Shown here in pieces: positions 1-64,000 of a stretch of 64,000 nt of DNA. The notes below the pieces were generated by a model. It had not been told where the DNA came from. It saw only the letters and a list, made by a program, of their open reading frames with translations, and did not search any database. A program made the translations under genes and the position numbers. Within the stretch, counting starts at the first letter, position 1. Every line of letters starts with the position of its first letter. Where the stretch lies: assembly GCF_032050975.1 (NCBI RefSeq), contig NZ_CP116967.1:372001-436000 (forward strand), in the 5' to 3' direction. The stretch comes from Candidatus Nitrospira allomarina. Lineage in GTDB: Bacteria; Nitrospirota; Nitrospiria; Nitrospirales; UBA8639.

Positions 1-212
1 TCATCCTCTGCAGCCCCCTCGCCGAACTGCTCGTAGAGCCATTCCCGAGTTCCATCCGTGGACCCGTCATCCACAATGATTAGTTCTTTTGGAATTTCCA
101 CCTTTTGTACCCGGCCGACAATCGTCTCAATTGTTTTCCGTTCGTTATAGACGGGAATCACAATACTCACCAATTGAATTTTTTGATTTATTGTATCCTG
201 AAGCTTTTCCAT
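1..212 (-). CDS. Family 2 glycosyltransferase, N-terminal part (cut by window edge)
   Basis: Only the first 70 codons are inside the window; the gene continues past base 1. The reading frame starts at an ATG at 212 and gives a short leader, then a beta strand ending V-S-I-V-I-P-V-Y-N-E, and further on the L-I-I-V-D-D-G-S-T-D-G-T block. In GT-A fold family 2 enzymes these form the nucleotide-sugar binding start and the first acidic motif. The spacing resembles dolichol-phosphate-mannose-synthase-like and undecaprenyl-phosphate sugar transferases, which act at the inner face of the membrane. The acceptor cannot be judged from this fragment. Family assignment is firm; the specific role is open. 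Confidence 0.85.
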   Translation of the reverse strand, partial: MEKLQDTINQKIQLVSIVIPVYNERKTIETIVGRVQKVEIPKELIIVDDGSTDGTREWLYEQFGEGAAED

Positions 213-644
213 ATCTTTTTCGACCGCAGCGGGGCATGGCCGCCTGGAACCGATTGCTGAAGGGTTTTCGGGTAGCCTACCATGAACGTTCACAAAACCC
301 CTCTCATTTTTTGTGGGGAAATTCACTCCCAAAGAAGTCTCTGGTTTTTACAAAGAGATCTCACATTATCTGCTGCAGTGATCAATCCAAACCAACGGAT
401 AGTATCCATTTTTGAACGGGTTTCTCCTCCCAGTTGCGATTTTGTTCATTGTCTCAAATACCTTTTCTGTCCCCTCTCTTTGTCTCATAACACACCTCAC
501 GAGACCCGATCCCTTGAAACAAATTGAATAAAAATAGCTTCATTTCAATGCGTTAGAATGCCTAACCAATCCGGCACTCTCCTTGCGTAATTCATAGGCA
601 ATAAAAATGGATGAAGCAATAGGACAAGGAATGGAGGGAGGCAG
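213..644. other. Intergenic stretch without a supported gene
   Basis: About 430 bases between the divergent glycosyltransferase and the broken response regulator. The open frames here have low-complexity, Phe/Ser/Pro-rich translations and no ribosome-binding sites, so I read none as a gene. Promoters for both flanking genes must lie here, but I could not pick convincing boxes. Confidence 0.5.
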
Positions 645-1061
645 ATGAACATGACGGTATCTTCATCATAGACTTTCGAAAGGATTTCCGGTATCGGTTC
701 CGTCACCATCCTGCTCATTGATGATTCCACGGATAATTTGATGATCCTGGGAGATGTCTTAGAACAAATGGGCTATCAGATTGTCTGCGCCGAAGATGGC
801 GAGAAGGGGCTTGAACTCGCTCAACGGGTTCAACCCGACTTCGTATTTATGGATGTGACAATGCCTGGGCTTGATGGATTCCAGGCCTGTGAAAGACTTC
901 GAGCACAGGAGAACTTTCAGCTTACCCCGATTATTCTCATGAGCGCGCAATCGGAAATCCCTCATCGAGACCAGGCCTTCGCAGCTGGAGGCTCTGAATT
1001 CTGGCCAAAACCCATAACCCCCACGAAAATCCGGACCGAACTTCATCGATTTTTGAAATAA
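645..1061 (+). pseudogene. Single-domain response regulator interrupted by an in-frame amber codon
   Basis: A strong Shine-Dalgarno (GGAGG at about 633-639) precedes ATG 645. The frame reads eight codons and meets TAG at 669-671. It then continues open as a complete receiver domain: acidic pair in L-L-I-D-D-S-T-D-N, phosphoacceptor Asp in D-F-V-F-M-D-V-T-M-P-G-L-D-G, the switch Ser of I-L-M-S-A, and the conserved Lys of W-P-K-P-I. Without the stop the product would be about 138 residues, CheY-like with no output domain. TAG differs by one transition from CAG (Gln). No ATG, GTG or TTG lies between the stop and the acidic pair; the TTG at 738 would lose that pair. I read it as a recent nonsense pseudogene; a sequencing error or suppression is possible. 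Confidence 0.7.
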
Positions 1062-2074
1062 TACAGTTCAAGTAGAATCTGGTTTTCCCTTAACTGCAAG
1101 CAACATTCATTTGGTATGTGCTCCTATGAGACGACCTCCTTCTTTCATTGACAATAGAATTTTTCCCTTTCCATGCACCCGTTTATCTAAATGGATACAT
1201 CCATCCTCCACAAGTAAACGAGGTCCTACTCACATGAAAACACACTAACTCCTGTACTATTGCTCAAATCATTGCTGAAATCACCGATTTAGAGACCTGA
1301 TTTTGACATGGCATCTAAATTGCTATTTAATTCAAATTATGAGGTTTCCTTCAGAAATTCCCATTTAGAATACCTTTTTGAAGGAAAAACCACACAGGAA
1401 GAGTCATTTACCAGACGCCTATTTGGCGTATTTACCTTTAACAACAATGGAGAAAGTACTCATGGTTACCGGTCTAAGAAAAAATTCCACTATCAGCCTG
1501 TCCACTTGGGGCCAACGGGGAACGGCCGGGTTGGTCGAGGAATGGGAACCCCGAATACCCATTCCGGAAGAAAAGCCACAAACCCGTCGACGTTCGTCCA
1601 TCTACAATCCAGGCCCAATCGAATCGAACACGGAGGAAGAAAATCTCAAATAATAGGACTCTCCCCCTAAAAAAGACTCCCTCAATCTTCTTCCTAAGTG
1701 AGTTATTTAGCCATCCCCCATGGCACTGACTTTGATTAACACAAGCCTTGAACTTTCTACCCAAAGAGTACCTTCAAATAAATAATTTCATGTTCTATCC
1801 CATTTAAGTATTACCCACTTAAAATAGCTCATCATTCGAATCTGCTCCCCATGTTTACGGCATGTACCCCTTTCGGTACTTCCTCATATGACACCAATCA
1901 AAGATTTTCAGGCACAATACTTTAACCTCCCTTTCCTTTTCCCTTTTAAATTAGTTGCTTAGCTTGCATTCCTTGTTGGCCAGAGGCAACAACACGAATA
2001 ACGGCATCAAGGTTGCTTTTATTCGGAATCAGGAACGGATGAGGGCTGACTGACCAACATAGAGAGGCAACACC
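1062..2074. other. Long stretch with no convincing gene
   Basis: Roughly 1 kb. Two overlapping frames around 1308-1670 are open, but neither has a ribosome-binding site or a recognisable domain. A small AT-rich dyad (TTTAAGT at 1803-1809 and ACTTAAA at 1816-1822) could be a protein-binding site or chance. Otherwise I see nothing. Confidence 0.45.
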
Positions 2075-2155
2075 ATGGAAAGCATTTTACTCCTCATCAT
2101 CAGTGGCGTAAGTCTTTTGGGAGTGGTTTCCTTGTATTGGTTATGGCGACCATAG
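2075..2155 (+). CDS. 26-residue single-pass membrane microprotein
   Basis: ATG 2075 follows AGAGAGG at a workable distance. The 26-residue product has an N-terminal Met-Glu-Ser, an uninterrupted run of Ile/Leu/Val/Gly from about residue 4 to 20, aromatic residues at the membrane edge (Tyr-Trp-Leu-Trp) and a terminal Arg-Pro. That is the pattern of one transmembrane helix with a positive cytoplasmic end. Size and layout recall accessory subunits such as KdpF or cbb3-oxidase small subunits, but no partner genes are adjacent, so I assign no function. It is too short for routine gene callers. The topology is clear; whether it is expressed is inferred. Confidence 0.45.
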   Translation: MESILLLIISGVSLLGVVSLYWLWRP

Positions 2156-2409
2156 GCATGAACCCTAAAGAAGTCCATCCCATAACATGCCTTCCCTCAC
2201 GATTTCCATGCTCCCTGTTAAACCAGTCAGGTGGAATGGCTTATTGCCCACCTATCCATATCGATTTTTTAGTACAGGATATTTGCATTCCATAGAACAT
2301 GAACATTCTATTCGGCTGATATCTTTTCGAACAAAGAAATTTGAAGTTTACACTGCATCAATTCTTCAGAAGACTCTACGGCCTACGGCTTCTAAAGGAG
2401 AGACAAGCG

Positions 2410-2625
2410 ATGAACGACGCAATGACCATTAGTCGATCATGTGAGGAGGGAAATTTTCTACTTAGGGATGGCGATTATGTGTGGAGAGTGAACGAAGACG
2501 GCAAAGTGGACTGTGCCGTTCTAGGTCATACCACTGCGTTCGAACTTCTCACCTTCATTCGGAATTGGAAAACCCCATCTCGTCGGATTTTTCAAGAATT
2601 CCCCTTCCAGGATTTTTCTCCCTGA
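2410..2625 (+). CDS. Small hypothetical protein (71 aa)
   Basis: AAAGGAGAG sits about 7 bases before ATG 2410, which is a better start than the upstream in-frame TTG at 2341. The product is hydrophilic, with no signal peptide or membrane segment. It contains an alternating acidic/aromatic stretch (D-G-D-Y-V-W-R-V-N-E-D-G-K-V) that suggests a small beta-hairpin fold, followed by a probable helix. I do not recognise the family. The neighbours give no functional hint; a dyad-symmetric hairpin lies about 120 bases downstream. Confidence 0.45.
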   Translation: MNDAMTISRSCEEGNFLLRDGDYVWRVNEDGKVDCAVLGHTTAFELLTFIRNWKTPSRRIFQEFPFQDFSP

Positions 2626-2744
2626 CTGACAGGACTTTTATGCCCGACCTCCAATTCTCATCACGCTGCTTTTGCCTGCCTGATTCTCCGGGCACATGCT
2701 TAACACCGACCCCTTTTGACAAGCCGGCGTAAACATTCTTGAAA

Positions 2745-2788
2745 AGCCGAGGCCGTGCAAGATTCTTCGAATCCTGACGGCCTCGGCT
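2745..2788. repeat. 12-bp perfect inverted repeat with a nested hairpin
   Basis: AGCCGAGGCCGT (2745-2756) is the exact reverse complement of ACGGCCTCGGCT (2777-2788). The 20-base loop contains its own small dyad, GATTC-TTC-GAATC. No T-run follows on either strand within a few bases, so a classic intrinsic terminator is not supported. It lies between the end of the plus-strand small gene and the end of the minus-strand protease gene, so a bidirectional transcription barrier or a REP-like element is plausible. Confidence 0.6.
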
Positions 2789-2906
2789 ACCAAGTTGATC
2801 TCCATTGAACAGGCCCGGGGATCCGATCAAGGCCCATTCCCCTATAGTGGATCAGAAACCACAGGCAGTGGTGTCCCGGGATCCCTTATTTGCACATTCA
2901 TTTCTT

Positions 2907-4007
2907 TCACTGAACCCGGATGGGAATATACGCCCGATTGTTCGAACCATTCACCTCATTAATATCGTTATCCTCATCAACGATGATTCCCAGCCAGTAA
3001 TTTTGCCCCGCATTCAGAAAATTGGGTATGATCACCGGAATCGTGGTAGTTAACACGTCGGCAGGATGAATCGAGCCAAAAGTTCCCCCACCAATACGGG
3101 TATCGCTATAGCTAATAAAGTCATTCGTTGAGACATAGATTCCGAAGGTGACGTTGGCATGAGTCTGTTTCCCATTATTTTCGATCGTAAATTCCGGCCG
3201 CACTACATTTCCTCGATTCACCCGATACCCGGGTTCCCCGGCGATCGTAATACCGGACAACGTCCCGGTGTTGGCACTATTTCGAACTCGTACCCGGTCA
3301 TGACTTGAATACTCACCGCTGGCTCCGGTTCTTCGCCAGTGCGAAGCGGACACATCGTTAAAGGCCGAGCTTTGCGAACCATAGAGCACCCGCGCCCCAT
3401 GCGAAGCGTCTTCTCCGAAATACGTGATAGCTGATCCCCCATTGGTGTGATGGTGGCGCCAGGAATCACCCATGACATTGTATTCCCAATTGACATGCAT
3501 CAGGCCAAGATAATGTCCGGCCTCGTGCACGATGACTGCATCGATGGGACGGCTTGAGCCGGTATACGTAAAGTTCGCGCTTTTGTTTTGGGAGGTCGTC
3601 CAGGACCGCCCTGTCGAATCCAACACAATATCCACTTCATCCAGTCCATAATGCCACCCGAATAACCAGTAGCAGTGATAGCGCATGCGGGCCTCTCCCG
3701 GTGGAGAAATACTTGCGGCCCATATTTCATTTTGTCCATTTCCACTTCCCACCCCACCTGTTTCGGTCGTATGGTTGATCGTAAACGGCGATGGGTTCGT
3801 GTTCGTAATATTCACACCTCGTTGGGCCGCCTGCAGGACGCTCCCGGCCGGAAAACTTCCTGTATTGATCCGCGCTGTCGTGGAGTTTCCTCCCCAACGC
3901 AATTTCTTGCCACTGTCCCCATTACATTCCAGCCAGGATGCTGAAAATGCGGGAGAACTACATAACATCAGGAACATCATGGGTAGGAAAATTTTTGTCA
4001 TATTCAT
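2907..4007 (-). CDS. Secreted matrixin-like zinc metalloprotease with C-terminal CARDB domain
   Basis: The 366-residue product begins with a signal peptide (cleavage probably after the A-F-S-A near residue 23). The zinc site is H161-E-A-G-H165-Y-L-G-L-M-H171, the HExxHxxGxxH motif of metzincins, followed by a Met-turn candidate at M179 (N-V-M-G-D). No cysteine-switch propeptide is seen. Residues about 262-366 look like a CARDB-type immunoglobulin-like adhesion module (E-N-N-G-K, then V-D-E-D-N-D-I-N-E-V near the end). The ATG overlaps the stop of the upstream gene by one base (TAATG) and has a near-perfect AAGGAGGG ribosome site, so the two are translationally coupled. Expected location is outside the inner membrane. 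The substrate is unknown. Confidence 0.85.
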   Translation of the reverse strand: MNMTKIFLPMMFLMLCSSPAFSASWLECNGDSGKKLRWGGNSTTARINTGSFPAGSVLQAAQRGVNITNTNPSPFTINHTTETGGVGSGNGQNEIWAASISPPGEARMRYHCYWLFGWHYGLDEVDIVLDSTGRSWTTSQNKSANFTYTGSSRPIDAVIVHEAGHYLGLMHVNWEYNVMGDSWRHHHTNGGSAITYFGEDASHGARVLYGSQSSAFNDVSASHWRRTGASGEYSSHDRVRVRNSANTGTLSGITIAGEPGYRVNRGNVVRPEFTIENNGKQTHANVTFGIYVSTNDFISYSDTRIGGGTFGSIHPADVLTTTIPVIIPNFLNAGQNYWLGIIVDEDNDINEVNGSNNRAYIPIRVQ

Positions 4008-4969
4008 TATCGAAGTCCCTCCTTAGCATGAATGTCATAACGCTCTTCATCGCTTATTTTAAGTATTGCCTCATCCTTGGCCTCGAGAGCCAAGACCTCT
4101 TGGTCAGGCACCTCAAACCGTTCTTTCGCATTAGCCATCACTATTGGGAATCGAGGATCACCCACCTGTTTACTCCACTCGCGTATGGCGTCAAAAAATA
4201 CTTCGGGACTCAACGGTTCTCCGTAGGTTTCCATTGGAATAGCCTCTGATTCTTCGGTGACATCTCTCTGGATTGGCAGAACCTGATTGCCCAGATTGAC
4301 CGTCGTGACCTTGGGAGCTTCACGCTCATAACGGGCCTGCAGATCTTTCAAGCTCAGGCGGCTCTCCCGGCTTATGCGATCGATATAGGCCTTCATATCA
4401 GGTCGTTCCAACAAGGCTTTAAACGAAGGGCGGGGTATTTCCATGACATTCAGATCGAACCGTGGTTTACCCCCAATGCGTAACGTTTTGTGGGCTTCCA
4501 CAACCGGCACTCCCCAACCATTCAACACCTGATTTTCATGTATACGGAATCTTCCCTCGACACATTCCACCAGCTGGCAATCGTCGATTTCTCCTCCTTT
4601 GACGAACAACACATCGGTTTGTCCAAGGGCAAACGCGGGGGCTGTCGAAACCATGTAGACACCACCCTGCCCATCGGCCCCACCGGGAATTCGAAGCGTA
4701 ACTTTTTTGTCCGGGACATCACCTCTCAAAACTTCCAGAACCTGATAAGTCACAAACGTATGAGGAAGACCCTGAGGTTGCTCTTTCGTGGGCTCTGAGT
4801 TTCGATATTGGATATCAACAACCTGACCATACATAATCAAACCCGCTTCACGAACTTTCGATTGAAGACCGCCTTCGCCGGCATCATTAGGACTATGTCC
4901 CCATGCTGATGAATTGATGGCCACCATGCCAAGCATTACCGCTACGTTGAAGAACACATTGAGTTTCAT
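4007..4969 (-). CDS. Secreted partner protein encoded with the metzincin protease
   Basis: I prefer the ATG at 4969 (about 320 residues) over the one at 4990, because AAAGGG lies about 7 bases before it and the product then starts directly with a signal peptide ending near S-S-A-W-G. The first half after the signal contains V-x-G-x-V, T-Y-Q-V-L-E-V-L-R-G and a L-R-I-P-G-G block. This looks like an all-beta domain I associate with genes next to matrixin proteases; that association is from memory and needs a search. The second half is charged and helical. Two cysteines sit close together (D-D-C-Q-L-V-E-C). It could be a chaperone, inhibitor or substrate of the protease. Function not assigned. 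Confidence 0.65.
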   Translation of the reverse strand: MKLNVFFNVAVMLGMVAINSSAWGHSPNDAGEGGLQSKVREAGLIMYGQVVDIQYRNSEPTKEQPQGLPHTFVTYQVLEVLRGDVPDKKVTLRIPGGADGQGGVYMVSTAPAFALGQTDVLFVKGGEIDDCQLVECVEGRFRIHENQVLNGWGVPVVEAHKTLRIGGKPRFDLNVMEIPRPSFKALLERPDMKAYIDRISRESRLSLKDLQARYEREAPKVTTVNLGNQVLPIQRDVTEESEAIPMETYGEPLSPEVFFDAIREWSKQVGDPRFPIVMANAKERFEVPDQEVLALEAKDEAILKISDEERYDIHAKEGLR

Positions 4970-6148
4970 AGAATGCCCTTTCTGTTTCATTTGCGTGAAT
5001 ACAAAATTGTCGGAACCGTGACCAAGCAGTCTTCATTTACGGATCACCGAAATCGTTGTGTGTCCATTTTCTGCGTTGCATCTGAATTGTTTGCGCCTGC
5101 TTTCTAAGCATGCACCCTCCTTGGTGAGTTAATGAGAAAAAGTATTTCTGCAGCCTGCTAAAGCAACCTCAATGCCAGAATCATCAATGAAAAAAAATCA
5201 CCCTATTCATTGGCAATTTGAATATATTTCAATCCAAATTTTTTTCGATCAACTCCTCTTTACCGGCGAAACCCAACAATATTAGATACGAATGGTATCG
5301 ATTCAGATACGCACAACGATTAGCAAACACGATCCCTCGCTCTATCGCCGTGAACCCATTACTGACCGTTAAAAGAGATTGAATCAATACCAACGCGAGA
5401 GGGGAGCAGCATCGGAACTGTTGTATTGCTTTGGCCGTTCATAAGGGAACGATGCCGGGAGTGGTTCGCTGGAGATGAAATTAAGGAATGTCATAGGGAA
5501 ATCATCGTATTCCGAAGCGATGGTATTCAGGAGCAACTGAAGGGGTAAGACATACGACTCTTATATGGAGGGGATCGGGTTAAACCCGGATCGGGAAGTC
5601 AGGCGTGACTCGAATTTCCCAATGGCATCCGGATGGCACTCAAGGTACATTCTGATTCTCCTATTCTCTCTCGCTGGGAAGACGGCAAGGGATTTATCAG
5701 GATCTTACGTCAGTCGAAAGGAGAGGTTTGGGTCGAAATTATTGGAAATCGAAACTTCAGGAGCCACTGCAGCTGTAAAGGAAACGGAATTTGGCAACAA
5801 GGTCCTGCCGTATGGTGGACTCTCACTGTAGTGAAAAAGGGATCGTGGAATTCGGCACTGCGTTCGGAACCTGCCCGATCAAAACTTCTACACTTAGCTA
5901 TGAGAATCGAGAAAAATGTATGAAGCAGGTTTCCGTCGATGCAGCCCTAATGTCGCGGGGACCCAAGGTATTCGACAGTAGTCATTACCGTTAGGTTATC
6001 GCCATAAAGAGGGCCCGTTCCGACAGACCGGAACGGGCCTATTTTTTCGTGTTGGGATCTGGGCTCGTGGGTTATCCCTGCACCTTCTTTCTCTATTATT
6101 CCTTTCCACGATCGCCTTGGGTACGTAACCAACCTTGTTCTGGGCATT
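4970..6148. other. Gene-poor 1.2-kb stretch
   Basis: This lies between the start of the protease-partner operon and the end of the channel gene, both on the minus strand. Overlapping plus-strand frames between 5565 and 5994 have no ribosome sites and no domains. The only firm element is the strong hairpin terminator at 6012-6047, which reads best on the plus strand and therefore hints at a plus-strand transcript here, perhaps non-coding. An imperfect palindrome (GATCGGG around 5573 and CCCGGATC around 5586) lies near the possible 5' end. Confidence 0.45.
6012..6047 (+). terminator. Strong intrinsic terminator
   Basis: GGCCCGTTCCG (6012-6022) pairs perfectly with CGGAACGGGCC (6029-6039) around a six-base loop, and is followed by TATTTTTT. 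On the minus strand the T-run is much weaker (CTCTTTA), so the better reading direction is plus. It may still end the minus-strand channel transcript as a bidirectional element. Confidence 0.8.
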
Positions 6149-6991
6149 TCAACCTTTCAACACTTTCGATAGGGATAGGACATTTTCTTCAGACGTTCTT
6201 TCCAAGCGCTCCTCAAGGCGCTTGAGGGCTATTTGTGTTTCTCTCAAATCTTTGAGTATCTCTTTTTGTGTGACCGGCCCCTGAAGTTCAGCCAGGCGTT
6301 CGGCTTTGGCTTCATCGAGGTTATTGATCACCACGGCAATAAACAGATTAATCACGACAAACGTCCCTAAGACCACAAAACTCACAAAATAGATCCAAGA
6401 CAGGTAATGAAAATCCATAGCGGTATACATCACATCAGTCCAATCTTCCAGGGTCACGACGCGAAATAGGGTCAACAGCGAGATCCCCAATGATCGCCAA
6501 TGCGTCGGATCGTGCTCATGAAACAACTGATAGCCCATGATGGCGTAGACATAAAAGATCACGCCCATGAGCGTCATCACGTGAATCATGCTGGGAATAG
6601 ATCTGACGAGGGTTGAAACGATAAGACGGAGCTCAGGAATGGTCGAGATGAGACGAACCACCCGCAACAAGCGGGCTAACCGTGCAATCATGGCAAATTC
6701 ACCGGTAGCCGGAATCAAAGAAAATACGATGACGGAAAAATCAAAGATGTTCCAACCATCTCGAAAATACCGATCAATCTGCGGTGCCACGGCAATCATT
6801 TTGATGAGGGCTTCCAGAATAAAAATTCCAAGGATGACGTGATTTCCCCAATGCATCAGTGCACCATAATGTTCCACCAATGCCGGTGAGGTTTCCAGGC
6901 CAAGAATGACCCCGTTAACGAGAATAAAGGCAATGATCCCGTACTCAAACCATGGGTGGCGGACAATCTGATTCGCTTGATCTTTTATCAT
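6149..6991 (-). CDS. Voltage-gated cation channel, one-domain (NaChBac/NavAb type) with acidic filter
   Basis: About 280 residues with six membrane segments. S4 carries regularly spaced arginines (R-L-A-R-L-L-R-V-V-R-L, residues about 106-116 counting from the TTG two codons upstream of the chosen ATG). The pore loop reads T-L-E-D-W-T-D at 182-188. Bacterial sodium channels carry TLESWSM or TLESWAS here, while the engineered calcium-selective CavAb carries TLDDWSD. This protein therefore has the extra acids at the second and last filter positions but keeps Glu at the first. After S6 a charged coiled-coil tail (K-R-L-E-E-R-L-E-R) fits a tetramerisation helix. Expected in the inner membrane as a homotetramer. 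ATG 6991 is chosen; the ribosome site is weak. Ion selectivity is inferred only. Confidence 0.88.
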   Translation of the reverse strand: MIKDQANQIVRHPWFEYGIIAFILVNGVILGLETSPALVEHYGALMHWGNHVILGIFILEALIKMIAVAPQIDRYFRDGWNIFDFSVIVFSLIPATGEFAMIARLARLLRVVRLISTIPELRLIVSTLVRSIPSMIHVMTLMGVIFYVYAIMGYQLFHEHDPTHWRSLGISLLTLFRVVTLEDWTDVMYTAMDFHYLSWIYFVSFVVLGTFVVINLFIAVVINNLDEAKAERLAELQGPVTQKEILKDLRETQIALKRLEERLERTSEENVLSLSKVLKG

Positions 6992-7123
6992 CGTCAACTC
7001 ACAGGCTCATGGCGTATTCTCACCCTGGTACCAGGAAGAGAACGAGCGCCGATTCATTAAATGTTGGAAAATGGGAGGGATGAACCCGGTGAAGGAAAGC
7101 CGTAGCCCAACTCTCGGGGAGCT

Positions 7124-7552
7124 TCAACTCCCCGAAGTTTGCAAATAGCCCCGCAGTAAATCTCTTCGCGCGACGATCCCGATTAATTTCCCCTTTGAAT
7201 CCACGACAGGCACCCGAATCAAATGATTATTTTGGAGGACATCCATCAGAGTCAGCACATTGGTATCTTGCGTGACCGATACCGGATTGGCAGTCATGAT
7301 ATCACCTGCCGTCACATCTTCCAGATTTTTTCCTTTACGCAAGGCTTTCAGTAAATCAAACTCGGAAACGATTCCCACCAATTTCGAGGTTTCGTCAATG
7401 ATGGGAACGGAACCAAATCCTTCCATCATATAAGAGGCCAGTAACTTGGCTTCCGAATCTTTCATGCCCGATTGCACTTCTTTCTCCATGACACTGCCTA
7501 CGGTTAACTGCCCAAATTTACTGGCCCGCAAAGCTGCCACATCATCGCTCAT
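7124..7552 (-). CDS. Protein with two CBS domains
   Basis: 142 residues consisting almost entirely of a tandem CBS pair (about 14-70 and 83-138). Each repeat shows the V-M-x-K or I-M-T opening, a central V-P-I-I-D or V-P-V-V-D strand and a closing G-I-V-S-E-F-D-L or G-I-V-A-R-R-D-L. Such Bateman modules usually bind adenosine nucleotides and sense energy charge. No effector domain is fused. It lies 570 bases upstream of the channel gene on the same strand, which could be a functional link but is too far for a confident operon. The partner is unknown. Confidence 0.85.
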   Translation of the reverse strand: MSDDVAALRASKFGQLTVGSVMEKEVQSGMKDSEAKLLASYMMEGFGSVPIIDETSKLVGIVSEFDLLKALRKGKNLEDVTAGDIMTANPVSVTQDTNVLTLMDVLQNNHLIRVPVVDSKGKLIGIVARRDLLRGYLQTSGS

Positions 7553-7685
7553 ATGGTTTTTTCCTTTTTTGAGTAAAAGTTCATGCCCACTTGGTTACTC
7601 TTTCGAATGATTCCAGTACCCCGGCTCACAATTTACTCGGACGTGGTATTCATCTTCACATTTCCCGGTCATTGTACCTGATGAG

Positions 7686-8603
7686 TCACAACGGGAAAAG
7701 ATGGTATTTCCCACACGCCACTTCCAACACACCTTCAGGGCTCCAGTTCTTCAACTTAAGATCCGCAGCCAAATCCGCATCCCATGCCTCCTGCGGAACC
7801 AGGCCCACAATTTCACTTTCCTGAATTTCCACACCCAACCGATGGGACTCCCGCTCCACAGCCTGAAAGGCCGCTCGCAAGGATGTTTGCCGGAAATCCA
7901 TCAAATTCATGGACACCTGCACAAGCCTTTTTGATGTCAAGGGCACACCCATGGCCTTGAGGGCAGGTAAGCCTCCACCTGAGGACCGGATCGTGCCGGC
8001 AATACGACGAGCCACGTGAATGTCCTGACTTTTGAGGACCACGTTAAAGGCAATCAGGAAGAAACGGGCTCCGATTGCGACCGCTCCTGCCGTAGGATGC
8101 AATACGTTTGGGCCAAAATCAGGCTTCCACTCCGCTTCTTGATCCATCCGTTCCTGTAACCCAGAAAGCCCTCCCCGCCGTATACTATCCAGCCGGGCCC
8201 GCAAAGGCACTAAAGCCGCCTGTTCATAGAGAAAGACGGGAATGCCCAGCTCTTCCCCCACTCGCCTGCCCAAATTTTTGGCATATTCCGCACACTCCTC
8301 CATCGTCACGTTTCGTAAGGGAATCCAGGGCACCACATCAACCGCCCCGATGCGTGGATGCTGCCCCTGATGTCTGCGGAGGTCAATGCTATGCTGTGCT
8401 TCTTGAATAAACTGAAAAAGCGCCGTGGCCATTGCCCCAGGTTCTCCTGCAAGGGTAAAAACCGACCGATGATGATCGGGATCCATATGAAGATCGAGTA
8501 AGCCCACATTAGGTACCGACTGAATGCGCTCAGTCAATACAGCGAGGACTGCCTTGTCCAGGCCCTCACTCACATTCGGCACACATTCTACCAACCGATC
8601 CAT
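7686..8603 (-). CDS. ftcD: Glutamate formimidoyltransferase
   Basis: 305 residues beginning M-D-R-L-V-E-C-V-P-N-V-S-E-G, the hallmark start of the formiminotransferase domain, with the D-P-D-H-H-R-S substrate-binding segment near residue 41 and an H-P-R-I-G-A-V-D-V-V-P-W block. The enzyme moves a formimino or formyl group between glutamate and tetrahydrofolate in the cytosol. The cyclodeaminase domain found in fused FtcD proteins is absent. No histidine-degradation genes are nearby, so a role in one-carbon supply or folate salvage rather than histidine use is possible. Start supported by family alignment. Confidence 0.88.
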   Translation of the reverse strand: MDRLVECVPNVSEGLDKAVLAVLTERIQSVPNVGLLDLHMDPDHHRSVFTLAGEPGAMATALFQFIQEAQHSIDLRRHQGQHPRIGAVDVVPWIPLRNVTMEECAEYAKNLGRRVGEELGIPVFLYEQAALVPLRARLDSIRRGGLSGLQERMDQEAEWKPDFGPNVLHPTAGAVAIGARFFLIAFNVVLKSQDIHVARRIAGTIRSSGGGLPALKAMGVPLTSKRLVQVSMNLMDFRQTSLRAAFQAVERESHRLGVEIQESEIVGLVPQEAWDADLAADLKLKNWSPEGVLEVACGKYHLFPL

Positions 8604-8867
8604 GGCCCCTTTCTTTCATCTGCCGACGCGGCTAAGAAGCCTGCGGTCCATGCCTCATGCAGGCACAATCCGGAACAGGCTTTTGTTGACACCGAAAAAA
8701 TTACCATATTATAGTCGAATGAGGAGTAAGGCTCATCTGTGAAAAATGTCTCAAAGCAAAACCAACTCTATCAAAGGCCAAGATCTGCTATACTCCGTAA
8801 CAATCCGCCTATATCGGGGACTCTTTTAAAGGCGACCCATCATTTTTCTGAGAAAGAAGGTGACATC

Positions 8868-9398
8868 ATGAACGCCACCCACGTAGAACCAGCAACTGCC
8901 TTAGCCGAGCTCAAAGAAACCAAACCCGATAAAGTGACACTTGTCGTCCTGAGCGGAGATATGGACCGCGTCATGGCGGCCCTGATTATCGCAACCGGGG
9001 CCGCAGCCATGGGCATGCAGGTAACGATGTTTTTTACCTTTTGGGGGTTGAATGCCATCCGGAAGGAAAATGTGAGTAGCTCCCCTAAGGATTGGCTTCG
9101 TCGAGCCTTTGGATGGCTGAACAAAGGGGGAGCCAGTCGCCTGCCCCTCTCACGATTTCATTTTGGAGGTCTCGGAACCACCATGATGAAAAAGGTGATG
9201 AAAGATAACCGCATGCCGGGTATACCCGAACTCATGGAAACCGCCAAAGATCTGGATGTAAAGATGATTGCCTGCACCACGACCCTGGGACTTATGGGCA
9301 TTTCAAAGGATACGCTCATTGATGGCATCGACCAACTCGCCGGAGTCAGCACCTATTTGGCGGAAGCCCGGCACGGGTCCGTAAACTTATTTATCTAA
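8868..9398 (+). CDS. DsrE2-like sulfur-carrier protein
   Basis: ATG 8868 follows GAAGGTGA. An upstream in-frame extension from 8739 has no family character and is rejected. The 176-residue product has the DsrE/DsrF/DrsH fold, starting with K-V-T-L-V-V-L-S-G-D, then a hydrophobic stretch A-A-L-I-I-A-T-G-A-A-A-M-G-M-Q-V typical of DsrE2. A single cysteine, C136 in K-M-I-A-C-T-T-T, sits where DsrE2 proteins carry the persulfide-accepting residue. The next gene, 22 bases on, is TusA. DsrE2-TusA pairs pass sulfane sulfur between rhodanese-like donors and acceptors. No rhodanese or heterodisulfide-reductase-like genes are in view. Confidence 0.85.
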   Translation: MNATHVEPATALAELKETKPDKVTLVVLSGDMDRVMAALIIATGAAAMGMQVTMFFTFWGLNAIRKENVSSSPKDWLRRAFGWLNKGGASRLPLSRFHFGGLGTTMMKKVMKDNRMPGIPELMETAKDLDVKMIACTTTLGLMGISKDTLIDGIDQLAGVSTYLAEARHGSVNLFI

Positions 9399-9420
9399 CG
9401 ACACCACAAAAGGATGAACT

Positions 9421-9663
9421 ATGATACCAGCCGACGTTAAACTCGATACATTGGGGTATTTTTGCCCGATGCCTATCATTCTGACTTCAAAAAAAATCAA
9501 AGAACTCGCCTCAGGGCAAGTCCTGGAAGTGATTTCGGATGACGAAGGGATAAAAAAAGATATGCCGGCCTGGTGCGAGACAACCGGACACGCCATGGTT
9601 GGTATGGAAGAAGAAGGTGCTGCGGACAAAAAAGTCTACAAAGCTTATGTCAAAAAGGCCTGA
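9421..9663 (+). CDS. TusA-family sulfur carrier
   Basis: 80 residues, the usual family length. L-D-T-L-G-Y-F-C15-P-M-P carries the invariant CPxP motif whose cysteine holds a persulfide. The C-terminal half has the D-D-E-G-I-K-K-D-M-P-A-W-C pattern, with a second cysteine common in this family. AAAGGAT precedes ATG 9421, and the gene follows the DsrE2 gene closely, so the two form an operon. Cytosolic sulfur delivery, for tRNA thiolation, molybdenum cofactor or sulfur metabolism, cannot be separated from sequence alone. Confidence 0.92.
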   Translation: MIPADVKLDTLGYFCPMPIILTSKKIKELASGQVLEVISDDEGIKKDMPAWCETTGHAMVGMEEEGAADKKVYKAYVKKA

Positions 9664-10026
9664 GATTCTGCCCATGTAGAATAACTCTTTGGCGGTCTCA
9701 CACTAAATCAACTATCAAAAATTTAGACGCTGGGAAAAATCCATCCATCGAAATTTTCACAACGAAGACCATTTTCAGATCTTCCTTTTTCAATGCCATG
9801 GTCCCGCCTTTCCTTGCCCGCTTATTTCCTGAGGTGAAAAAATATACATGATCTCATGGTGACACGCATCAGGTGGGTAATGCCGGGTTTAGAAAATGGA
9901 GAACCGAACCGTGGCTATAGGAATTTGTCTCCTTTAACCACTGATAAACTTGGCTCTTTTCATGCACACAGCCTCCTTACTATGGGCATTCGCATTTTTG
10001 CCGAAGACAAGCAATGAGCAGGCTCT
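9664..10026. other. Intergenic region with one possible 32-codon ORF
   Basis: No confident gene. On the minus strand a GTG at 9967, just after GGAGG, opens 32 codons ending at 9869 (begins Met-His-Glu-Lys-Ser-Gln, ends Leu-Pro-Thr). It has a mixed, soluble composition and is unrecognised. It lies downstream of the alcohol dehydrogenase on the same strand. I treat it as a possibility only. Confidence 0.3.
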
Positions 10027-11043
10027 TCAACCAACCTTTAAAACTACCCTGAACCTTGTTTCACCACTCATCATACGCTCATAGGCTTCGGCTGCGCGTT
10101 CAAGAGGATACTCCTCTATCATTGGCTTTATACCTGTCATCACACTAAAGGCCAACGTATCCTGCGAATCCGACGACGTCCCGGACGGCCAGCCCTGAAC
10201 TGAATGTCGACCCATAATAAACTGAACGATGGGTACTTCCACCGGTTCTTCAGAGGCGCCAACCATAATCAATTTTCCGTCCACGGCCAGTCCACCGATA
10301 GTCGCACTCATGGCCTTTCCACTCGTGACGGTTGCGAGGATTATCTTCGCTCCTCCAAAACCCTTAAGCGTTTCCGATACATTTTGGGCGTTGCTGTCAA
10401 TATAGTGCCGTGCGCCCAATTTCTTGGCCAAAGCCTCTTTGTCTTTTCCTCTGGAAATAGCGACCGTCTCGAATCCCATCTTGCTGGCATACTGTACCCC
10501 TAAATGTCCAAGGCCGCCGATGCCCAGAATAGCAACCACGTCACCGGCGCGGGCGCCGCTCTTACGAAGAGCATTGAAAGTCGTAATGCCTGCACAAAGC
10601 AGAGGGGCCGCCTCCACGTCGGAAAGATCCTCTGGTATGCGAGCCAAGGCTTCGACCGGAGCAATCATGTATTGGGCATAGCCTCCATCATAGCTAATCC
10701 CCGGAACCAACCCACGTTGACAAAGGACAAAATCCCCTCGGCGGCATGGCTCACAACGGCCACAATGTCCTCCGTGCCACCCCACGCCAACCCGTTGGCC
10801 CTGTTTCCATCCCTCCACACCCGAACCCATCTCCTCAATAATTCCGGCAATTTCATGTCCGGGAATACGTGGATACTCAAGACCGGGCCATAGACCTTCC
10901 TTCGTGAACACATCGCTGTGACAAATGCCGCAGGCCTGGACCTTCACGAGAACCTGTCCTGATCCAGGATTAGGCACCTCTCGCTCCACGAGTTGCAAAA
11001 AGCCCGTTGCCTGCCGGACTTCCACGGCTTTCATCTTTTTCAT
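10027..11043 (-). CDS. Zinc-dependent alcohol dehydrogenase (MDR family)
   Basis: 338 residues. Catalytic zinc ligands appear as G-I-C-H-S-D and G-H-E. The structural zinc lobe is C-G-R-C-E-P-C-R-R-G-D-F-V-L-C. The Rossmann nucleotide site is G-I-G-G-L-G-H-L-G. The arrangement matches class-III-like bacterial enzymes of the AdhA/AdhP type that oxidise primary alcohols or reduce aldehydes with NAD(P). AAGGAG lies about 7 bases before the ATG at 11043. It stands alone, divergent from the small DsrE gene. The substrate is not predictable. Confidence 0.9.
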   Translation of the reverse strand: MKKMKAVEVRQATGFLQLVEREVPNPGSGQVLVKVQACGICHSDVFTKEGLWPGLEYPRIPGHEIAGIIEEMGSGVEGWKQGQRVGVGWHGGHCGRCEPCRRGDFVLCQRGLVPGISYDGGYAQYMIAPVEALARIPEDLSDVEAAPLLCAGITTFNALRKSGARAGDVVAILGIGGLGHLGVQYASKMGFETVAISRGKDKEALAKKLGARHYIDSNAQNVSETLKGFGGAKIILATVTSGKAMSATIGGLAVDGKLIMVGASEEPVEVPIVQFIMGRHSVQGWPSGTSSDSQDTLAFSVMTGIKPMIEEYPLERAAEAYERMMSGETRFRVVLKVG

Positions 11044-11365
11044 GTGAATTCTCCTTATTTATTCCCTTTAAAATACCGGCTTGGCAAAGATCGAACACAA
11101 GCCTTCGGCGGGTAACGCAAAGTCTCGCTATCTATCGTGACAGATTAGTAAATTCAAGAAAAGGGATATAGGCAAAACCGGTGAGCTAACTTTATCCACA
11201 CGCGCCGGCCAAAACCCAGGGTTCTACAGAGGTTGGTCTTACATCCATCACTGATATCATCAAGGAAGGGGCCCCCATCTTAATTCTAATCATGATTTCC
11301 TTATGATATGAGATTGGGGTGTCTGAGTAGCATGAAAGAAAAAAGGATAATATAAGGAGTAAACT
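11044..11365. other. Divergent promoter region
   Basis: About 320 bases between two divergently transcribed genes. It holds the ribosome sites of both (AAGGAG in each case) and presumably two promoters. I see no repeat or hairpin worth naming. Confidence 0.4.
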
Positions 11366-11725
11366 ATGGCACGCTTTGTCATTGCCGGGAGTAAGGGGAC
11401 GGACGATCCAACAATGGCTACCCTTCCGTTTATCGCCTCACAAGAGGCTCATAAACAAGGGCATGAGGTCGTCTTGTGGCTTCAGGCCGAGGCCGTCGTC
11501 TTAGCAAAAAAAGGTGTGGTAGATGGTGTACAGGGAATCGGGCTACCGGCCTTGAAAGTGCTAGCCAATACCATTCTGTCTCAGGGTATTCCTTTGTGGG
11601 TGTGTTCAGCCTGTGCGATCGCCCGACAAATTCACGAATCTGATCTCGAGGTGGGTGCCGTAATGAAAGGCATGCAGGATTATGTCAAAGCTGTGGCCGA
11701 AAGAGATCGCAATCTTTCGTTTTAA
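11366..11725 (+). CDS. Small DsrE-family protein with a CxxC pair
   Basis: 119 residues with a DsrE-like Rossmann-type fold: starts R-F-V-I-A-G-S-K-G-T-D-D-P, then A-S-Q-E-A-H-K-Q-G-H-E-V-V-L-W-L, ending in the cysteine strand P-L-W-V-C80-S-A-C83. In DsrE/DsrF-like proteins one cysteine at this place can accept persulfide; the CxxC pair also permits disulfide redox switching. ATAAGGAG precedes the ATG. It lies 2 kb from the DsrE2-TusA pair on the same strand, interrupted by the opposed dehydrogenase gene. A related sulfur-trafficking role is likely but inferred. Confidence 0.8.
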   Translation: MARFVIAGSKGTDDPTMATLPFIASQEAHKQGHEVVLWLQAEAVVLAKKGVVDGVQGIGLPALKVLANTILSQGIPLWVCSACAIARQIHESDLEVGAVMKGMQDYVKAVAERDRNLSF

Positions 11726-11743
11726 AATCCTTCCCGGAAGGAT
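11724..11743 (-). terminator. Probable hairpin terminator downstream of fumC
   Basis: ATCCTTC (11727-11733) and GAAGGAT (11737-11743) form a stem with a three-base loop, followed on the minus strand by a short T-run. It lies 27 bases past the fumC stop and just after the plus-strand DsrE stop, so it may serve both. Confidence 0.45.
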
Positions 11744-11769
11744 CCAGAATGCTGTAGGTGACGTTGGAG

Positions 11770-13173
11770 TTACTCTGGACGAACCATCTGTTCCGGACGA
11801 ATCAAGGTATTGAATTCTTCTTCAGTCACAAATCCGCTGGCGATAGCTTCTTCTCGCAGGGTGCGTCCATTTTTTAAGGCCCCTTGAGCAATTTTGGCAG
11901 CCTTATCGTAGCCGATGTGAGGAACCAATGCCGTGACCAGCATCAGGGACTGTTCCATCAGCTCGGAAATACGACCGATATTGGGTTCAATGCCCACAAT
12001 GCATTTATCGGTCAGGCTCATGACGGCATCGCCGAGGAGGCGTATGGATTGAAGCACGTTGTACGCAATGACGGGTTTGAACACATTGAGTTCAAGATGC
12101 CCCTGTGCGCCGGAAATCGTGATAGTCGTGTGATTCCCGATAACCTGAGCACAGACCATGGTCATGGCTTCGCATTGAGTGGGATTCACCTTTCCCGGCA
12201 TGATGGAAGAACCCGGCTCATTTTCCGGCAGGGAGAGTTCTCCAAGACCGGACCGCGGACCGGAACTTAACAGGCGAATATCATTGGCAATTTTATTCAG
12301 ACTTACGGCGATAACATTGAGCACACCGGAGATTTCCACCATGGCATCATGAGTGGCCAACGCTTCAAACTTATTGGAAGCCGAAAGGAAGGGCAGCTGC
12401 GTACACGTTGCGACTTCTTCAGCAAACTTCTCACCAAACCCGGACTTTGCGTTCAATCCCGTACCGACAGCCGTCCCGCCTTGCGCAAGGGGATACAGTC
12501 GTTTAAGACCATCCTGAATCCGATCAATCCCCAATTGCACCTGGGCCGCATATCCTGAGAATTCCTGACCCAACGTGAGAGGAGTGGCATCCTGCAAATG
12601 TGTTCGTCCGATTTTGATAATGTTCTCCCAGGCTTGCGACTTATCCAACAAAACTCGGTGCAGATGTGCGAGGGATGGAATCAGGACCTGGTGCAGTTGT
12701 TCAACTGCCGCAATATGCATGGCCGTCGGGAAAACATCATTGGAAGACTGGCTGCAATTACAGTGATCATTCGGATGAACGGGCGTTTTTGATCCCAGCC
12801 TACCGCCCAGACGTTCGATGGCCAGATTGGCAATCACTTCATTGGCGTTCATGTTTGATTGCGTGCCTGAACCGGTTTGCCAGATTACCAGGGGAAAGTG
12901 ATCGTCCAACTTACCGTCGATCACATCCTCTGCCGCATCAACAATAGCCTTGCCGGTTGTTTCATCAATCGTGTTCAGCACCATGTTGGATAGGGCCGCA
13001 CAACGTTTGACGATACCCAAGGCCCGGATGAGGGGTCGAGGTAAGCGTTCCTGGCCAATTTGAAAATTCTCCAATGAACGTTGGGTCTGTGCACCCCAAT
13101 ATTTGTCGGCCGGCACAGAAATCGAGCCGAAGGAGTCGGTTTCGATACGAACGCCAGCTGTCTTTTTTGTCAT
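11770..13173 (-). CDS. fumC: Class II fumarate hydratase
   Basis: 467 residues, the normal length for the iron-independent fumarase. The superfamily signature [16 protein letters not shown] is intact, as are [17 protein letters not shown] and the [10 protein letters not shown] substrate segment. It interconverts fumarate and malate in the TCA cycle as a cytosolic homotetramer. A purine-rich GGGGGAG sits only two bases from the ATG, which is a short spacing. A probable terminator follows. It appears to be its own transcription unit or the second gene after the YetF-like gene, 20 bases upstream. Confidence 0.96.
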
Positions 13174-13193
13174 AGCTCCCCCAACGACTTCAA

Positions 13194-13781
13194 TTATCTG
13201 TTGGTGTGGGTGGGTGGAATGCCGGACGGTCGACTGACCCCTGTGAGGCTCGACTCTCCGGAACCTCCACCACTTCGGACTACGCTGAAGGAGCCGTCGG
13301 TCTCCAACACCACCGCCTCGACCTCATCCAACGTCGCCACCCCTGCAATTCGAACCGCGGCTCGCACCTCATCTTCGGTCACCCGCGTCCACCGCAAAGC
13401 AACAGGTAAAAATGTACCCTGATACAACAACATCGTCGGTTCCCCTGTGGCCAGCTTACGCACCCATCGGACGCGAAGACTGGACCATGTCACAACGAAC
13501 TGCATTCCTATCAGCAGAGTTAAGGCCAGCACTCCCTGAGCCAAGGTCACATCTTTGTTGAGCAGAATGGTTGCTAGGGTCGACCCAAGCGCGACGGTCA
13601 CAACCAAATCAAAGGCATTCATCTTGGAGAGGGTCCGTTTGCCGAACAACCTCAAAAGCGTGATAAGGCTGACATATGCCAGGACACTGATCAACGCCGT
13701 TCGGAGCAGCGCCTGCCAATTATCAAAGAAGATATGTTCCACTTGCACCTCACTGTTACCTGTTGCCCCGGCTCCCTCCAT
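13194..13781 (-). CDS. YetF/YcaP-like membrane protein (DUF421)
   Basis: 195 residues. Three predicted membrane helices in the first 90 residues contain the family block [24 protein letters not shown]. They are followed by a soluble domain with E-P-T-M-L-L-Y-Q-G and [20 protein letters not shown]. YetF-type proteins are inner-membrane proteins of poorly defined function, some linked to spore lipid or stress. The tail after residue 170 is Gly/Ser/Pro-rich. It precedes fumC by 20 bases on the same strand. Confidence 0.85.
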
Positions 13782-13905
13782 GGAGGGAACTACTGACTAT
13801 TTCCTATCCACGAAAGACACGCGGGAAATCAACATGCTTTTCCAGGATGAAGACGGGAACCCCGACCGGGCCGGCAAAGATCCGAGCGTAATTCCGGCCG
13901 GACTC

Positions 13906-14754
13906 TCATGCCACTGCAATTTTGGGATCGATCCGTCGTTCCAAAGAGGCAACATCGTAGGAAGAACAAATTCTTGCATATCACTACTATAGCGCCCCGT
14001 CCGGCTTTACGGATGCTGCAGAAAAGTCCGGCGGGGCCGGATAGGCATATGAATAAAAAGCCGGGTAGGGAATCGGACCTCCACCGGGCCACAACCCGCA
14101 ACTACTCACTTCCTCCGAGTAGGCTTCCCGCGTAACCCAGTCCGGCAGATTGGGAATTCCCCCGGGATGTTTTGGCGCCGGACGACTCGAAAAGCGGGTG
14201 ACTGCCAGATCAGGCGCACCCCAGAAAAAATGCACGGGGCTGCATTTACCGATGAATCGTGCACGGAACTTCGCAAAGATACGATCGGCCTGTACCAGGA
14301 CTCGCCACAACCGGTTGGCGTAGGCGGCATCGTAGGCTCGGTACGTTTCATCCTCATCAAAGGGAATTGGATCAGAAACTTCATTCGGCACACGGTGGAT
14401 ATGTACCTTCACGTCCAGCTTTCCTAACTCAGCCATGAGAGAGGCGTAGAATGTCGCGACCGACTGCGGTTGAAGTGGAATCCGTCCGGAAGCCATCACT
14501 CATCTGCACAATCCCCTGATGGTCAATAAAGTCGAAGTCGATTTGAAACGTACGGTTTCCATAGGGAATAGGAGATGTGGTCAGCCATCTCGGGGTCACA
14601 TAGAGCGTGACATGCCAGGAATGGTTGATCCAGGGGCTCTGGGCCAAGCAAACCTTCCCGACGACTGCATCCACATGTGCAAGGTTGCATACGTATCCTC
14701 CCACTCATCCAGAATTAGGGGCGGCCATGTTTCCGATTTCGGCGAATTAGTCAT
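13906..14754 (-). pseudogene. DUF5996-type gene broken by about four frameshifts
   Basis: Translation pieces in changing minus-strand frames join into one protein: a start at ATG 14754 (GGAAGG before it) with D-E-W-E-D-T-Y-A-T-L-H-M-W-M-Q; a second frame with V-G-K-V-C-L-A-Q-S-P-W-I-N-H-S-W-H-V-T-L; a third with P-L-Q-P-Q-S-V-A-T-F-Y through P-V-H-F-F-W-G and P-Y-P-A-F-Y-S-Y-A-Y-P; and a fourth with Y-S-S-D-M-Q-E-F-V-L-P. Shifts fall near 14662, 14488 and 13985, with a further one near 13955. This order matches the DUF5996 family as I know it, whose function is unknown. So many shifts argue for real decay rather than read errors. Confidence 0.75.
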
Positions 14755-15148
14755 AAACCTTCCTTCCACCACAGAATCGCTGCAGTCAAAAAATGATATC
14801 TTTGCATCTGCATGCATGGAAAGATTCTTGGTTAATTATGAGAATTAGTCAAGGTATAAAGTCTGCAAACCAAGCCTTCAGAAATCCCCCCAAAAAGCGG
14901 GAAATAATGTTTCGCCAAACCATTTATTACGATAGGGTTTGAACGAAATGCACATGTACCATTCTGCCTTCCCGAAAGATTCACAAGGCAAATCCATCCC
15001 TCCCCTTTTCTCTAAAAGGAAACCAACGTAGAATGGATGGTCGTTGTTTCAAGTAATTGCGTGTGGATTTCCCAAAAACTTCCGTTAGATACCAAATATC
15101 ATCTGTTAGTGGGATTAAACTCGTCACTAGGAAACAGGAGCACCAAAA
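14755..15148. other. Intergenic region without a gene
   Basis: About 390 bases between the decayed gene and the amidohydrolase. An open minus-strand frame runs through it but has no ribosome site and no domain. The amidohydrolase promoter must be here; I could not choose boxes with confidence. Confidence 0.4.
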
Positions 15149-16417
15149 ATGACTCCATGCAGGCACATGAGCAGGACATCGACATATTTTCTCCGGGCAA
15201 TGCTGTTTGCTGTAAGTGCCTTCTGTGTTTCTTGCGATCTTTTGGGGGGAGCCTTCGATCATGAACCCAAGTATTTGGAAAAAAAGATTAGCGCCGGGGC
15301 CCGTTCGCTGATCGAACAGGCGTTCGAGGGCATACAAGGTGACGCGCTTCGCGACTATCACGTGCATATGCTGGGTATGAATGAAGCCATCAATGGAACC
15401 TTTGTCAATGAGGAATGGCAATCCCCCTGGAGCGGATTAACCCATTTTTTCCAGTTTGAAATCTATAAGAGCGCGGCGGTGGTTACCGACGAACAACAGG
15501 CCGACGCCCAATACCTTTCGCGATTGAAAGGCCTTATTCAGTTCATGCCCGAACGGGGAAAGTTCGGTATCATGGCGTTTGATTTCTTTCATGACGAGCA
15601 GGGACAACCTCATCGAGAACTATCCACGTTTTATGTGCCCAATGAATATGTGATGACCATTGCCAGGAAGAACCCCGAAATCTTTTTCCCTATCATCTCC
15701 ATTCATCCTTATCGGGAGGATGCCACCATCGCGCTTCGTCACTATGCGCAACAAGGCGTTCGGTTTGTGAAATGGCTGCCCAATGCCATGGGTATTCACC
15801 CGGCGTCAGAGACCATGCAGAACAAACTCGTTCCGTTTTACCGCATCATGAAAGAGTACGACATGGTCCTGATTTCCCACACGGGTGTGGAGGTTGCCAC
15901 GGAAGCAGAAGAATTTCAGCGGTTTGGAAATCCCTGGTTATTAAAAAAGCCCTTGGATATGGGCGTGAAAGTCGTGATGGCGCATGTCGCCAGTTTAGGG
16001 GAATGCGAAAAACATGAGGAGACCCTCTGTCCTCCCGGCACGCCCTATATCGATCTGGCCATTCAGATGCTTGAAGACCCCAAATATACAGGCTTAGTGT
16101 TTGCTGATATTTCGGCCTTGACCCAATACAATCGGCATCACAACCTCGATAAGATTTTATCCAAGCCCTCCATCCACTCCAGACTCATCAATGGAAGCGA
16201 TTATCCCCTGCCTGCAATTAATATCGTGATTAGGACCCGCTCACTGGTATCTTCAGGTCACATCAACTCTGAAGAACGGGAGGCCCTCAATGAAATCTAT
16301 GACTACAATCCTTTGTTGTTTGACTTCGTTCTGAAACGCACCCTCCGCCACTCTAAAACCGGCAAAAAATTTCCACCCTCTGTTTTTGTCGAACACCCCG
16401 ACCTGCCCACCGGGTAG
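15149..16417 (+). CDS. Exported amidohydrolase-superfamily enzyme
   Basis: 422 residues. AGGAG lies 8 bases before ATG 15149. The N-terminus has an export signal ending F-C-V-S-C29, which only loosely fits a lipobox. The metal-binding H72-V-H74 follows in D-Y-H-V-H-M. Later come the strand K-W-L-P-N-A, an H of L-I-S-H-T-G, another of V-V-M-A-H-V, and G-S-D-Y-P near the C-terminus, which supplies the usual catalytic Asp. This is the order of the amidohydrolase-2 TIM barrel (decarboxylases, lactonases). Whether it is lipidated or anchored in the periplasm is uncertain. The substrate is unknown and no operon partner is close. Confidence 0.85.
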   Translation: MTPCRHMSRTSTYFLRAMLFAVSAFCVSCDLLGGAFDHEPKYLEKKISAGARSLIEQAFEGIQGDALRDYHVHMLGMNEAINGTFVNEEWQSPWSGLTHFFQFEIYKSAAVVTDEQQADAQYLSRLKGLIQFMPERGKFGIMAFDFFHDEQGQPHRELSTFYVPNEYVMTIARKNPEIFFPIISIHPYREDATIALRHYAQQGVRFVKWLPNAMGIHPASETMQNKLVPFYRIMKEYDMVLISHTGVEVATEAEEFQRFGNPWLLKKPLDMGVKVVMAHVASLGECEKHEETLCPPGTPYIDLAIQMLEDPKYTGLVFADISALTQYNRHHNLDKILSKPSIHSRLINGSDYPLPAINIVIRTRSLVSSGHINSEEREALNEIYDYNPLLFDFVLKRTLRHSKTGKKFPPSVFVEHPDLPTG

Positions 16418-16892
16418 AAACAGGATTGACCACATGGCACGATAAATCCACACAACCCTGTGTAGCCGGAAATGATACTAGCTAGGTGCCTTCACCTGAT
16501 AACTTCCGATTTCTCAAACGGGAAAATAGCCGTTCCGGGGAATTCACGGACCCACAGGCATCGTGCCCGGTTTGGTTTGAAATTATCGAATCCAATCTGA
16601 ACATTTCTCCGGGCAAAAGACAGCGTTTGCAGGGCAAAGCTGAACGTTCACGGATACACCGGCAACCTCCCATTCGAAATGCCGCTTTGCCTTCCTGAGA
16701 GGAAGACCTTTCCGGAAATTTGTGCTAATCTTTTCCTAAAGACGGCACCGCAGTGTCCCCTTCTCAACTAAATAAATTATTAGGTCTTAGTTTTCGCCAT
16801 ACGACGGCCGATAGAATAGAAAAACGGCAATAGCTCGGATCCCCCTGTCCCCCTCTGCCGTTATCCTTGCAACAGAGAGGAGTCCTTTCGCG
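16418..16892. other. Intergenic region without a supported gene
   Basis: About 475 bases. A plus-strand frame from a GTG at 16486 gives 70 codons of basic, low-hydrophobicity sequence. It has no ribosome site or known domain, so I leave it uncalled. The NfeD gene's promoter is likely in the last 100 bases. Confidence 0.4.
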
Positions 16893-17366
16893 ATGCTTTG
16901 GTGGCATTGGTCGATAATGGGTTTAATCCTAATAGGGCTGGAAATCCTCACCCTTGGAGGCCTGGGCAATTTTTATTTTCTGTTTTTCGGGGTAGCGGCA
17001 TTGATGGTGAGCGCCCTCACGTGGTTAAGCTTGACAGAAGCCGCCTGGCTGCAATGGTTGAGTTTCGTGCTCTTCGGCATCCTCTCTCTCTTTGCCATGA
17101 AGAAACCCCTTCAAGGAACAGGCTTCATAAGGGAGAAGAACGAGGTTCCGGTGGATTCCATGGTTGGAGAGTTGGCCACTGTTCTGGAAACTCTTGACGC
17201 CCAACGAATAGGGAAAGTGGAACTCCATGGAACAAGCTGGACCGCCCGTAATGCCGGAACATTCACCATCAGCAAAGGATCACAGGCCAAAGTTATTCGA
17301 GTTGAAGGGTTGACGCTCTGGGTTCAAGCGGACCCGATCGTACAGGAGGAATCTCATGTCGGGTGA
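16893..17366 (+). CDS. NfeD-family membrane protein
   Basis: 157 residues with AGAGGAG before the ATG. Three or four membrane helices occupy the first 75 residues (I-M-G-L-I-L-I-G-L-E-I-L-T-L-G-G-L-G opening). An OB-fold soluble domain follows, with M-V-G-E-L-A-T-V-L and W-T-A-R-N-A-G-T. This is the short YbbK-partner form of NfeD. Such proteins bind SPFH-family neighbours and shape membrane microdomains or membrane-protein quality control. The last codons overlap the start of the SPFH gene, so the two are translationally linked. Confidence 0.9.
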   Translation: MLWWHWSIMGLILIGLEILTLGGLGNFYFLFFGVAALMVSALTWLSLTEAAWLQWLSFVLFGILSLFAMKKPLQGTGFIREKNEVPVDSMVGELATVLETLDAQRIGKVELHGTSWTARNAGTFTISKGSQAKVIRVEGLTLWVQADPIVQEESHVG

Positions 17367-18294
17367 ATTGCTGGTCACATTAGTTTTAGCCTTGCTCGCA
17401 TTTATCATTCTAGCAAAAACCGCTGTTGTGGTTCCTCAACAGAGCGCCTATGTCGTGGAACGATTAGGACGCTATTCGACAACACTGAACGCCGGGCTTC
17501 ACATTCTCATCCCGTTTTTGGATGTCATTCGATATAAACATACCTTAAAAGAAATGGCCCTGGACGTTCCTGAACAAATTTGTATTACCAGGGATAACGT
17601 GCAGGTCGGAGTGGACGGAGTCTTGTATATCAAAGTCTTAGATGCCGAACGCGCTTCCTATGGCATTACCGATTACCGGTTCGCCATTTCTCAACTGGCC
17701 CAAACCACGCTTCGTAGTGAAATCGGGAAAATTGACCTGGATAAGACCTTCGAAGAACGGACCACGATCAACATTTCCGTCGTGAACGAATTAGACAAAG
17801 CTTCCTCTCCGTGGGGTGCCAAAGTCCTTCGATACGAAATTCGTAATATCAACCCGCCTAAAGATGTGCTCAGCGCGATGGAAAAGCAAATGCGGGCTGA
17901 ACGGGAAAAACGCGCGGTGGTACTGGCGTCCGAAGGTCAACGGGATGCGGCCATTAACGAGGCCGAGGGAGACAAGCAGCAGGTCATCAAAGCATCTGAG
18001 GCGAAACGGCAGCAACAAATCAACGAAGCCGAAGGGGAAGCCTCAGCCATTCTCGCAATTGCGACAGCCACATCCGAAGGTATTCGAAAGGTTGCCGACG
18101 CAATTCAACTTCCGGGGGGATTTGAGGCGGTTCAGCTTCGTGTAGCAGAACAATATATCAGAGAATTTGGGGAATTGGCGAAAGCCAGTAACACCCTCGT
18201 ACTCCCAGCCTCTGTGTCCGATGTGGGTTCAATGATTGCGCTGGCCATGAATGTCATCAATCAAAAACCAGCGGCTACCCCAAAACTTTCATAA
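17356..18294 (+). CDS. SPFH/stomatin-like membrane protein (QmcA type)
   Basis: 312 residues. AGGAGGAATCTC before the ATG lies inside the preceding NfeD gene. One N-terminal membrane helix (residues about 4-22) leads into the band-7 domain: V-P-Q-Q-S-A-Y-V-V-E-R-L-G-R-Y, then V-L-Y-I-K-V, and R-S-E-I-G-K-I-D-L-D-K-T-F-E-E-R. A long Ala/Glu-rich coiled coil with repeated E-A-E-G follows to about residue 240. Oligomeric ring or microdomain scaffolds of this kind work with NfeD proteins in the inner membrane. The operon arrangement is the classical one. Confidence 0.93.
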   Translation: MSGELLVTLVLALLAFIILAKTAVVVPQQSAYVVERLGRYSTTLNAGLHILIPFLDVIRYKHTLKEMALDVPEQICITRDNVQVGVDGVLYIKVLDAERASYGITDYRFAISQLAQTTLRSEIGKIDLDKTFEERTTINISVVNELDKASSPWGAKVLRYEIRNINPPKDVLSAMEKQMRAEREKRAVVLASEGQRDAAINEAEGDKQQVIKASEAKRQQQINEAEGEASAILAIATATSEGIRKVADAIQLPGGFEAVQLRVAEQYIREFGELAKASNTLVLPASVSDVGSMIALAMNVINQKPAATPKLS

Positions 18295-18524
18295 CGTACC
18301 ACAGACAACAGTGGTCGGAATCCCCTCATGGGACAATCTGTTATCAGTAAGGCCGAATTGCGTTCCTGACCGGTTCATGAAATTCAATTCCATCCCATGA
18401 CTCAAACCGCCGAATTTCTGTGCCCCCACCTAGTTGACTGCACAGCATGCTTTCGCCATGATTCACCACTTGTATGCTGAACATGCCAGTTTTTTCAATC
18501 CCAAACGCCGCAAGGAGTCAAGGC

Positions 18525-19067
18525 ATGAAGAGGTCTTATTTACTGAGTCTCGTATCGCTGTTCGTATTCCCGGCACTCGCCCAAGCAGGCCCCTATGCTC
18601 CCCTGGCCGATTTTTCCGCCGTGAGCAAGAATCCGGAATGCCGCCTCACCGCCATGCAGGAATCATTTCTCAATAGCTGGACGCCTCCGGCACAGTTTTT
18701 CCTGGTCCCTCCATATCCGAATGCCGTCCTGGCCAGTGCCATGCCCAGCGGGAACGCCCAAATTCATGGACACGCATACCAGACTATTCCTTCAGCCGTG
18801 CTCCTGACCCCCGATTCGCCTGAAGAAATTCTGGAATTTTACAAGAGAAGTTTAGGCGCAACCTGGTTTCAAGCGGAAGACATCGATACGATCTATCTCT
18901 ATCGCTTGCCGCGCCCCGTGGCATCGGGCGAGGCCCTCACCCGGCAACTGATGAGCAAGCCGGGCTCCATTCCCAATATTGCCATCGATACACAAATCAG
19001 CCCCTGCGATCAAGCAATTGGACGAGGCGCACAGACTCGCATTACCGTCGTTTCTCCGCCAAAATAA
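18525..19067 (+). CDS. Secreted hypothetical protein
   Basis: I choose ATG 18525 because CAAGGAG is eight bases upstream and the protein then begins with a clean signal peptide (M-K-R-S-Y-L-L-S, cleavage after A-Q-A). The 180-residue product has two cysteines in the mature part. It includes a segment resembling periplasmic proteins of unknown function in which a polar ligand site is followed by S-P-E-E-I-L-E-F-Y-K-R-S-L-G. That last motif is common in proteins measuring or correcting polypeptide ends, but I cannot assign a role. It is monocistronic as far as seen. Confidence 0.65.
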   Translation: MKRSYLLSLVSLFVFPALAQAGPYAPLADFSAVSKNPECRLTAMQESFLNSWTPPAQFFLVPPYPNAVLASAMPSGNAQIHGHAYQTIPSAVLLTPDSPEEILEFYKRSLGATWFQAEDIDTIYLYRLPRPVASGEALTRQLMSKPGSIPNIAIDTQISPCDQAIGRGAQTRITVVSPPK

Positions 19068-19106
19068 GCGCGTTCGGTTGCACCTTCCTGTGTGCTTAGG
19101 TTCCCG

Positions 19107-19863
19107 TTACTCCACGATAAACTCCCGGAATGCCAGAGGAGTCCCATACACGGGATCGGTCCGATGGCGCACCACCATCACCTGGGGACCTCCACCATCA
19201 AGGCTGATTCGTTCCCCCACCTTTAAGTTCTTTCCCTGCACAATCAAATTATCGGCAACCCTGATAACGGTATCTTTCACCTCTCGGCCCGATAGGCCCA
19301 GGGGCTGAAAGGTCTCGAGTTCGTCCAGGCCAAATTTTGTGAGGCCCCTGGTATGGAACCACATGCGCGCCCGCTGAACGTCTTCGCGATGTTCCACCTG
19401 AATGTGATCGGTGAGTCGAAAGACCTCCAAATCCCGATCACGCCAATCCGAAGGATTGAGATACGTGCCGGTCGCCACATCATAGGACGTTCCATCGGTG
19501 AGCAGGGGTTACTCCCCTCGCCATTCTCGCCACATGCAGCAGGACATCACGACGATCGGTCGCGGAATGGATCGGAGGGAAGAGGACTGCTAATTGAGTC
19601 TGTTCCCACTGTAAGCGACCCTGCCATTGTTCCACGATTGCCGTTGAGGGCTCAATATTGACTTCGGCAGTCCAATTGGTGTGCGCCGCTTCAAAATGAT
19701 GGTGTCCGTTCGAGGTGAGAAAACGTATGCGCAGTGGCCCGCCGTACGCTTCATCGAACCAGGCAGCGATATAGCCAGGCGGAGGTGCATTTCCATGAGT
19801 CCACCCAACAAGGAAAGCCGGCACGACGTGAGAAGCCGACTTCTTCTTTTTAATTTTTTTCAT
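19107..19863 (-). pseudogene. Hypothetical gene split by a one-base frameshift in a C4 run
   Basis: The first frame starts at ATG 19863 (M-K-K-I-K-K-K-K-S) and runs to A-R-M-A-R-G-V-T-P before closing at 19480. The next frame carries on with L-L-T-D-G-T-S-Y-D-V-A-T-G-T-Y-L-N-P to 19107. On the coding strand the junction is GTAACCCCTGCTCACC; removing one C gives a continuous product of about 251 residues. The protein is rich in aromatic and acidic residues, without signal or membrane segments, and I do not recognise its family. A one-base insertion in a homopolymer may be a true mutation, a read error or a slippage site. Confidence 0.65.
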
Positions 19864-19963
19864 GAGTTCGACAACAAAAGAGTCTGACAGGAATAACAGG
19901 GCATGGGGATTAACGCAAGTGGGCACTGAAGGGAAATTTGAGGCCCCGGCGCACTCGCAACGA

Positions 19964-20359
19964 CTATCGCTTCGCTTCCTCAGGGGGCCAATCCAATTCC
20001 TCCTGCCGCCCACAGAAAAAACACGTGATGCGATAGCGCGCCCGCCGACGTGGATTCGGCAGCGAATGAAAATCCACCGGTGCCTGATCATACGGGCAAA
20101 CCGGTTCTAAATGCAGAAGATGCTCCTCGGTAATTTCCATCAGGGACCCCTCGTCCCACGGCGGATCGACTTGTTCATCGCCCGTCATTGTTTCGTGCCA
20201 ATCACATTGCTCACAGTGCAACCTAAATGATTTCACACGATCCGTGGACCGGGAGCACTCTTCCACAGCCACGGAACCGGAACAATCCGGTGTAGGACAT
20301 GTCATGGGTTTTTTATGGAGGGCGTGAATAAATGCCTCGGGCGCCTTAACCATTTTCAT
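19964..20359 (-). CDS. Cysteine-rich zinc-ribbon protein
   Basis: 131 residues with two probable zinc ribbons: C21-x4-C26 with C49-x2-C52, and C88 with C113-x2-C116. The pattern P-x-C-S-G-S ... H-C-E-Q-C-D-W and I-T-C-F-F-C-G-R fits small zinc-ribbon proteins found in nucleic-acid or complex-assembly settings. No membrane segment. It follows pgl on the same strand 15 bases on and precedes the frameshifted gene. Role unknown. Confidence 0.65.
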   Translation of the reverse strand: MKMVKAPEAFIHALHKKPMTCPTPDCSGSVAVEECSRSTDRVKSFRLHCEQCDWHETMTGDEQVDPPWDEGSLMEITEEHLLHLEPVCPYDQAPVDFHSLPNPRRRARYRITCFFCGRQEELDWPPEEAKR

Positions 20360-20374
20360 GGGACCTCTCCTTTT

Positions 20375-21136
20375 TCACACAGGTGACGTCATCGATTCTT
20401 TCTTCAAGAGACCAGCCGCATCCTGATTGACCAACCATACCAGGTGACCTGTCGGAGGATTCACAACTTGGGCGGGATAGCGAGCAGGATCTGCCGGCCC
20501 TTCCAACACCACCTGTAACGCCGTCGCTTTATCCACTCCACTAACCAAAAAAACCACGTGCTTCGCCGCATTAAGAACCGGTGGCGTCAACGTCACCCGG
20601 TGGGTCTGTAATTTCTCGACCCACGGAGCCGACACCAGTTTTTCGGACTCTGCCACAGCGGAGGTTCCAGGAAACAACGACGCCGTATGCCCATCCGGCC
20701 CCATGCCCAATAGGATCAAATCGAACTGTGGTCTCTCACCTGATGATAGATGGAATTGATCCTGCAGGACGGATTCATAGCGTGCCGCGGCTTCATCGGC
20801 GGGTACTTCTCCTTCAATGCGAAATACCTGACTGGAGGGGATGGGCACATGAGAGAGTAGCGCCTCTTTGGCCATGCGGAAATTACTATCTTGGTGATCC
20901 GGAGGGACTGTGCGCTCATCTCCCCAAAAAACGCGAAGATGATTCCAAGAAATCTGAGTTCGGTACGGGGCACCTGTCAAGAGCCGATACAAACCTCGAG
21001 GTGTGGACCCACCCGCCAAAGCCACACGACAGTCGCGCCCGGCTTTCCGACAGTCCAGCACTACCTGCACCACTTCTTTGGCGGCAGCTATAAACAACTG
21101 GTCGATTGTTGGTGTTATGATAATTATCCGAGACAA
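20375..21136 (-). CDS. pgl: 6-phosphogluconolactonase
   Basis: 253 residues of the DevB/Pgl type. Substrate motifs are intact: A-G-G-S-T-P-R-G-L-Y near residue 42, W-G-D-E-R-T-V-P-P-D-H-x-D-S-N, and G-M-G-P-D-G-H-T-A-S-L-F-P-G, with the catalytic His. It hydrolyses 6-phosphogluconolactone in the oxidative pentose phosphate route. The transaldolase gene 0.8 kb away on the other strand belongs to the same pathway, but zwf and gnd are not seen here. First gene of a three-gene minus-strand run. Confidence 0.93.
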   Translation of the reverse strand: MSRIIIITPTIDQLFIAAAKEVVQVVLDCRKAGRDCRVALAGGSTPRGLYRLLTGAPYRTQISWNHLRVFWGDERTVPPDHQDSNFRMAKEALLSHVPIPSSQVFRIEGEVPADEAAARYESVLQDQFHLSSGERPQFDLILLGMGPDGHTASLFPGTSAVAESEKLVSAPWVEKLQTHRVTLTPPVLNAAKHVVFLVSGVDKATALQVVLEGPADPARYPAQVVNPPTGHLVWLVNQDAAGLLKKESMTSPV

Positions 21137-21256
21137 TCCAGACTCCTACGTCCAAAGGACGAGCAAACAGTCTAAAGAAAGAAAACCCGTTGAAAATGAA
21201 TTAGCAGAACGACGTTCTTCTTATGCATAGCAAGTGGAACGGAGGCATGAGATTCC

Positions 21257-21568
21257 TTAGCAATCCGAATAATCATAATCTTCCAGCTTGCCTTCTTTGT
21301 CGAAATCTAAATTGATGTGACATTGATTTGGGGAAAAATTAAAGTAGGGAAATCGGGACTCACCCCCGGAAATACGTGAATACATCCAGGTTTCTCCTCC
21401 AAAGAATCGAGCGGACTTCCCGCTCGGCTTTCCCCAGTTTTCTTCGAACCAGGCCTTGTCTTTTCCCTCAAATTTGGCGGGATCAAGTGAGGCATCCAAA
21501 TACGGATTCCCTCCACAACCGGCACAGAACAATCCCAACAGTCCTATCAGCAAATATTTGTAGACCAC
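21257..21568 (-). CDS. Small outer-membrane-type lipoprotein
   Basis: The start is placed at GTG 21568, because AAGGAG lies exactly six bases upstream and the product then opens with a lipoprotein signal, L-L-G-L-F-C-A-G-C. This shortens an upstream-extended frame to 103 residues. The mature part contains W-F-E-E-N-W-G-K-P-S and G-G-E-T-W-M-Y, a spacing reminiscent of SmpA/BamE-fold lipoproteins. I can only call that a resemblance. Two further cysteines lie in the C-terminal half. Probably attached to the outer membrane. Confidence 0.65.
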   Translation of the reverse strand: MVYKYLLIGLLGLFCAGCGGNPYLDASLDPAKFEGKDKAWFEENWGKPSGKSARFFGGETWMYSRISGGESRFPYFNFSPNQCHINLDFDKEGKLEDYDYSDC

Positions 21569-21909
21569 ACCTGTCTCCTTCCCCAACAATGGCTGAAACG
21601 CGGACACGCTCTCTATGCCTGTGAAAATTCTAGCCTTCGATCCTCTACCAGTCAAACAACGTGATCCATCAACGTAAAAGGAGGCCTCCGTCTTCTTCAT
21701 CCCCGTAATGGTAGGACCGCATGAGGGACCTGTCCTTCGAAAGGGCCGGCACGCCCTCCTGGGGGGACGACACGTCAGGCAGGCTTATCATATAGATTTT
21801 TCTTCCAGACAATGGATAAGAAAATTTGTACAAGACAAGGGCGTGGATTACAATGGCATACGAGACCACTCAGGGAACACCAGCTTAAAACCTAAAAAGG
21901 GGATTCGAT

Positions 21910-22563
21910 ATGAAGCTCTATCTCGATACCGGAAGTGTCAAAGAGATCCGTGAAGCGGCCAGTTATGGCCTGGTAGACGGCATCACCACCAACCCTTCGC
22001 TTGTCTCAAAAGAAGGGCGTGATTTCAAAGATCTCCTCCTGGAAATTTGCGGAATTGTGGATGGTCCCATCAGCGCCGAAGTGGTCAGTGTTGAAGCGGC
22101 GGCCATGGTAAAGGAAGGAAAAGAATTAGCGAAGATTCACAAAAATATCGTGGTGAAATGTCCACTTATTCCGGAAGGGCTCAAGGCGACGAAGCAATTG
22201 TCCAGCGAAGGAATCCGTGTCAACGTCACATTATGTTTCTCTCCAACTCAAGCCTTATTGGCCGCTAAAGCAGGGGCATGGTGCGTCTCGCCATTCATAG
22301 GCCGATTGGACGACATTAGTTCCAATGGGATGGAACTCATTCGACAAATCCTGACGATCTACGAAAACTATAATTTCACCACACAGGTTCTCGTCGCCAG
22401 CGTTCGCCACCCCCAGCATGTCGTCGAAGCGGCTCTCACGGGCGGACATATTTGCACGATGCCCTTTGGCGTATTTCAACAGCTCATCAAACATCCGTTG
22501 ACAGATAATGGTTTAAAAAAATTTCTCTCCGATTGGGAAGCCAGGCCCTTCAACAAGACCTAA
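21910..22563 (+). CDS. tal: Small transaldolase / fructose-6-phosphate aldolase-like
   Basis: 217 residues, the short MipB/TalC class. The Schiff-base lysine is K83 in [11 protein letters not shown], the acidic residue is D6 in L-Y-L-D-T-G-S, and T-T-N-P-S-L-V-S carries the phosphate contact. The G-R-L-D-D-I-S block before the C-terminal helix is present. It acts in the cytosol in the non-oxidative pentose phosphate path. Transaldolase and FSA activities cannot be told apart with confidence here. AAAGGGG precedes the ATG. Confidence 0.9.
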
Positions 22564-22596
22564 TCGGACCATCATGGGCAGAGGAGCCCGCATCGG

Positions 22597-23283
22597 TCAG
22601 GATGGTGTGAGCAGCTTGCGGACGGTGCTAAATATCCCGTGAAACATCGGACGGGTGAGTGTACCCGTAAAGGTATTTTGCTGACTGGGATGGTAAGACC
22701 CGACCAAGGTCACACCCCAGGATAAGGCATATTGGGCCCCATGGCTGAATTTCGGTCGTGGAGAAGGCACCTGCCATCCCATGGTCTGGCAGGTCCGCAA
22801 GTATTCATCAAAGGCGATCTTCCCAAGCGCCACAACAACTTTGACCCGCCGCAATAATCGTAATTCTTCCTGCAAATAAGGACGGCAGGCGGCGAATTCC
22901 GCTTTTGTAGGTTTATTGGCCGGGGGGGCACAGCGTACCACCGCCGCAACATAACAATCGTTCAATGTGAGCCCATCCTCCCGGTGGGTTGAATCCGGCT
23001 GGTTGGCAAACCCAAAGGCATGCAGCGCTTCATACAACCAGTCTCCGCTTCGATCACCGGTAAACACCCGTCCCGTGCGGTTTCCTCCATGGGCCGCAGG
23101 GGCCAAACCCACCACGAAGACCTGAGCCCTGGGATCGCCAAACCCGCAAATGGGCCGTCCCCAATATTCCCAATCCCGAAACCGTTTGACCTTTTCCTTA
23201 GCAATAGCTTGACGATATGTCGTCAATCGTTGACAGGTCGTACAGTCCGAAATGGCCTTTTGAAGAAGCGTAAACGATTTCAT
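22597..23283 (-). CDS. udgB: Type-5 uracil-DNA glycosylase
   Basis: 228 residues. Cysteines in C14-T-T-C17 open the iron-sulfur cluster set, with C100-range cysteines following in the body. Motif A is G-L-A-P-A-A-H-G-G-N-R-T-G-R at 59-72, where family 5 lacks the Asp/Asn of family 1 and uses the A-A-H form. The C-terminal H-P-S-Q-Q-N-T-F-T-G motif is the DNA-clamp segment. It removes uracil and related deaminated bases to start base-excision repair. Single gene, convergent with the transaldolase. Confidence 0.88.
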   Translation of the reverse strand: MKSFTLLQKAISDCTTCQRLTTYRQAIAKEKVKRFRDWEYWGRPICGFGDPRAQVFVVGLAPAAHGGNRTGRVFTGDRSGDWLYEALHAFGFANQPDSTHREDGLTLNDCYVAAVVRCAPPANKPTKAEFAACRPYLQEELRLLRRVKVVVALGKIAFDEYLRTCQTMGWQVPSPRPKFSHGAQYALSWGVTLVGSYHPSQQNTFTGTLTRPMFHGIFSTVRKLLTPS

Positions 23284-23521
23284 CCTATGGTGATCGTATC
23301 ATAGACATTCATGAATCAGCCCGAACCCGGAAAACCCCGATCAAGGCTCTCTGTACCAATTCGCACTTCCTCCCTATCCGCTTTCCCCATGTTCCTTTCT
23401 TTATCACGAAACGTCAATCGTCTTGACATAGTCATTGATGAAAGGCAGGCTATAGGGTAGAAGGAGGGGTCATTCCGTCCCAAGTATCCCTGCTTCACCA
23501 GGTTGACGGTATGAAGGGTCC

Positions 23522-25996
23522 ATGCCGGGGTACTGTTTATGCCTGGACTCCTTAGTTATTGGAATAGCGTTGATGCTCACTCGGCCGGATCCAACCCCCA
23601 TGAGATCCTCAGGAACCCCTTCCCCTTCTCACTCCTTTATCGAACTTCGTCGTCAACAGGTTCATCAACTGTTTTCCTTAGTCCCGATGGCCATTCTGGC
23701 CTCCATCATTAATTGTGGACTGGTCGCATTTATTCTCATGGATGTCATTCCGACCAAGATCGTGTCGGGATGGATCATCGGTATTGTGGGGATTAACGTT
23801 CTCTGGTCGGGTTTGGTCCTGGCCTATCGCCGCGCATCAAAACCCCTGGTCCATCCACGTACATGGTTGGCCTGGTTTGTTGCCGGCAATGGTGCCTCCG
23901 GACTGATCTGGGGCATGGCGGGCATTGCACTATATCCCCCTTCTTCACCAAGCCACCAAATGTTTTTAGCCTTGGTGCTGGGAGGAATGGCGGCGGGCTC
24001 AACTGCCGTTCATGCCGCCTATTTCCCTGCTTTTTTGGCCTACAGTCTTCCCACGACCTTGCCTCTCACCTATCAATTTTTCGCGCAGGGTGACCCTACA
24101 CACCAATCCGTGGGGATCATGGGTTTCACGTTTCTCGCTGTGATTACGGTCACCGCCTACCGGAATTTTTTCATGGTAAAAAATACTCTCACCTTGGAAA
24201 AAGAGAATTTTCAATTAATCCACCAATTGGAACAGGCCCACTCTCAGGCCGAAACGCTCAATCGATCATTAAGTCAGGAAATCCAAACCCGCATAGACAT
24301 CGAAAAGGAACTTCTTCATCACAAAGACCATCTTGAATCGCTTGTGGAGATTCGGACTGCCGATTTACAAAAATCCGAAGCCCGGTATCGAATGGTGGTC
24401 GAAAGGATATCCGATGTCATTTGGGTCATGGACCTGGAGGGATCAAGGTTTTCCTACATCAGCCCCTCTCTGGAACGGTTGTTGGGATATTCAGGATATG
24501 CGCTTGACACGCTTTCGCCAGAGACCATTCTGACACCGGCTTCCATGGTCACTCTGAGGGAGGCCATTCAACAAGAACGCGCTCATTACCAATCCCGTAC
24601 TTATAAACCAAATCAGTCGTTTTTGTTAATCTTGGAACACCAACATCACAATGGATCCTCAGTCTGGGCGGAAGTGCGGGGAAGCCTCCTGTTCGACAAA
24701 AACAATCTCCCCATTGGCATTACGGGAGTCACAAGAGATGTGACAGAACGCAAAAAAATTGAAGAGGAAAAACAGCGCCTGGAAACCCAATTGCTTCGTT
24801 CCCAAAAATTGGAATCGGTGGGAAATCTCGCCGGGGGCATCGCCCATGATTTCAACAATTTCCTGACGACGATCCTGGGAAATATTACTCTGACCAAGCA
24901 AATCCTGCCTTTTTCCAAGGAACGCCAATCCTACTTGGAACGAGCTGAACGTGCGGCTCTCCATGCCAAACACCTGACGCACCAATTACTCACCTTCTCG
25001 AAGGGCGGCGATCCCATTAAACAACCGGTGGCCTTATCCGAGTTAATCAAGGAATCTTCCAACCTGGCTCTTTCCGGCTCATCGCTTATTTGCCACACAT
25101 GGGCTGATCCAAACCTATGGATCGTGGAAGCCGACCCGGGGCAAATCAATCAGGTGATGCAAAATCTCCTCATGAATGCCATCCAGGCGATGCCCCATGG
25201 AGGATCAATCACCATTCGCGCCGAAAACATCCAATTGTCCGATCCGGACGTCAGAAGTCCTCTGCCTCTCTCTGCCGGCCCGTATGTGAAAGTCACCATC
25301 ACCGACGAGGGGATCGGGATCGCCGAAGATCATTTGCCAAAAATTTTTGAGCCATACTTTACGACAAAGTCGGCGGGACAGGGATTGGGCTTGGCTTCCA
25401 CCTATGCCATTATTAAAAAACATGCCGGTCATGTGACCGTGGACTCCCGGGTCGGGGGAGGCACTACCTTCACACTCTACTTTCCTGCCTCTCCGAAGGC
25501 CACCTCATCACCCAAATCCTTGAACCTTGGCATTCGGCGGGGACAAGGAAAAATTTTAGTCATGGATGATGAAGAATCTATTCGAGTCATGGCACGAGAA
25601 ATGTTATCGCATTGTGGATACGAAGTGATGATAGCAAAGGATGGAGAGGAAGCGGTGGCCCTCTATCAACAAGCCATGGAGACTCAGGCGCCTTTTCTCT
25701 TAGTGATCTTAGACTTAACGGTGCCGGGAAAACTTGGCGGTATGGGAACCTTGGCACGGTTGCAAAAACTTGACCCACAGGTCAAGGCACTTGTCTCCAG
25801 CGGATATTCAAATGATCCAATCATGGCCAATTATGCCTCCCATGGATTTGACGGAGTGATTACCAAGCCCTATTCGCTGATCGAACTGAGCAACATGGTT
25901 CACCAAAGACTCTGGCGTCAGTCTCCCCTCGCAACCGGACAAACCCCTTCCGACCCACCAGGGCGGATGTCCTCTATCTCCTCTCCCCCTCATTAA
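23522..25996 (+). CDS. Membrane hybrid sensor histidine kinase with receiver
   Basis: About 824 residues. Five to six membrane helices occupy the first 220 residues, then a coiled coil. A PAS domain follows from about 285 (M-V-V-E-R-I-S-D-V-I-W-V-M-D). The dimerisation helix has the phospho-His in G-G-I-A-H-D-F-N-N-F near residue 440, and the ATPase carries the N box (N-L-L-M-N-A-I-Q) and G boxes D-E-G-I-G-I-A and G-L-G-L-A. A C-terminal receiver has the Asp near 729 in L-V-I-L-D-L-T-V-P-G. Start uncertain: ATGs at 23522, 23573 and 23600 all lack a good ribosome site. No partner regulator is adjacent, so its target is unknown. Confidence 0.9.
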   Translation: MPGYCLCLDSLVIGIALMLTRPDPTPMRSSGTPSPSHSFIELRRQQVHQLFSLVPMAILASIINCGLVAFILMDVIPTKIVSGWIIGIVGINVLWSGLVLAYRRASKPLVHPRTWLAWFVAGNGASGLIWGMAGIALYPPSSPSHQMFLALVLGGMAAGSTAVHAAYFPAFLAYSLPTTLPLTYQFFAQGDPTHQSVGIMGFTFLAVITVTAYRNFFMVKNTLTLEKENFQLIHQLEQAHSQAETLNRSLSQEIQTRIDIEKELLHHKDHLESLVEIRTADLQKSEARYRMVVERISDVIWVMDLEGSRFSYISPSLERLLGYSGYALDTLSPETILTPASMVTLREAIQQERAHYQSRTYKPNQSFLLILEHQHHNGSSVWAEVRGSLLFDKNNLPIGITGVTRDVTERKKIEEEKQRLETQLLRSQKLESVGNLAGGIAHDFNNFLTTILGNITLTKQILPFSKERQSYLERAERAALHAKHLTHQLLTFSKGGDPIKQPVALSELIKESSNLALSGSSLICHTWADPNLWIVEADPGQINQVMQNLLMNAIQAMPHGGSITIRAENIQLSDPDVRSPLPLSAGPYVKVTITDEGIGIAEDHLPKIFEPYFTTKSAGQGLGLASTYAIIKKHAGHVTVDSRVGGGTTFTLYFPASPKATSSPKSLNLGIRRGQGKILVMDDEESIRVMAREMLSHCGYEVMIAKDGEEAVALYQQAMETQAPFLLVILDLTVPGKLGGMGTLARLQKLDPQVKALVSSGYSNDPIMANYASHGFDGVITKPYSLIELSNMVHQRLWRQSPLATGQTPSDPPGRMSSISSPPH

Positions 25997-26204
25997 ATTG
26001 TGTTCCGGGCTATGCCTTCATACACCCGGTGAACGAACCAACGACCTTTCACCATATTGGAAAAACTCCTTGGGTTGACTAAGGGTGGAGAAGTTCACCC
26101 TGCATTTCTCAAACTCGTTTCTATTGGTAATATGCTACATTGCAGACAATGTTTTCAGAAAAGCCATCACGCTCTTCACAATAAGTTCTTCTTCAATCAC
26201 CTCC

Positions 26205-27572
26205 ATGTCATTATCACACCTTAAAAAAACACGCGTCATCGTCCAACAGGCCAATCCGGCCGCAAAACGAATATTGAAATCCCTTATTGATGCCGGCCTG
26301 GAGGCGTGCGATCCTGCTCTCGCCATCGCAAATACCCTCCATCTCACCAAGAACCGACTTCAGGTTCATCGTCTCCACTACAATCTGACCCGCTATGGTC
26401 GCATCGTTTGCGTCGGAGCGGGAAAAGCCTCCGCACGGATGGCGGTAGCCCTGGAACAGATGCTCGGAGATCGGCTTGAAGGCGGAATGGTCATTGTCCC
26501 GGATGGACATGATGCCCCCTGCGACAAGATTCGCATGTATGAAGCCGCACATCCGAGGCCGGACAGACGAGGGGTAAAAGCCACGAAACAACTCCTGGCC
26601 CTGACTCAATCGCTTTCTCAACAAGACTTGTTGATTGTTCTCCTTTCAGGGGGAGCTTCAAGCCTGCTCTGCGCGCCATCACTCGGCCTCACCTTAGCTG
26701 CCAAACGACGGACCACCCAGTTACTCCTGCGATCCGGAGCCACCATTCATGAGATAAATGTCGTCCGAAAACATATGTCCGCCATCAAAGGCGGACAATT
26801 AGCCCAATCCACCCCGGCGACTACCCTGACCTTAATCATGTCCGATGTTTTAGGAGATGACCTCTCCACCATCGGATCCGGCCCGACGGTCACAGATCCC
26901 TCCACGTTTCAGGATGCCATAGACATTCTTCAACTGTATTTGATTTGGCGCAAAGTGCCTGAGTCCGTACAACGCCACTTACAACGAGCACGTTCCAAGC
27001 CAATTCCCGCACCATTGAAGGCAACCAGACAACAGGCCTTACGAAATCGGCATATTGTTCTTGCCAACAACCGTCAGGCCCTCGAAGGCGTGGCCAAAAC
27101 TGCCAAGCGGTTAGGACTCAAACCCTTCATTCTCCCCTACCCCTTGCAAGGGGAAGCAAAGGAAATCGGCAGCATCCTGGGAGGTTTAGCCAGGGACCTC
27201 GTCGAATTCGGCAACCCGGTTCATCCACCAGCCTGTCTCATCGCCGGAGGAGAACCGACGGTCATCGTGAACGGAAAAGGCCGGGGTGGGCGGGCACAGG
27301 AATGCGTCCTGGCCGCAGCCCGGGAATTGGCTGGACTCACGAATGTATTTGTGGCAGGGTTTGGCACGGACGGGACCGATGGACCAACCGATGCGGCCGG
27401 TGCGGTCGTCGATGGGAAGACGGTTCAGCGGGCCAAGAAGCAAGGGCTCTCCATTGAGCACGCATTACATGAACATGACAGCTATACCTTCTTCCAACAG
27501 ATCCGCGGCCACATCATGACCGGCCCGACCGGCACGAACGTGAACGACATTTATCTGATCGTCGCCATGTAA
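26205..27572 (+). CDS. Glycerate 2-kinase (GckA/MOFRL type)
   Basis: The frame extends to 26085 but the family-like sequence begins at ATG 26205, so I use it (about 455 residues). G-A-G-K-A-S near residue 67 and S-G-G-A-S-S-L fit the GckA N-terminal domain. The C-terminal domain shows the MOFRL-family block G-G-R-A-Q-E-C-V-L-A-A-A followed by G-F-G-T-D-G-T-D-G-P-T-D-A-A-G. It phosphorylates D-glycerate to 2-phosphoglycerate and links glyoxylate or serine-cycle products to glycolysis. No ribosome site is obvious. The next gene starts 60 bases on. Confidence 0.88.
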   Translation: MSLSHLKKTRVIVQQANPAAKRILKSLIDAGLEACDPALAIANTLHLTKNRLQVHRLHYNLTRYGRIVCVGAGKASARMAVALEQMLGDRLEGGMVIVPDGHDAPCDKIRMYEAAHPRPDRRGVKATKQLLALTQSLSQQDLLIVLLSGGASSLLCAPSLGLTLAAKRRTTQLLLRSGATIHEINVVRKHMSAIKGGQLAQSTPATTLTLIMSDVLGDDLSTIGSGPTVTDPSTFQDAIDILQLYLIWRKVPESVQRHLQRARSKPIPAPLKATRQQALRNRHIVLANNRQALEGVAKTAKRLGLKPFILPYPLQGEAKEIGSILGGLARDLVEFGNPVHPPACLIAGGEPTVIVNGKGRGGRAQECVLAAARELAGLTNVFVAGFGTDGTDGPTDAAGAVVDGKTVQRAKKQGLSIEHALHEHDSYTFFQQIRGHIMTGPTGTNVNDIYLIVAM

Positions 27573-27631
27573 AAGTTTATTTTTTTCATTACGCGCTTTA
27601 AGTAAGTAAGAGCCAGAGGAGGTCAAGAACC

Positions 27632-28021
27632 TTGAACGACGCCCAACGCATGGTCCAAGAATTCCACAAGCAATTCGAGATCTACGTGTCTCCTACTCCC
27701 TCTATCCCGGATGAACCGACCCAAATCCTTCGGAAACGTCTCATCCAGGAAGAATTTGATGAACTTCAGGAAGCCATGCAGGAAAAGGACCTACCGTCTA
27801 TTGCGAAAGAACTTGCTGATTTATTGTATGTCGTCTATGGCACCGCCGTTTCCCTTGGCATTGACATGGAACCGGTCTTTCAGGAAGTCCATCGGTCGAA
27901 CATGAGTAAAGTCGGCGGACACAAACGGGAAGACGGCAAATGGGTCAAACCCCCAACCTACTCCCCGGCCAAAATTGATGATCTGTTAGCCACACAAATG
28001 GATGCCGGTGAATCCCATTAA
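27632..28021 (+). CDS. MazG-like nucleotide pyrophosphohydrolase
   Basis: 129 residues starting from TTG 27632, which follows GAGGAGGT. The all-alpha NTP-PPase fold shows E40-E-x-x-E44 (L-I-Q-E-E-F-D-E-L) and E60-x-x-D63 (K-E-L-A-D-L-L-Y), the magnesium ligands of this superfamily. Such enzymes hydrolyse nucleoside triphosphates or damaged nucleotides to monophosphates. The single-domain form is typical of housekeeping or phage-like sanitising enzymes. The C-terminal tail is Lys/Pro-rich. Confidence 0.85.
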   Translation: MNDAQRMVQEFHKQFEIYVSPTPSIPDEPTQILRKRLIQEEFDELQEAMQEKDLPSIAKELADLLYVVYGTAVSLGIDMEPVFQEVHRSNMSKVGGHKREDGKWVKPPTYSPAKIDDLLATQMDAGESH

Positions 28022-28218
28022 CATTGAGGTCAATATCAACATGATATATTTCAATATGGCCGGTTACGCCTGGACTTCTCACAAAAATCCAATCCCAGCG
28101 AGGACTCTTCTGGAAACTGGATTGTTCATTTCCTTGTTTCCAAAAATTTGATGTCTATCTCTTTGGTGGCGATATTTTTTGCTGAACATACAGCTTGCTC
28201 ATAAAGGAGAAATGGACG

Positions 28219-28815
28219 ATGAAAAGAATTTTCAGGAGCTCTGTGCTTGGATTGCTCGCCTTGACCATGTTCCTGAGCGGATGCGGCTATAACGACCTCC
28301 AGGGGCTAGACGAAGAAACCAATGCCGCCTGGAGCGAGGTTTTGAATCAATACCAGCGCCGGGCCGATTTAATCCCGAATCTTGTGGCGACAGTTAAAGG
28401 ATATGCGGCTCACGAAAAGGAAACCCTAGAAGGGGTAACACAGGCGCGCGCTCAAGCCGCGGGTATGAACCTGACACCGGAAGCCTTAAAAGACCCCAGT
28501 CTGTTTCAAAAATTTCAGGAAGCCCAACAAGGTCTCTCATCGGCCCTTTCTCGCCTGATGGTGGTCGTGGAGAAATATCCTGATCTGAAAGCCAACGAAA
28601 ATTTTCGTGATCTCCAAAGCCAACTGGAAGGCACGGAAAATCGCATCACGGTTGCCCGCAAGCGCTATATCGACAAGGTCGCGGAATTCAACAAGGGCGT
28701 TCGATTTTTCCCGACCAATCTGACCGCCAAATACCTCCTGGGACTTGAGGTAAAGCCAAGCTTTACCGTCGCTGATGAAAAGGCCGTGTCGACGCCTCCT
28801 GAGGTGAAGTTCTAA
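28219..28815 (+). CDS. LemA-family lipoprotein
   Basis: 198 residues from ATG 28219, with AAAGGAG nearby; the upstream frame from 28195 is not used. The lipobox is F-L-S-G-C22 after a hydrophobic stretch. The LemA fold follows: N-D-L-Q-G-L-D-E-E-T-N-A-A-W-S-E-V-L-N-Q-Y-Q-R-R-A-D-L-I-P-N-L-V-A. It is the first gene of a lemA-TPM-TPM operon. LemA homologues with TPM-domain neighbours are widespread and thought to act in envelope or membrane-protein maintenance, but the activity is unproven. Confidence 0.92.
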   Translation: MKRIFRSSVLGLLALTMFLSGCGYNDLQGLDEETNAAWSEVLNQYQRRADLIPNLVATVKGYAAHEKETLEGVTQARAQAAGMNLTPEALKDPSLFQKFQEAQQGLSSALSRLMVVVEKYPDLKANENFRDLQSQLEGTENRITVARKRYIDKVAEFNKGVRFFPTNLTAKYLLGLEVKPSFTVADEKAVSTPPEVKF

Positions 28816-28839
28816 CCTGACATCGGTACACCGGACGGC

Positions 28840-29751
28840 ATGAACATGATGAGGCCGAGACCAGGACAGAGCCTTTACCGGTTAGCCTGGTTGGGGCTCC
28901 TGAGTATCTTCTTCCTGGCTGCGACCGGGTGGTGCCTGGATGTTCCTCCCCTTACCGGTCGGGTGGTAGACCAGGCTCATCTTCTTTCGCCTTCGGCCAT
29001 TTCCGATCTGAACGCGGCCCTAGCTGCCCATGAATCCAAAACCTCGAACCAGGTGGCCGTTCTCACAATTGCGTCGCTGGAAGGTCATCCCCTGGAAGAG
29101 TTTTCTCATCAGGTGGCAACGGCCTGGGCACTTGGCCAAAAGGGTACGGACAACGGCGTCCTATTCCTGATTGCCCTAAAGGAAAAAAAGGTTCGCATTG
29201 AAGTAGGGTATGGGTTGGAAGGCACCTTGACCGATGCCAAAAGTTCCCGAATCATTCGACATGAGGTGGTTCCACGTTTTCGGACTGGGGATTTCTCCGG
29301 AGGCATCATTGCCGGCACTCACGCCATACTCGGAACCATTGAAGGGACGTACACCAGCCTGAGCTCTTCGGCAGAAAATAATGGTGCCCCATTTGGACGT
29401 TGGGAGATTTTTGGCTTAGCGGTCGCCTTAGGAACCTTGGTGGGTTTGGTGTTCGGTTCCCGACGACGCGTGAATGGAAGTGTCATAGGCATGCTCCTTT
29501 CGTTTGTTGTCGCATTTCCTGCGGCGCTCTGGCTGGGTATCCTCGCGAGTGTGGTGACCTCTCTCCTTGTTGGTTTGTTCAATAGCGTCGGTGGTCCATC
29601 GACTCGAAACCCATTGGGATATAGCTCAAATTTCGGGTGGCCTCGACAGTCCTGGCCAATGGGAGGATCGGGAGGCTTCGGCGGCGGAAGCGGTGGATTC
29701 GGTGGAGGCGGGGGCGGCTTTGGGGGCGGGGGTGCCTCGGGAAGCTGGTAA
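28840..29751 (+). CDS. TPM-domain membrane protein with glycine-rich tail (YgcG-like)
   Basis: 303 residues. A signal sequence leads to a TPM domain (about 40-165) with G-R-V-V-D-Q-A-H-L-L and V-R-I-E-V-G-Y-G-L-E-G-T-L-T-D-A. Two or more membrane helices follow (about 190-255). The tail from about 272 is almost only Gly with Ser and Phe, typical of YgcG-type proteins and perhaps tethering in the envelope. It lies 24 bases after lemA and 6 before the second TPM gene. The antisense Pro-rich frame over the tail is a shadow. Confidence 0.9.
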   Translation: MNMMRPRPGQSLYRLAWLGLLSIFFLAATGWCLDVPPLTGRVVDQAHLLSPSAISDLNAALAAHESKTSNQVAVLTIASLEGHPLEEFSHQVATAWALGQKGTDNGVLFLIALKEKKVRIEVGYGLEGTLTDAKSSRIIRHEVVPRFRTGDFSGGIIAGTHAILGTIEGTYTSLSSSAENNGAPFGRWEIFGLAVALGTLVGLVFGSRRRVNGSVIGMLLSFVVAFPAALWLGILASVVTSLLVGLFNSVGGPSTRNPLGYSSNFGWPRQSWPMGGSGGFGGGSGGFGGGGGGFGGGGASGSW

Positions 29752-29757
29752 TTCACA

Positions 29758-30402
29758 ATGACTTTTTCAGACCAGGATCAGGAACGCATTCAACACAGCG
29801 TCACAGAAGCTGAACGCCATACTCGTGGAGAAATCGTGCCGATGATCGTCGAACGCTCAGCGCGATACCGGGAGACGCAATATCGGGCCGGAGCAGGCTG
29901 TGCCTTATTCACGCTGAGTGCCCTCATAACCATTGAATGGGAATGGGTGTCCTGGGGGTGGCACGCCACCAATGCCGGTTGGCTCCTGCTGACAGTCATT
30001 GCGGCCTATGGACTCGGATTCTGGTTGGGAACATTCGACCCGGTGATTCGGGCCCTCACCTCACACGAACGAATGGCCTATAAAGCAAACCTCCGCGCCC
30101 ATCAGGCATTTCTGGAACATGGTCTGCATCGCACAGAACTCGGAACAGGCGTGCTGATTCTTATATCGTTACTCGAACACCGGATTGAGATTCTGACAGA
30201 CCGCGCTATCCTGGATCGGGTTCCCCCGGAGACCTGGAAGAATATGCTGGCCTTGATTCAGGATGGCTTTCGGAAGGGAAACCCCGTGGAGTCGTTGTGT
30301 CAGGCCATTACCTTATGCGGGGAGGTCTTAGGCGAATATTTCCCGGCAGGTCCCATTGGCCCCAATCCCAATGAACTCCCGAACAAGCTGATTTCAGGCT
30401 AA
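29758..30402 (+). CDS. Second TPM-domain membrane protein
   Basis: 214 residues, no export signal. An N-terminal TPM segment (R-H-T-R-G-E-I-V-P-M-I-V-E-R-S-A-R-Y) is followed by two membrane helices around 50-95. The rest of the TPM domain continues with T-G-V-L-I-L-I-S-L-L-E-H-R-I-E-I-L-T-D. The split of the domain by membrane segments is the pattern of the smaller member in lemA-TPM-TPM operons. The stop overlaps the panC stop on the opposite strand by four bases, so the two transcripts are convergent. Confidence 0.88.
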   Translation: MTFSDQDQERIQHSVTEAERHTRGEIVPMIVERSARYRETQYRAGAGCALFTLSALITIEWEWVSWGWHATNAGWLLLTVIAAYGLGFWLGTFDPVIRALTSHERMAYKANLRAHQAFLEHGLHRTELGTGVLILISLLEHRIEILTDRAILDRVPPETWKNMLALIQDGFRKGNPVESLCQAITLCGEVLGEYFPAGPIGPNPNELPNKLISG

Positions 30403-31259
30403 CCGTGTGATTGGGGACAGCGGACCAGCAAATTATCAATCAACCGAATGGTCCCCAGTCTGACGGCTCCTAAGATGACAACTGTTCCACGCACCTGAGT
30501 CAATGGTTCCAGATTCCTGGAATTGCAAATTGCCAGATACTCCGGATGCACATCGGGGTCGCTGCCTAAAAGCTTTGCCATCCGGGATTGTATGGTCCGA
30601 ACACTCCGGACCCCGGTCTTAATGGCATCGGCCCCCTCGCGTAACGCCTTGGATAAGAGCCCGGCTTGCAATCGTTGATTGGCTGACAGGTACCGATTGC
30701 GGGAACTGACGGCTAGCCCATCGGATTCCCGCACCGTTGGACAGAGGACCATTCGCATATCCCAGTTGAGATCATGTATGAGCTGGTTCACCACCAGGGA
30801 TTGTTGATAATCCTTTTGTCCGAAATAGGCGCGGTGGGGACGAACCAGACAGAATAATTTCGTCACTACCGTCGTCACGCCCTGAAAATGGGTGGGCCTG
30901 GATTCACCCTCCCAGCGTCGCGTGAGACGATTCACCATGACGGTTGTTTGAAAATTTTCCGGATAGAATTCCTCTGGAGGAGGAGCAAAGAGGAGATCGA
31001 CACCCGCCTCCCGGCACAAACGCCGGTCGGCGGGGAAACTCCGGGGATAGCGGCTTAAATCTTCAGCCTCCCCAAACTGAAGCGGATTGACAAAGACACT
31101 GACCACAACGGTCCCACAGTGTTTTCGAGCGCGCTGTATTAACGAGAGATGGCCATCATGCAAGGCGCCCATCGTGGGGACAAACCCGATTGGTCCGTCC
31201 AACGCCTCCTGTTTTCTTCTCCAGCTATACAGATTTCGAACAGAATGGATGACGCGCAT
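30399..31259 (-). CDS. panC: Pantothenate synthetase
   Basis: 286 residues. P-T-M-G-A-L-H-D-G-H-L-S-L contains the HxGH nucleotidyl motif. F-V-N-P-L-Q-F-G and Y-F-G-Q-K-D-Y-Q-Q complete the signature, and S-S-R-N-R-Y-L-S is the KMSKS-like loop. It joins pantoate and beta-alanine using ATP for coenzyme A synthesis. It follows folK by three bases in the dapL-folK-panC operon. Start by family alignment. Confidence 0.95.
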   Translation of the reverse strand: MRVIHSVRNLYSWRRKQEALDGPIGFVPTMGALHDGHLSLIQRARKHCGTVVVSVFVNPLQFGEAEDLSRYPRSFPADRRLCREAGVDLLFAPPPEEFYPENFQTTVMVNRLTRRWEGESRPTHFQGVTTVVTKLFCLVRPHRAYFGQKDYQQSLVVNQLIHDLNWDMRMVLCPTVRESDGLAVSSRNRYLSANQRLQAGLLSKALREGADAIKTGVRSVRTIQSRMAKLLGSDPDVHPEYLAICNSRNLEPLTQVRGTVVILGAVRLGTIRLIDNLLVRCPQSHG

Positions 31260-31262
31260 GGA

Positions 31263-31817
31263 TCAAGTGGAAGGCCCGGAGCAGGCCTGTCGGGAGCCAT
31301 ACTTCGCCCCGGGGATGACATCCAACTTGTTGACCTGACTGGTATCTGTCAGAGACTCTAACAACTCTTTCGCTGAACGATGAAACACCGGATGAGTCCA
31401 ATCAGGATCTACTTCCACAAGCGGTTTCAGCACAAATCGTCGCTGATGGAGGCGCGGATGGGGGACGGTGAGTCCAGGTTGTTCAATCACCTGTTGGCCA
31501 AAAAATACAATGTCAAAATCCATCGTGCGTGGACCGCGACGGTTGCCTTCATCACGGCCCAACGCTCGTTCGGTTTCTTGCAGAATGTCCAGAAGTCGTT
31601 GGGCACTGAGCGTGGTTTCCAGCCTCACCACACCATTATAAAACCAGGTGGGTCCCAACATTCCCTGAGGATCGACCGGTTCGGATTCATAATACGAAGA
31701 CACTCCGGTGACACGAGAAAGAGGGAGCAGATTCATCAGGGCCACCGCCCGGTCGCACAATTCCTGGCGGTCTCCTGCGTTGGAGCCAAAGGCGATAAAC
31801 ACGATTTCTTGAGCCAT
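31263..31817 (-). CDS. folK: HPPK, 2-amino-4-hydroxy-6-hydroxymethyldihydropteridine pyrophosphokinase
   Basis: About 184 residues. I choose ATG 31817 over a TTG at 31841. The start I-A-F-G-S-N-A-G-D-R is the family opening; R-R-G-P-R-T-M-D-F-D-I-V-F-F-G holds the magnesium-binding Asp pair, and H-P-R-L-H-Q-R-R-F-V-L-K-P-L is the signature. It transfers pyrophosphate from ATP to the pterin in folate synthesis. It is co-transcribed with dapL upstream and panC downstream. The pabB pair at 41 kb belongs to the same pathway. Confidence 0.93.
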   Translation of the reverse strand: MAQEIVFIAFGSNAGDRQELCDRAVALMNLLPLSRVTGVSSYYESEPVDPQGMLGPTWFYNGVVRLETTLSAQRLLDILQETERALGRDEGNRRGPRTMDFDIVFFGQQVIEQPGLTVPHPRLHQRRFVLKPLVEVDPDWTHPVFHRSAKELLESLTDTSQVNKLDVIPGAKYGSRQACSGPST

Positions 31818-31850
31818 TTCGTTTGTTCGCAGATCCGACAAAATGAATAG

Positions 31851-33026
31851 CTACCAGCCGATCTTTTTCATTCGTTCCACCGCTTCTGCTAATTTTTCTT
31901 TTGTGGTCGTGACCGTCATCCGGATATAACCTTCCCCCGGATCGCCAAATCCATTGCCAGGCGTGGTCACAATTCCGGCTTTCTCAATAAGATGTGCCGT
32001 GAAGGACGCCGAGGTAAAGCCTTTCGGAACACCAATCCAGACGTAAAACGCCGCCGGAGGCGGATCCAGTTCCAATCCCATGCTTTTCAAGCCGGGCACC
32101 AGGACATCCCGCCGTTCTTGATAAATCGTTCGCAAGCCTTCCGTCACCGAATCATCCAGTTGCAATGCGGTAATGCCTGCTTCCTGAATCGCTTGAAACA
32201 CGCCGGAATCAATATTGGTTTTGACCTTCCCCAAACCCGCGATGACTTCCTTTCGCCCCACGGCGAACCCGATGCGCCAGCCCGTCATATTGTACGTTTT
32301 GGACAGCGAGTGGAATTCCACCCCTATGTCTTTTGCGCCCGCTGCTTCCAGAAAGCTCGCCGGCCGTTTGCCGTCATAATAAATTTCGGAATAGGCGGCG
32401 TCATGGCAGACAATAATCTGATGCTCTTGCGCAAAATCCGCCACTTGTTGAAAAAATTCCTTGCTCGCCACCACCGACGTAGGATTATTCGGGGAGTTGA
32501 GAAACATCATTTTGGCTTTTTGGGCAATATCCTTGGGAATGGCAGACAGGTCCGGCAAAAACCCATTCTCTTTCGTCAATGGCATGGTGCAGGAAATTCC
32601 CCCCGCAAAACTGGTTGCGACGGGGTACACAGGATATCCGGGGCTCGGAACCAAGACGATATCTCCCGGGTCGATAAAGGCCAACGGAATATGACCGATG
32701 CCTTCTTTTGATCCGATCAGTGTCACAACTTCTGTTTTGGGGTCCAGGGTCACGCCGAACCGACGTTGATACCAATCGGCGACCGCCATCCGAAATGACA
32801 ACATGCCATCATACGAAGGGTATTGATGGTGCTTGGGATTCCCCGCCTCGCGTCGTAATGATTCAATAATCGGTTCAGGGGTCGGCAAATCAGGATCACC
32901 TATCCCTAAATTGATGATATCCATGCCACGCTCGATGGCCTTGCGCTTCATGTCATCAATGGCGGCGAATAAGTAGGGGGGGAGCGTGCGGATTCTTTCT
33001 GCATACTGAATAGGAAACCCTGCCAT
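31851..33026 (-). CDS. dapL: LL-diaminopimelate aminotransferase
   Basis: 391 residues, aspartate-aminotransferase fold. [10 protein letters not shown], the P-N-N-P-T segment and the PLP lysine in [12 protein letters not shown] are intact. The N-terminal [13 protein letters not shown] and overall length fit the DapL class that converts tetrahydrodipicolinate directly to LL-DAP, skipping four steps. This route is typical of some Nitrospirota, Chlamydiae and others. AAGGAG precedes the ATG. Two direct repeats lie 41-65 bases upstream. It heads the operon. Confidence 0.92.
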
Positions 33027-33062
33027 GAATTCGTACTCCTTTTCGGAAACTGGTGAATATGA

Positions 33063-33101
33063 ACCTGTTACGGTACCAAATATAGGACCCGTTACGGTAC
33101 C
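33063..33101. promoter_or_regulatory. Paired direct repeats upstream of dapL
   Basis: ACCYGTTACGGTACC occurs at 33063-33077 and 33087-33101, 14 of 15 bases identical, with a 24-base period. Each ends in the palindrome GGTACC, and the second sits inside the 10-bp palindrome ACGGTACCGT. The start of dapL is 37 bases from the nearer copy. The placement suggests binding sites for a regulator of the dapL-folK-panC operon. I know no matching regulator. Confidence 0.5.
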
Positions 33102-33158
33102 GTTCCGGAAAAAATCATTTCGAAACGGGAAAAGCGAACATGAATTCAGAGGCAGGTG

Positions 33159-33842
33159 TCACCGTATCCGAACCAAATGATCCATGAAGCGATCAGCCAA
33201 TTGATGAAGCCTGGGTAAATGGGGTCGGGACCGGGCTTGAATAGACGCCGGTGTCATTCCCCCTCGTAGAACATCTTGCGGACATTCACGGCATAAGGCC
33301 TCAATTCCCGCTTCCTCCAATTCCAGATGAAACAGAAGGCCATACGTTCGATCCGTCATCCGGAATGCCTGAACGGGAAAATCAGCTGAAGTCAACAGAT
33401 GCGTGCTTCCCGGAGGAAGGGTGATCCCTTCCCCGTGCCATTGAAACACGAGAAAGTCCTGAGGCATGACACGCAAGATGGGATCGATCTGTCCCATGTC
33501 GGTCAGTGACACGGAACCCATGCCGATTTCAATTTTCGGCCCCGGTGCCACCGAACCACCCAACGCTTTGGCCAGTAACTGTGCGCCGAAACAAATACCC
33601 AGGACAGGAATATCACGCGCGAGAGCCATCTTTACAAATTGCCGTTCAGCCTCAATCCACGGATCACTATCGTTAACGGACATCGGTCCCCCCATGATGA
33701 GCAGAAAATCACCTGGATCTGCAGGCAAACCCTCAGCAGGCACGATTACATTTCGGACGCCATACCCACGAGTTTCTAGAGCCTGACGGAAGACGCCAGG
33801 ACCTTCAAACAAGACGTGCTGGAGGCAGAGGGCAACCTTCAT
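33159..33842 (-). CDS. Class I glutamine amidotransferase-like protein
   Basis: 227 residues. Catalytic Cys in G-I-C84-F-G-A-Q-L-L-A, His and Glu in L-L-F-H172-L-E174-L-E. The oxyanion strand M-G-G-P-M-S-V-N-D appears near 50. This is the stand-alone GMP-synthase-like group, which often acts on gamma-glutamyl or carbamoyl substrates rather than feeding a synthetase. No synthetase partner is adjacent, so the substrate stays open. Single gene as far as seen. Confidence 0.88.
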   Translation of the reverse strand: MKVALCLQHVLFEGPGVFRQALETRGYGVRNVIVPAEGLPADPGDFLLIMGGPMSVNDSDPWIEAERQFVKMALARDIPVLGICFGAQLLAKALGGSVAPGPKIEIGMGSVSLTDMGQIDPILRVMPQDFLVFQWHGEGITLPPGSTHLLTSADFPVQAFRMTDRTYGLLFHLELEEAGIEALCRECPQDVLRGGMTPASIQARSRPHLPRLHQLADRFMDHLVRIR

Positions 33843-33980
33843 GAAGTAAGAATTGGGGTTGATTCAGAACAAGGAGCCAATCAACGAGGGACAAGACCCA
33901 CCCTTCGTCATATAGCTTAGATAGAGAAATAGGTCAGGAGGCAGGAAGGGATGCGACAGGGCGAAAATGGGTAGAGAGGT

Positions 33981-34649
33981 CTAAGAATGTCCATTCAACG
34001 CAAAACCATTTGTGAACAAAGCCTGTTGACCATTCTTCTTATTCACACATTCCACCAAATGCCAGAACCGCAACGGATTCACTTTCTTTTTATTGACCAC
34101 CATCAGACATGTGCCTTCCAGGACCGTGTGCAATGCGAGATCGGTTCGGAATCCAATATGCTTACACAGGGGAGAAATCCATTTTTCTACCGCCGCAATC
34201 ACTTTATTCCCATTGCTAAAGTGATTCAGCATAATGATCCGGCCACCGGGCTTACACACTCGAATCATTTCGTCCACCACACTTCGATAATCAGGAACTG
34301 CCGTGACGACGTAGGCCGCCATCACAATATCATAGTGATTATCCGGAAGATCCATTTTCCCGGCATCCATTCTCTTAAGGGTCACATGATTTAAGCGGTG
34401 CTCCTGAACCCGACGCCGAGCATGTTCCAACATGCCATCTGAGAGGTCAATGCCAAGAACTTCGCAACAGGAGGGATAGAGAGGAAGCGCTTCCCCGGTT
34501 CCTACGCCAACCTCAAGAACCCGATGCCCAGGCTCAATTGGAAGCCCTCGGACCGCCGATTCGCGCGATTGCTGAAAAACTTTGCCAAAGGTATGGTCAT
34601 AAACAGATGCGTACGCACTGTATACACGCTCAACTTTCTCAAGGTTCAT
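33981..34649 (-). CDS. Class I SAM-dependent methyltransferase (PmtA-like)
   Basis: About 222 residues from ATG 34649, which has GGAG before it; an extension to 34682 is unsupported. Motif I is V-L-E-V-G-V-G-T-G-E, motif II D-I-V-M-A-A-Y-V-V-T, and a post-motif stretch G-G-R-I-I-M-L-N-H-F. The opening Y-S-A-Y-A-S-V-Y-D-H-T-F-G resembles bacterial phosphatidylethanolamine N-methyltransferases of the PmtA type, which make phosphatidylcholine; this is similarity only. Cytosolic or membrane-associated. Confidence 0.82.
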   Translation of the reverse strand: MNLEKVERVYSAYASVYDHTFGKVFQQSRESAVRGLPIEPGHRVLEVGVGTGEALPLYPSCCEVLGIDLSDGMLEHARRRVQEHRLNHVTLKRMDAGKMDLPDNHYDIVMAAYVVTAVPDYRSVVDEMIRVCKPGGRIIMLNHFSNGNKVIAAVEKWISPLCKHIGFRTDLALHTVLEGTCLMVVNKKKVNPLRFWHLVECVNKKNGQQALFTNGFALNGHS

Positions 34650-35012
34650 TGTTTCTCCATGATGGTGTCCTTCGCAATCCACACCCCTTCAAGGGAAATT
34701 GACGTTCGACATTTATTCCGTGTGATAAGGGATTGCTTACCTGAGGCGAGAACCCCAAATAACTGGTGCCGTAGGGGGACGGCCACCTATGTATGTAATA
34801 TATCAAACAGTCCGCTAATCTACCGGAGCGGCATGAGGGAGTCAACTAGAAATCACTTTTCCAGTCTCTCCCCCCAATCCGACATGGGCAGGGGTCCGGA
34901 TATGTCCCCATTCCAACCGGGCACCATCCAGGGATTGCAATGGCTTAAGGTGTCCTCTACAATTCCGGCATTCATCCTGAGTCATGCCTCGAAAGTACCA
35001 AGGAGAATGCGC
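34650..35012. other. Intergenic region without a separate gene
   Basis: About 360 bases. An open frame runs from the opposite gene's start into the next gene but shows no initiation site or domain until AAGGAG at 35000-35005. No repeat or terminator seen. Confidence 0.4.
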
Positions 35013-35679
35013 ATGGTTTCATTGCTGTCTTTGTACATTCGTCTCCCTCTCACCCTTTTTGCCTTCACCGTGATCGGTATGGGGACCCTCCCATCGCTCT
35101 CCTCCGCAATCGAGCTGTCTATTACATTAGATCAAGCCAATAAGGCCATGGCAGCTGGTCGCAAAACGATGGAACAAGCCGATTCGGTAGAGGATGTGGC
35201 AGCAGTGATGAAAGCCTCGGAGCGTGCGGTTCGGGTCGGCGCTGACCCGGAAGTGGAACCCTGTGGGGCACATGCCATTTTAAGAACGCGCCTCTATTGG
35301 TTGGAATACTTTGGGCGGCGCGAAGCGGCAGAATCCAAACGCCAGAAACAAGACATTCGTATGCCAGAAGCCAAAATCCAGGAAATTCTGGAAATGCCCT
35401 ACCTTGAAGTAGAGGTTCGCCTGTGCGGAGAGGATGAGTTTTTTGCAGAAGGAGCAGAAATTGCTCTCCAGCAGGGTTCAAACACCATTCGCCCTGTGGA
35501 TATTGGGGCCGGCTGAGCGCGGCCGAAAAAATCCAGGGGATACTGTCAGCTTTCGGTCAAGGTTTACAGCTCGCTTCGCCTATGCCGACTTCGATCCAAT
35601 GGAGCCTGGAACTCTCGCAGTGTTTTTCCCTGATGGAAAACTGATTAACATACCAGCCGACTTCTCCAAAATTCATTAA
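35013..35679 (+). pseudogene. Secreted hypothetical gene with a one-base frameshift in a G4 run
   Basis: AAGGAG stands eight bases before ATG 35013, which opens a signal peptide. The frame proceeds to V-D-I-G-A-G and closes at 35516. A second frame picks up at exactly the same point with G-P-A-E-R-G-R-K-N-P-G-D-T-V and runs to 35679. Removing one G from the GGGG at 35502-35505 restores a product of about 221 residues. The first part is helical and rich in Ala/Glu with two cysteines; the last part has F-P-D-G-K-L-I-N-I-P. A strong terminator follows at 35742. Family unknown. It could be a mutation, a read error or slippage. Confidence 0.65.
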
Positions 35680-35741
35680 CCCCATTTTTCACGAGAACAA
35701 ATTAACGGATTCGCAACCGCTACCTATTCCCGTTTCAATGG

Positions 35742-35761
35742 CGGGCAAAAGCCCGTTTTTT
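35742..35761 (+). terminator. Intrinsic terminator
   Basis: CGGGC (35742-35746), a four-A loop, GCCCG (35751-35755) and six T form a short, clean terminator. It ends the transcript of the upstream frameshifted gene, 63 bases after its restored stop. Confidence 0.85.
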
Positions 35762-35791
35762 ATTTATCTTCCGCCCGGCTCATATGACTGT

Positions 35792-37558
35792 TTATTGAGA
35801 CAACGGTTGGGCTGAGTCTTCCAGGGGCTCCGTTATTCCCTCGACCTCTCTAAGTGTATAGAGATGATGATAGAGCCCTCGCTTGGCAAGCAGTTCCTCG
35901 TGCTGTCCTTCTTCCACAATTGTGCCTTTATGCAGAACCAGAATACGGTGCGCCCGCTGAATAGAAGAAAACCGATGCGCGATCATGAGGGTGGTGCGTC
36001 CCTTCATCAGTTCCGTTAATGCAGACTGGACCAGCGATTCCGACTGGCTATCCAATGCGGAGGTTGCTTCATCCAGGATCAAAATTCTCGGGTCTTTCAG
36101 CAACGCCCTGGCAATGGCGATGCGCTGCCGCTGCCCTCCAGACAAATTGATTCCTTTTTCCCCGAGAATAGTGTCATAGCCATCAGGGAGCAACTGAATA
36201 AATTCATGGGCATTGGCTCGGCGACTGGCCTCAATCATGTCAGATTCAGGGGCATCGGCTCGACCATACCGGATATTGTCTGCAATCGTTCCGCCAAAAA
36301 GCAGGGTTTCCTGCGGCACAAGAGCCAGCTGTTGATACAAACTCTCCACTTGAATGGATTTGAGATCATGCCCGTCGATAAGCACCCGACCGGCAGTTGG
36401 ATCATAAAATCGATGCAGTAAATTCACAATCGTGGTTTTCCCGGCTCCGGTGGGTCCTACTAACGCCACACATTCCCCGGCCTGAATCGAAAATGACACC
36501 GCATCCAACACGGGGGATCGGCCCTCATAGCCAAATTGGACGCGATCGAACTCGACCTTCCCATGAATGGGCCATAAGGCCTTCGCCATCGGACTATCAT
36601 GGATTTCCAGTGGCGTATCCAAGAGTTCAAACACCCTGGTCATCGCTCCTTGCACTTCCTTGACCTGAGAGAACATTCGGGCCGCTGACCCAAACGGGCC
36701 TATTAAAATCCCAGCAAAGAGAACAAATGCAAATAATTCCCCAGGCGAAAGCTGGCCTTCGATGACTTGTTTGCCCCCATACCATAAGACGCCAATTGCC
36801 ATGACAAAGGTACAGAAGGTGATGACAGGAACAAATACGGCCAACACCGCTGTCCGTTTCATGGTGGTCGCTAATAAAGTCTCTACGGCTGAACGAAACC
36901 GCGCGTCCTCTCGTTTCCCCTGAACAAACGATTTGACCACACGAATGCCTGACACCACTTCTTCAATCAGCGTGGTAACGTGCGCCGTTTGATCCTGAAT
37001 TTGCATGGATAAAAATTTCAACCGCCTTCCAAACATCCTGGCGACGATGGCCAGCAATGGCAAAACTATGAGAATCAGGACACACAACCGCCAATTCATG
37101 ACCAACAAAAATCCCACCCCCCCGATGATGGTCACGAGATGCTTCAGGGCATCCATCGGGGTCTCAGTTAATAAATTTTGAATTACCCCGACATCGTTCA
37201 TCAATCTGGAAATCAACTCTCCTGTTCGCCGTTTTGCAAAGAAATTCAGTGACAACCGATGGAGGTGAGAAAAAACGTGAGTACGAAAATCCGCCATCAC
37301 ATGCTGGGAAGCCAGCGCGGTCAAATAACTATGAGCCATGGATAAGAGCCCCTGTCCGATCACCAACCCGACAAAGACCCACACCATGCTTGTCAACTTC
37401 GGCAAATCGCGTTGGACCGTAATAAGATCCCACAGCGTGCCACCTAACCGGATGAGTAACAGGTTGCAGGCCGCAACACCCATCACCAGGACCCCCGCAC
37501 CGACCATGGGCATCAAATACGGACGGAGGAAGGGAATAAATCGAGACAGATAGTTCAT
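35792..37558 (-). CDS. ABC-type exporter, fused membrane and ATPase half-transporter (MsbA-like)
   Basis: 588 residues. Six membrane helices lie in residues about 15-290. The ATPase has Walker A G-P-T-G-A-G-K-T-T (368-376), the signature L-S-G-G-Q-R-Q-R-I-A-I-A-R-A-L, Walker B I-L-I-L-D-E-A-T-S-A-L-D and an H-loop I-A-H-R. The X-loop-like E-E-V-V-S-G-I-R-V-V-K-S at about 200 is the exporter hallmark. It works as a homodimer in the inner membrane, on lipid A, lipids or drugs. No lipid A gene adjoins, so the substrate is open. Confidence 0.93.
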   Translation of the reverse strand: MNYLSRFIPFLRPYLMPMVGAGVLVMGVAACNLLLIRLGGTLWDLITVQRDLPKLTSMVWVFVGLVIGQGLLSMAHSYLTALASQHVMADFRTHVFSHLHRLSLNFFAKRRTGELISRLMNDVGVIQNLLTETPMDALKHLVTIIGGVGFLLVMNWRLCVLILIVLPLLAIVARMFGRRLKFLSMQIQDQTAHVTTLIEEVVSGIRVVKSFVQGKREDARFRSAVETLLATTMKRTAVLAVFVPVITFCTFVMAIGVLWYGGKQVIEGQLSPGELFAFVLFAGILIGPFGSAARMFSQVKEVQGAMTRVFELLDTPLEIHDSPMAKALWPIHGKVEFDRVQFGYEGRSPVLDAVSFSIQAGECVALVGPTGAGKTTIVNLLHRFYDPTAGRVLIDGHDLKSIQVESLYQQLALVPQETLLFGGTIADNIRYGRADAPESDMIEASRRANAHEFIQLLPDGYDTILGEKGINLSGGQRQRIAIARALLKDPRILILDEATSALDSQSESLVQSALTELMKGRTTLMIAHRFSSIQRAHRILVLHKGTIVEEGQHEELLAKRGLYHHLYTLREVEGITEPLEDSAQPLSQ

Positions 37559-37665
37559 AGAGGCCTTACACGATTAAGTGATCGTATCCGTTGAGAGAAA
37601 GAATGGAATGCCCTAAAACTAAAATCGGAAGGTGCAACAAGGCGAGAGAAAAGACGAATTAGCGG

Positions 37666-37887
37666 TTAGTCGAGTTGAATAACCGATTCGATCTGATTTT
37701 TATTTAATGCCACAAACGCAGAATGTTCAGTGTCATTGATCAGCACATCTGTTAGGTTAATAAACAAGACAGACTCATCATTTAAAACATCTGAAATTCG
37801 ATTTCGCATAGGCGGGATCAAGATATCTCCCACATAAGACGACAGAGAGGAGCGGACCCGAATACGAGTTTTTTTCCCCTGGGTCAT
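37666..37887 (-). CDS. Small hypothetical protein (73 aa)
   Basis: ATG 37887 is preferred because AAGGGC lies about seven bases before it. The 73-residue product is basic at the N-terminus and beta-rich: R-I-R-V-R-S-S-L-S-S-Y-V-G-D-I-L, then E-S-V-L-F-I-N-L-T-D-V-L-I-N, and F-V-A-L-N-K-N-Q-I. No signal or membrane segment. It follows the 31-residue basic gene by 33 bases on the same strand, so the two probably share a transcript. I do not recognise the family. Confidence 0.65.
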   Translation of the reverse strand: MTQGKKTRIRVRSSLSSYVGDILIPPMRNRISDVLNDESVLFINLTDVLINDTEHSAFVALNKNQIESVIQLD

Positions 37888-37920
37888 ATTCAAGCCCTTG
37901 ACCATCCCGGCCTATGGAAA

Positions 37921-38016
37921 TTAATTACGACGTTTGGCAAATTTCATTCGGCGAAGGAGCTTTTTATGTTTATGCTTTCGCATTTTCTTCCTACGCTTTT
38001 TGACAACACTCGACAT
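37921..38016 (-). CDS. 31-residue highly basic protein, COX24/AURKAIP1 type
   Basis: A complete gene too short for routine calling. Its product is 31 residues: M-S-S-V-V-K-K-R-R-K-K-M-R-K-H-K-H-K-K, then L-L-R-R-M-K-F-A-K-R-R-N. The K-K-R-R-K-K-M-R-K-H-K pattern with K-H-K-K-L-L-R is the core of the COX24/AURKAIP1 domain of mitochondrial small-ribosomal proteins (mS38), which has short bacterial counterparts. Binding to the small ribosomal subunit is therefore likely but inferred. AGGA lies about 10 bases before the ATG. Confidence 0.8.
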   Translation of the reverse strand: MSSVVKKRRKKMRKHKHKKLLRRMKFAKRRN

Positions 38017-38239
38017 AAAGTTACATTCCTGGGTGAAATCGTTTCTGCTACCGTGGTTCGAAAAGTTCTCTCTGCGTATTAGGCAAACTAGCCCCTACTG
38101 CCGGCTGACTACCTATCATAGGGCCAAGAAAGGTGTCAAGGTAGGCCCTGACATCTTACCTGGTCCTTCACCTAATAATCATCAACTTTCTATAAATTCT
38201 CTTGACCCCCTCCGGCATTCTTCTTCATTATAGAATTTC

Positions 38240-38734
38240 ATGATTCTACATAAATTTTTAAATAAACATGTTTTTGTGCTATTGATAACCTTTCCGGTCA
38301 TTTTTTCACTTGCCGGAACAGGATGTTCGAAAAAAGTCCCCAAATATCCTGAGGACCACGCCCGATTCCAACGAGTGGTGCAAGCCATCAAAGCACTGGA
38401 AAAGGCCTATGTCAATCAAGATGCTTCGGGCTTCCAGGAATTACTCCTTCCACTGGAAAATCTTGACCTTCTCGAGGCCAATGTTCGCGAGGATTTCGCC
38501 ACGTTTTCAAGTGTTCGGTTAGACCTGACCATCGACCGCATGGTGATTGATGGAGACCGGATTTCGGCCTTTGTTTCCTGGCAAGGCAACTGGGAACGCA
38601 CGCCTCAGGGACCTTCTGCGCAAGCGAGCGGTCATGGAATCCTGTTGTGGAGTGGCAATCAAGTTATTCTGCTCCGCAGGATCGAGGGAGACCTGCCGTT
38701 TGGGATGACACACCGTCTCGATTTTCCCTCTTAA
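38240..38734 (+). CDS. Lipoprotein, NTF2-like
   Basis: 164 residues. The signal ends S-L-A-G-T-G-C, giving a lipid-modified N-terminal cysteine. The rest resembles the SnoaL/NTF2 fold: an opening helix A-I-K-A-L-E-K-A-Y-V-N-Q-D-A-S-G-F, then strands with S-V-R-L-D-L-T-I-D-R-M-V-I-D-G-D-R and A-F-V-S-W-Q-G-N-W. It is 34 bases upstream of nadB on the same strand, so possibly in the same operon. Function unknown. Confidence 0.75.
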   Translation: MILHKFLNKHVFVLLITFPVIFSLAGTGCSKKVPKYPEDHARFQRVVQAIKALEKAYVNQDASGFQELLLPLENLDLLEANVREDFATFSSVRLDLTIDRMVIDGDRISAFVSWQGNWERTPQGPSAQASGHGILLWSGNQVILLRRIEGDLPFGMTHRLDFPS

Positions 38735-38768
38735 TCATCAATCCTTTTTCCCTGTTTCAGTCATTACT

Positions 38769-40415
38769 ATGCCTTCCATCGTCACATCTCACCATTCCTC
38801 TCACGTGATTTCCACGGATTTTCTGATTTTAGGCGCGGGAGTCGCGGGCCTTCGAGCCGCGATTGAATTGAGTCGACATGGACGAGTCACCATGGTCGCC
38901 AAAGGTGGGCCCCAGGACAATAATTCCTTTTACGCTCAAGGAGGCGTGGCGGTCGCGCTGAGTGAAGAAGATGACGTGGTTCTGCATTTGGCGGATACCC
39001 TAAAAGCCGGCCATCAACTCTGTTCCCGGCCAGCCACAAAAATACTCGTTGAAGAAGGCCCCTCGCGCATTCATGAATTGATCGAATGGGGAGCAAAATT
39101 CGACACAGTGGATGGCAAACTGGCGTTCACCCGGGAGGGAGCCCATAGTCGCCACCGAGTGTTACGAGCCGGAGGGGATGCCACTGGCAGCGAAATGGTT
39201 CGTGCGCTGAGCGTTAAAGCCCAAACGCTGAATAATCTGACATGGATGGGCAATCATGTTGCGGTTGAGCTGTTTATCCAAGACGGACGATGCTGGGGGG
39301 CATTAATCCTGGATGAACTGAGTGGGCATCTTAAGATCGTCTGTGCCCCCGCCACGATTTTAGTTACAGGAGGAGCCGGACAGGTCTATGCTCGAACCAC
39401 CAATCCACCCAATGCGACCGGAGATGGCATCGCCATGGCTTTTCGAGCCGGTGCCATGCTGGAGGATATGGAATTCGTCCAATTTCATCCGACCGCACTG
39501 TATCTCCCTTCGAGTCCTCCCTTTTTGCTATCTGAAACGCTCCGAGGAGAAGGAGGGATTTTGCGTAATAATCGCTGCGAACGCTTTATGAAAACCTATC
39601 ATAGGAGCCAGGAACTTGCGCCACGAGACATCGTATCCCGGGCGATCTGGACGGAAATGCAACGAACCAAAGCTCGCCATGTCTATTTAGATGTGACCCA
39701 TTTGGGAGCAACATTTTTGAAAGAACGGTTTCCTACCATTTATTCAACCTGTTTACGGTACGATATAGACATCACAGAGGAATGGATCCCCGTCTCCCCC
39801 AGCGCCCATTACTTTATGGGAGGAGTCAAAACCGATCTGCATGGGGCCTCTACCCTTCCAGGCCTGTTCGCGGCTGGAGAAGTGGCCTGTTCCGGTGTGC
39901 ACGGTGCGAATCGACTGGCGAGTAATTCATTGCTGGAAGGTCTGGTCTTTGGCTACCGCGCAGCTCAAACCGCTTCAACATGTTGGACGACCGGCTCTTA
40001 CCCAAACTTCTCGGATTTCCCCCTTCTCCGGAAATCCACCGGCCGGAAGATGTCCACTCAAGATGTGGAAAAAATTAGAAACTCCCTGCGGCGTTTGATG
40101 TGGTCGAAAGTCGGATTGGTGCGGACAGGAAACTCATTAAAAAAAGCGGTCGATCAGATTCAGCAATGGTCGCAAAAGCTGTCGGCTGCTCCGTGGAACC
40201 GGCCAGGATTAGAAACACGAAATATGGTTCTGGTTGGGCAATGCATTGCCAAATCTGCACTGTGGAGAGCCAATAGTGTGGGCGCGCATTTCCGGGAAGA
40301 CTTTCCGTTTTATAAAGGCTTGGCATGGAAAACCCATAGCCACTGTCAACAGGAAAATCTTTCCAAGGTCACTGAGGCTACCGGGACGACCCCCCAAAAA
40401 TCCACACGGTGCTGA
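38769..40415 (+). CDS. nadB: L-aspartate oxidase
   Basis: 548 residues of the succinate-dehydrogenase flavoprotein family. The FAD opening is L-G-A-G-V-A-G-L-R-A-A-I-E-L; N-S-F-Y-A-Q-G-G-V-A-V-A-L is the NadB-type block; F-H-P-T-A-L and R-D-I-V-S-R-A-I complete it, and G-G-V-K-T-D and S-N-S-L-L-E-G-L-V-F-G follow. It makes iminoaspartate for NAD synthesis in the cytosol. No nadA or nadC is nearby. The stop is four bases from the opposed aminotransferase stop. Confidence 0.95.
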   Translation: MPSIVTSHHSSHVISTDFLILGAGVAGLRAAIELSRHGRVTMVAKGGPQDNNSFYAQGGVAVALSEEDDVVLHLADTLKAGHQLCSRPATKILVEEGPSRIHELIEWGAKFDTVDGKLAFTREGAHSRHRVLRAGGDATGSEMVRALSVKAQTLNNLTWMGNHVAVELFIQDGRCWGALILDELSGHLKIVCAPATILVTGGAGQVYARTTNPPNATGDGIAMAFRAGAMLEDMEFVQFHPTALYLPSSPPFLLSETLRGEGGILRNNRCERFMKTYHRSQELAPRDIVSRAIWTEMQRTKARHVYLDVTHLGATFLKERFPTIYSTCLRYDIDITEEWIPVSPSAHYFMGGVKTDLHGASTLPGLFAAGEVACSGVHGANRLASNSLLEGLVFGYRAAQTASTCWTTGSYPNFSDFPLLRKSTGRKMSTQDVEKIRNSLRRLMWSKVGLVRTGNSLKKAVDQIQQWSQKLSAAPWNRPGLETRNMVLVGQCIAKSALWRANSVGAHFREDFPFYKGLAWKTHSHCQQENLSKVTEATGTTPQKSTRC

Positions 40416-40418
40416 ATG

Positions 40419-41312
40419 TCATGATCCCTGTGGGCCTGTGACAACCGGTCCCAACCATCGTTCCAAATTTTCTTGGAAAGCCCGCCATAAGGCCATCGTG
40501 ATTTCCCCACTCCCGCCTTGGCCAATAGGATTTCTTCCAATTTGAGAGACCGCCATAATTTCCAGACCCGTATTCGTCATAAAGCACTCATCCGCTTGAA
40601 GCACGTCCGCGGCCCCATATGCCCCTTCTTCCACTTTAATCCCTAACTCCCTGGCTAAGATCATCACCACCTCCCGAGTGATCCCTTCAAGAATCCCGCA
40701 AGCAACCGAAGGAGTATGCAACCGGTGGTTGGACACAAAAAAGATATTGCTCGTCGTACATTCCGTCACATGACCATCCATATTCAACATCAGAGCATCG
40801 AACGCACCGGCCTGCACGGCTTCCTGCTTGGCCAGAATGTTGTTGAGAAAACTCAGCGACTTGATTTGCGGCGATTGGGCAGACTCCGGATTCCGTCGAA
40901 CTGAGACGAGCTGCAACCGGACTCCCTGCTCTCGCATGTGAGCAGGATAGGACACCACAGACTTCGCCATCACGACAATAGTTGGGCTGGGACAGAGACC
41001 GGGATCAATCCCGAGTTCCCCTTCCCCTCGAGAAATCGTCACGCGCAGGCCGGCATCCTGAAGCCTATTCCGAATCAGCATTTCGGTCATGATGCTCGCC
41101 CACGCATTATCCTGGATTGGAAGGACCAGGCCGATCAGTTCACAGGACCGTCGAAGTCGCGCCAGATGGCGTTCTAGTAAAAAAATGCGACGCTGGTAGA
41201 CGCGAAGAGTTTCATAGACTCCATCTCCATACAGAAACCCATGGTCAAAGACCGAAATCCGGGCCTGTTCTTTTTTCACAAACTTCCCGTTGAGAAATAT
41301 CCACATCTCCAA
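40419..41312 (-). CDS. Class IV aminotransferase, PabC or IlvE/Dat type
   Basis: 297 residues of the fold-type IV PLP family. The catalytic lysine is K151 in Q-I-K-S-L-S-F-L-N-N-I-L-A; F-D-H-G-F-L-Y-G-D-G-V-Y-E begins the signature, and T-E-C-T-T-S-N-I-F-F is the second half. Members are branched-chain or D-amino acid aminotransferases, or aminodeoxychorismate lyase. It follows the pabB-like gene by 15 bases, which favours PabC in p-aminobenzoate synthesis; sequence alone does not exclude the others. Confidence 0.85.
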   Translation of the reverse strand: MEMWIFLNGKFVKKEQARISVFDHGFLYGDGVYETLRVYQRRIFLLERHLARLRRSCELIGLVLPIQDNAWASIMTEMLIRNRLQDAGLRVTISRGEGELGIDPGLCPSPTIVVMAKSVVSYPAHMREQGVRLQLVSVRRNPESAQSPQIKSLSFLNNILAKQEAVQAGAFDALMLNMDGHVTECTTSNIFFVSNHRLHTPSVACGILEGITREVVMILARELGIKVEEGAYGAADVLQADECFMTNTGLEIMAVSQIGRNPIGQGGSGEITMALWRAFQENLERWLGPVVTGPQGS

Positions 41313-41327
41313 TCCCTGTTTTTACGG

Positions 41328-42836
41328 TCAGCCGTTCCCTTTCAGAACGTGAAAAAAGGCTTCGGCTTTTTGGAGCGTTTCCTGATACTCCCGGTCCGGT
41401 TCGGAATCAGCCACGATTCCTGCTCCCACATGAAGCAATCCATGCCCTCCCGTGAGCAATAACGTGCGAATGGCAATATTCAAGTCAAGATTCCCGTTCC
41501 ATCCAATAAACCCAATCGACCCGGTGTATATTCCCCGACGAACTGGTTCAAGCTGCTCGATTAGTTCCATGCAGTGGACCTTCGGCACTCCGGTAATCGT
41601 TCCTCCTGGAAACGTGGCTCGAATGAGGTCGAACCCATGGCAAGGGTCCCGCAAACGGCCGGAAATATGGGAAACCATATGCATGACATGGGAATAGCGC
41701 TCTACCGTCATGAATTCATTGACACGAACGGATCCATAATCGCACACCCGTCCCAGGTCATTTCGAGCCAAATCAACCAACATGAGATGCTCCGCCCGTT
41801 CCTTGGCACACGACAACAGATCTTCCGCCAGGAGTCGATCGTCGTGAGGTTCTCTGCCACGAGGCCTGGTGCCCGCGATCGGACGCATATCTGCATGTCC
41901 TTCTGCAAGGCGGACTAATCGTTCCGGAGAATTACACACAACGACGTCGGACTCCAACACGAGAAATGCCGAATGGGGAGAGGGATTAACCTTGCGCAAT
42001 TGCCGATATAGGTCGGCTCCGGCTTCCGCTTGGCTTGCAAAACCGTGAGTCACGCCCTCTATCCGAAATCGATGAGAGAGGTTAGCCTGATAAATATCTC
42101 CCGCCGCAATGTACTGCTGGCAGGTACGCACGCGATCCATATACTCCAGAGACGATTGCTCCCCCTCTATGCGAATGGAAGACCTGGAGGAGTGCATTTT
42201 CGTTGGGAGATTCTCAGGGATCATCACCTTGGCTTGCAGATCAGACAGGCGCGCCTGCCCTTCTCGATACAAGTGATCCCAGGTTTCGGTCGCCAGGCGG
42301 TCCGGCGAAGGCGCAAAAATCAGCCAGGCCCCTGGCACGTGATGATCCACCACGACAAACATCTCGACAAACAGAAAGTATAGATCAGGAAAATGCAGAT
42401 CATCCCGTAGGCGTTCCGGTAACACCTCAAACCTACGAACAAGATCGTAGCTGAAACAGCCGACCGCTCCTCCCTGGAAAGGCGGGAGGTGGGGACACGA
42501 ACTGACGGGCTGACCTACAAAGGTACGCTGCAACAACGTGAATGGATCCCCAGTGTGGGTTTCCTTCTTATCTATCGAAACAGTTTCATACGTGTGTCCC
42601 TTGCCCCGAACGACGCGATAGGGATCGCAACCCAAATAGGAATAACGATGCGCCACTCCTTCCTGAATAGCATCCTGCTCCATGAAAAATGAATGCGGAG
42701 CATAACCGGTCACCCGGCCAAAGAGCTCAAAGGGATCATCAAAAGCAGGAAAACAATGCTGAATAAGCGGAAAATACGGATTCGAATGAACCGAGGAAGG
42801 ACCTCCTCGTTCGGCATGCTTGGAAATGGGGCACAA
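41328..42836 (-). CDS. pabB: Aminodeoxychorismate or anthranilate synthase component I
   Basis: 502 residues of the chorismate-binding family: C-N-S-P-E-R-L, P-I-A-G-T-R-P-R-G at 319, G-G-T-I-T-G-V-P-K, and G-A-G-I-V-A-D-S-E-P. The Ala in P-I-A-G-T is the anthranilate-synthase form; E. coli PabB has Lys there (PIKGT), so sequence alone is ambiguous. Neighbouring class IV aminotransferase and folK elsewhere favour the p-aminobenzoate branch. It is preceded by a secreted-protein gene three bases away. Confidence 0.85.
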   Translation of the reverse strand: MCPISKHAERGGPSSVHSNPYFPLIQHCFPAFDDPFELFGRVTGYAPHSFFMEQDAIQEGVAHRYSYLGCDPYRVVRGKGHTYETVSIDKKETHTGDPFTLLQRTFVGQPVSSCPHLPPFQGGAVGCFSYDLVRRFEVLPERLRDDLHFPDLYFLFVEMFVVVDHHVPGAWLIFAPSPDRLATETWDHLYREGQARLSDLQAKVMIPENLPTKMHSSRSSIRIEGEQSSLEYMDRVRTCQQYIAAGDIYQANLSHRFRIEGVTHGFASQAEAGADLYRQLRKVNPSPHSAFLVLESDVVVCNSPERLVRLAEGHADMRPIAGTRPRGREPHDDRLLAEDLLSCAKERAEHLMLVDLARNDLGRVCDYGSVRVNEFMTVERYSHVMHMVSHISGRLRDPCHGFDLIRATFPGGTITGVPKVHCMELIEQLEPVRRGIYTGSIGFIGWNGNLDLNIAIRTLLLTGGHGLLHVGAGIVADSEPDREYQETLQKAEAFFHVLKGNG

Positions 42837-42839
42837 GGG

Positions 42840-43475
42840 TTAAGGACTACCTGATGAGGGAGATTCCAACGCCTGCATGGCGTCTTCAGGAGATAACAAC
42901 CCCTTCTTCACTAGGGTTTCGAGCAGATCTTTGACGGCTTTTTCAGAAGAGCGCCGAATCCCGCGAACCCGAACCCCAGGAGGATAAAATCGAAGAAAAT
43001 CAGGATTCGTCACCCGTATGGTGACCGACTCACTCTCTCCATAGGGTGACAGGTCCGGCCCGGAACTGGGAATCCTGAAAAAAGGCTTCCCATCCTGAGT
43101 CTTTCCATCGGAGCCTTCGATTCTGACACGGTTGATGATCTCTTTTCCGGAAATCTCCAGAACGGAATCCACCACCAGGACCAATGAATCGGCAATTAGG
43201 GGATGGCCCGTTTGGTTTTTGACCTTCACCGTATATTCAACTTCACTTACTGACGTTAATATATCGTTTCCAGAAAATGGGTCGAGTTGCTTATATTGAA
43301 CGACAGGCACCACGCCACCCGTGAGATCCGGCAAATCATCAACGGCCGATGAAGTGGCCCACACGAAATTCCCACTCGTGGCAGCCGCCAGAATCAGGAG
43401 TAGCACAAAATTTTTCATCATCGTGAACATTGGCCAAAGAATGAACCCGGAACTGAACCCCCGAGGAGGCTTCAT
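42840..43475 (-). CDS. Exported hypothetical protein
   Basis: AAGGAG just before ATG 43475 sets the start (211 residues). After a long N-region comes a signal helix F-V-L-L-L-I-L-A-A-A-T-S-G-N-F-V-W-A. The mature part is beta-rich: V-E-Y-T-V-K-V-K-N-Q-T-G-H-P-L, S-L-V-L-V-V-D-S-V-L-E-I-S-G and R-V-T-N-P-D-F-L. This looks like an immunoglobulin-like fold. A helical tail with V-K-D-L-L-E-T-L follows. It probably acts outside the inner membrane. First gene before pabB on the same strand, three bases away. Confidence 0.6.
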   Translation of the reverse strand: MKPPRGFSSGFILWPMFTMMKNFVLLLILAAATSGNFVWATSSAVDDLPDLTGGVVPVVQYKQLDPFSGNDILTSVSEVEYTVKVKNQTGHPLIADSLVLVVDSVLEISGKEIINRVRIEGSDGKTQDGKPFFRIPSSGPDLSPYGESESVTIRVTNPDFLRFYPPGVRVRGIRRSSEKAVKDLLETLVKKGLLSPEDAMQALESPSSGSP

Positions 43476-43522
43476 GATGCTCCTTCTTGCTTGACTGTAC
43501 CTTACCATAACAATATTGAAAA

Positions 43523-43825
43523 ATGGGACCTTTGTTGCTTGACATGATTCAGGATTTTTTGCTTGAATGTGACCCCTTCCAACGACTCGCCTTGCCGATT
43601 GAAAAAATGGCACCTTCTCAGGATCCAATGTTTGCGGGGCTGGGACAGGCAATGCGAGTGGGGACGGACCTTCTTGCCGCCCTTATCGTCGGTGGATTCC
43701 TTGGTTGGTTAACTGATTCGTATGTGTTGGATACCACGCCGTGGGGTGTGGCGATAGGACTGGTACTGGGATTAATCGCTGGAGTTCGCAACGCCTACCG
43801 TGCAGCTCAGCGTTGGAAACAATGA
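43523..43825 (+). CDS. AtpZ/AtpI-like assembly protein
   Basis: 100 residues; starts at 43523, 43544 or 43607 are all possible because none has a good ribosome site. The core has two membrane helices: V-G-T-D-L-L-A-A-L-I-V-G-G-F-L-G-W-L-T-D and P-W-G-V-A-I-G-L-V-L-G-L-I-A-G. This is the AtpI/AtpZ pattern of proteins that help assemble the c-ring or supply magnesium to F-type ATP synthases. It sits first in the Fo operon, 23 bases before atpB, which supports the call. Confidence 0.8.
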   Translation: MGPLLLDMIQDFLLECDPFQRLALPIEKMAPSQDPMFAGLGQAMRVGTDLLAALIVGGFLGWLTDSYVLDTTPWGVAIGLVLGLIAGVRNAYRAAQRWKQ

Positions 43826-43848
43826 GTCGCTAGACACAAGGTTTAGTT

Positions 43849-44574
43849 TTGGAAGATCCGTTACATCCCTTCGAGCTTCATAACTTTCTCCCGCTTTCCA
43901 TTTTCGGCCTTGACGTTTCCGTCAATAAGGCTGTCTTGATGATGTGGGTCGTGGTGGGACTTGTAACTTTCTTATTATTGAAAGCTGGTGGCGCCAGGGC
44001 ACTCGTGCCGTCTAAGCTCCAAAGTCTTGCGGAGTTGCTGGTCGACTTCATTCGCGGGATTATCCACGACACGATGGGAGCCTCCGGGATGCGATATTTC
44101 CCGCTCATCAGCGCCCTCTTTTTGTTCATCTTATTTTCAAATCTGGTCGGTCTTATACCTGGATCCTATACCATTACCAGCCAAATTATTGTGACCGGGG
44201 TGTTCGCTGTAGGGGTCTATTTACTTAGTCTTATCGTTGGATTTCAACTGCATGGGGCAAAATTCCTGGGCATACTCGTTCCCCCAGGCACGCCAGGCTG
44301 GCTCCTTCCCTTAATGATTCCCATTGAATTAATTAGTCAAATAGCCAGACCAATCTCACTGGCCGTTCGATTATTCGCCAATATGACTGCAGGCCATGTG
44401 ATTCTTGGGGTATTGTTCGGCCTCACCATTGCCGGCGGCCTGCTGATAGGATGGCTGCCCTTTTCCTTTACCATCGCTCTCTATGGATTAGAAGTCGGAA
44501 TTGCCTTTATTCAGGCCTATATTTTTACCGTTTTAACCTGCGTCTATATCGGCGACGCGATGCATTTACACTAA
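43849..44574 (+). CDS. atpB: F-type ATP synthase subunit a
   Basis: 241 residues starting with TTG 43849. The proton-path arginine is R174 in L-A-V-R-L-F-A-N-M-T-A-G-H, and F-L-F-I-L-F-S-N-L-V-G-L-I-P-G is the earlier signature. It forms the two proton half-channels with the c-ring in the inner membrane. The operon continues with atpE and atpF. Confidence 0.96.
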   Translation: MEDPLHPFELHNFLPLSIFGLDVSVNKAVLMMWVVVGLVTFLLLKAGGARALVPSKLQSLAELLVDFIRGIIHDTMGASGMRYFPLISALFLFILFSNLVGLIPGSYTITSQIIVTGVFAVGVYLLSLIVGFQLHGAKFLGILVPPGTPGWLLPLMIPIELISQIARPISLAVRLFANMTAGHVILGVLFGLTIAGGLLIGWLPFSFTIALYGLEVGIAFIQAYIFTVLTCVYIGDAMHLH

Positions 44575-44647
44575 CTGGCATTCAAACGAAACGATCAGAG
44601 GACGTTTTTACAATTAGTCCCTTTTAAACTGGGAGGACAACACTACA

Positions 44648-44875
44648 ATGGATTCTGCAGCAGCAGCACTTTTGGGAATGGGCCTGGCAGCGGCGGGCTT
44701 TGCGGGTGCCGGTATCGGCATCGGGTATATTTTTGGAAAAATGATTGAGGCGGTTGCCCGTCAACCCGAGGCGGAAGCTCGAGTCGGCAAGTACATGTGG
44801 ATCGGGTTTGCCTTGGTCGAAGCTATCGCGCTTTACGGACTGGTCATTGCCTTTATCATCATGGGCAAAGGATAA
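44648..44875 (+). CDS. atpE: F-type ATP synthase subunit c
   Basis: 75 residues, two membrane helices. Helix 1 has the Gly/Ala-rich A-A-A-G-F-A-G-A-G-I-G-I-G-Y; the loop is A-R-Q-P-E-A-E. Helix 2 carries the ion carboxylate E58 in F-A-L-V-E-A-I-A-L-Y-G. Sodium-type rings usually have Gln in helix 1 and Ser/Thr after the Glu; neither is seen here, so a proton ring is favoured. GGGAGGA precedes the ATG. Confidence 0.97.
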   Translation: MDSAAAALLGMGLAAAGFAGAGIGIGYIFGKMIEAVARQPEAEARVGKYMWIGFALVEAIALYGLVIAFIIMGKG

Positions 44876-44889
44876 AGGGCTCCTGACCT

Positions 44890-45396
44890 ATGCCACAATT
44901 TGACTCACATTTCTTTTCGTCGCTGATATTTTGGGAACTCCTGTCATTTGGGATCCTCCTCTGGGTGCTTTACAAGTACGCCCTCCCCCCGATCCTGGAA
45001 ACGCTGGAAACCCGGGAACGAAAGATCAGGGAAAGCCTCGACCAGGCCGAACAAAACCGGCTTGCCGCAGAACGAAAGCTCAAGGAATACGATGCCAAAC
45101 TGCAGGTGGCTGCCAAAGAAGTGGAAACAATCCTGGCAGAGGCCAAGCAGCAGGCTCAACGACTGCTTGATGAAAATGAGCAACGGCTTCGTGCCGAATC
45201 CCAGAGAATTAAAGAGGAAACGACACAAGACATTGAGCGGGAGCGACGTAAGGCCATTCAAGACATCAAGACCCAATCTGCTGAGCTGGCCCTCATGATT
45301 GCGGAAAAGGTGATCGGTCGAAGCCTATCGGACGATGATCATCGGCGATATGCCGAAGAAGCCCTCGCAGCCGTCGCTGCCCAATCAAAAAACTAA
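44890..45396 (+). CDS. atpF: F-type ATP synthase subunit b
   Basis: 168 residues. One N-terminal membrane helix (F-W-E-L-L-S-F-G-I-L-L-W-V-L) leads to a long charged coiled coil (E-T-R-E-R-K-I-R-E-S-L-D-Q-A-E), the peripheral stalk. The C-terminal segment ends A-L-A-A-V-A-A-Q. It is the last gene of the operon; the terminator at 45485 follows and F1 genes do not. Confidence 0.94.
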   Translation: MPQFDSHFFSSLIFWELLSFGILLWVLYKYALPPILETLETRERKIRESLDQAEQNRLAAERKLKEYDAKLQVAAKEVETILAEAKQQAQRLLDENEQRLRAESQRIKEETTQDIERERRKAIQDIKTQSAELALMIAEKVIGRSLSDDDHRRYAEEALAAVAAQSKN

Positions 45397-45484
45397 GGCA
45401 TTCCCCAATCTCTCCGAATACCCCCAAGCACAAAGCTATTCTTTCAAGAATCGCCTACAACAAAACGCCACACACAATAAAAAA

Positions 45485-45512
45485 GAGGGAAGAATCACTT
45501 CCCTCTTTTTTT
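45485..45512 (+). terminator. Strong intrinsic terminator ending the Fo operon
   Basis: GAGGGAAG (45485-45492) pairs with CTTCCCTC (45498-45505) around a five-base loop, followed by seven T. The stem can be extended by flanking A/T pairs. It lies 88 bases after atpF. Confidence 0.9.
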
Positions 45513-45597
45513 ATGGTGTTTCCAAGAACACTTGCAAACAACAGTTTTTGAGTGGGACTTTCCCAGGGACCCGCTCCCAAACATCATGATCTACGCT

Positions 45598-46422
45598 TCA
45601 ATCGTTTGTTGAAAGATTCCCACCTCCGGCCCGATATCCTTCTAAGTCCAGTGTGACCGTTTGAAATCCCAGCTTCTTAAATTCCTCCACTAAACGGGAT
45701 CTGCCCGGTTCTTGTGTCAAAATCGACATTTGGGTTGGGGCAATCTCGATTCTCGCTAAATCGCCGTGAAGGCGAACCCGCACTTGCGTCACTCCTTGAG
45801 CCACCAAAAAGGCCTCGGCACGCTCTACCCGTGAAAGATAGGCTTTTGTAATGGGGAGGCCACGCGTAATTCGTGATGACAAACAGGCGGCAGCCGGCTT
45901 ATTCCAATTTGCCAACCCCAAACCTTTTGCCAATTCCCGAATATCCGCCTTACCGAATCCCGCTTCAACCAAAGGACTCCGCACGCCAAGTTGTCGGGCC
46001 GCATTAATACCGGGACGTTCTTCTCCCAAGTCATCCACATTAGTCCCGTCTACGATTGTCTGAAAACCCACGGCATCCCGAAGGCTGGAAAGCAACCGGT
46101 ATAAGTCTGTCTTGCAATGAAAGCACCGGGTTGCATCATTTTTGACAAACGCATCAATTTGCAACTGATCCGTTTCCACAAATTGCAAGGGCGCCCCGAT
46201 CGCGGCGCTTAATCGCTTGACCTCTTCCACTTCCAGTGATGGAAATGTTGGCGAAATCGCCGTGACCGCTTTGGTCTGCGCACCAAGTGCGTCAAAGCCC
46301 ACTTTTAACACGAGGGTGCTGTCGACTCCTCCAGAAAACGCGATTACTACCGATCCCATTTGGTGAAAGAGTTCCTGCAAGGCCTCGTACTTCCCCTGCA
46401 GAGTTGGGTCAAGGCTGAGCAT
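45598..46422 (-). CDS. larE: ATP-dependent sacrificial sulfur transferase LarE
   Basis: 274 residues. The PP-loop S-G-G-V-D-S (30-35) binds ATP. C180 in P-A-A-A-C-L-S-S-R matches the sacrificial cysteine of LarE (C176 in Lactiplantibacillus); C100-F-H-C103 gives an additional pair. LarE adds sulfur to make the nickel-pincer cofactor of lactate racemase with LarB and LarC, which are not in view. Its start overlaps the end of rlmN by 14 bases, so the two are co-transcribed. Confidence 0.9.
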   Translation of the reverse strand: MLSLDPTLQGKYEALQELFHQMGSVVIAFSGGVDSTLVLKVGFDALGAQTKAVTAISPTFPSLEVEEVKRLSAAIGAPLQFVETDQLQIDAFVKNDATRCFHCKTDLYRLLSSLRDAVGFQTIVDGTNVDDLGEERPGINAARQLGVRSPLVEAGFGKADIRELAKGLGLANWNKPAAACLSSRITRGLPITKAYLSRVERAEAFLVAQGVTQVRVRLHGDLARIEIAPTQMSILTQEPGRSRLVEEFKKLGFQTVTLDLEGYRAGGGNLSTND

Positions 46423-47530
46423 AGAGAGGGAGACTCCTTTTCTTATTCGTAGTCGTCTGATTTAAGACTTCGGAAGCTGATCGGCCCAATTGGCCGCAAG
46501 CTCCCAACACATCATCTCCCCGGCTTTTTCGGAGAAACACATCCAGACCTTTGCTTCTTACAATATTTTGAAAGACATCAATAACTTCTGATGACGGACG
46601 CCGAAACGGATTACCCGGGAATTCATTAAAGGGAATCAAATTCACCTTGCACCGGATTCCCTGTAAAATCCGCACCAAACGCCTGGCATCATCCGGTGAG
46701 TCATTGACCCCGGCTAACAACACATACTCAAACGTCAGAGGGCGCTCGCTGAATTGGGTATATTCGCGACAGGCATCGAGCAATTCGGATAAATCATAGC
46801 GCCCATTCACTGCAGGCATCAGACGTGAACGCTGCTCATTGGATGTGCCATTTAAGGATATGGCCAGATTCACGCCTAATCGCCGCAAATCTGGAAATCG
46901 CGGAATCCATCCTGCGGTTGACACCGTAATACGTCGTGGAGAAAAACCCAAACCCCACTCAATATTGGTGAGACGCTGGATCGCTTCGGCGACCGGCTCA
47001 AAATTCACCAATGGTTCTCCCATTCCCATGAATACCAAGGAAGACAGATGCTCCCCTTCCGGCAGATAGGCTTGGACATTCAACACTTGCCCGACAATTT
47101 CATGCGCGCGCAAACTTCGCTTCAGGCCCATTTCAGCCGTTAAACAAAAGCCACAATCCAGCGTGCAGCCGACTTGAGATGACAGACACAATGTCCGTCG
47201 ACGACCCTCCGGGATTAATATCGTTTCCACAGCCAAACCATCCTCCAAATTCCATACAAACTTTACGGTGCCATCATTGGCAATGGTTGGAGGCAAAGAC
47301 TCCATGCGGTGAATGGTCGCCACCTCCTGCAACCTGGACCGGTCGGCTTTTGACAAGTTGGTCATCGATTCAATATCCACTGCATGATGTTGGTAGAGCC
47401 ATCGAAGGATTTGGTTGGCCCGATATTGTGGCCAACCGAATTGCTGAATAAAGGCATTCAGTTCATTCGCGCTGAGGGCAAGCAGGTTAAGATGATCGGT
47501 ATTTTTGGTCATCACGGCTAAATCCAACAA
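46409..47530 (-). CDS. rlmN: 23S rRNA/tRNA adenine-C2 methyltransferase
   Basis: 373 residues; the start may be six codons later. The radical-SAM cluster motif is C122-T-L-D-C126-G-F-C129. The S-A-M-associated G-M-G-E-P is present, and the C-terminal catalytic Cys lies in D-D-V-L-G-A-C-G-Q-L. It methylates A2503 of 23S rRNA and A37 of some tRNAs. It precedes larE with a 14-base overlap. Confidence 0.95.
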   Translation of the reverse strand: MLDLAVMTKNTDHLNLLALSANELNAFIQQFGWPQYRANQILRWLYQHHAVDIESMTNLSKADRSRLQEVATIHRMESLPPTIANDGTVKFVWNLEDGLAVETILIPEGRRRTLCLSSQVGCTLDCGFCLTAEMGLKRSLRAHEIVGQVLNVQAYLPEGEHLSSLVFMGMGEPLVNFEPVAEAIQRLTNIEWGLGFSPRRITVSTAGWIPRFPDLRRLGVNLAISLNGTSNEQRSRLMPAVNGRYDLSELLDACREYTQFSERPLTFEYVLLAGVNDSPDDARRLVRILQGIRCKVNLIPFNEFPGNPFRRPSSEVIDVFQNIVRSKGLDVFLRKSRGDDVLGACGQLGRSASEVLNQTTTNKKRSLPLYAQP

Positions 47531-48087
47531 TCACATATTTCAACGATGATAGCATCCCGACATTCCCAAGCCACCTCAAGAAAGGTGGAGAATTTCTCGA
47601 AATGCTAAATTAATACTAGGTATTTCTACACCACAATCTGTTGTTGTTTCCTCACGGTATGCTTCAAACGACGAGTTGTTTCTTACCATACTTCCGAACA
47701 GTAAATCCTCATCAATAAATGATATCACCACATTATTGACATTTAATATAGAAATTTCTTTCAAGTCTCCAAAACCAAACAGCAAAACAAATTTCCCCAC
47801 CACGTTACAATACCTAGTTAATAAGGCACACTTATGAATCGTAAGGATGAATAACATACCAAATATTGATTTTATAAAATCATAAGGCACTAAGTTTAGG
47901 CTTTCATTTTAAACATGTAATTTTATAATTATCTCTTCACAAACATGCCATTGATTTACAAACAACCAATCGTAATTTGCATATTTGTTTGAAGTCATCC
48001 TTTAAAAATAAAAATTTAAAGCTTGCTTGTTGACTTTGCTTTAAAACACGAATAGAATGAGACTCAACATATGGTGGAGTTTGCGAA
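47531..48087. other. AT-rich gap
   Basis: About 550 bases visibly richer in A/T than the surroundings, with many T/A runs around 47880-48070. One minus-strand open frame (47576-47890, 104 codons) reads V-V-G-K-F-V-L-L-F-G-F-G-D-L-K-E-I; it has no ribosome site, and I do not call it. The base composition suggests acquired DNA or a curved regulatory region upstream of the HARE-HTH gene. Confidence 0.45.
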
Positions 48088-48612
48088 ATGGAGGACCAAA
48101 ATGACCAGCTTAAAGATATCAGCGATGGGCTGGAGCAGCGCATCAGTGTTTATGAGCGCAAACTCAAGGATCTCCAAAAAAAACGGGAGCAGGTAGGTGA
48201 GGAAATTGCGACGGTTGAGAAATATTTGGAGTTGGCAAAAACCCTCTATCGCGTCGAAGCTGACAAAGCGAAGCTGGCGAGTCTCTCAAGCCAGATCTTC
48301 TCGGAAAAAGAGGGACATCTGTCCTCAGCCGACACGGATGTCGCGTCTAAGTCGAGGGAAATTCTTCTAGGCCGAAGCAAATATGTGGGCATGAGCGTCC
48401 CTGATGCAGTGTACATGGTTCTCCAGGAGGTAGGTCGTCCATTGCACGCCAAAGAACTTTTTCAACGCCTCAAAGAAGGCGGGATGCCCATCAGGGGAAA
48501 AACTCCAGTCACCTCTGTCGCTACATCCTTAAAAAGGGACCCTCGTTTTCGTAAAGTGGGGCCCAATACATTTGAAGTCAATCACGAAAAATCTTTAACC
48601 AAAGCCGTCTGA
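48088..48612 (+). CDS. Coiled-coil protein with C-terminal HARE-HTH domain
   Basis: 174 residues. An N-terminal coiled coil of about 65 residues (L-E-Q-R-I-S-V-Y-E-R-K-L-K-D-L-Q) is followed by a linker. The HARE-HTH winged helix spans about 100-164: M-S-V-P-D-A-V-Y-M-V-L-Q-E-V-G-R-P-L-H-A-K-E-L, then F-R-K-V-G-P-N-T-F-E-V. This fold occurs in restriction, chromatin and RNA polymerase delta factors and is proposed to bind DNA or sense modified DNA. No restriction enzyme is attached. GTTTGCGAA precedes the ATG, which has GGTGGAG nearby. Confidence 0.82.
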   Translation: MEDQNDQLKDISDGLEQRISVYERKLKDLQKKREQVGEEIATVEKYLELAKTLYRVEADKAKLASLSSQIFSEKEGHLSSADTDVASKSREILLGRSKYVGMSVPDAVYMVLQEVGRPLHAKELFQRLKEGGMPIRGKTPVTSVATSLKRDPRFRKVGPNTFEVNHEKSLTKAV

Positions 48613-48658
48613 TCCGCATGACGGACATGATTGTATGATCTGAAAGGGGGTGAGTGAA

Positions 48659-48745
48659 TTGGCAGCAACGAAAAAGAAAGCCGCTCCAAAGAAAAAGGCC
48701 GCGGCCGCAAAACCCAAAGCAAAAGCAAAAACCAAGAAGAAGTAG
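48659..48745 (+). CDS. 28-residue Lys/Ala/Pro-rich histone-tail-like peptide
   Basis: TTG 48659 follows AAAGGGGG with eight bases between. The product consists almost entirely of Lys, Ala and Pro, starting A-A-T-K-K-K-A-A-P-K-K-K-A-A-A and ending K-A-K-T-K-K-K. This composition is that of histone H1 C-terminal tails and of bacterial Hc1/AlgP-like DNA-binding peptides. A clean terminator follows in 24 bases. The HARE-HTH gene ends 46 bases upstream, so both are probably one transcript. DNA binding is inferred from charge only. Confidence 0.6.
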   Translation: MAATKKKAAPKKKAAAAKPKAKAKTKKK

Positions 48746-48768
48746 CTGTAGATCCCACCTGCAGTGCC

Positions 48769-48805
48769 ACCGGGAGTGGGGCCACCCACTCCCGGTGTGT
48801 TTTTC
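48769..48805 (+). terminator. Intrinsic terminator
   Basis: ACCGGGAGTGGG (48769-48780) pairs with CCCACTCCCGGT (48785-48796) around a four-base loop, followed by GTGTTTTT. It ends the HARE-HTH plus peptide transcript. Confidence 0.85.
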
Positions 48806-48915
48806 TCCTCAAATCCCTTAAACACTCACACAACTAATTCACATGATCGCATCCTGACGCTTGGGATTTCAGCAGACTTCAGGTATGCTCAAAAACGGTC
48901 TGTTTCCCATCATCT

Positions 48916-49725
48916 ATGGCACTATCCCCTACCGACTATCACTCGTTAACCCGTATCGCCATTCAAGCCGCCAGGCAGGGCGGAGCGATCCTGCTCGACT
49001 ATGCCAAAAAAGGATTTCAAATCCATCAAAAGGATCAAGCCATCAACCTGGTCACCGAAGCTGACCTGCGCTCAGAAGAAGCCGTCATTCAGACCATCCG
49101 ACATGCGTTTCCCGAACACCAGATCCTCAGCGAAGAACAGGGCCTGCAGGACATCCCCACCCATCCCGTCAAATGGATCGTCGATCCCTTGGACGGCACC
49201 ACCAATTTCACCCATGGCTTTCCCATGTACAATGTCTCCATCGGGGTGGAATATGAAGGCACGTGTGTCCTAGGAGTGGTCTATGATCCCACACGGGACG
49301 AATTGTTTCTGGGGCAACAAGGGAAAGGGGCCACACTCAACGGCACACCCATTCATGTCTCGGCGACACCCCAATTAAATCAAGCGTTACTCGTCACCGG
49401 CTTTGCCTATGACGTGCACACCGCCAAAGATAACAATCTTAAGGAATTTTGCGCATTCACCCTCCGTGCGCGCGGGATGCGCCGCACCGGCACCGCCGCG
49501 ATTGATCTCTGCTACCTCGCCTGCGGCCGATTCGATGGCTTTTGGGAATTACAACTCAATCCGTGGGACACTGCGGCAGGAAAGGTCATCCTGGAAGAGG
49601 CCGGAGGAAAGTTAACAAATTATGCGGGCGAACCCTACTCCATCTATGGCAGCACCCTTATCGCCACCAACGGCCATATCCATCAGGAGATGGCTGAGGT
49701 ACTCAAGAAATGTCGTCAAGAATAA
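48916..49725 (+). CDS. suhB: Inositol monophosphatase family protein
   Basis: 269 residues. Metal motif 1 is W-I-V-D-P-L-D-G-T-T-N-F-T-H-G-F-P; motif 2 is N-P-W-D-T-A-A-G. The acidic start of the first helix, V-T-E-A-D, and S-E-E carry further ligands. It dephosphorylates inositol-1-phosphate or related sugars; SuhB also binds ribosome-assembly factors in E. coli. No partner is adjacent. A ribosome site is not obvious. Confidence 0.92.
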   Translation: MALSPTDYHSLTRIAIQAARQGGAILLDYAKKGFQIHQKDQAINLVTEADLRSEEAVIQTIRHAFPEHQILSEEQGLQDIPTHPVKWIVDPLDGTTNFTHGFPMYNVSIGVEYEGTCVLGVVYDPTRDELFLGQQGKGATLNGTPIHVSATPQLNQALLVTGFAYDVHTAKDNNLKEFCAFTLRARGMRRTGTAAIDLCYLACGRFDGFWELQLNPWDTAAGKVILEEAGGKLTNYAGEPYSIYGSTLIATNGHIHQEMAEVLKKCRQE

Positions 49726-49836
49726 GCCTGGCATCTCCCCCCTTGATCGAAACCGGATCATAATTTCATTAAGTGCTCTTTCCTCCAACCTTTTCGCTAT
49801 CTATTGATCTTTATATACCTCTTCACAAACATCCTG

Positions 49837-50367
49837 TTATGTCGGTTCGGCTAGGAGCTGCTGAATAGTTTTTTCGGTTTCCTCATAGCTACCTTCACCG
49901 ATCTTGGTGTATTGAATATTACCCTTTTTATCAATTAAATACAGCGTCGGCCAATAACGGTTGCGGTACTGCCGCCAGTTCAGGAATTCATTATCGATGG
50001 GCACGGCATAGGGAATATGGTGTTCCTGAATGTAGCCTTTGACCTTTTCCACATCGTATTCATATTTGAATTCGGGCGAATGCACCGCAATCACAACCAG
50101 CCCTTGTTTGGCGTACTTGTCGTGCCATTCTTTGACATAGGGCTCGATGTTCCGGCAACTCCAGCATCCAAACGTCCAGAACTCCACCATTACCACCTTG
50201 CCGCGCAATTTCTCCAGTTGTAACGGCTCGGAATTCAACCATGTCGGGCTGGTAATTTCGGGAGCAGGAATACCTGTCGCCAGACTCATCGAAGAAAAAT
50301 AGAATACCCAACCCGTTATTCCTAAAATGGTCAAACCCGTCAGTATACCCTTCCGTGCTTGCTTCAT
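49837..50367 (-). CDS. Membrane-anchored thioredoxin-like (TlpA-type) protein
   Basis: 176 residues. One N-terminal membrane helix, then a thioredoxin fold. The active site is C68-W-S-C71 in F-G-C-W-S-C-R-N, and Y-W-P-T-L-Y-L carries the cis-proline. The periplasmic orientation and I-D-K-K-G-N-I strand fit TlpA/ResA-type reductases that act in cytochrome maturation or disulfide repair. No ccm genes are adjacent. Confidence 0.88.
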   Translation of the reverse strand: MKQARKGILTGLTILGITGWVFYFSSMSLATGIPAPEITSPTWLNSEPLQLEKLRGKVVMVEFWTFGCWSCRNIEPYVKEWHDKYAKQGLVVIAVHSPEFKYEYDVEKVKGYIQEHHIPYAVPIDNEFLNWRQYRNRYWPTLYLIDKKGNIQYTKIGEGSYEETEKTIQQLLAEPT

Positions 50368-50696
50368 GTGTTGCCTCTGTGTTGAATGGATGCGTGTAGG
50401 ACAAGAAATCTTTTGTGATTTCTACTTTTTGTGATTTCTACTTCTCTCGGGATCATTCCAACCAGCTGATGAATGGTCTTTTCTTCCAATCACCCGTTAC
50501 AAGTCATCTTAGATCCTATTAAGACAAGAGCCCGTCAGCGTGCTGAAGGTGGACCGGGAAAAATATGTCAAATCAAAAACCTTGGAAAGTCTGAGGGAAA
50601 TAGTGAGGGTGAACCCCGCACTCATTAGCAGAGATAGGATTTTCAGGAAACAGCCATTAGTCGAAACGTCCGATATTGAGCAACCTTGATTCTTTA
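50368..50696. other. Intergenic region without a gene
   Basis: About 330 bases between the thioredoxin-like start and the end of prfC. A duplicated TTTGTGATTTCTACTT element occurs around 50412-50443. No open frame, repeat array or terminator seen otherwise. Confidence 0.4.
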
Positions 50697-52298
50697 CTAC
50701 CCCATATCCCGGAAGCTGTGATCGGGATTACGTTCGCCGGCAAAGTTTTTCGACCATGAACTGCGAAACAGGACGACCGCTCGATCCCGGCTGTCTTTGA
50801 CGACGAGAGCATCAGAGGGCGGCTTAAAGGTCTTAACATCGCCTACCAGCCAGGCGCTGGATTCATAGGGCAACACATCCACCACCACTTTGACGCGGTA
50901 TTCGCTTTGTAGACGGAATTCCAGCACATCAAACTGAAGTTTGCCGACCGCAGCCACAAAAAATTCAAGTTCGTCTAGACTTCGAAGGATTTGAATGGTC
51001 CCTTCCCTGGCGAGTTGCTCGATTCCTTTGTCGAACGATTTGCGCATTCCCGTATCGGTCGGACGCACACGGGCAAAGACTTCCGGTTGAAATTGTGGGA
51101 GCGGTTTATAATTAAAGCCGTCCGCCACGGAAATCGTGTCACCGATTTGAAAAATTCCCGGATTGATAATCCCAATGACATCGCCGGGATAGGCCACATC
51201 GACCGTATTGCGTTCCTTCGCCACCATACTGTGGGGCCGTGAGAGCCGAACCTCCGTGTTGGTCCGATGATGTTTGACCACCACATCCCGCTCGAATCTC
51301 CCCGAACAGACTCGTAAAAAAGCCGTGCTGTCGCGATGGCGTGGATTCATGTTGGCCTGGAGTTTGAATACATAGGCGCTAAATGGTGTATCCACCGGAT
51401 CGATCATCAGCTCACGGCCATCCGGGGCATCCGCTAATCGACCGTGAGCGGGAGGCGCCAGATCCACAAATGCATCGAAGAATGCTTCCACACCGAAATT
51501 GGTCATGGCAGATCCGAAGAAGACGGGCGTGACTTTTCCATTTTGAAAATCATCTTTCGAGAAGGGATTCCCAGCGATATCCAGCAATTCCAAATCATGC
51601 ATCAATTCATCCCAAATATACCCCGCCATACGGTCTTTCACCGAGGGATCATCCAATGAGAGTTCCATAAGATCCGGTTTCGCCGCCCCTCCCGCAGCCG
51701 TTTTGGCATAGAGCAACACTTTTCGGGTTTGCCGGTTCACCACACCAAGAAAATCCTGTCCGGACCCGATGGGCCAGTTGATGGGACTGGCATGAATGCC
51801 CAATACGTCCTCCACTTCCGACATGAGGTCCAGCGGAGCCCGTCCCGGCAAATCCATCTTATTGATGAAAGTCAATACAGGAATCCGGCGGAGACGGCAG
51901 ACTTCAAACAGTTTTCGTGTTTGCGTTTCAACACCCTTCGCCGCGTCAATGACCATGATCGCGCTATCGGCCGCCGTGAGTGTCCGGTACGTGTCCTCGC
52001 AAAAATCCTGATGGCCAGGCGTATCCAACACATTGATCACAGCCTGTTTATAAGGAAATTGCATCGCCGAGGCCGTAATGGAGATGCCGCGCTCCTGCTC
52101 CATTTCCATCCAATCCGACGTGGCCATTTTCCGGTTTTTTCGCCCACCGACCATACCGGCGGTGCGGACCAGCCCTGAGTAAAGCAGGAGTTTTTCGGTC
52201 AACGTGGTTTTACCGGCGTCCGGATGGCTGATGATGGCAAAGGTCCGACGCTTGTTCGCTTCTGACCGGATTTCTTGTTTGAGTTGGAGTGTCGTCAT
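50697..52298 (-). CDS. prfC: Peptide chain release factor 3
   Basis: 533 residues. GTPase motifs: S-H-P-D-A-G-K-T-T-L (G1), D-T-P-G-H-Q-D-F (G3) and N-K-M-D-L-P (G4). Domain II and the RF3-specific C-terminal domain follow, with the normal total length. It recycles RF1/RF2 from the ribosome after termination. It is followed by the TolC gene upstream on the same strand, 30 bases away, but they are unlikely to be functionally linked. Confidence 0.95.
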   Translation of the reverse strand: MTTLQLKQEIRSEANKRRTFAIISHPDAGKTTLTEKLLLYSGLVRTAGMVGGRKNRKMATSDWMEMEQERGISITASAMQFPYKQAVINVLDTPGHQDFCEDTYRTLTAADSAIMVIDAAKGVETQTRKLFEVCRLRRIPVLTFINKMDLPGRAPLDLMSEVEDVLGIHASPINWPIGSGQDFLGVVNRQTRKVLLYAKTAAGGAAKPDLMELSLDDPSVKDRMAGYIWDELMHDLELLDIAGNPFSKDDFQNGKVTPVFFGSAMTNFGVEAFFDAFVDLAPPAHGRLADAPDGRELMIDPVDTPFSAYVFKLQANMNPRHRDSTAFLRVCSGRFERDVVVKHHRTNTEVRLSRPHSMVAKERNTVDVAYPGDVIGIINPGIFQIGDTISVADGFNYKPLPQFQPEVFARVRPTDTGMRKSFDKGIEQLAREGTIQILRSLDELEFFVAAVGKLQFDVLEFRLQSEYRVKVVVDVLPYESSAWLVGDVKTFKPPSDALVVKDSRDRAVVLFRSSWSKNFAGERNPDHSFRDMG

Positions 52299-52328
52299 AT
52301 TACCTTTCGAGCGAACGGGCCCGACCTA

Positions 52329-53690
52329 TTACAATTTTTCCAACTGACCCTGCGCCCGGGCCAGACTCAGACGGGAGGCATTAAATGTGAAAAGGCCTTC
52401 AATCAAATTATCTCTCGCTTGCGCCACACGGGTTTGCGCATCAGTGACTTCAATATTCGTGGCGACACCGACTGCGAATCGTTCACGTGAGAGTTCCAAT
52501 TCAGTCAGTGAAAGTTTTAAGCCTTCTTCCGCAACCGCGACTTGCTGTTTGGCCGAACTCATGGTGATCAGCGCATCACGAACTTCCAATCCCACTTGGT
52601 ATTGCACATCCTGCGTTCTGATGGCTTCCTGTCTGAGTAGACTGCGGCTCTCTGAAATTCTGGCTTCCCGCATTCCGCCATCGAAAATCGGCACCCTCAT
52701 TAATACCTGAACATTGTCGGTGGTCAACGCATTGGGGATTTGATTGCCAATCATGCCCACATCCCCCAGGGCCTGAATAGTAGGAACCCGTTCGTTCGTC
52801 ACTGAACTTAACGACAAGGAGGCCAGACGCTCACGGTTCTGCTGAGCCTTTAGTTCGGTCCGGTTTTCCTTCGCCACCTGCAAGGCTTCTCCGATGGATT
52901 GTTCGGAGACATTCACCATTTTCATTTCATCCGTGAGTACCAGCCGCACCTCGAAGGATAACCCCATGGCACGAATCAGATTGAGTTTGGCACGATCCCG
53001 TTCATTTTCAGCGACTAATAATCGCTGTCTGGCGTTTTCCAATTGAACCTTCGCACGGGTCACATCCAGACTGGTCGCCATTCCGGCTGATTTTCGTTCC
53101 GCCGCCAAACGCAGTAATTCCTTATTCAACGCCACATCTGCGGTCCGAGCATCCACCGCCGCCTTGGCCCGAAGCGTTTCCAAATAAATCAGACCTGCGG
53201 TCGCCATGGTATCCCGTTTGGTGACTTCGGCATCCAACCCTGCCACATCCACTCCCGCCTTGGCAGCCCGCCATTTTTGAATGAGACTCAAGCTGAACAC
53301 ATTCTGGGTGAGAAAAGCCCGCATTTCGTAAAAATCCCTGGGGCCAACGACAGTGGCATTTGAACCAAACGACCCCGTAAAGAATCGGCGCCGGGCTGCG
53401 CCTGCCGTCCCTGAAAGATTGGGCAATAATTCACCGAGTTGTGTATTCGCGACATCCTGCGCCTGAGTAATACGTTCGTTAAACAAACGGACGGTTGGAT
53501 TTTGATCGACAGCCGCATCCATCGCCTCTCGCAAACTCAGCCGCAACTCGGGAAGGTCCCGGGCCGTTGAAGGCTCCGGGGAAGCCGCCCAGGTCACGGC
53601 ACCGAATCCGCCAAACACCACAAGACATACCACGCATAGCCCCACCGTCTTCCAAAACTGACCTCCCATCATATCTTGTCCCTTCGCCAC
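52329..53690 (-). CDS. TolC-family outer membrane efflux protein
   Basis: 453 residues. A signal helix C-V-V-C-L-V-V-F-G-G-F-G-A-V is followed by two repeats of the TolC fold, each with long coiled-coil segments (A-T-A-G-L-I-Y-L-E-T-L-R and L-E-L-S-R-E-R-F-A-V-G-V-A-T). It should form the outer-membrane channel trimer for the adjacent RND pump. It lies four bases after the RND gene and is the last gene of the operon. Confidence 0.92.
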   Translation of the reverse strand: MAKGQDMMGGQFWKTVGLCVVCLVVFGGFGAVTWAASPEPSTARDLPELRLSLREAMDAAVDQNPTVRLFNERITQAQDVANTQLGELLPNLSGTAGAARRRFFTGSFGSNATVVGPRDFYEMRAFLTQNVFSLSLIQKWRAAKAGVDVAGLDAEVTKRDTMATAGLIYLETLRAKAAVDARTADVALNKELLRLAAERKSAGMATSLDVTRAKVQLENARQRLLVAENERDRAKLNLIRAMGLSFEVRLVLTDEMKMVNVSEQSIGEALQVAKENRTELKAQQNRERLASLSLSSVTNERVPTIQALGDVGMIGNQIPNALTTDNVQVLMRVPIFDGGMREARISESRSLLRQEAIRTQDVQYQVGLEVRDALITMSSAKQQVAVAEEGLKLSLTELELSRERFAVGVATNIEVTDAQTRVAQARDNLIEGLFTFNASRLSLARAQGQLEKL

Positions 53691-53694
53691 CAGG

Positions 53695-56600
53695 TCACAA
53701 AGCGCCCCCCGACGGCTGTTCAGCTAAATGAGGATTTCTGGCCTCTGCCCACTTACGTTGCGTATCAACGACCAAGGTAAACAATGCCGGAATAACAATA
53801 AGGGTGAACACTGTGGAGACCAAGAGGCCACCCAGCACCACACTTCCGATACCCCGATACAGCTCAGAGCCCGCGCCGGATGAGACCACAAGCGGAAAAA
53901 GACCAAAGAGCGTCGTGAGTGTCGTCATCATAATCGGCCGAACGCGAATTTTGACGGATTCACGAATTGCCTCCCGAAGAGGTAATCCTTGTCCCGATTC
54001 TCCTCCAAACGAATCTCCCTCTTCCGGTCCCCTCATGAAATTCAAGGCCTGGTGCACCACCAGAATGGCATTATTGACCACCACCCCGATGAGGATAACA
54101 AAGCCCAACATGGTCAGCACATCTAATGGTTGATACGCGATAAAATTGTTGACCAGAGAAAGCCCCAGAAATCCACCGGCCGCAGCAAACGGCACCGTAA
54201 ATATAATGACCAGAGGATAGAGAAAACTTTCGAACAACGCCGCCATCAGGAGGTAGGTAATGGTAAAGGCCAACAGAAAATTCCATTTTAGCGCATCATA
54301 GGTTTCGGTAAGATCATCGGCCGTCCCCGACAGGCGGACATTATATAAACGCCCTAACGTCCCACTTTCTTTCAATGGCCCAAGGATTTGCGTTCGAATT
54401 ACATCCATCGCCTCCTCCAGCGCCATCTCGACCGGCGGGATCACCTGAATCACAATGGATCGTTCCCGTTCAATATGATTAATTTGTTCCGGGCCAGCTA
54501 CCAGGGAGATATCAGCAATATTCCCGACCGTGGTTAATTGCCCGCCCTTGGTATAAATTGGGATCGAAGTTAGCGACTGCGTCTGATTGGCATATTTATC
54601 GATACCCCGAATCGTAAGATCAACCTCATCTCCTTCAAATTGGTAATCACTGGCCTTTGCCCCATCGACGAGGGCATCAATGGTAAATCCGAGTTCCTGA
54701 TTCGTCATTTGCACATCGGCCGCACGATCCCGTTTGACGGTGACCCGGACTTCCGGACTTCCCAAATCCAAACTGGGAATGGGTCTGACCTGTGCCTCGG
54801 GGAGCACCCCTTTCACCTGACCAAACACCTGAACACCTAATTGAACAAGCGTGTCCAACTCCGGCCCGGTGATCTCAATATCGATATTTCGCCCCTCGCC
54901 CAAGCCACGCTCGAACAGGCCGCGTTGCGTGATGATCCCAATCACACCCGGAAGATCCGCCGTGGCTCGACGAAACAGGGGGATCAATTCCTTCACACGG
55001 CTCGGATCATTCACTCGACCGCCCATAAAGACGGATCGCCCCCGTGCCACATAGAAAAAATTGGCAATACTGGGGCCATCTAAAGCGGCCTCCTCCAGAG
55101 AACCGGGCTTGGCATCCCAATAGGGGCTGAGGGTCGATTCAATCGGCTGTCCCATTTTGACAAATTCGTGAGTGTTATACCCCGGAGGAGGCAGCAGAAT
55201 GCCAATGACAAGATTCCGGTTTCCCTGAGGAAGATACTCCGCCTTCGGTAACAAAGCCCAGCTTCCCAGTATCGCAAGAGAGGTGAATCCCAGAATCGTC
55301 ACACTTCGCCAGAAGACACTGCCGCTCAAACCATAGACCAAAGAACCCAGGGCCTCTTTGATACGATCCAACCAGGAATGCCGTCCGGCCGTCGAACCAT
55401 CCTCCACAAATCCTGCGCTAGTCCACGTATCGGGTGCTTGCTCCCCTTTGGACTTTTTCACCGTGGTTAACACTCGTGCAGACAATGATGGAATCACCGT
55501 CATTGAGACCACAAGGCTCAACCCCACTCCTGCACTAATTGCAATAGCAATATCCCGAAACAATTGACCGGATTGTTCTTCCATGAACACAATGGGAACA
55601 AATACAGCAATAGTCGTGAGGGTACTGGCCAAGACGGCACCCCACACCTCCACAGTGCCATCGTATGCCGCTTGGAATAACGATTTGCCCAATTCCCGAT
55701 GACGATAAATATTTTCCAATACCACAATGGAGTTATCCACCAACATCCCGGCAGCAAACGTCATTCCCGCTAAACTGATGACATTGAAATTCCGGCCCAA
55801 CGCCCACAGCATAATAAACGTCCCCATCATGCTGATCGGAATGGCCAAACCGACCACCAGGGTGCTACTGCCCGTGCGGAGGAATACATACAAAATGGAA
55901 ATCGCCAATATACTCCCGACGATCAAATTTTGCTGGACAAGAGTCAGGGATCGGTTAATGTAAGTGGTTTCATCATAGACCTGAAATAACTGAAACCCCC
56001 GCGCATTCAAAATTTCTTCATTAAGCTCACTGGCGGCCTCCCGGAGACCATCCATGGCTTCCAACACATTGGCCCCGGTCTGCCGTATCGCGTTGATTGC
56101 GATGGCTGGATGGCCTTTTTGTCGCACCACAACGGTCGGATCCTTGTAATCAATATTGGCAGTCGCCACATCCCGCACATACACCGACGCGCCATCACGC
56201 CGGGCGATGATGACATTTTCCACATCCTGGGGACTGAGGTATTCCCCCACTGTACGTACGACATACGACCGTTTACCCTCATCGAAATCTCCGGCACTGT
56301 AGTCCCTATTCTCCTGATCTAACGCTTGAGCCAGGTCCATAATGGTTAACGCTCTGGACGCTAATTTAGCCGGATCGACCGTTACCCGAAGCTCCCGCTC
56401 CCGCCCCCCGTAGACATTCGAAGCCGCAACACCCTGGACCCGTTCAAAACGGGCTTTGATGATATCCTCTGCAAAATCCCGCATGGTTTCAATGTTGACG
56501 GGATTCCCTTCCAAAGTGTCTAAAATAAACCAGGCCATGGCGGCTCCACGGGTATCCGCGCTGCTAATGACGGGTTCATCCGCCTCAAGCGGGTATTCCT

Positions 56601-56946
56601 TGACCTGATTCAACCGGTTGGAAACTTGGAGTAAGGCAGTATCCGTGTTTGTTCCTGTGGGAAATCGGAGAATGATTTTTCCCTGACCGTAGGAACTTTC
56701 GCTGAACATTTTTTCCAGTCCTTCGACGCCTTTGAGTTGCTCTTCCTGCTCGTCGATGATTTCACGCTCGACTTCATGCGGGCTTCCCCCAGGCCAAACG
56801 GTATCCACGGTGACCTCATGCTTTTCCACATCAGGTGCCAATTGAACCGGGAGCTTCACCAACGCCACAATGCCGAACAACACCACTAAGAGCACACCCA
56901 CTGCCGTGCTGACCGGATAACGGATGGCGGAATGAACCAGATTCAT
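53695..56946 (-). CDS. RND efflux transporter permease
   Basis: 1083 residues, the AcrB class. Twelve membrane helices in two repeats, each with a large periplasmic loop. Helix 4 carries G-M-L-V-D-N-S-I-V-V-L-E-N, where AcrB has D-D, so one of the two proton-relay acids is replaced by Asn; several export classes share this. Its 3' end overlaps nothing; its start overlaps the adaptor stop by four bases. It works with the adaptor and TolC as a tripartite pump. Substrate unknown. Confidence 0.94.
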   Translation of the reverse strand: MNLVHSAIRYPVSTAVGVLLVVLFGIVALVKLPVQLAPDVEKHEVTVDTVWPGGSPHEVEREIIDEQEEQLKGVEGLEKMFSESSYGQGKIILRFPTGTNTDTALLQVSNRLNQVKEYPLEADEPVISSADTRGAAMAWFILDTLEGNPVNIETMRDFAEDIIKARFERVQGVAASNVYGGRERELRVTVDPAKLASRALTIMDLAQALDQENRDYSAGDFDEGKRSYVVRTVGEYLSPQDVENVIIARRDGASVYVRDVATANIDYKDPTVVVRQKGHPAIAINAIRQTGANVLEAMDGLREAASELNEEILNARGFQLFQVYDETTYINRSLTLVQQNLIVGSILAISILYVFLRTGSSTLVVGLAIPISMMGTFIMLWALGRNFNVISLAGMTFAAGMLVDNSIVVLENIYRHRELGKSLFQAAYDGTVEVWGAVLASTLTTIAVFVPIVFMEEQSGQLFRDIAIAISAGVGLSLVVSMTVIPSLSARVLTTVKKSKGEQAPDTWTSAGFVEDGSTAGRHSWLDRIKEALGSLVYGLSGSVFWRSVTILGFTSLAILGSWALLPKAEYLPQGNRNLVIGILLPPPGYNTHEFVKMGQPIESTLSPYWDAKPGSLEEAALDGPSIANFFYVARGRSVFMGGRVNDPSRVKELIPLFRRATADLPGVIGIITQRGLFERGLGEGRNIDIEITGPELDTLVQLGVQVFGQVKGVLPEAQVRPIPSLDLGSPEVRVTVKRDRAADVQMTNQELGFTIDALVDGAKASDYQFEGDEVDLTIRGIDKYANQTQSLTSIPIYTKGGQLTTVGNIADISLVAGPEQINHIERERSIVIQVIPPVEMALEEAMDVIRTQILGPLKESGTLGRLYNVRLSGTADDLTETYDALKWNFLLAFTITYLLMAALFESFLYPLVIIFTVPFAAAGGFLGLSLVNNFIAYQPLDVLTMLGFVILIGVVVNNAILVVHQALNFMRGPEEGDSFGGESGQGLPLREAIRESVKIRVRPIMMTTLTTLFGLFPLVVSSGAGSELYRGIGSVVLGGLLVSTVFTLIVIPALFTLVVDTQRKWAEARNPHLAEQPSGGAL

Positions 56947-58049
56947 GTTTTTACGGGCTCCTCTAAAATTCTGACCGACTGCCCGGGCAGGAGGCGCTCA
57001 TTCCCTTCCACGACTATCTGCATGCCTTCTTCAATAGCTCCCTGTACTTCTACCACGTCCTCAAAATGGGCGACGGGGATCACCGCTACCTGCGTAACAG
57101 TGTTGTTGGCCACAATAAAAGCAAATTCCTTTCCCCCTTTGAGCACCAGAGCATCCTTGGGGATCACGACCGCCTGGTAAGGAGCGCCCACCGCTAACTT
57201 CACCCGTGCAACCATCCCGCTTTTAATGCGTAACTCCGGATTGGCCAACACGACTTTGACCGGAAATGTCCGTGCCGACCGATCGGCTTGCGCGATGACC
57301 GAAAAGACTGTTCCCTCAACCTCAACTCCAGGAAGGGCATCGAACTCCGCCATCACTGGATCCCCGACCCTGACATCCCGCACATATTCTTCCGGGAGCG
57401 GCACTTGCACCTCAACCTGGGACAGGTCCACCAATTCCACCACTGGGCCCCCCTCTTCAACCCACTGACCGATTTCCGTATATTCTTTCGTGATCCAGCC
57501 GGGAAAAGGCGCCATGACCCTTGATTTGGTTAATTGATCGCGTACCAGTCGAATTTCCGCTTCTAATTGAATCAGCCGCTTTTCCAAAGCGCTTTCTTCA
57601 ACAACCGCATCATCCATTTCCTTTTGAGTCACCAGTTCTTTGGCAAACAACACTTTGATTCGGTCCAAATCCTTTTGCGCCTGTTCATAGCGGGCTTTGG
57701 CTTCACGATGCGAAGCTACTGCCGAGTCAAGGCGGATGTCCAGCGTGTCTGTCCGAAGACTGGCAAGCAGTTGGCCTTTTTTCACAAACTGCCCTTCTTT
57801 ACCGGGAAAGGCTTTGACCAGCCCGGCCACTTCACTGGCCACGAGACTTCGCTTGCGTGGCTCCGCTGTGCCAACCAATGAGACGGATCGCTGAACCTGC
57901 TTGCTCGAAACGGTCACAACCTTAACCGGAGAAGGTGGACGCCCCGTTGGCGGCTGGGCCGCCTCCTGTTCGCTACACCCCTGCAAACACTGCACACCTA
58001 GGACCAGGGCAAAAACCAGCCAGATAGAGCTTTTGGTCAGACATGTCAT
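56943..58049 (-). CDS. RND periplasmic adaptor lipoprotein
   Basis: 368 residues. A signal with lipobox-like L-Q-G-C-S anchors it in the inner membrane. The barrel-sandwich half P-R-K-R-S-L-V-A-S-E-V-A-G-L-V is followed by a coiled-coil hairpin (S-H-R-E-A-K-A-R-Y-E-Q-A-Q-K-D-L), then the beta-barrel and membrane-proximal domains. It overlaps the permease start by four bases and follows TetR by four, so the three are one operon. Confidence 0.93.
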   Translation of the reverse strand: MTCLTKSSIWLVFALVLGVQCLQGCSEQEAAQPPTGRPPSPVKVVTVSSKQVQRSVSLVGTAEPRKRSLVASEVAGLVKAFPGKEGQFVKKGQLLASLRTDTLDIRLDSAVASHREAKARYEQAQKDLDRIKVLFAKELVTQKEMDDAVVEESALEKRLIQLEAEIRLVRDQLTKSRVMAPFPGWITKEYTEIGQWVEEGGPVVELVDLSQVEVQVPLPEEYVRDVRVGDPVMAEFDALPGVEVEGTVFSVIAQADRSARTFPVKVVLANPELRIKSGMVARVKLAVGAPYQAVVIPKDALVLKGGKEFAFIVANNTVTQVAVIPVAHFEDVVEVQGAIEEGMQIVVEGNERLLPGQSVRILEEPVKT

Positions 58050-58053
58050 ACGT

Positions 58054-58704
58054 TTACATTGGCCTTTTTAAGGTTGAAGTCCCGAGGCCGTCAAGCAACA
58101 ACGACCCCAACCACTTGCCTTTGTCTACAAGCGATTCTTTGGGGCCGGACTGGAGAATCCAAAGATAGATGGTGGAGTTTAACATGCCATGAAACGCCAA
58201 GGAGGTATCTTTGGGATTCACTTTGCGGAATTCTCCGGTCCTGATGCCCTCCTTAATGAGATTCGCAACGAGATCGATTTGTGCCAGGTACCGTTTCCAC
58301 ACCCGCTCGCCAAATGCGCTTTTCACCGTCCATTCAAACCCGCTCCATTCAGAGACATAAATCCGGAAGAACGCACGGTTTTGATCAGCGAAAGCTAACT
58401 TCACCTGAATCACCGCACGTAACTTCTCCTGGGCCGGGAGACGGCTGTGCGCCGCTTCTTCCAAAAGCCGGAGTAATTCCTCCACCTTGGCTTCCACCAG
58501 AGAGATATAGATGTCTTCTTTGCTTTTAAAAAACCGGTACACCGTCCCCATAGCAAATTGCGCGTCCTCAGCGATTTCGGCCATGCTGGTTTTGAAAAAC
58601 CCGTTCTGGGAAAACTTTCGCTCCGCGGCCAGCAAAATTTCTTCACGCCGGGCTTCATATTCCCGCTGCTTTCTTTCCGCCCGAGGATTGGGAGTCGCTT
58701 TCAT
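58054..58704 (-). CDS. TetR-family regulator, local repressor candidate
   Basis: 216 residues. HTH in the first 70: R-E-E-I-L-L-A-A-E-R-K-F-S-Q-N-G-F-F-K-T-S-M-A-E-I-A with V-Y-R-F-F-K-S-K-E-D. The C-terminal ligand domain is helical. It opens the operon that continues with adaptor, permease and TolC. Two dyads over its promoter (58741-58772) are its likely operator, so it probably represses its own operon. Confidence 0.93.
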   Translation of the reverse strand: MKATPNPRAERKQREYEARREEILLAAERKFSQNGFFKTSMAEIAEDAQFAMGTVYRFFKSKEDIYISLVEAKVEELLRLLEEAAHSRLPAQEKLRAVIQVKLAFADQNRAFFRIYVSEWSGFEWTVKSAFGERVWKRYLAQIDLVANLIKEGIRTGEFRKVNPKDTSLAFHGMLNSTIYLWILQSGPKESLVDKGKWLGSLLLDGLGTSTLKRPM

Positions 58705-59304
58705 ACAGTGCCTTTTACCGAAATAGTTTTAATCGGCCTTGAATACTAATTCTAAAAGATGAATAGCTATTCCACAATATGAACCTCTGATTCAATTCAT
58801 TATCGGTCCCATTCATCTTTCAGTGATGGGCAAAATTTACCGTGAACCCTATTTCTTGACTAAGGGCTCCGAACTTTGAATTCCTTAGGTAAAATTCTCA
58901 CATCCCCTCTTTGAACATATAGCAAGGGAAAATGGGGTTAAAACGTTATCCACACTTCCCATCCTCCCTCGCCTTCCATGGATTCAGGGTGAAAAGAGAA
59001 AAACAGGGGAGAATACTATTTGGACACGGCGACGGAGACTACACGATTTCTTTACACGTATAGAGGAAATTTGCTTGGAGCGCTCTAAAGAGAAGATGAT
59101 GAGTAGAGACCGGCCTCTTCAAATTCCCGAGGAAAAATCTTAATTAGGATACTCATTTAAAGGAGGGGAAGGGAAATTCCCGTCAGTTTATTTCGGCCTG
59201 AGAGAAAGAATGGTTGGTCTTTTTCAGGCTAGATGGCTGGTATTTGCATCTAACCATCCAATTCGGGTGGTTTGGGCCGAGTGAAATATTTCCCGCAACA
59301 AGGC
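58705..59304. other. Upstream region of the tetR operon
   Basis: About 600 bases. The first 75 carry the promoter and dyads. Beyond them no gene, terminator or repeat is convincing; a short plus-strand frame from 59214 has no partner signals. Confidence 0.4.
58741..58777 (-). promoter_or_regulatory. Probable TetR-operon promoter with two overlapping dyads
   Basis: On the minus strand TTGTGG (58772-58777) and TAGAAT (58749-58754) are 17 bases apart, a sigma-70-like pair. The perfect 12-bp palindrome GAATAGCTATTC (58761-58772) fills the spacer, and a degenerate copy GAATACTAATTC (58741-58752) covers the -10. The two start 20 bases apart, about two turns of helix, and the tetR ATG is 37 bases downstream. 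The layout fits binding by the encoded repressor. Confidence 0.6.
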
Positions 59305-59808
59305 CTACGAGGTCTCTTCGCGAAATGATCCTAAAAACAGATTCCCGCAAAGAAGAGCACCGCCTATTAATAAGCCTCCCACACCCGTATACACGAAAAT
59401 TTCCGTCAGAAAATGTTCATGAGCCGGACCACGCCCGATGGAGGGGGCCAGAAGAAACATGGTCAGCCAAGAAAGCGGATACAAACTGCTGAGGCCAAGA
59501 AAAATTGCGGAGGCTTTTTTGTATCTGGATTTCATTCCAGACAACATGGTGAGTATGATTAGTCCCAGTGAAAAGGCCGCAATACCCGTTCCATGGAAGT
59601 GCGCACGTTGGGCATATCGCCAAATCTTATCCGCACTTTTGGCATCATGGACTGTGGGATTCGCTTCAATTCCCCGTTTAATATAATTTTTATACATATC
59701 TTCATTGATACCGAAAAGAATTCCCATTCCCACACCGAACATCAATCCCAATAGCACGAGGCCCAGCCCGATTTTCACCACTTCAATCTCTTTGGTCATC
59801 ATGTTCAC
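59305..59808 (-). CDS. Small multi-pass membrane protein
   Basis: GTG 59808 is preferred because GGGAG sits seven bases upstream; longer forms to 59973 are unsupported. The 167-residue product has four membrane helices: G-L-G-L-V-L-L-G-L-M-F-G-V-G, G-I-A-A-F-S-L-G-L-I-I-L, A-S-A-I-F-L-G-L-S-S-L-Y-P-L and V-G-G-L-L-I-G-G-A-L-L-C. A conserved-looking R-A-H-F-H-G-T-G at the start of helix 2 could bind haem or metal, which is speculation. Family not recognised. Confidence 0.65.
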   Translation of the reverse strand: MNMMTKEIEVVKIGLGLVLLGLMFGVGMGILFGINEDMYKNYIKRGIEANPTVHDAKSADKIWRYAQRAHFHGTGIAAFSLGLIILTMLSGMKSRYKKASAIFLGLSSLYPLSWLTMFLLAPSIGRGPAHEHFLTEIFVYTGVGGLLIGGALLCGNLFLGSFREETS

Positions 59809-60217
59809 GATCAATCTCCCATCATCCTCTAATAAATAAAGACTGCCAGTCGCGTATTTCTCAAAATACCCATCCGATCCATCACATCCATGCGGTGATG
59901 CGTATCTCCCCAATCCCCATGCTAAATTCTCCAAAAGAATTAAATCTGCCCGTTTGCTCAGACATGTGAACATGGAGGTCGCGGATCACACTCGCTCATC
60001 CACGGCGGGCGATTCTAGCTTGGCGCACACGCCCCCCAACGGGGCTCGCTCCGGGTGCAAAGGGCCACTATACAGAGTGGCAAAATAAATATTTCAAGGT
60101 CATCACATATGACAAGCGGTGCGTGCGCAGTAACTTCAGAAAATTTGCCTTCTTTCTCTCATTTATGGGAATGAAATCACCCGCGGCCTCATTTAACTGA
60201 GAAAATTTCCTGTAGTT
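59809..60217. other. Intergenic region with small hairpins
   Basis: About 400 bases. GCCACT (60064-60069) and AGTGGC (60076-60081) form a stem, but A-rich sequence follows, so it is not a terminator. GCCCC/GGGGC near 60030 is a second short stem. No gene seen. Confidence 0.4.
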
Positions 60218-60817
60218 CTAAACCCCTTCCCCATTTTGCCCCCCGGAGACGCCCCCTGACACAATAAATGCCATGACATCCGCACTTTCTGCCTCCAATG
60301 GATGAACTTGTTCTTTGGGAAAGATCAAGATATTTCCCGCAAAATTATAGGATTGCGGAAAATAGACGGCCACATGATCGAGCAGGCCGAGAAATTCCAA
60401 ATCCGTTCGAGTCACAAAGCCTACCGCTTCGGCATGACCACCGGGAACCAGAGACACCAAAACCGGCTGATCGAACCGCCGCTTTTCTCCCATAAACGCG
60501 GCAATCAGATCTTTGAGCGAGGTATAGAGAATTTTGACGAAAGGCGCTTTTACCAACACCCGTTCCAATATATCCAACATTTTTTGTACAAACACGGTGG
60601 ACGCATATCGGCCGGTTAAGGTGATTAACCCGACCGTGATCAGAAATCCCACACCCGGTATGGGGATATTTAACCAGCCATCAATTGTTTGAAGTACCAA
60701 CCACGCCACATACAACGTCGTCACTACCGGCACCAGGATTAACAGACCTTCAAAAAAATTCCTGGCCAGATCGTTCATATTGATATTGTCCCAAAACTTG
60801 GGCCGTTGTAATTCCAT
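60218..60817 (-). CDS. DUF502 membrane protein
   Basis: 199 residues with two N-terminal membrane helices (F-F-E-G-L-L-I-L-V-P-V-V-T-T-L-Y and G-V-G-F-L-I-T-V-G-L-I-T-L-T-G). A soluble C-terminal domain contains P-V-L-V-S-L-V-P-G-G and V-A-V-Y-F-P-Q-S-Y-N-F-A-G. The order and length fit DUF502, a widespread inner-membrane family of unknown function. Stands alone. Confidence 0.85.
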   Translation of the reverse strand: MELQRPKFWDNINMNDLARNFFEGLLILVPVVTTLYVAWLVLQTIDGWLNIPIPGVGFLITVGLITLTGRYASTVFVQKMLDILERVLVKAPFVKILYTSLKDLIAAFMGEKRRFDQPVLVSLVPGGHAEAVGFVTRTDLEFLGLLDHVAVYFPQSYNFAGNILIFPKEQVHPLEAESADVMAFIVSGGVSGGQNGEGV

Positions 60818-61066
60818 ATCAGACTACCCCCATAAAAAAGTGAACACCCGCATGGTCAGCTCACCAAACACTGCCATTTCAAAACTTCGCATTTTTCCTG
60901 CAAAAATCAGCAATGGGCAGACCGTCTCCCCATGAAAGAATGTACCCTACCGCCAAAAGTCACACAAACGCGGAGCGATGGTCAACATGAGGGATGATGG
61001 GTGGTTACAGGGAACAGGGCAATGCAGTACAATCGGCTCAACATATTCTTAAGAGGGGGAACATGC

Positions 61067-61327
61067 ATGGCACAAAGCAGTTCGGAAACGACAACAGCAG
61101 CAGCAGCAAACGATTCCCAGGAAACAGAAATTCTCTATGTCGTGATTCAACGGGATGGCAAGCAGGTCAGTGCTAAATGGGGACTCCATCCGAATCTCAA
61201 AGAAGAGTTGAAACCTGAAGAGTGGAAAGAGCTGACCGAAGTGATGGGAAAAGTCACCACCCTTGTCGGAGGTCGTTTTTCACAAGTCTTACATAAGGCC
61301 GAAGAAGAATCAGGTGGTACTGCTTGA
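61067..61327 (+). CDS. Small hypothetical protein (86 aa)
   Basis: ATG 61067 follows AGAGGGGGA. After a Ser/Thr/Ala-rich start, the product has T-E-I-L-Y-V-V-I-Q-R-D-G-K-Q-V-S-A-K-W-G and an amphipathic helix K-P-E-E-W-K-E-L-T-E-V-M. No membrane segment. It could be a small ligand- or protein-binding domain; the family is unrecognised. Confidence 0.6.
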   Translation: MAQSSSETTTAAAANDSQETEILYVVIQRDGKQVSAKWGLHPNLKEELKPEEWKELTEVMGKVTTLVGGRFSQVLHKAEEESGGTA

Positions 61328-61776
61328 AAGCGACCGCCCGTTGCTTTTTCTCCAGTTACTGAAGGTCACATTTCCTGCGGACAACGGCATTCTCAATTTC
61401 TCATCACGTTCGACTCCTCAAGACTCTTCCGGCAAGATCTCCTCTCAGGCGGGCCGAGTTTCGCTTTTACACGCTGGCTCTCCACCGCCAAAACAAAAGT
61501 GGGCCGAGAGGAGAGGTAACCCATCGGAACATGCCACAGACTCACGACCGGTACAAACATCTTCACTGCATTTATCAGAACCTGCATCATGAATGCTGAG
61601 CAAGCAATAATGAGAACAAACCGTGATAGAGTTGTCATCCTGAGGGAACCGAGGGATCTCGCACAGCCGTGGCACTTCAACGCGGGCTCAGACCCTTGGC
61701 CATTGGATCAAGTGAAGAGCCCTGCAATCACAATTGGCCCATCCAATGTCTAACCATGGAAATGAAAATTTTTACC
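61328..61776. other. Intergenic region with a probable dispersed repeat
   Basis: About 450 bases without a real gene. The string TGTCATCCTGAGGGAACC at 61635-61652 and the following GAGGGATCTCGCACAGCC resemble a repeat seen in many bacterial genomes. Its minus-strand translation gives C-A-R-S-L-G-S-L-R-M-T-T, a phrase I associate with spurious annotated ORFs. Spread in this genome cannot be judged here. Confidence 0.4.
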
Positions 61777-62763
61777 CTAAAGGTACCCATTTTCCCGAAA
61801 CCAGATAACGGCATCCTCAATTGCCCCTTGGGGGCCACTCCGCGGATAATCCAATTCTCGCAGAGCTTTTGAGCAATCGTAATGCTGCATGTGCGCCATC
61901 ACTTCGACAAAAAAGGCAGACACAAAGGGGGGGCGGCGTAAGAGAGAACGTGAAACCCACTCCCCGACTTTTGCTCCCCAACGAGCGAGAGCCAATGGAA
62001 CCGGAAAGAAAGGAGGCGGCACTCCAACCTCCTGCGCAATGAGTTCATTCAAGTCTTTTTGTGTCGTATTCCAGTTACCCACCAGATAGCGTTCCCCGAC
62101 ACGACCGCGCTCTGCCGCCCTGATCATAGCCACGGCCACATCCCGCACATCAATAATATTTACCCGACCGGGGACATACACCGGCATCCGCCCCTTCGCG
62201 ACCATAAGAATATGAGTGCCGCTTGTCGGTTGCTGATCGTAGGGGCCGAAAAACTCTGTCGGAATCACCACCACTGCGGGAATACCGTGGTGAACCGATT
62301 GCAGAATCTTTTCTTCCATGGCGGCCTTGGCCATGAGATACGGATTGTTCGTATATCGGGTTGAAAATTGACAGGTTTCATTGGCTGGATGGCCGACCGT
62401 TTTGGGAAATCCCACAGTCGTGAGCGTACTGGCAAAAACGAACCGGTCCACCCTGGCCGCACGGACAGCCTCTAACACCAGTGCCGTTTCTTTCAGAGCC
62501 TGCCCTTTGGCCACCTCAACCGGAATCGTCCCAGACGGATAATACCCGGCGGTGTGATAGACCACATCCCTGCCCTCACAGCCCAGGCGCAAGGACTCTC
62601 CATCATTGAGATCACCCACCACACGCTCAACATTCAGCCCATCAATCGTGAAGGTGTTACTGGTGAATCGATGCAACACACGAACCTGGTCCCCACGCTC
62701 AAGTAGCACCCGAACTAAATTCGCTCCAAGTTGACCGGTTCCACCGATGACCAACGATTTCAT
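61777..62763 (-). CDS. NAD-dependent epimerase/dehydratase, HpnA-like
   Basis: 328 residues, extended short-chain dehydrogenase fold. NAD site G7-G-T-G10-x-x-G13; catalytic S112 region and Y142-x-x-x-K146 in N-P-Y-L-M-A-K. The middle resembles the hopanoid-associated sugar epimerase HpnA. The substrate side V-I-P-T-E-F-F-G-P-Y-D fits that group too. Without hopanoid genes nearby the role is tentative. Confidence 0.85.
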   Translation of the reverse strand: MKSLVIGGTGQLGANLVRVLLERGDQVRVLHRFTSNTFTIDGLNVERVVGDLNDGESLRLGCEGRDVVYHTAGYYPSGTIPVEVAKGQALKETALVLEAVRAARVDRFVFASTLTTVGFPKTVGHPANETCQFSTRYTNNPYLMAKAAMEEKILQSVHHGIPAVVVIPTEFFGPYDQQPTSGTHILMVAKGRMPVYVPGRVNIIDVRDVAVAMIRAAERGRVGERYLVGNWNTTQKDLNELIAQEVGVPPPFFPVPLALARWGAKVGEWVSRSLLRRPPFVSAFFVEVMAHMQHYDCSKALRELDYPRSGPQGAIEDAVIWFRENGYL

Positions 62764-62906
62764 CTGAAATCCCTGTCGAGTAATCGTGGAGAAAGTCCTC
62801 TTTCAGGTAGAACGTAACACCCTCTAGTCGGTTGTACAGTTGGGACCCGAGCACATACACATGTTTGCACGATGAGTGAAAAGAAATGCACGAAAACGAA
62901 TAGTGC

Positions 62907-64000
62907 TTACTGCCCAAAACCCTGAATGGCGTTCCACGCATCATTGCCTGGTAAACCAAAGGAGGCGGGAGAATCTGCCGTTCGAACCAACGAGAGAGTC
63001 ATAGGAATCATATTGGAAAAATCCTGAAAGGTCCCGGTTAAGGTTCTCCCATCATCGGACATCGTGGTTGCAGATTGGCCCATCGTTCCCAACACGGTCC
63101 GATAGAAAATGGATAATTGGTTGCCTTGCAATTGTCCTTCTCCCTCCGCGGTCACCATGGTTCCCAACACACTGGTGGTCACCTCTCTCATGACCACCCG
63201 ATCTCCAATTTGTTGCAGGACATAGGACACGGTCGGTTCATTAGGATTTTTCCAGATGCCCGTCACATCAACCACGGCCCCTTTCTGGAGGGTCGCATTC
63301 AACTCCCGACGTTCGCCGGGAAGAAGTTCGACACTCTTGGTCCAAGGTCGATAGCCTTTCTTTTTGATTGCCACCTCGTATTCATCGGGAGATAATTGAC
63401 CCACGACGACTGATCCCTGTGTCGTGTTTCCGACAAGTTCATCGTCGACAAATACCTCCGCATCCTTGGGAACAGTGGTGATAACCAACGCGGCCAACCT
63501 TTTTCCAGCCGAATCACCGGTATCTGTGGTGCTCCCCGGTGAAATATTTTGCGGTTCAATCCTGACTTGACGGCTAAACCCCGGCCAATTATCAACCGTG
63601 AATTGGGCAATTTGAGAGGGCTTGGCATTACCAAACTGCCGGATGATTTCCACAATGACACCGATGACTTTTCCCCGGTAGAGCAATGGTCCTCCAGAGT
63701 TCCCTTCTTCAACCGCACCAGAAAATTTAAGAATGGGACCGTCAAACCCAGACAGAGTCCCCCGGGTCACCGCCCATGGATTGCCTCCAACCTGGGGAAA
63801 TCCGATTACCCGCACTTCCTCGCCCCCATGCAATTGACTCTGGGTATCCCACTCTAAAATCTGCACGTCATCGGGGAGATCTCCGCCCACTTTCAACAGG
63901 GCCAACCCTCTGGGATCCCCGCCTTCTTTGTTGATCACTTCAGCAACCAACGGTTCTTCTTGATGAGAAAAAAAAGTCACGGTGATCGACTGAGGGACTT
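62907..64000 (-). CDS. Trypsin-like serine protease with PEGA-like module (5' end outside)
   Basis: The frame runs open to the window edge, past the GTG at 63980, so the start lies beyond 64000. The catalytic Ser is in E-E-G-N-S-G-G-P-L-L. The strand that normally holds the catalytic Asp reads D-P-R-G-L-A-L-L-K-V, with Gly at the usual D-L-A-L-L position, so the triad may be incomplete; the His is outside the window. A PEGA-like surface segment (V-P-K-D-A-E-V-F-V-D-D-E-L-V-G) follows, then a beta-rich tail. Probably secreted. Confidence 0.8.
   Translation of the reverse strand, partial: VPQSITVTFFSHQEEPLVAEVINKEGGDPRGLALLKVGGDLPDDVQILEWDTQSQLHGGEEVRVIGFPQVGGNPWAVTRGTLSGFDGPILKFSGAVEEGNSGGPLLYRGKVIGVIVEIIRQFGNAKPSQIAQFTVDNWPGFSRQVRIEPQNISPGSTTDTGDSAGKRLAALVITTVPKDAEVFVDDELVGNTTQGSVVVGQLSPDEYEVAIKKKGYRPWTKSVELLPGERRELNATLQKGAVVDVTGIWKNPNEPTVSYVLQQIGDRVVMREVTTSVLGTMVTAEGEGQLQGNQLSIFYRTVLGTMGQSATTMSDDGRTLTGTFQDFSNMIPMTLSLVRTADSPASFGLPGNDAWNAIQGFGQ

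Follow-up and report, generated by a model that had tools for sequence, protein, structure and literature searches.

The window analysed here, a stretch of 64,000 nucleotides from Candidatus Nitrospira allomarina, carries a voltage-gated cation channel gene on its minus strand, together with the following features of the gene and its surroundings.

6149..6991, minus strand: voltage-gated cation channel gene, 280 aa, with an ATG start at 6991 (open reading frame, Pfam match and structural model)
6653..6682, minus strand: S4 voltage-sensor stretch with R104, R107, R110 and R113 (alignment to NaChBac and 35 relatives)
6455..6490, minus strand: P1 pore helix, residues 168–179, including Arg177 (codon 6461–6463) at the position of NavAb Gln172 (model and alignment)
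6434..6454, minus strand: selectivity filter TLEDWTD, T180–D186 (sequence and alignment)
6281..6400, minus strand: S6 inner helix, residues 198–237 (model)
6155..6268, minus strand: C-terminal helix, residues 242–279, aligning with the C-terminal helix of NaChBac and NavAb (model, at lower confidence)
7124..7552, minus strand: gene for a two-CBS-domain protein, co-directional with the channel and 132 bp upstream of it (Pfam CBS, 3.9e-24)
7686..8603, minus strand: formiminotransferase (FTCD) gene, a conserved neighbour (conserved gene order and family match)
6011..6040, no strand assigned: strong terminator-like hairpin of 12 pairs, 3′ of the channel gene (consensus match only, with the best T-tail on the plus strand)

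The gene at 6149–6991 is a genuine single-domain voltage-gated ion channel gene and not a chance open reading frame. Its product matches Pfam PF00520 (Ion_trans) at 1.3e-52, and no NCBIfam model matched it. The nearest solved one-domain channels by sequence, among the matches listed, are 4bgn (a voltage-gated sodium channel that we take to be NavCt), NaChBac and NavAb. A TTG codon lies in frame at 6997, close to the ATG. An AlphaFold2 model of the monomer, which was built from an alignment of 35 relatives and does not extend to subunit contacts, has a mean pLDDT of 82 (about 90 in the pore region) and matches NavAb, CavAb and NaChBac with Foldseek E-values of about 1e-12 and Z of 19–20 over about 220 residues. 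It has the six-transmembrane Ion_trans fold of the BacNav superfamily, with a P-loop between S5 and S6. Each of the four S4 arginines has its counterpart in NaChBac, and all four, like the aligned counter-charges E60 and D84 (the S2/S3 acids), are invariant in the 35 relatives. The C-terminal helix is probably the tetramerisation coiled coil seen in BacNavs; a search of residues 242–279 for a clean heptad register found none. Comparison with close relatives gave dN/dS values of 0.04–0.10, indicating purifying selection on the gene. The initial annotation had called this a bacterial one-domain voltage-gated channel, and the Ion_trans match, the fold match and the S4 arginines all uphold that call. 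It had also named TLEDWTD as the filter, and both the alignment to NavAb and NaChBac and the model place this motif in the pore loop, between P1 and a P2 helix modelled at residues 184–192 (local pLDDT about 90). It had put acids at the second and last positions besides the first Glu; counted along the filter, the acids are Glu, Asp and Asp at positions 3, 4 and 7.

Many Nitrospirales loci retain the FTCD, CBS-domain and channel genes in this order, and the CBS gene lies immediately upstream of the channel in 16 of them. A functional partnership between the CBS protein and the channel is nonetheless speculative, since the CBS gene was not found at three further loci (L060, L061 and L073). Sulfurtransferase genes of the DsrE-like and TusA kinds also lie nearby on the plus strand (8739–9663 and 11366–11725), and of these TusA and the first DsrE-like gene are also conserved at the same Nitrospirales loci as the channel. 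On the minus strand, 2907–4007 encodes a secreted-looking protein with a CARDB domain and a matrixin (M10) match too weak to reach the family cut-off, and the adjoining 4007–4990 encodes a 327-aa protein without a family match; among the flanks compared, only those of three close relatives contained this pair.

Of 37 genomes from the host's own family, 25 had an orthologue of the channel. Two sister families had none, in 8 and 11 genomes respectively, and a third had one in 3 of its 4 genomes. The absences within the host's family are not all real, because many of these genomes are incomplete. Every full-length Nitrospirales orthologue found has the filter TLEDWTD. One relative (genome G008, contig C2) has, about 8 kb from its intact gene, a 106-aa open frame with the filter TLEDWMY (L029); this truncated second channel copy looks like a decayed duplicate. 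We infer that the host family (GTDB UBA8639) is lineage IV, a mostly marine group with Na+ pumps and Mrp antiporters. Lineage IV Nitrospirales have been described as mostly marine and as carrying Na+ pumps (PMC12342949), and their Na+ pumps and Mrp antiporters are also drawn from a second source (PMC7784846). The host's own genome encodes MnhB, of an Mrp-type Na+/H+ antiporter. A search of the available literature found no paper joining Nitrospira with a voltage-gated sodium channel, and the Nitrospira papers checked make no mention of a channel.

Published work with ancestor-like BacNavs bears directly on the filter. NavPp of Plesiocystis pacifica, with an identical TLEDWTD, prefers Na+ (PCa/PNa 0.308, PK/PNa 0.16) and shows low-affinity Ca2+ block, while CavMr of Meiothermus ruber, with TLEGWVD, is a native prokaryotic Ca2+ channel with a PCa/PNa of 218 (PMC7041947). 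Swaps at position 4 moved these values in both directions: D4G raised the PCa/PNa of NavPp to 41, and G4D lowered that of CavMr from 218 to 7.7. In ancestor-like BacNavs, Ca2+ selectivity goes with glycine, not aspartate, at this position (PMC7041947). No current came from two further cloned members of this group whose filters are similar (PMC7041947), which counts against the reading favoured below. The protein encoded at 6149–6991 has the ancestor-like pattern TLE[D/G]W.D, with Asp and not Gly at position 4. In its filter it is identical to NavPp, likewise a one-domain voltage-gated channel of a marine host, and the two hosts belong to different phyla. With CavMr it probably shares the published group, and it has the same filter residues Glu3 and Asp7; it differs in having Asp4 and Thr6 where CavMr has Gly4 and Val6, the residues that determine Ca2+ selectivity there, and so lacks the glycine that marks the CavMr type. 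NaChBac and NavCt, of the Bacillus type, are alike in fold, S4 arginines and S6 (NaChBac at 36% identity), but NaChBac differs in its filter (TLESWAS), in having Gln at the third position before the filter (−3), and in P2, which contains an Arg and is longer by one residue. NavAb and the engineered CavAb share the fold (Z about 20; 33% identity), but their filters, TLESWSM or TLDDWSD, sit in a backbone with Gln172 and Arg185; the Nitrospira channel has neither a TLESW filter nor equivalents of these two residues.

Relatives were gathered by whole-genome searches in four phyla, a contig scan and plasmid hits, and the resulting alignment comprised 217 distinct sequences, among them the 6149–6991 protein and, as references, NavAb and NaChBac. 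The commonest filter was TLEDWTD (98 of 217), with TFEDWTD in 24, counts that are not population frequencies because sampling began from relatives of the 6149–6991 protein. The view that natural filters of this kind are few is therefore wrong for TLEDWTD, at least among the relatives sampled. All 98 TLEDWTD and all 24 TFEDWTD sequences have Arg at −3, which corresponds to Gln172 of NavAb. In relatives with glycine at position 4 (Gly4) this residue is mostly Asn, Glu, Gln or Lys; L154, with Arg and the filter TFEGWTT, is one of the rare exceptions. One close relative, L181 (genome G666), has lost both extra acids (TLESWTS) and kept the Arg, and so offers a naturally occurring test of what the acids contribute. 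Two apparent channel fusions, L075 (787 aa) and L116 (591 aa), were set aside as most likely stop-to-stop frames running upstream of the channel's own start. Chloroflexota relatives that are 58–67% identical to the 6149–6991 channel include more promising candidates for native Ca2+ channels than the 6149–6991 gene itself. Five relatives at 58–61% identity combine CavMr-type filters with Glu at −3 and would be the better places to look: L111 (VXSB01000011, Chloroflexi; 61% identical) has TLEGWVD, the exact CavMr filter, L091 has TLEGWID, and L092, L096 and L097 have TLEGWVE. A tree of 100 rows, inferred quickly without the filter columns and with many open forks, groups the 6149–6991 channel with Chloroflexota Gly4 channels in a 15-row set (98% SH-aLRT). 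A branch with 100% SH-aLRT parts it from the NavAb-like channels, and NaChBac lies at the base, its fork open.

The reading that we favour, at a probability of about 0.6, is that the 6149–6991 channel would be an ancestor-like BacNav of the NavPp/CavMr type, preferring Na+ and blocked by Ca2+. Both the ion preference and the block are predicted from the identical NavPp filter. Asp at position 4, the Arg at −3 common to all 98 TLEDWTD relatives, the branch that parts the channel from the NavAb-like group and the fold match also speak for this reading. The family pattern of orthologues, MnhB and the marine lineage IV were counted in its favour as a salt-water context. The protein would form a homotetrameric cation channel activated by depolarisation, in which the four-arginine S4 would open the S6 gate. 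Its TLEDWTD filter would pass mainly Na+ with a modest leakage of Ca2+, and millimolar external Ca2+ would partly block the pore, as in NavPp. Lineage and context suggest that such a channel could serve Na+ re-entry and the homeostasis of pH and membrane potential in a salt-water nitrite oxidiser. The initial annotation had taken the filter to suggest calcium permeation, and that is now the less likely reading because the only recorded natural channel with an identical filter conducts Na+ and is blocked by Ca2+ (PMC7041947).

The backbone around a filter also matters, and the assignment is uncertain for that reason: TLEDWTD grafted into CavMr (CavMr-Pp) gives a PCa/PNa of 13.8 and a PK/PNa of 0.95, with little monovalent selectivity (PMC7041947). 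The 6149–6991 protein could accordingly be a cation channel of low selectivity that favours Ca2+ moderately (PCa/PNa about 2–20), an alternative that we regard as rather unlikely. Its backbone could be CavMr-like, since Gly4 channels with CavMr-like filters share its well-supported 15-row clade, but in most of those relatives the P1 arginine is absent, which sets their backbones apart at an important site. Less probable again is Ca2+ selectivity by the CavAb mechanism, with the extra aspartates building Ca2+ sites, as the initial annotation had proposed by analogy with TLDDWSD. Each subunit does have three filter acids, and the analogy holds in other backgrounds, where Ca2+ selectivity is seen with TLEDWSM and TLEDWSD in NavAb and with TLEDWAD in NaChBac (PMC10120453, PMC7041947). 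In NavAb, replacing S by D at position 4 alone raised Ca2+ permeability about 100-fold, and a review has proposed aspartate at this position as a calcium-channel mark, in a text from which NavPp is absent (PMC10120453). In NavPp, however, T6S (TLEDWSD) and T6A (TLEDWAD) kept or strengthened the Ca2+ block and gave no Ca2+ selectivity, the wild-type TLEDWTD being Na+-preferring (PMC7041947). The pore backbone here is also unlike that of NavAb: P2 is shorter by one residue, nothing corresponds to Arg185, and Arg takes the place of Gln172. That the gene is decayed or non-functional is very improbable: such genes do decay, as the truncated L029 attests, but here the frame is intact, gating charges and gene order are conserved, and dN/dS is low.

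Within the Na+-preferring, Ca2+-blocked reading, the arginine beside the filter could conceivably account for the difference between backbones. In NavAb, Gln172 hydrogen-bonds the backbone of Glu177 and is held by Arg185 of P2, and Q172N gave no current (PMC12919392). It is a tentative suggestion, and one that may well fail, that Arg177 pairs with Asp4, Asp7 or both and so offsets part of the added charge, which would explain Na+ preference and Ca2+ block here as against Ca2+ selectivity in the NavAb and NaChBac grafts. The association of Arg at −3 with Asp4 is strong in raw counts but is largely clade structure and suggestive only: an independent-pairs test on the 100-row tree found about 4–5 of 6 pairs in the same direction, which is not significant (p about 0.2–1). 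A simpler model, in which the arginine merely neutralises the filter, is weakened by NavPp bearing the CavMr filter, which is highly Ca2+-selective (PCa/PNa 215) with the rest of NavPp, presumably including the arginine, unchanged (PMC7041947). If the pairing does exist, Nitrospirales TLEDWTD and Chloroflexota TLEGWVD channels would amount to a natural experiment, with the two sites changing in concert.

What is new here is most likely a further ancestor-like BacNav channel, in a marine-type nitrite oxidiser, of a kind that was itself already known. It corrects a tempting inference, in that the number of acids in a filter is no predictor of Ca2+ selectivity across backbones. The arginine beside the filter and the Chloroflexota relatives with the exact CavMr filter offer testable handles on the choice between Na+ and Ca2+. 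For the organisms themselves, a channel most likely of the NavPp type would be a conserved resident gene of salt-water nitrite oxidisers.

Follow-up and report, generated by a model that had tools for sequence, protein, structure and literature searches.

What does a 28-residue Lys/Ala/Pro peptide do directly behind a HARE-HTH gene, and does it form a two-part DNA-binding system with the winged-helix protein, as a first reading of this sequence had proposed? We addressed this question for a 64-kb window (the whole stretch of DNA analyzed) from the 4.55-Mb single-contig genome of a member of the order Nitrospirales. We then extended the analysis to related genomes across the phylum Nitrospirota.

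A two-gene operon with strong expression signals

The sequence-only reading had described a HARE-HTH gene followed by a 28-residue Lys/Ala/Pro peptide on a good ribosome site and a terminator. All of these elements were recovered at 48088–48797, with a promoter upstream:

48019–48041, no strand assigned: putative operator, half-sites AAGCTTGCTT (48019–48028) and TGCTT (48037–48041) flanking the –35 box
48030–48058, + strand: sigma70-like promoter TTGACT-17-TAGAAT, TTGAC being also found in the HARE promoters of relatives
48088–48612, + strand: HARE-HTH (winged-helix) gene with a coiled coil, 174 aa (Pfam, AF2, Foldseek)
48642–48653, + strand: extended Shine-Dalgarno AAAGGGGGTGAG of the peptide gene
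48659–48745, + strand: Lys/Ala/Pro peptide gene, 28 aa, TTG start, frame LAATKKKAAPKKKAAAAKPKAKAKTKKK
48768–48797, + strand: terminator hairpin of 13 bp, followed by a T-run

Both genes are co-oriented, and the peptide gene begins with GAAAGGGGGTGAGTGAA-TTG, 46 bases past the HARE stop, behind a near-perfect ribosome site. An in-frame GTG at 48650 is an unlikely start because it falls inside this ribosome site. The peptide is composed of 49% K, 32% A, 7% P, and 7% T. When both strands of the whole window were filtered for Lys/Ala-type open reading frames (ORFs) preceded by a Shine-Dalgarno, the peptide was returned along with one other short frame, VRSSPQKTRR, which is unlike it. Being near-unique in this filter and conserved across the phylum (see below), the frame is, on comparative grounds, more than a product of chance. 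Pfam and NCBIfam searches with the window peptide yielded zero matches up to E = 1, i.e., it does not fall into a curated family of bacterial H1-like nucleoid proteins, and an Rfam search with 1451 bases spanning the pair likewise yielded zero matches up to E = 1. Upstream of the promoter, ~500 bases of AT-rich intergenic sequence (47576–48060) contain no clear gene, and the gene 3′ of the pair encodes an inositol monophosphatase.

The HARE-HTH domain (Pfam PF05066) was assigned to residues 102–163 of the first protein (E = 2.1e-8; 34.9 bits versus a curated cut-off of 25.9). In its AF2 model (mean pLDDT 79.5), a long N-terminal helix spans residues 2–74 (~73 residues), with pLDDT >90 over residues 11–60. 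Foldseek matches to the model were RNAP delta, Rok, and ZBP1 Z-alpha, all with E > 0.001, the nearest match to the HARE domain being RNAP delta (E = 6e-3, weak). Since the HARE domain here is C-terminal and net positive (+8) and an acidic tail is absent, the protein does not qualify as an RNA polymerase delta subunit. A PDB sequence search with the HARE alignment returned coiled-coil matches only (best E 0.021), and a plasmid search with P0001 returned zero matches.

The peptide accompanies HARE across the phylum

A search of 59 genomes from the genus, family, and order recovered HARE relatives in 52. Phylum-wide, 109 of 295 genomes gave a match, which reached E ≤ 1e-50 in 103; three weak partial matches from other families (L182–L184), non-orthologues, were left out of the HARE tally. 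Translating downstream of these homologues, we found a K/A peptide 3′ of the full-length HARE gene in 84/84 genomes, with N-runs inside the peptide in two (G020, G032). By our own tally, these comprise 50 genomes from the genus, family, and order set plus 19 from the phylum-wide set and a further 15, two genomes with a broken HARE (G301, G185) being left out. The peptide was also present at 80/80 named loci kept from 177 relatives (L106 and L109 cut by N-runs), many of them from the same assemblies as the 84 genomes, such that the two sets overlap. HARE homologues consistently lacking the peptide, or an unconserved frame, would have told against the proposed pair; all 84 genomes instead keep it.

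Automated peptide calling skipped several loci, either for a distance >300 bases or for N-runs (L025, L028, L061, L109), along with L027, L039, L048, L051, and L290/L291. These were read by eye, L061 and L109 being the same genes as L028. The HARE-to-peptide distance is 222–352 bases in two loci (L025, L033), while in eight deeper relatives the peptide ribosome site overlaps the end of HARE, the HARE stop being the TGA of GGTGA (the overlap in L168 and L169 was read with the upstream frame). A phylum-wide peptide pattern hit 159 of 295 genomes, a figure we do not use as a peptide count because the pattern also matches ordinary proteins (L214, L221–L226). A looser pattern, applied to nine genomes, hit mostly chance frames, the real ones being L245 and the controls only. 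Overall, comparison of these genomes indicates that the K/A peptide is kept over most Nitrospirota checked, far beyond the genus.

Peptide genes carry signs of translation and protein-level selection

The identical peptide LATKKAAKKKKK is specified by 12 distinct DNAs, whose seven variable columns all fall on third codon positions (p about 1e-4). When the 28-aa members are compared, codon positions 1, 2, and 3 account for 7, 8, and 22 variable columns, respectively. Asp and Glu are absent from all 68 distinct HARE-linked peptides (those without N-runs). Expression signals recur as well: GGAGGTGA, GGGGGTGA, or a longer form lies 5′ of 91 of the 93 distinct peptide genes, and 82 of the 93 start with TTG. 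Downstream, a stem of at least 10 bp follows 79 of 90 distinct genes, a clear T-run being present in only 52. Judged by these substitution patterns and signals, the peptide is translated and under selection at the protein level. It is Lys/Ala/Pro-rich, acid-free, and variable in repeats, as bacterial H1-like nucleoid proteins are.

Peptides are 11 to about 130 residues long overall, often 11 to 30; those following HARE span 11–113 aa. Long forms of 90–116 aa, some with a few Cys, resemble classical H1-like proteins (L347, L355, L358, L362, L368, L370), which suggests gene growth by repeat expansion. Separately, tandem peptide genes, two or three per operon and each preceded by an extended ribosome site of its own, were observed at eight loci (L287, L308, L316, L318, L324, L328, L375, L376). 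We also noted a K/R/A-rich protein of ~95 aa starting with MATKKAASRKAASHSGG (L200; G287:C1:4327032-4327060, – strand), histone-like in composition, which is not acid-free and has no HARE neighbor.

The peptide persists without HARE

The peptide is, however, not bound to HARE as the sequence-only reading had supposed: it survives HARE loss, occurs as a solo paralogue, and has an unrelated winged-helix partner elsewhere in the phylum. HARE is broken or missing in six Nitrospirales genomes (G185, G191, G197, G229, G234, G287) that retain both peptide and terminator. HARE remnants could be recognized in G185 (1.9e-18), G234 (2e-6), and G197 and G229 (both about 1e-4), the match being marginal in G191 and undetected in G287. 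Pattern and HARE searches found neither HARE nor peptide in three other Nitrospirales genomes (G207, G232, G276). The window's own genome encodes a solo paralogue (G000:C1:1065122-1065244, – strand; loci L053, L206) with LATKKKAPAKKK repeats, the same ribosome-site leader, its own hairpin, and no adjoining winged-helix gene. Two relatives (G010, G014) share this paralogue, and it alone was matched by a composite K/A query, in this genus only. From these genomes, HARE appears dispensable for peptide retention.

A second, unrelated winged-helix partner

In many loci, the neighbor of the peptide is a convergent lpxC (Pfam LpxC, 2.2e-107), and because lpxC so often adjoins the peptide, we sampled the lpxC flank in 40 genomes without an intact HARE. 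A K/A peptide was found in 25 of them (including G226, G228, and G188), and in all but G204 it is preceded by a gene for a ~180-aa protein that combines an ArsR-like winged helix with an MNT-like domain (wHTH-MNT). Among the 15 flanks without a peptide, five belong to genomes with a wHTH-MNT elsewhere (G063, G080, G095, G109, G202); three of these were read downstream, and all three have the peptide there. Ten of the 40 genomes showed neither peptide nor wHTH-MNT at the lpxC flank, i.e., the peptide is not universal.

Across the phylum, wHTH-MNT was detected in 110 and HARE (E ≤ 1e-50) in 103 of 295 genomes, with zero overlap; G190, G206, and G266 carry wHTH-MNT plus a weak partial HARE match not counted as an orthologue. 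We covered 103 of the 110 wHTH-MNT genomes (leaving out G073, G080, G088, G095, G101, G117, and G127, and including L290, L291, G085, and G098 from separate locus readings), and a peptide lies 3′ of wHTH-MNT in 100 of these 103, with G079 doubtful (150 aa with Glu and Cys). At the three misses (G113, G292, G307), the contig or sequence stretch ends within 300–542 bases.

The wHTH-MNT protein models as an ArsR-type repressor fold joined to a degenerate nucleotidyltransferase (MNT) fold (mean pLDDT 86; Foldseek matches AntR, SqrR, CadC, and the MNT antitoxins 7bxo and 8xeo), and both it and the HARE protein are net basic. Relative to GS...D.D, which we take to be the intact MNT catalytic motif, most Nitrospirota copies are degraded to GP..VD: among 19 aligned proteins, two (L267, L282) have G-S, and the second Asp occurs in none of the 18 motifs inspected. 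Plasmid homologues from other phyla (14 records, about 33% identity) kept GS..SDID intact in the three read, and are overlapped or abutted at their 3′ end by a second gene (about 145 codons), one such ORF being without a Pfam match. This two-gene layout resembles HEPN/MNT modules, and the K/A peptide is absent from the three plasmid loci read. Viral contigs, searched with the HARE and wHTH-MNT alignments, contained zero relatives. Given the loss of the MNT motif in Nitrospirota, these comparisons suggest that wHTH-MNT is a regulator of toxin-antitoxin descent. In one family (f14; L219, L220), an extra ~150-aa ORF, HEPN-like in appearance and without a Pfam match, sits between wHTH-MNT and peptide and may be a leftover of the former wHTH-MNT partner. 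Four other families (f17, f18, f25, f38) have a gap of about 450–550 bases at this position, i.e., room for an ORF.

Promoter motifs change with the partner

We compared chosen representative promoters, rather than all loci, for the two partner types. In 28 HARE promoters, TGCTT/AAGCA half-sites occur 86 times versus 22.7 ± 4.5 in shuffles, with at least two copies in 25 of the 28, whereas in 35 wHTH-MNT promoters they are at background (9 versus 6.3 ± 2.6). The latter are instead enriched in AACGAT/ATCGTT (27 versus 2.3), TGTTCT/AGAACA (28 versus 3.4), and the palindrome GAACNNNNGTTC (8 versus 0.1), which number 0, 1, and 0 in the HARE promoters. TTGACA was present in 35/35 wHTH-MNT upstream regions, and TTGAC in 28/28 HARE upstream regions. 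The z-scores of these motifs overstate the evidence because the promoters come from related genomes and do not count as independent samples; repeated half-sites within one promoter help in part. The motif nonetheless changes with the partner, which would fit each winged-helix protein regulating its own operon.

A constant polycation with a proposed exchangeable regulator

Comparison across genomes establishes the gene order, the conservation and translation of the peptide, the exchange of its partner with the accompanying motif change, and the survival of the peptide without a partner. Our preferred reading, to which we assign a probability of about 0.5, is a small operon in which the Lys/Ala polycation would be the constant component, and the exchangeable winged-helix gene would encode an autoregulator and possibly a partner of the peptide. 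Specifically, the near-consensus promoter and extended Shine-Dalgarno would give a high peptide output, while a winged-helix dimer would bind the repeated half-sites over or near its own promoter and thereby set the amount of peptide. The peptide is a small polycation that probably binds nucleic acid or another polyanion. It would coat or bridge this polyanion, as H1-like tails do, with DNA predicted as the most likely target and RNA or polyphosphate as alternatives. Some points run against this scheme: at the salt level of the cell, a peptide of 12 residues binds nucleic acid only weakly unless it is abundant; RNAP delta, the nearest (weak) fold match of HARE, binds polymerase rather than DNA; and the peptide is missing from the ten lpxC flanks noted above.

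Of the two-part system originally proposed, the anatomy stands, i.e., a winged helix followed by an H1-tail-like peptide on its own tiny gene, while the exclusive tie of the peptide to HARE does not. A stricter version, in which either winged-helix protein provides DNA specificity and the peptide a non-specific tail within one complex, as an H1 split over two genes, could account for the same gene order being found phylum-wide although the two partners are unrelated, and for the overlap, in deep relatives, between the peptide Shine-Dalgarno and the stop of HARE. RNAP delta also offers a precedent, its HARE-like domain and a positive region lying in one chain (PMC7749165). We nevertheless regard such a complex as unlikely: the peptide occurs without an intact HARE in six genomes, without wHTH-MNT in G204, and as a solo paralogue in the window's genome, and none of the loci read contained a winged helix fused to a Lys/Ala tail. 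That both partners are net basic, i.e., like-charged with the peptide, further disfavors a charge-driven complex. Similarly improbable in our view is a small basic accessory peptide that has the ribosome, RNA, or polyphosphate, and not DNA, as its target, with the winged-helix gene acting only as regulator. The extreme Shine-Dalgarno complementarity, tiny size, and lack of acidic residues would suit such a role, as would the association of AlgP, similar in composition, with polyphosphate granules (PMC9239181), but the peptides share no motif beyond composition, and a tenfold length range would be unusual for a defined ribosomal site.

A toxin-antitoxin pair, with a winged-helix antitoxin and a cationic peptide toxin, is very improbable. 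The two-gene operon with its likely autoregulator, and the plasmid wHTH-MNT homologues in two-gene modules with an intact nucleotidyltransferase motif, point that way, yet the peptide outlasts HARE, which an unneutralized toxin should not do, the unit lies on the chromosome next to a conserved lpxC, and the three plasmid loci read had no K/A peptide. Hardly any weight goes to a leader peptide whose lysine codons would respond to the availability of lysine and, by way of the terminator, attenuate a gene further downstream. The short lysine-rich frame directly 5′ of a terminator recalls such a device, but frames reach 113 to 127 aa, and there is no conserved regulated downstream gene: it is clade-dependent, an inositol monophosphatase in the window and, in other genomes, mostly a convergent lpxC on the other strand.

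Returning to the constant polycation with its proposed exchangeable regulator, a broader and more tentative extension, less likely in our estimate than the operon reading itself, is that Nitrospirota possess a chromatin-like form of charge control not known elsewhere. Here, a free histone-tail-like peptide, as short as 11–12 residues, would be supplied in regulated amounts by a winged-helix regulator exchanged at least once (HARE-HTH versus a wHTH-MNT of toxin-antitoxin descent), with the peptide, ribosome site, terminator, and often chromosomal place kept. That so small a gene (11 to 30 codons) is kept over most of the phylum, persists where one regulator is lost, and also occurs with a second makes a strong case for a functional peptide below the usual gene-calling size. 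Its place behind either of two winged-helix genes points to an overlooked, regulated, positively charged peptide. If DNA binding holds true, these loci would provide a natural minimal test of an H1-like tail that lacks any globular domain, in organisms with a central part in nitrification, and the partner swap with its matching motif change yields a directly testable regulator-operator prediction.

Comparison with known systems

The sequence-only reading knew of no description of this pairing, and our search of open-licence papers agrees, finding neither such a peptide nor such a system in Nitrospirota. Individual components do have known counterparts. The HARE protein shares a HARE-like fold (Foldseek, E > 0.001) with the N-terminal part of the RNA polymerase delta subunit (RpoE of Firmicutes). 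RNAP delta combines a HARE-like domain and a following positively charged region in one chain, and its C-terminal region is acidic (net –47; PMC7749165). In the window protein, by contrast, the coiled coil is N-terminal and the HARE domain C-terminal, an acidic tail is absent, and the lysines lie on a separate gene. The alternative partner shares its ArsR-like wHTH and MNT fold with HEPN/MNT toxin-antitoxin modules that have a wHTH-MNT regulator, but differs from these by its degraded MNT motif and by the K/A peptide directly 3′ in most families, where no toxin gene was seen in between.

For the peptide itself, likenesses lie with the H1-like proteins AlgP and PhaF of Pseudomonas and Hc2 of Chlamydia, in Lys/Ala/Pro composition and repeat-driven length variation (PhaF as described in PMC9239181); to our knowledge, the tails of these three also lack acidic residues. 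AlgP is the closest described protein in composition. This H1-like Lys/Ala/Pro protein is reported to bind DNA and polyphosphate granules, its tail preceded by a 124-aa N-terminal domain (PMC9239181). Compared with AlgP, PhaF, and Hc2, which are larger, the tail alone constitutes the gene in Nitrospirota, down to 11–12 residues, and within its operon this gene follows a dedicated winged-helix gene. H1-like Lys/Ala/Pro proteins are thus already known; what appears new from these genome comparisons is an H1-like polycation as a free-standing tiny gene behind an exchangeable winged-helix gene.
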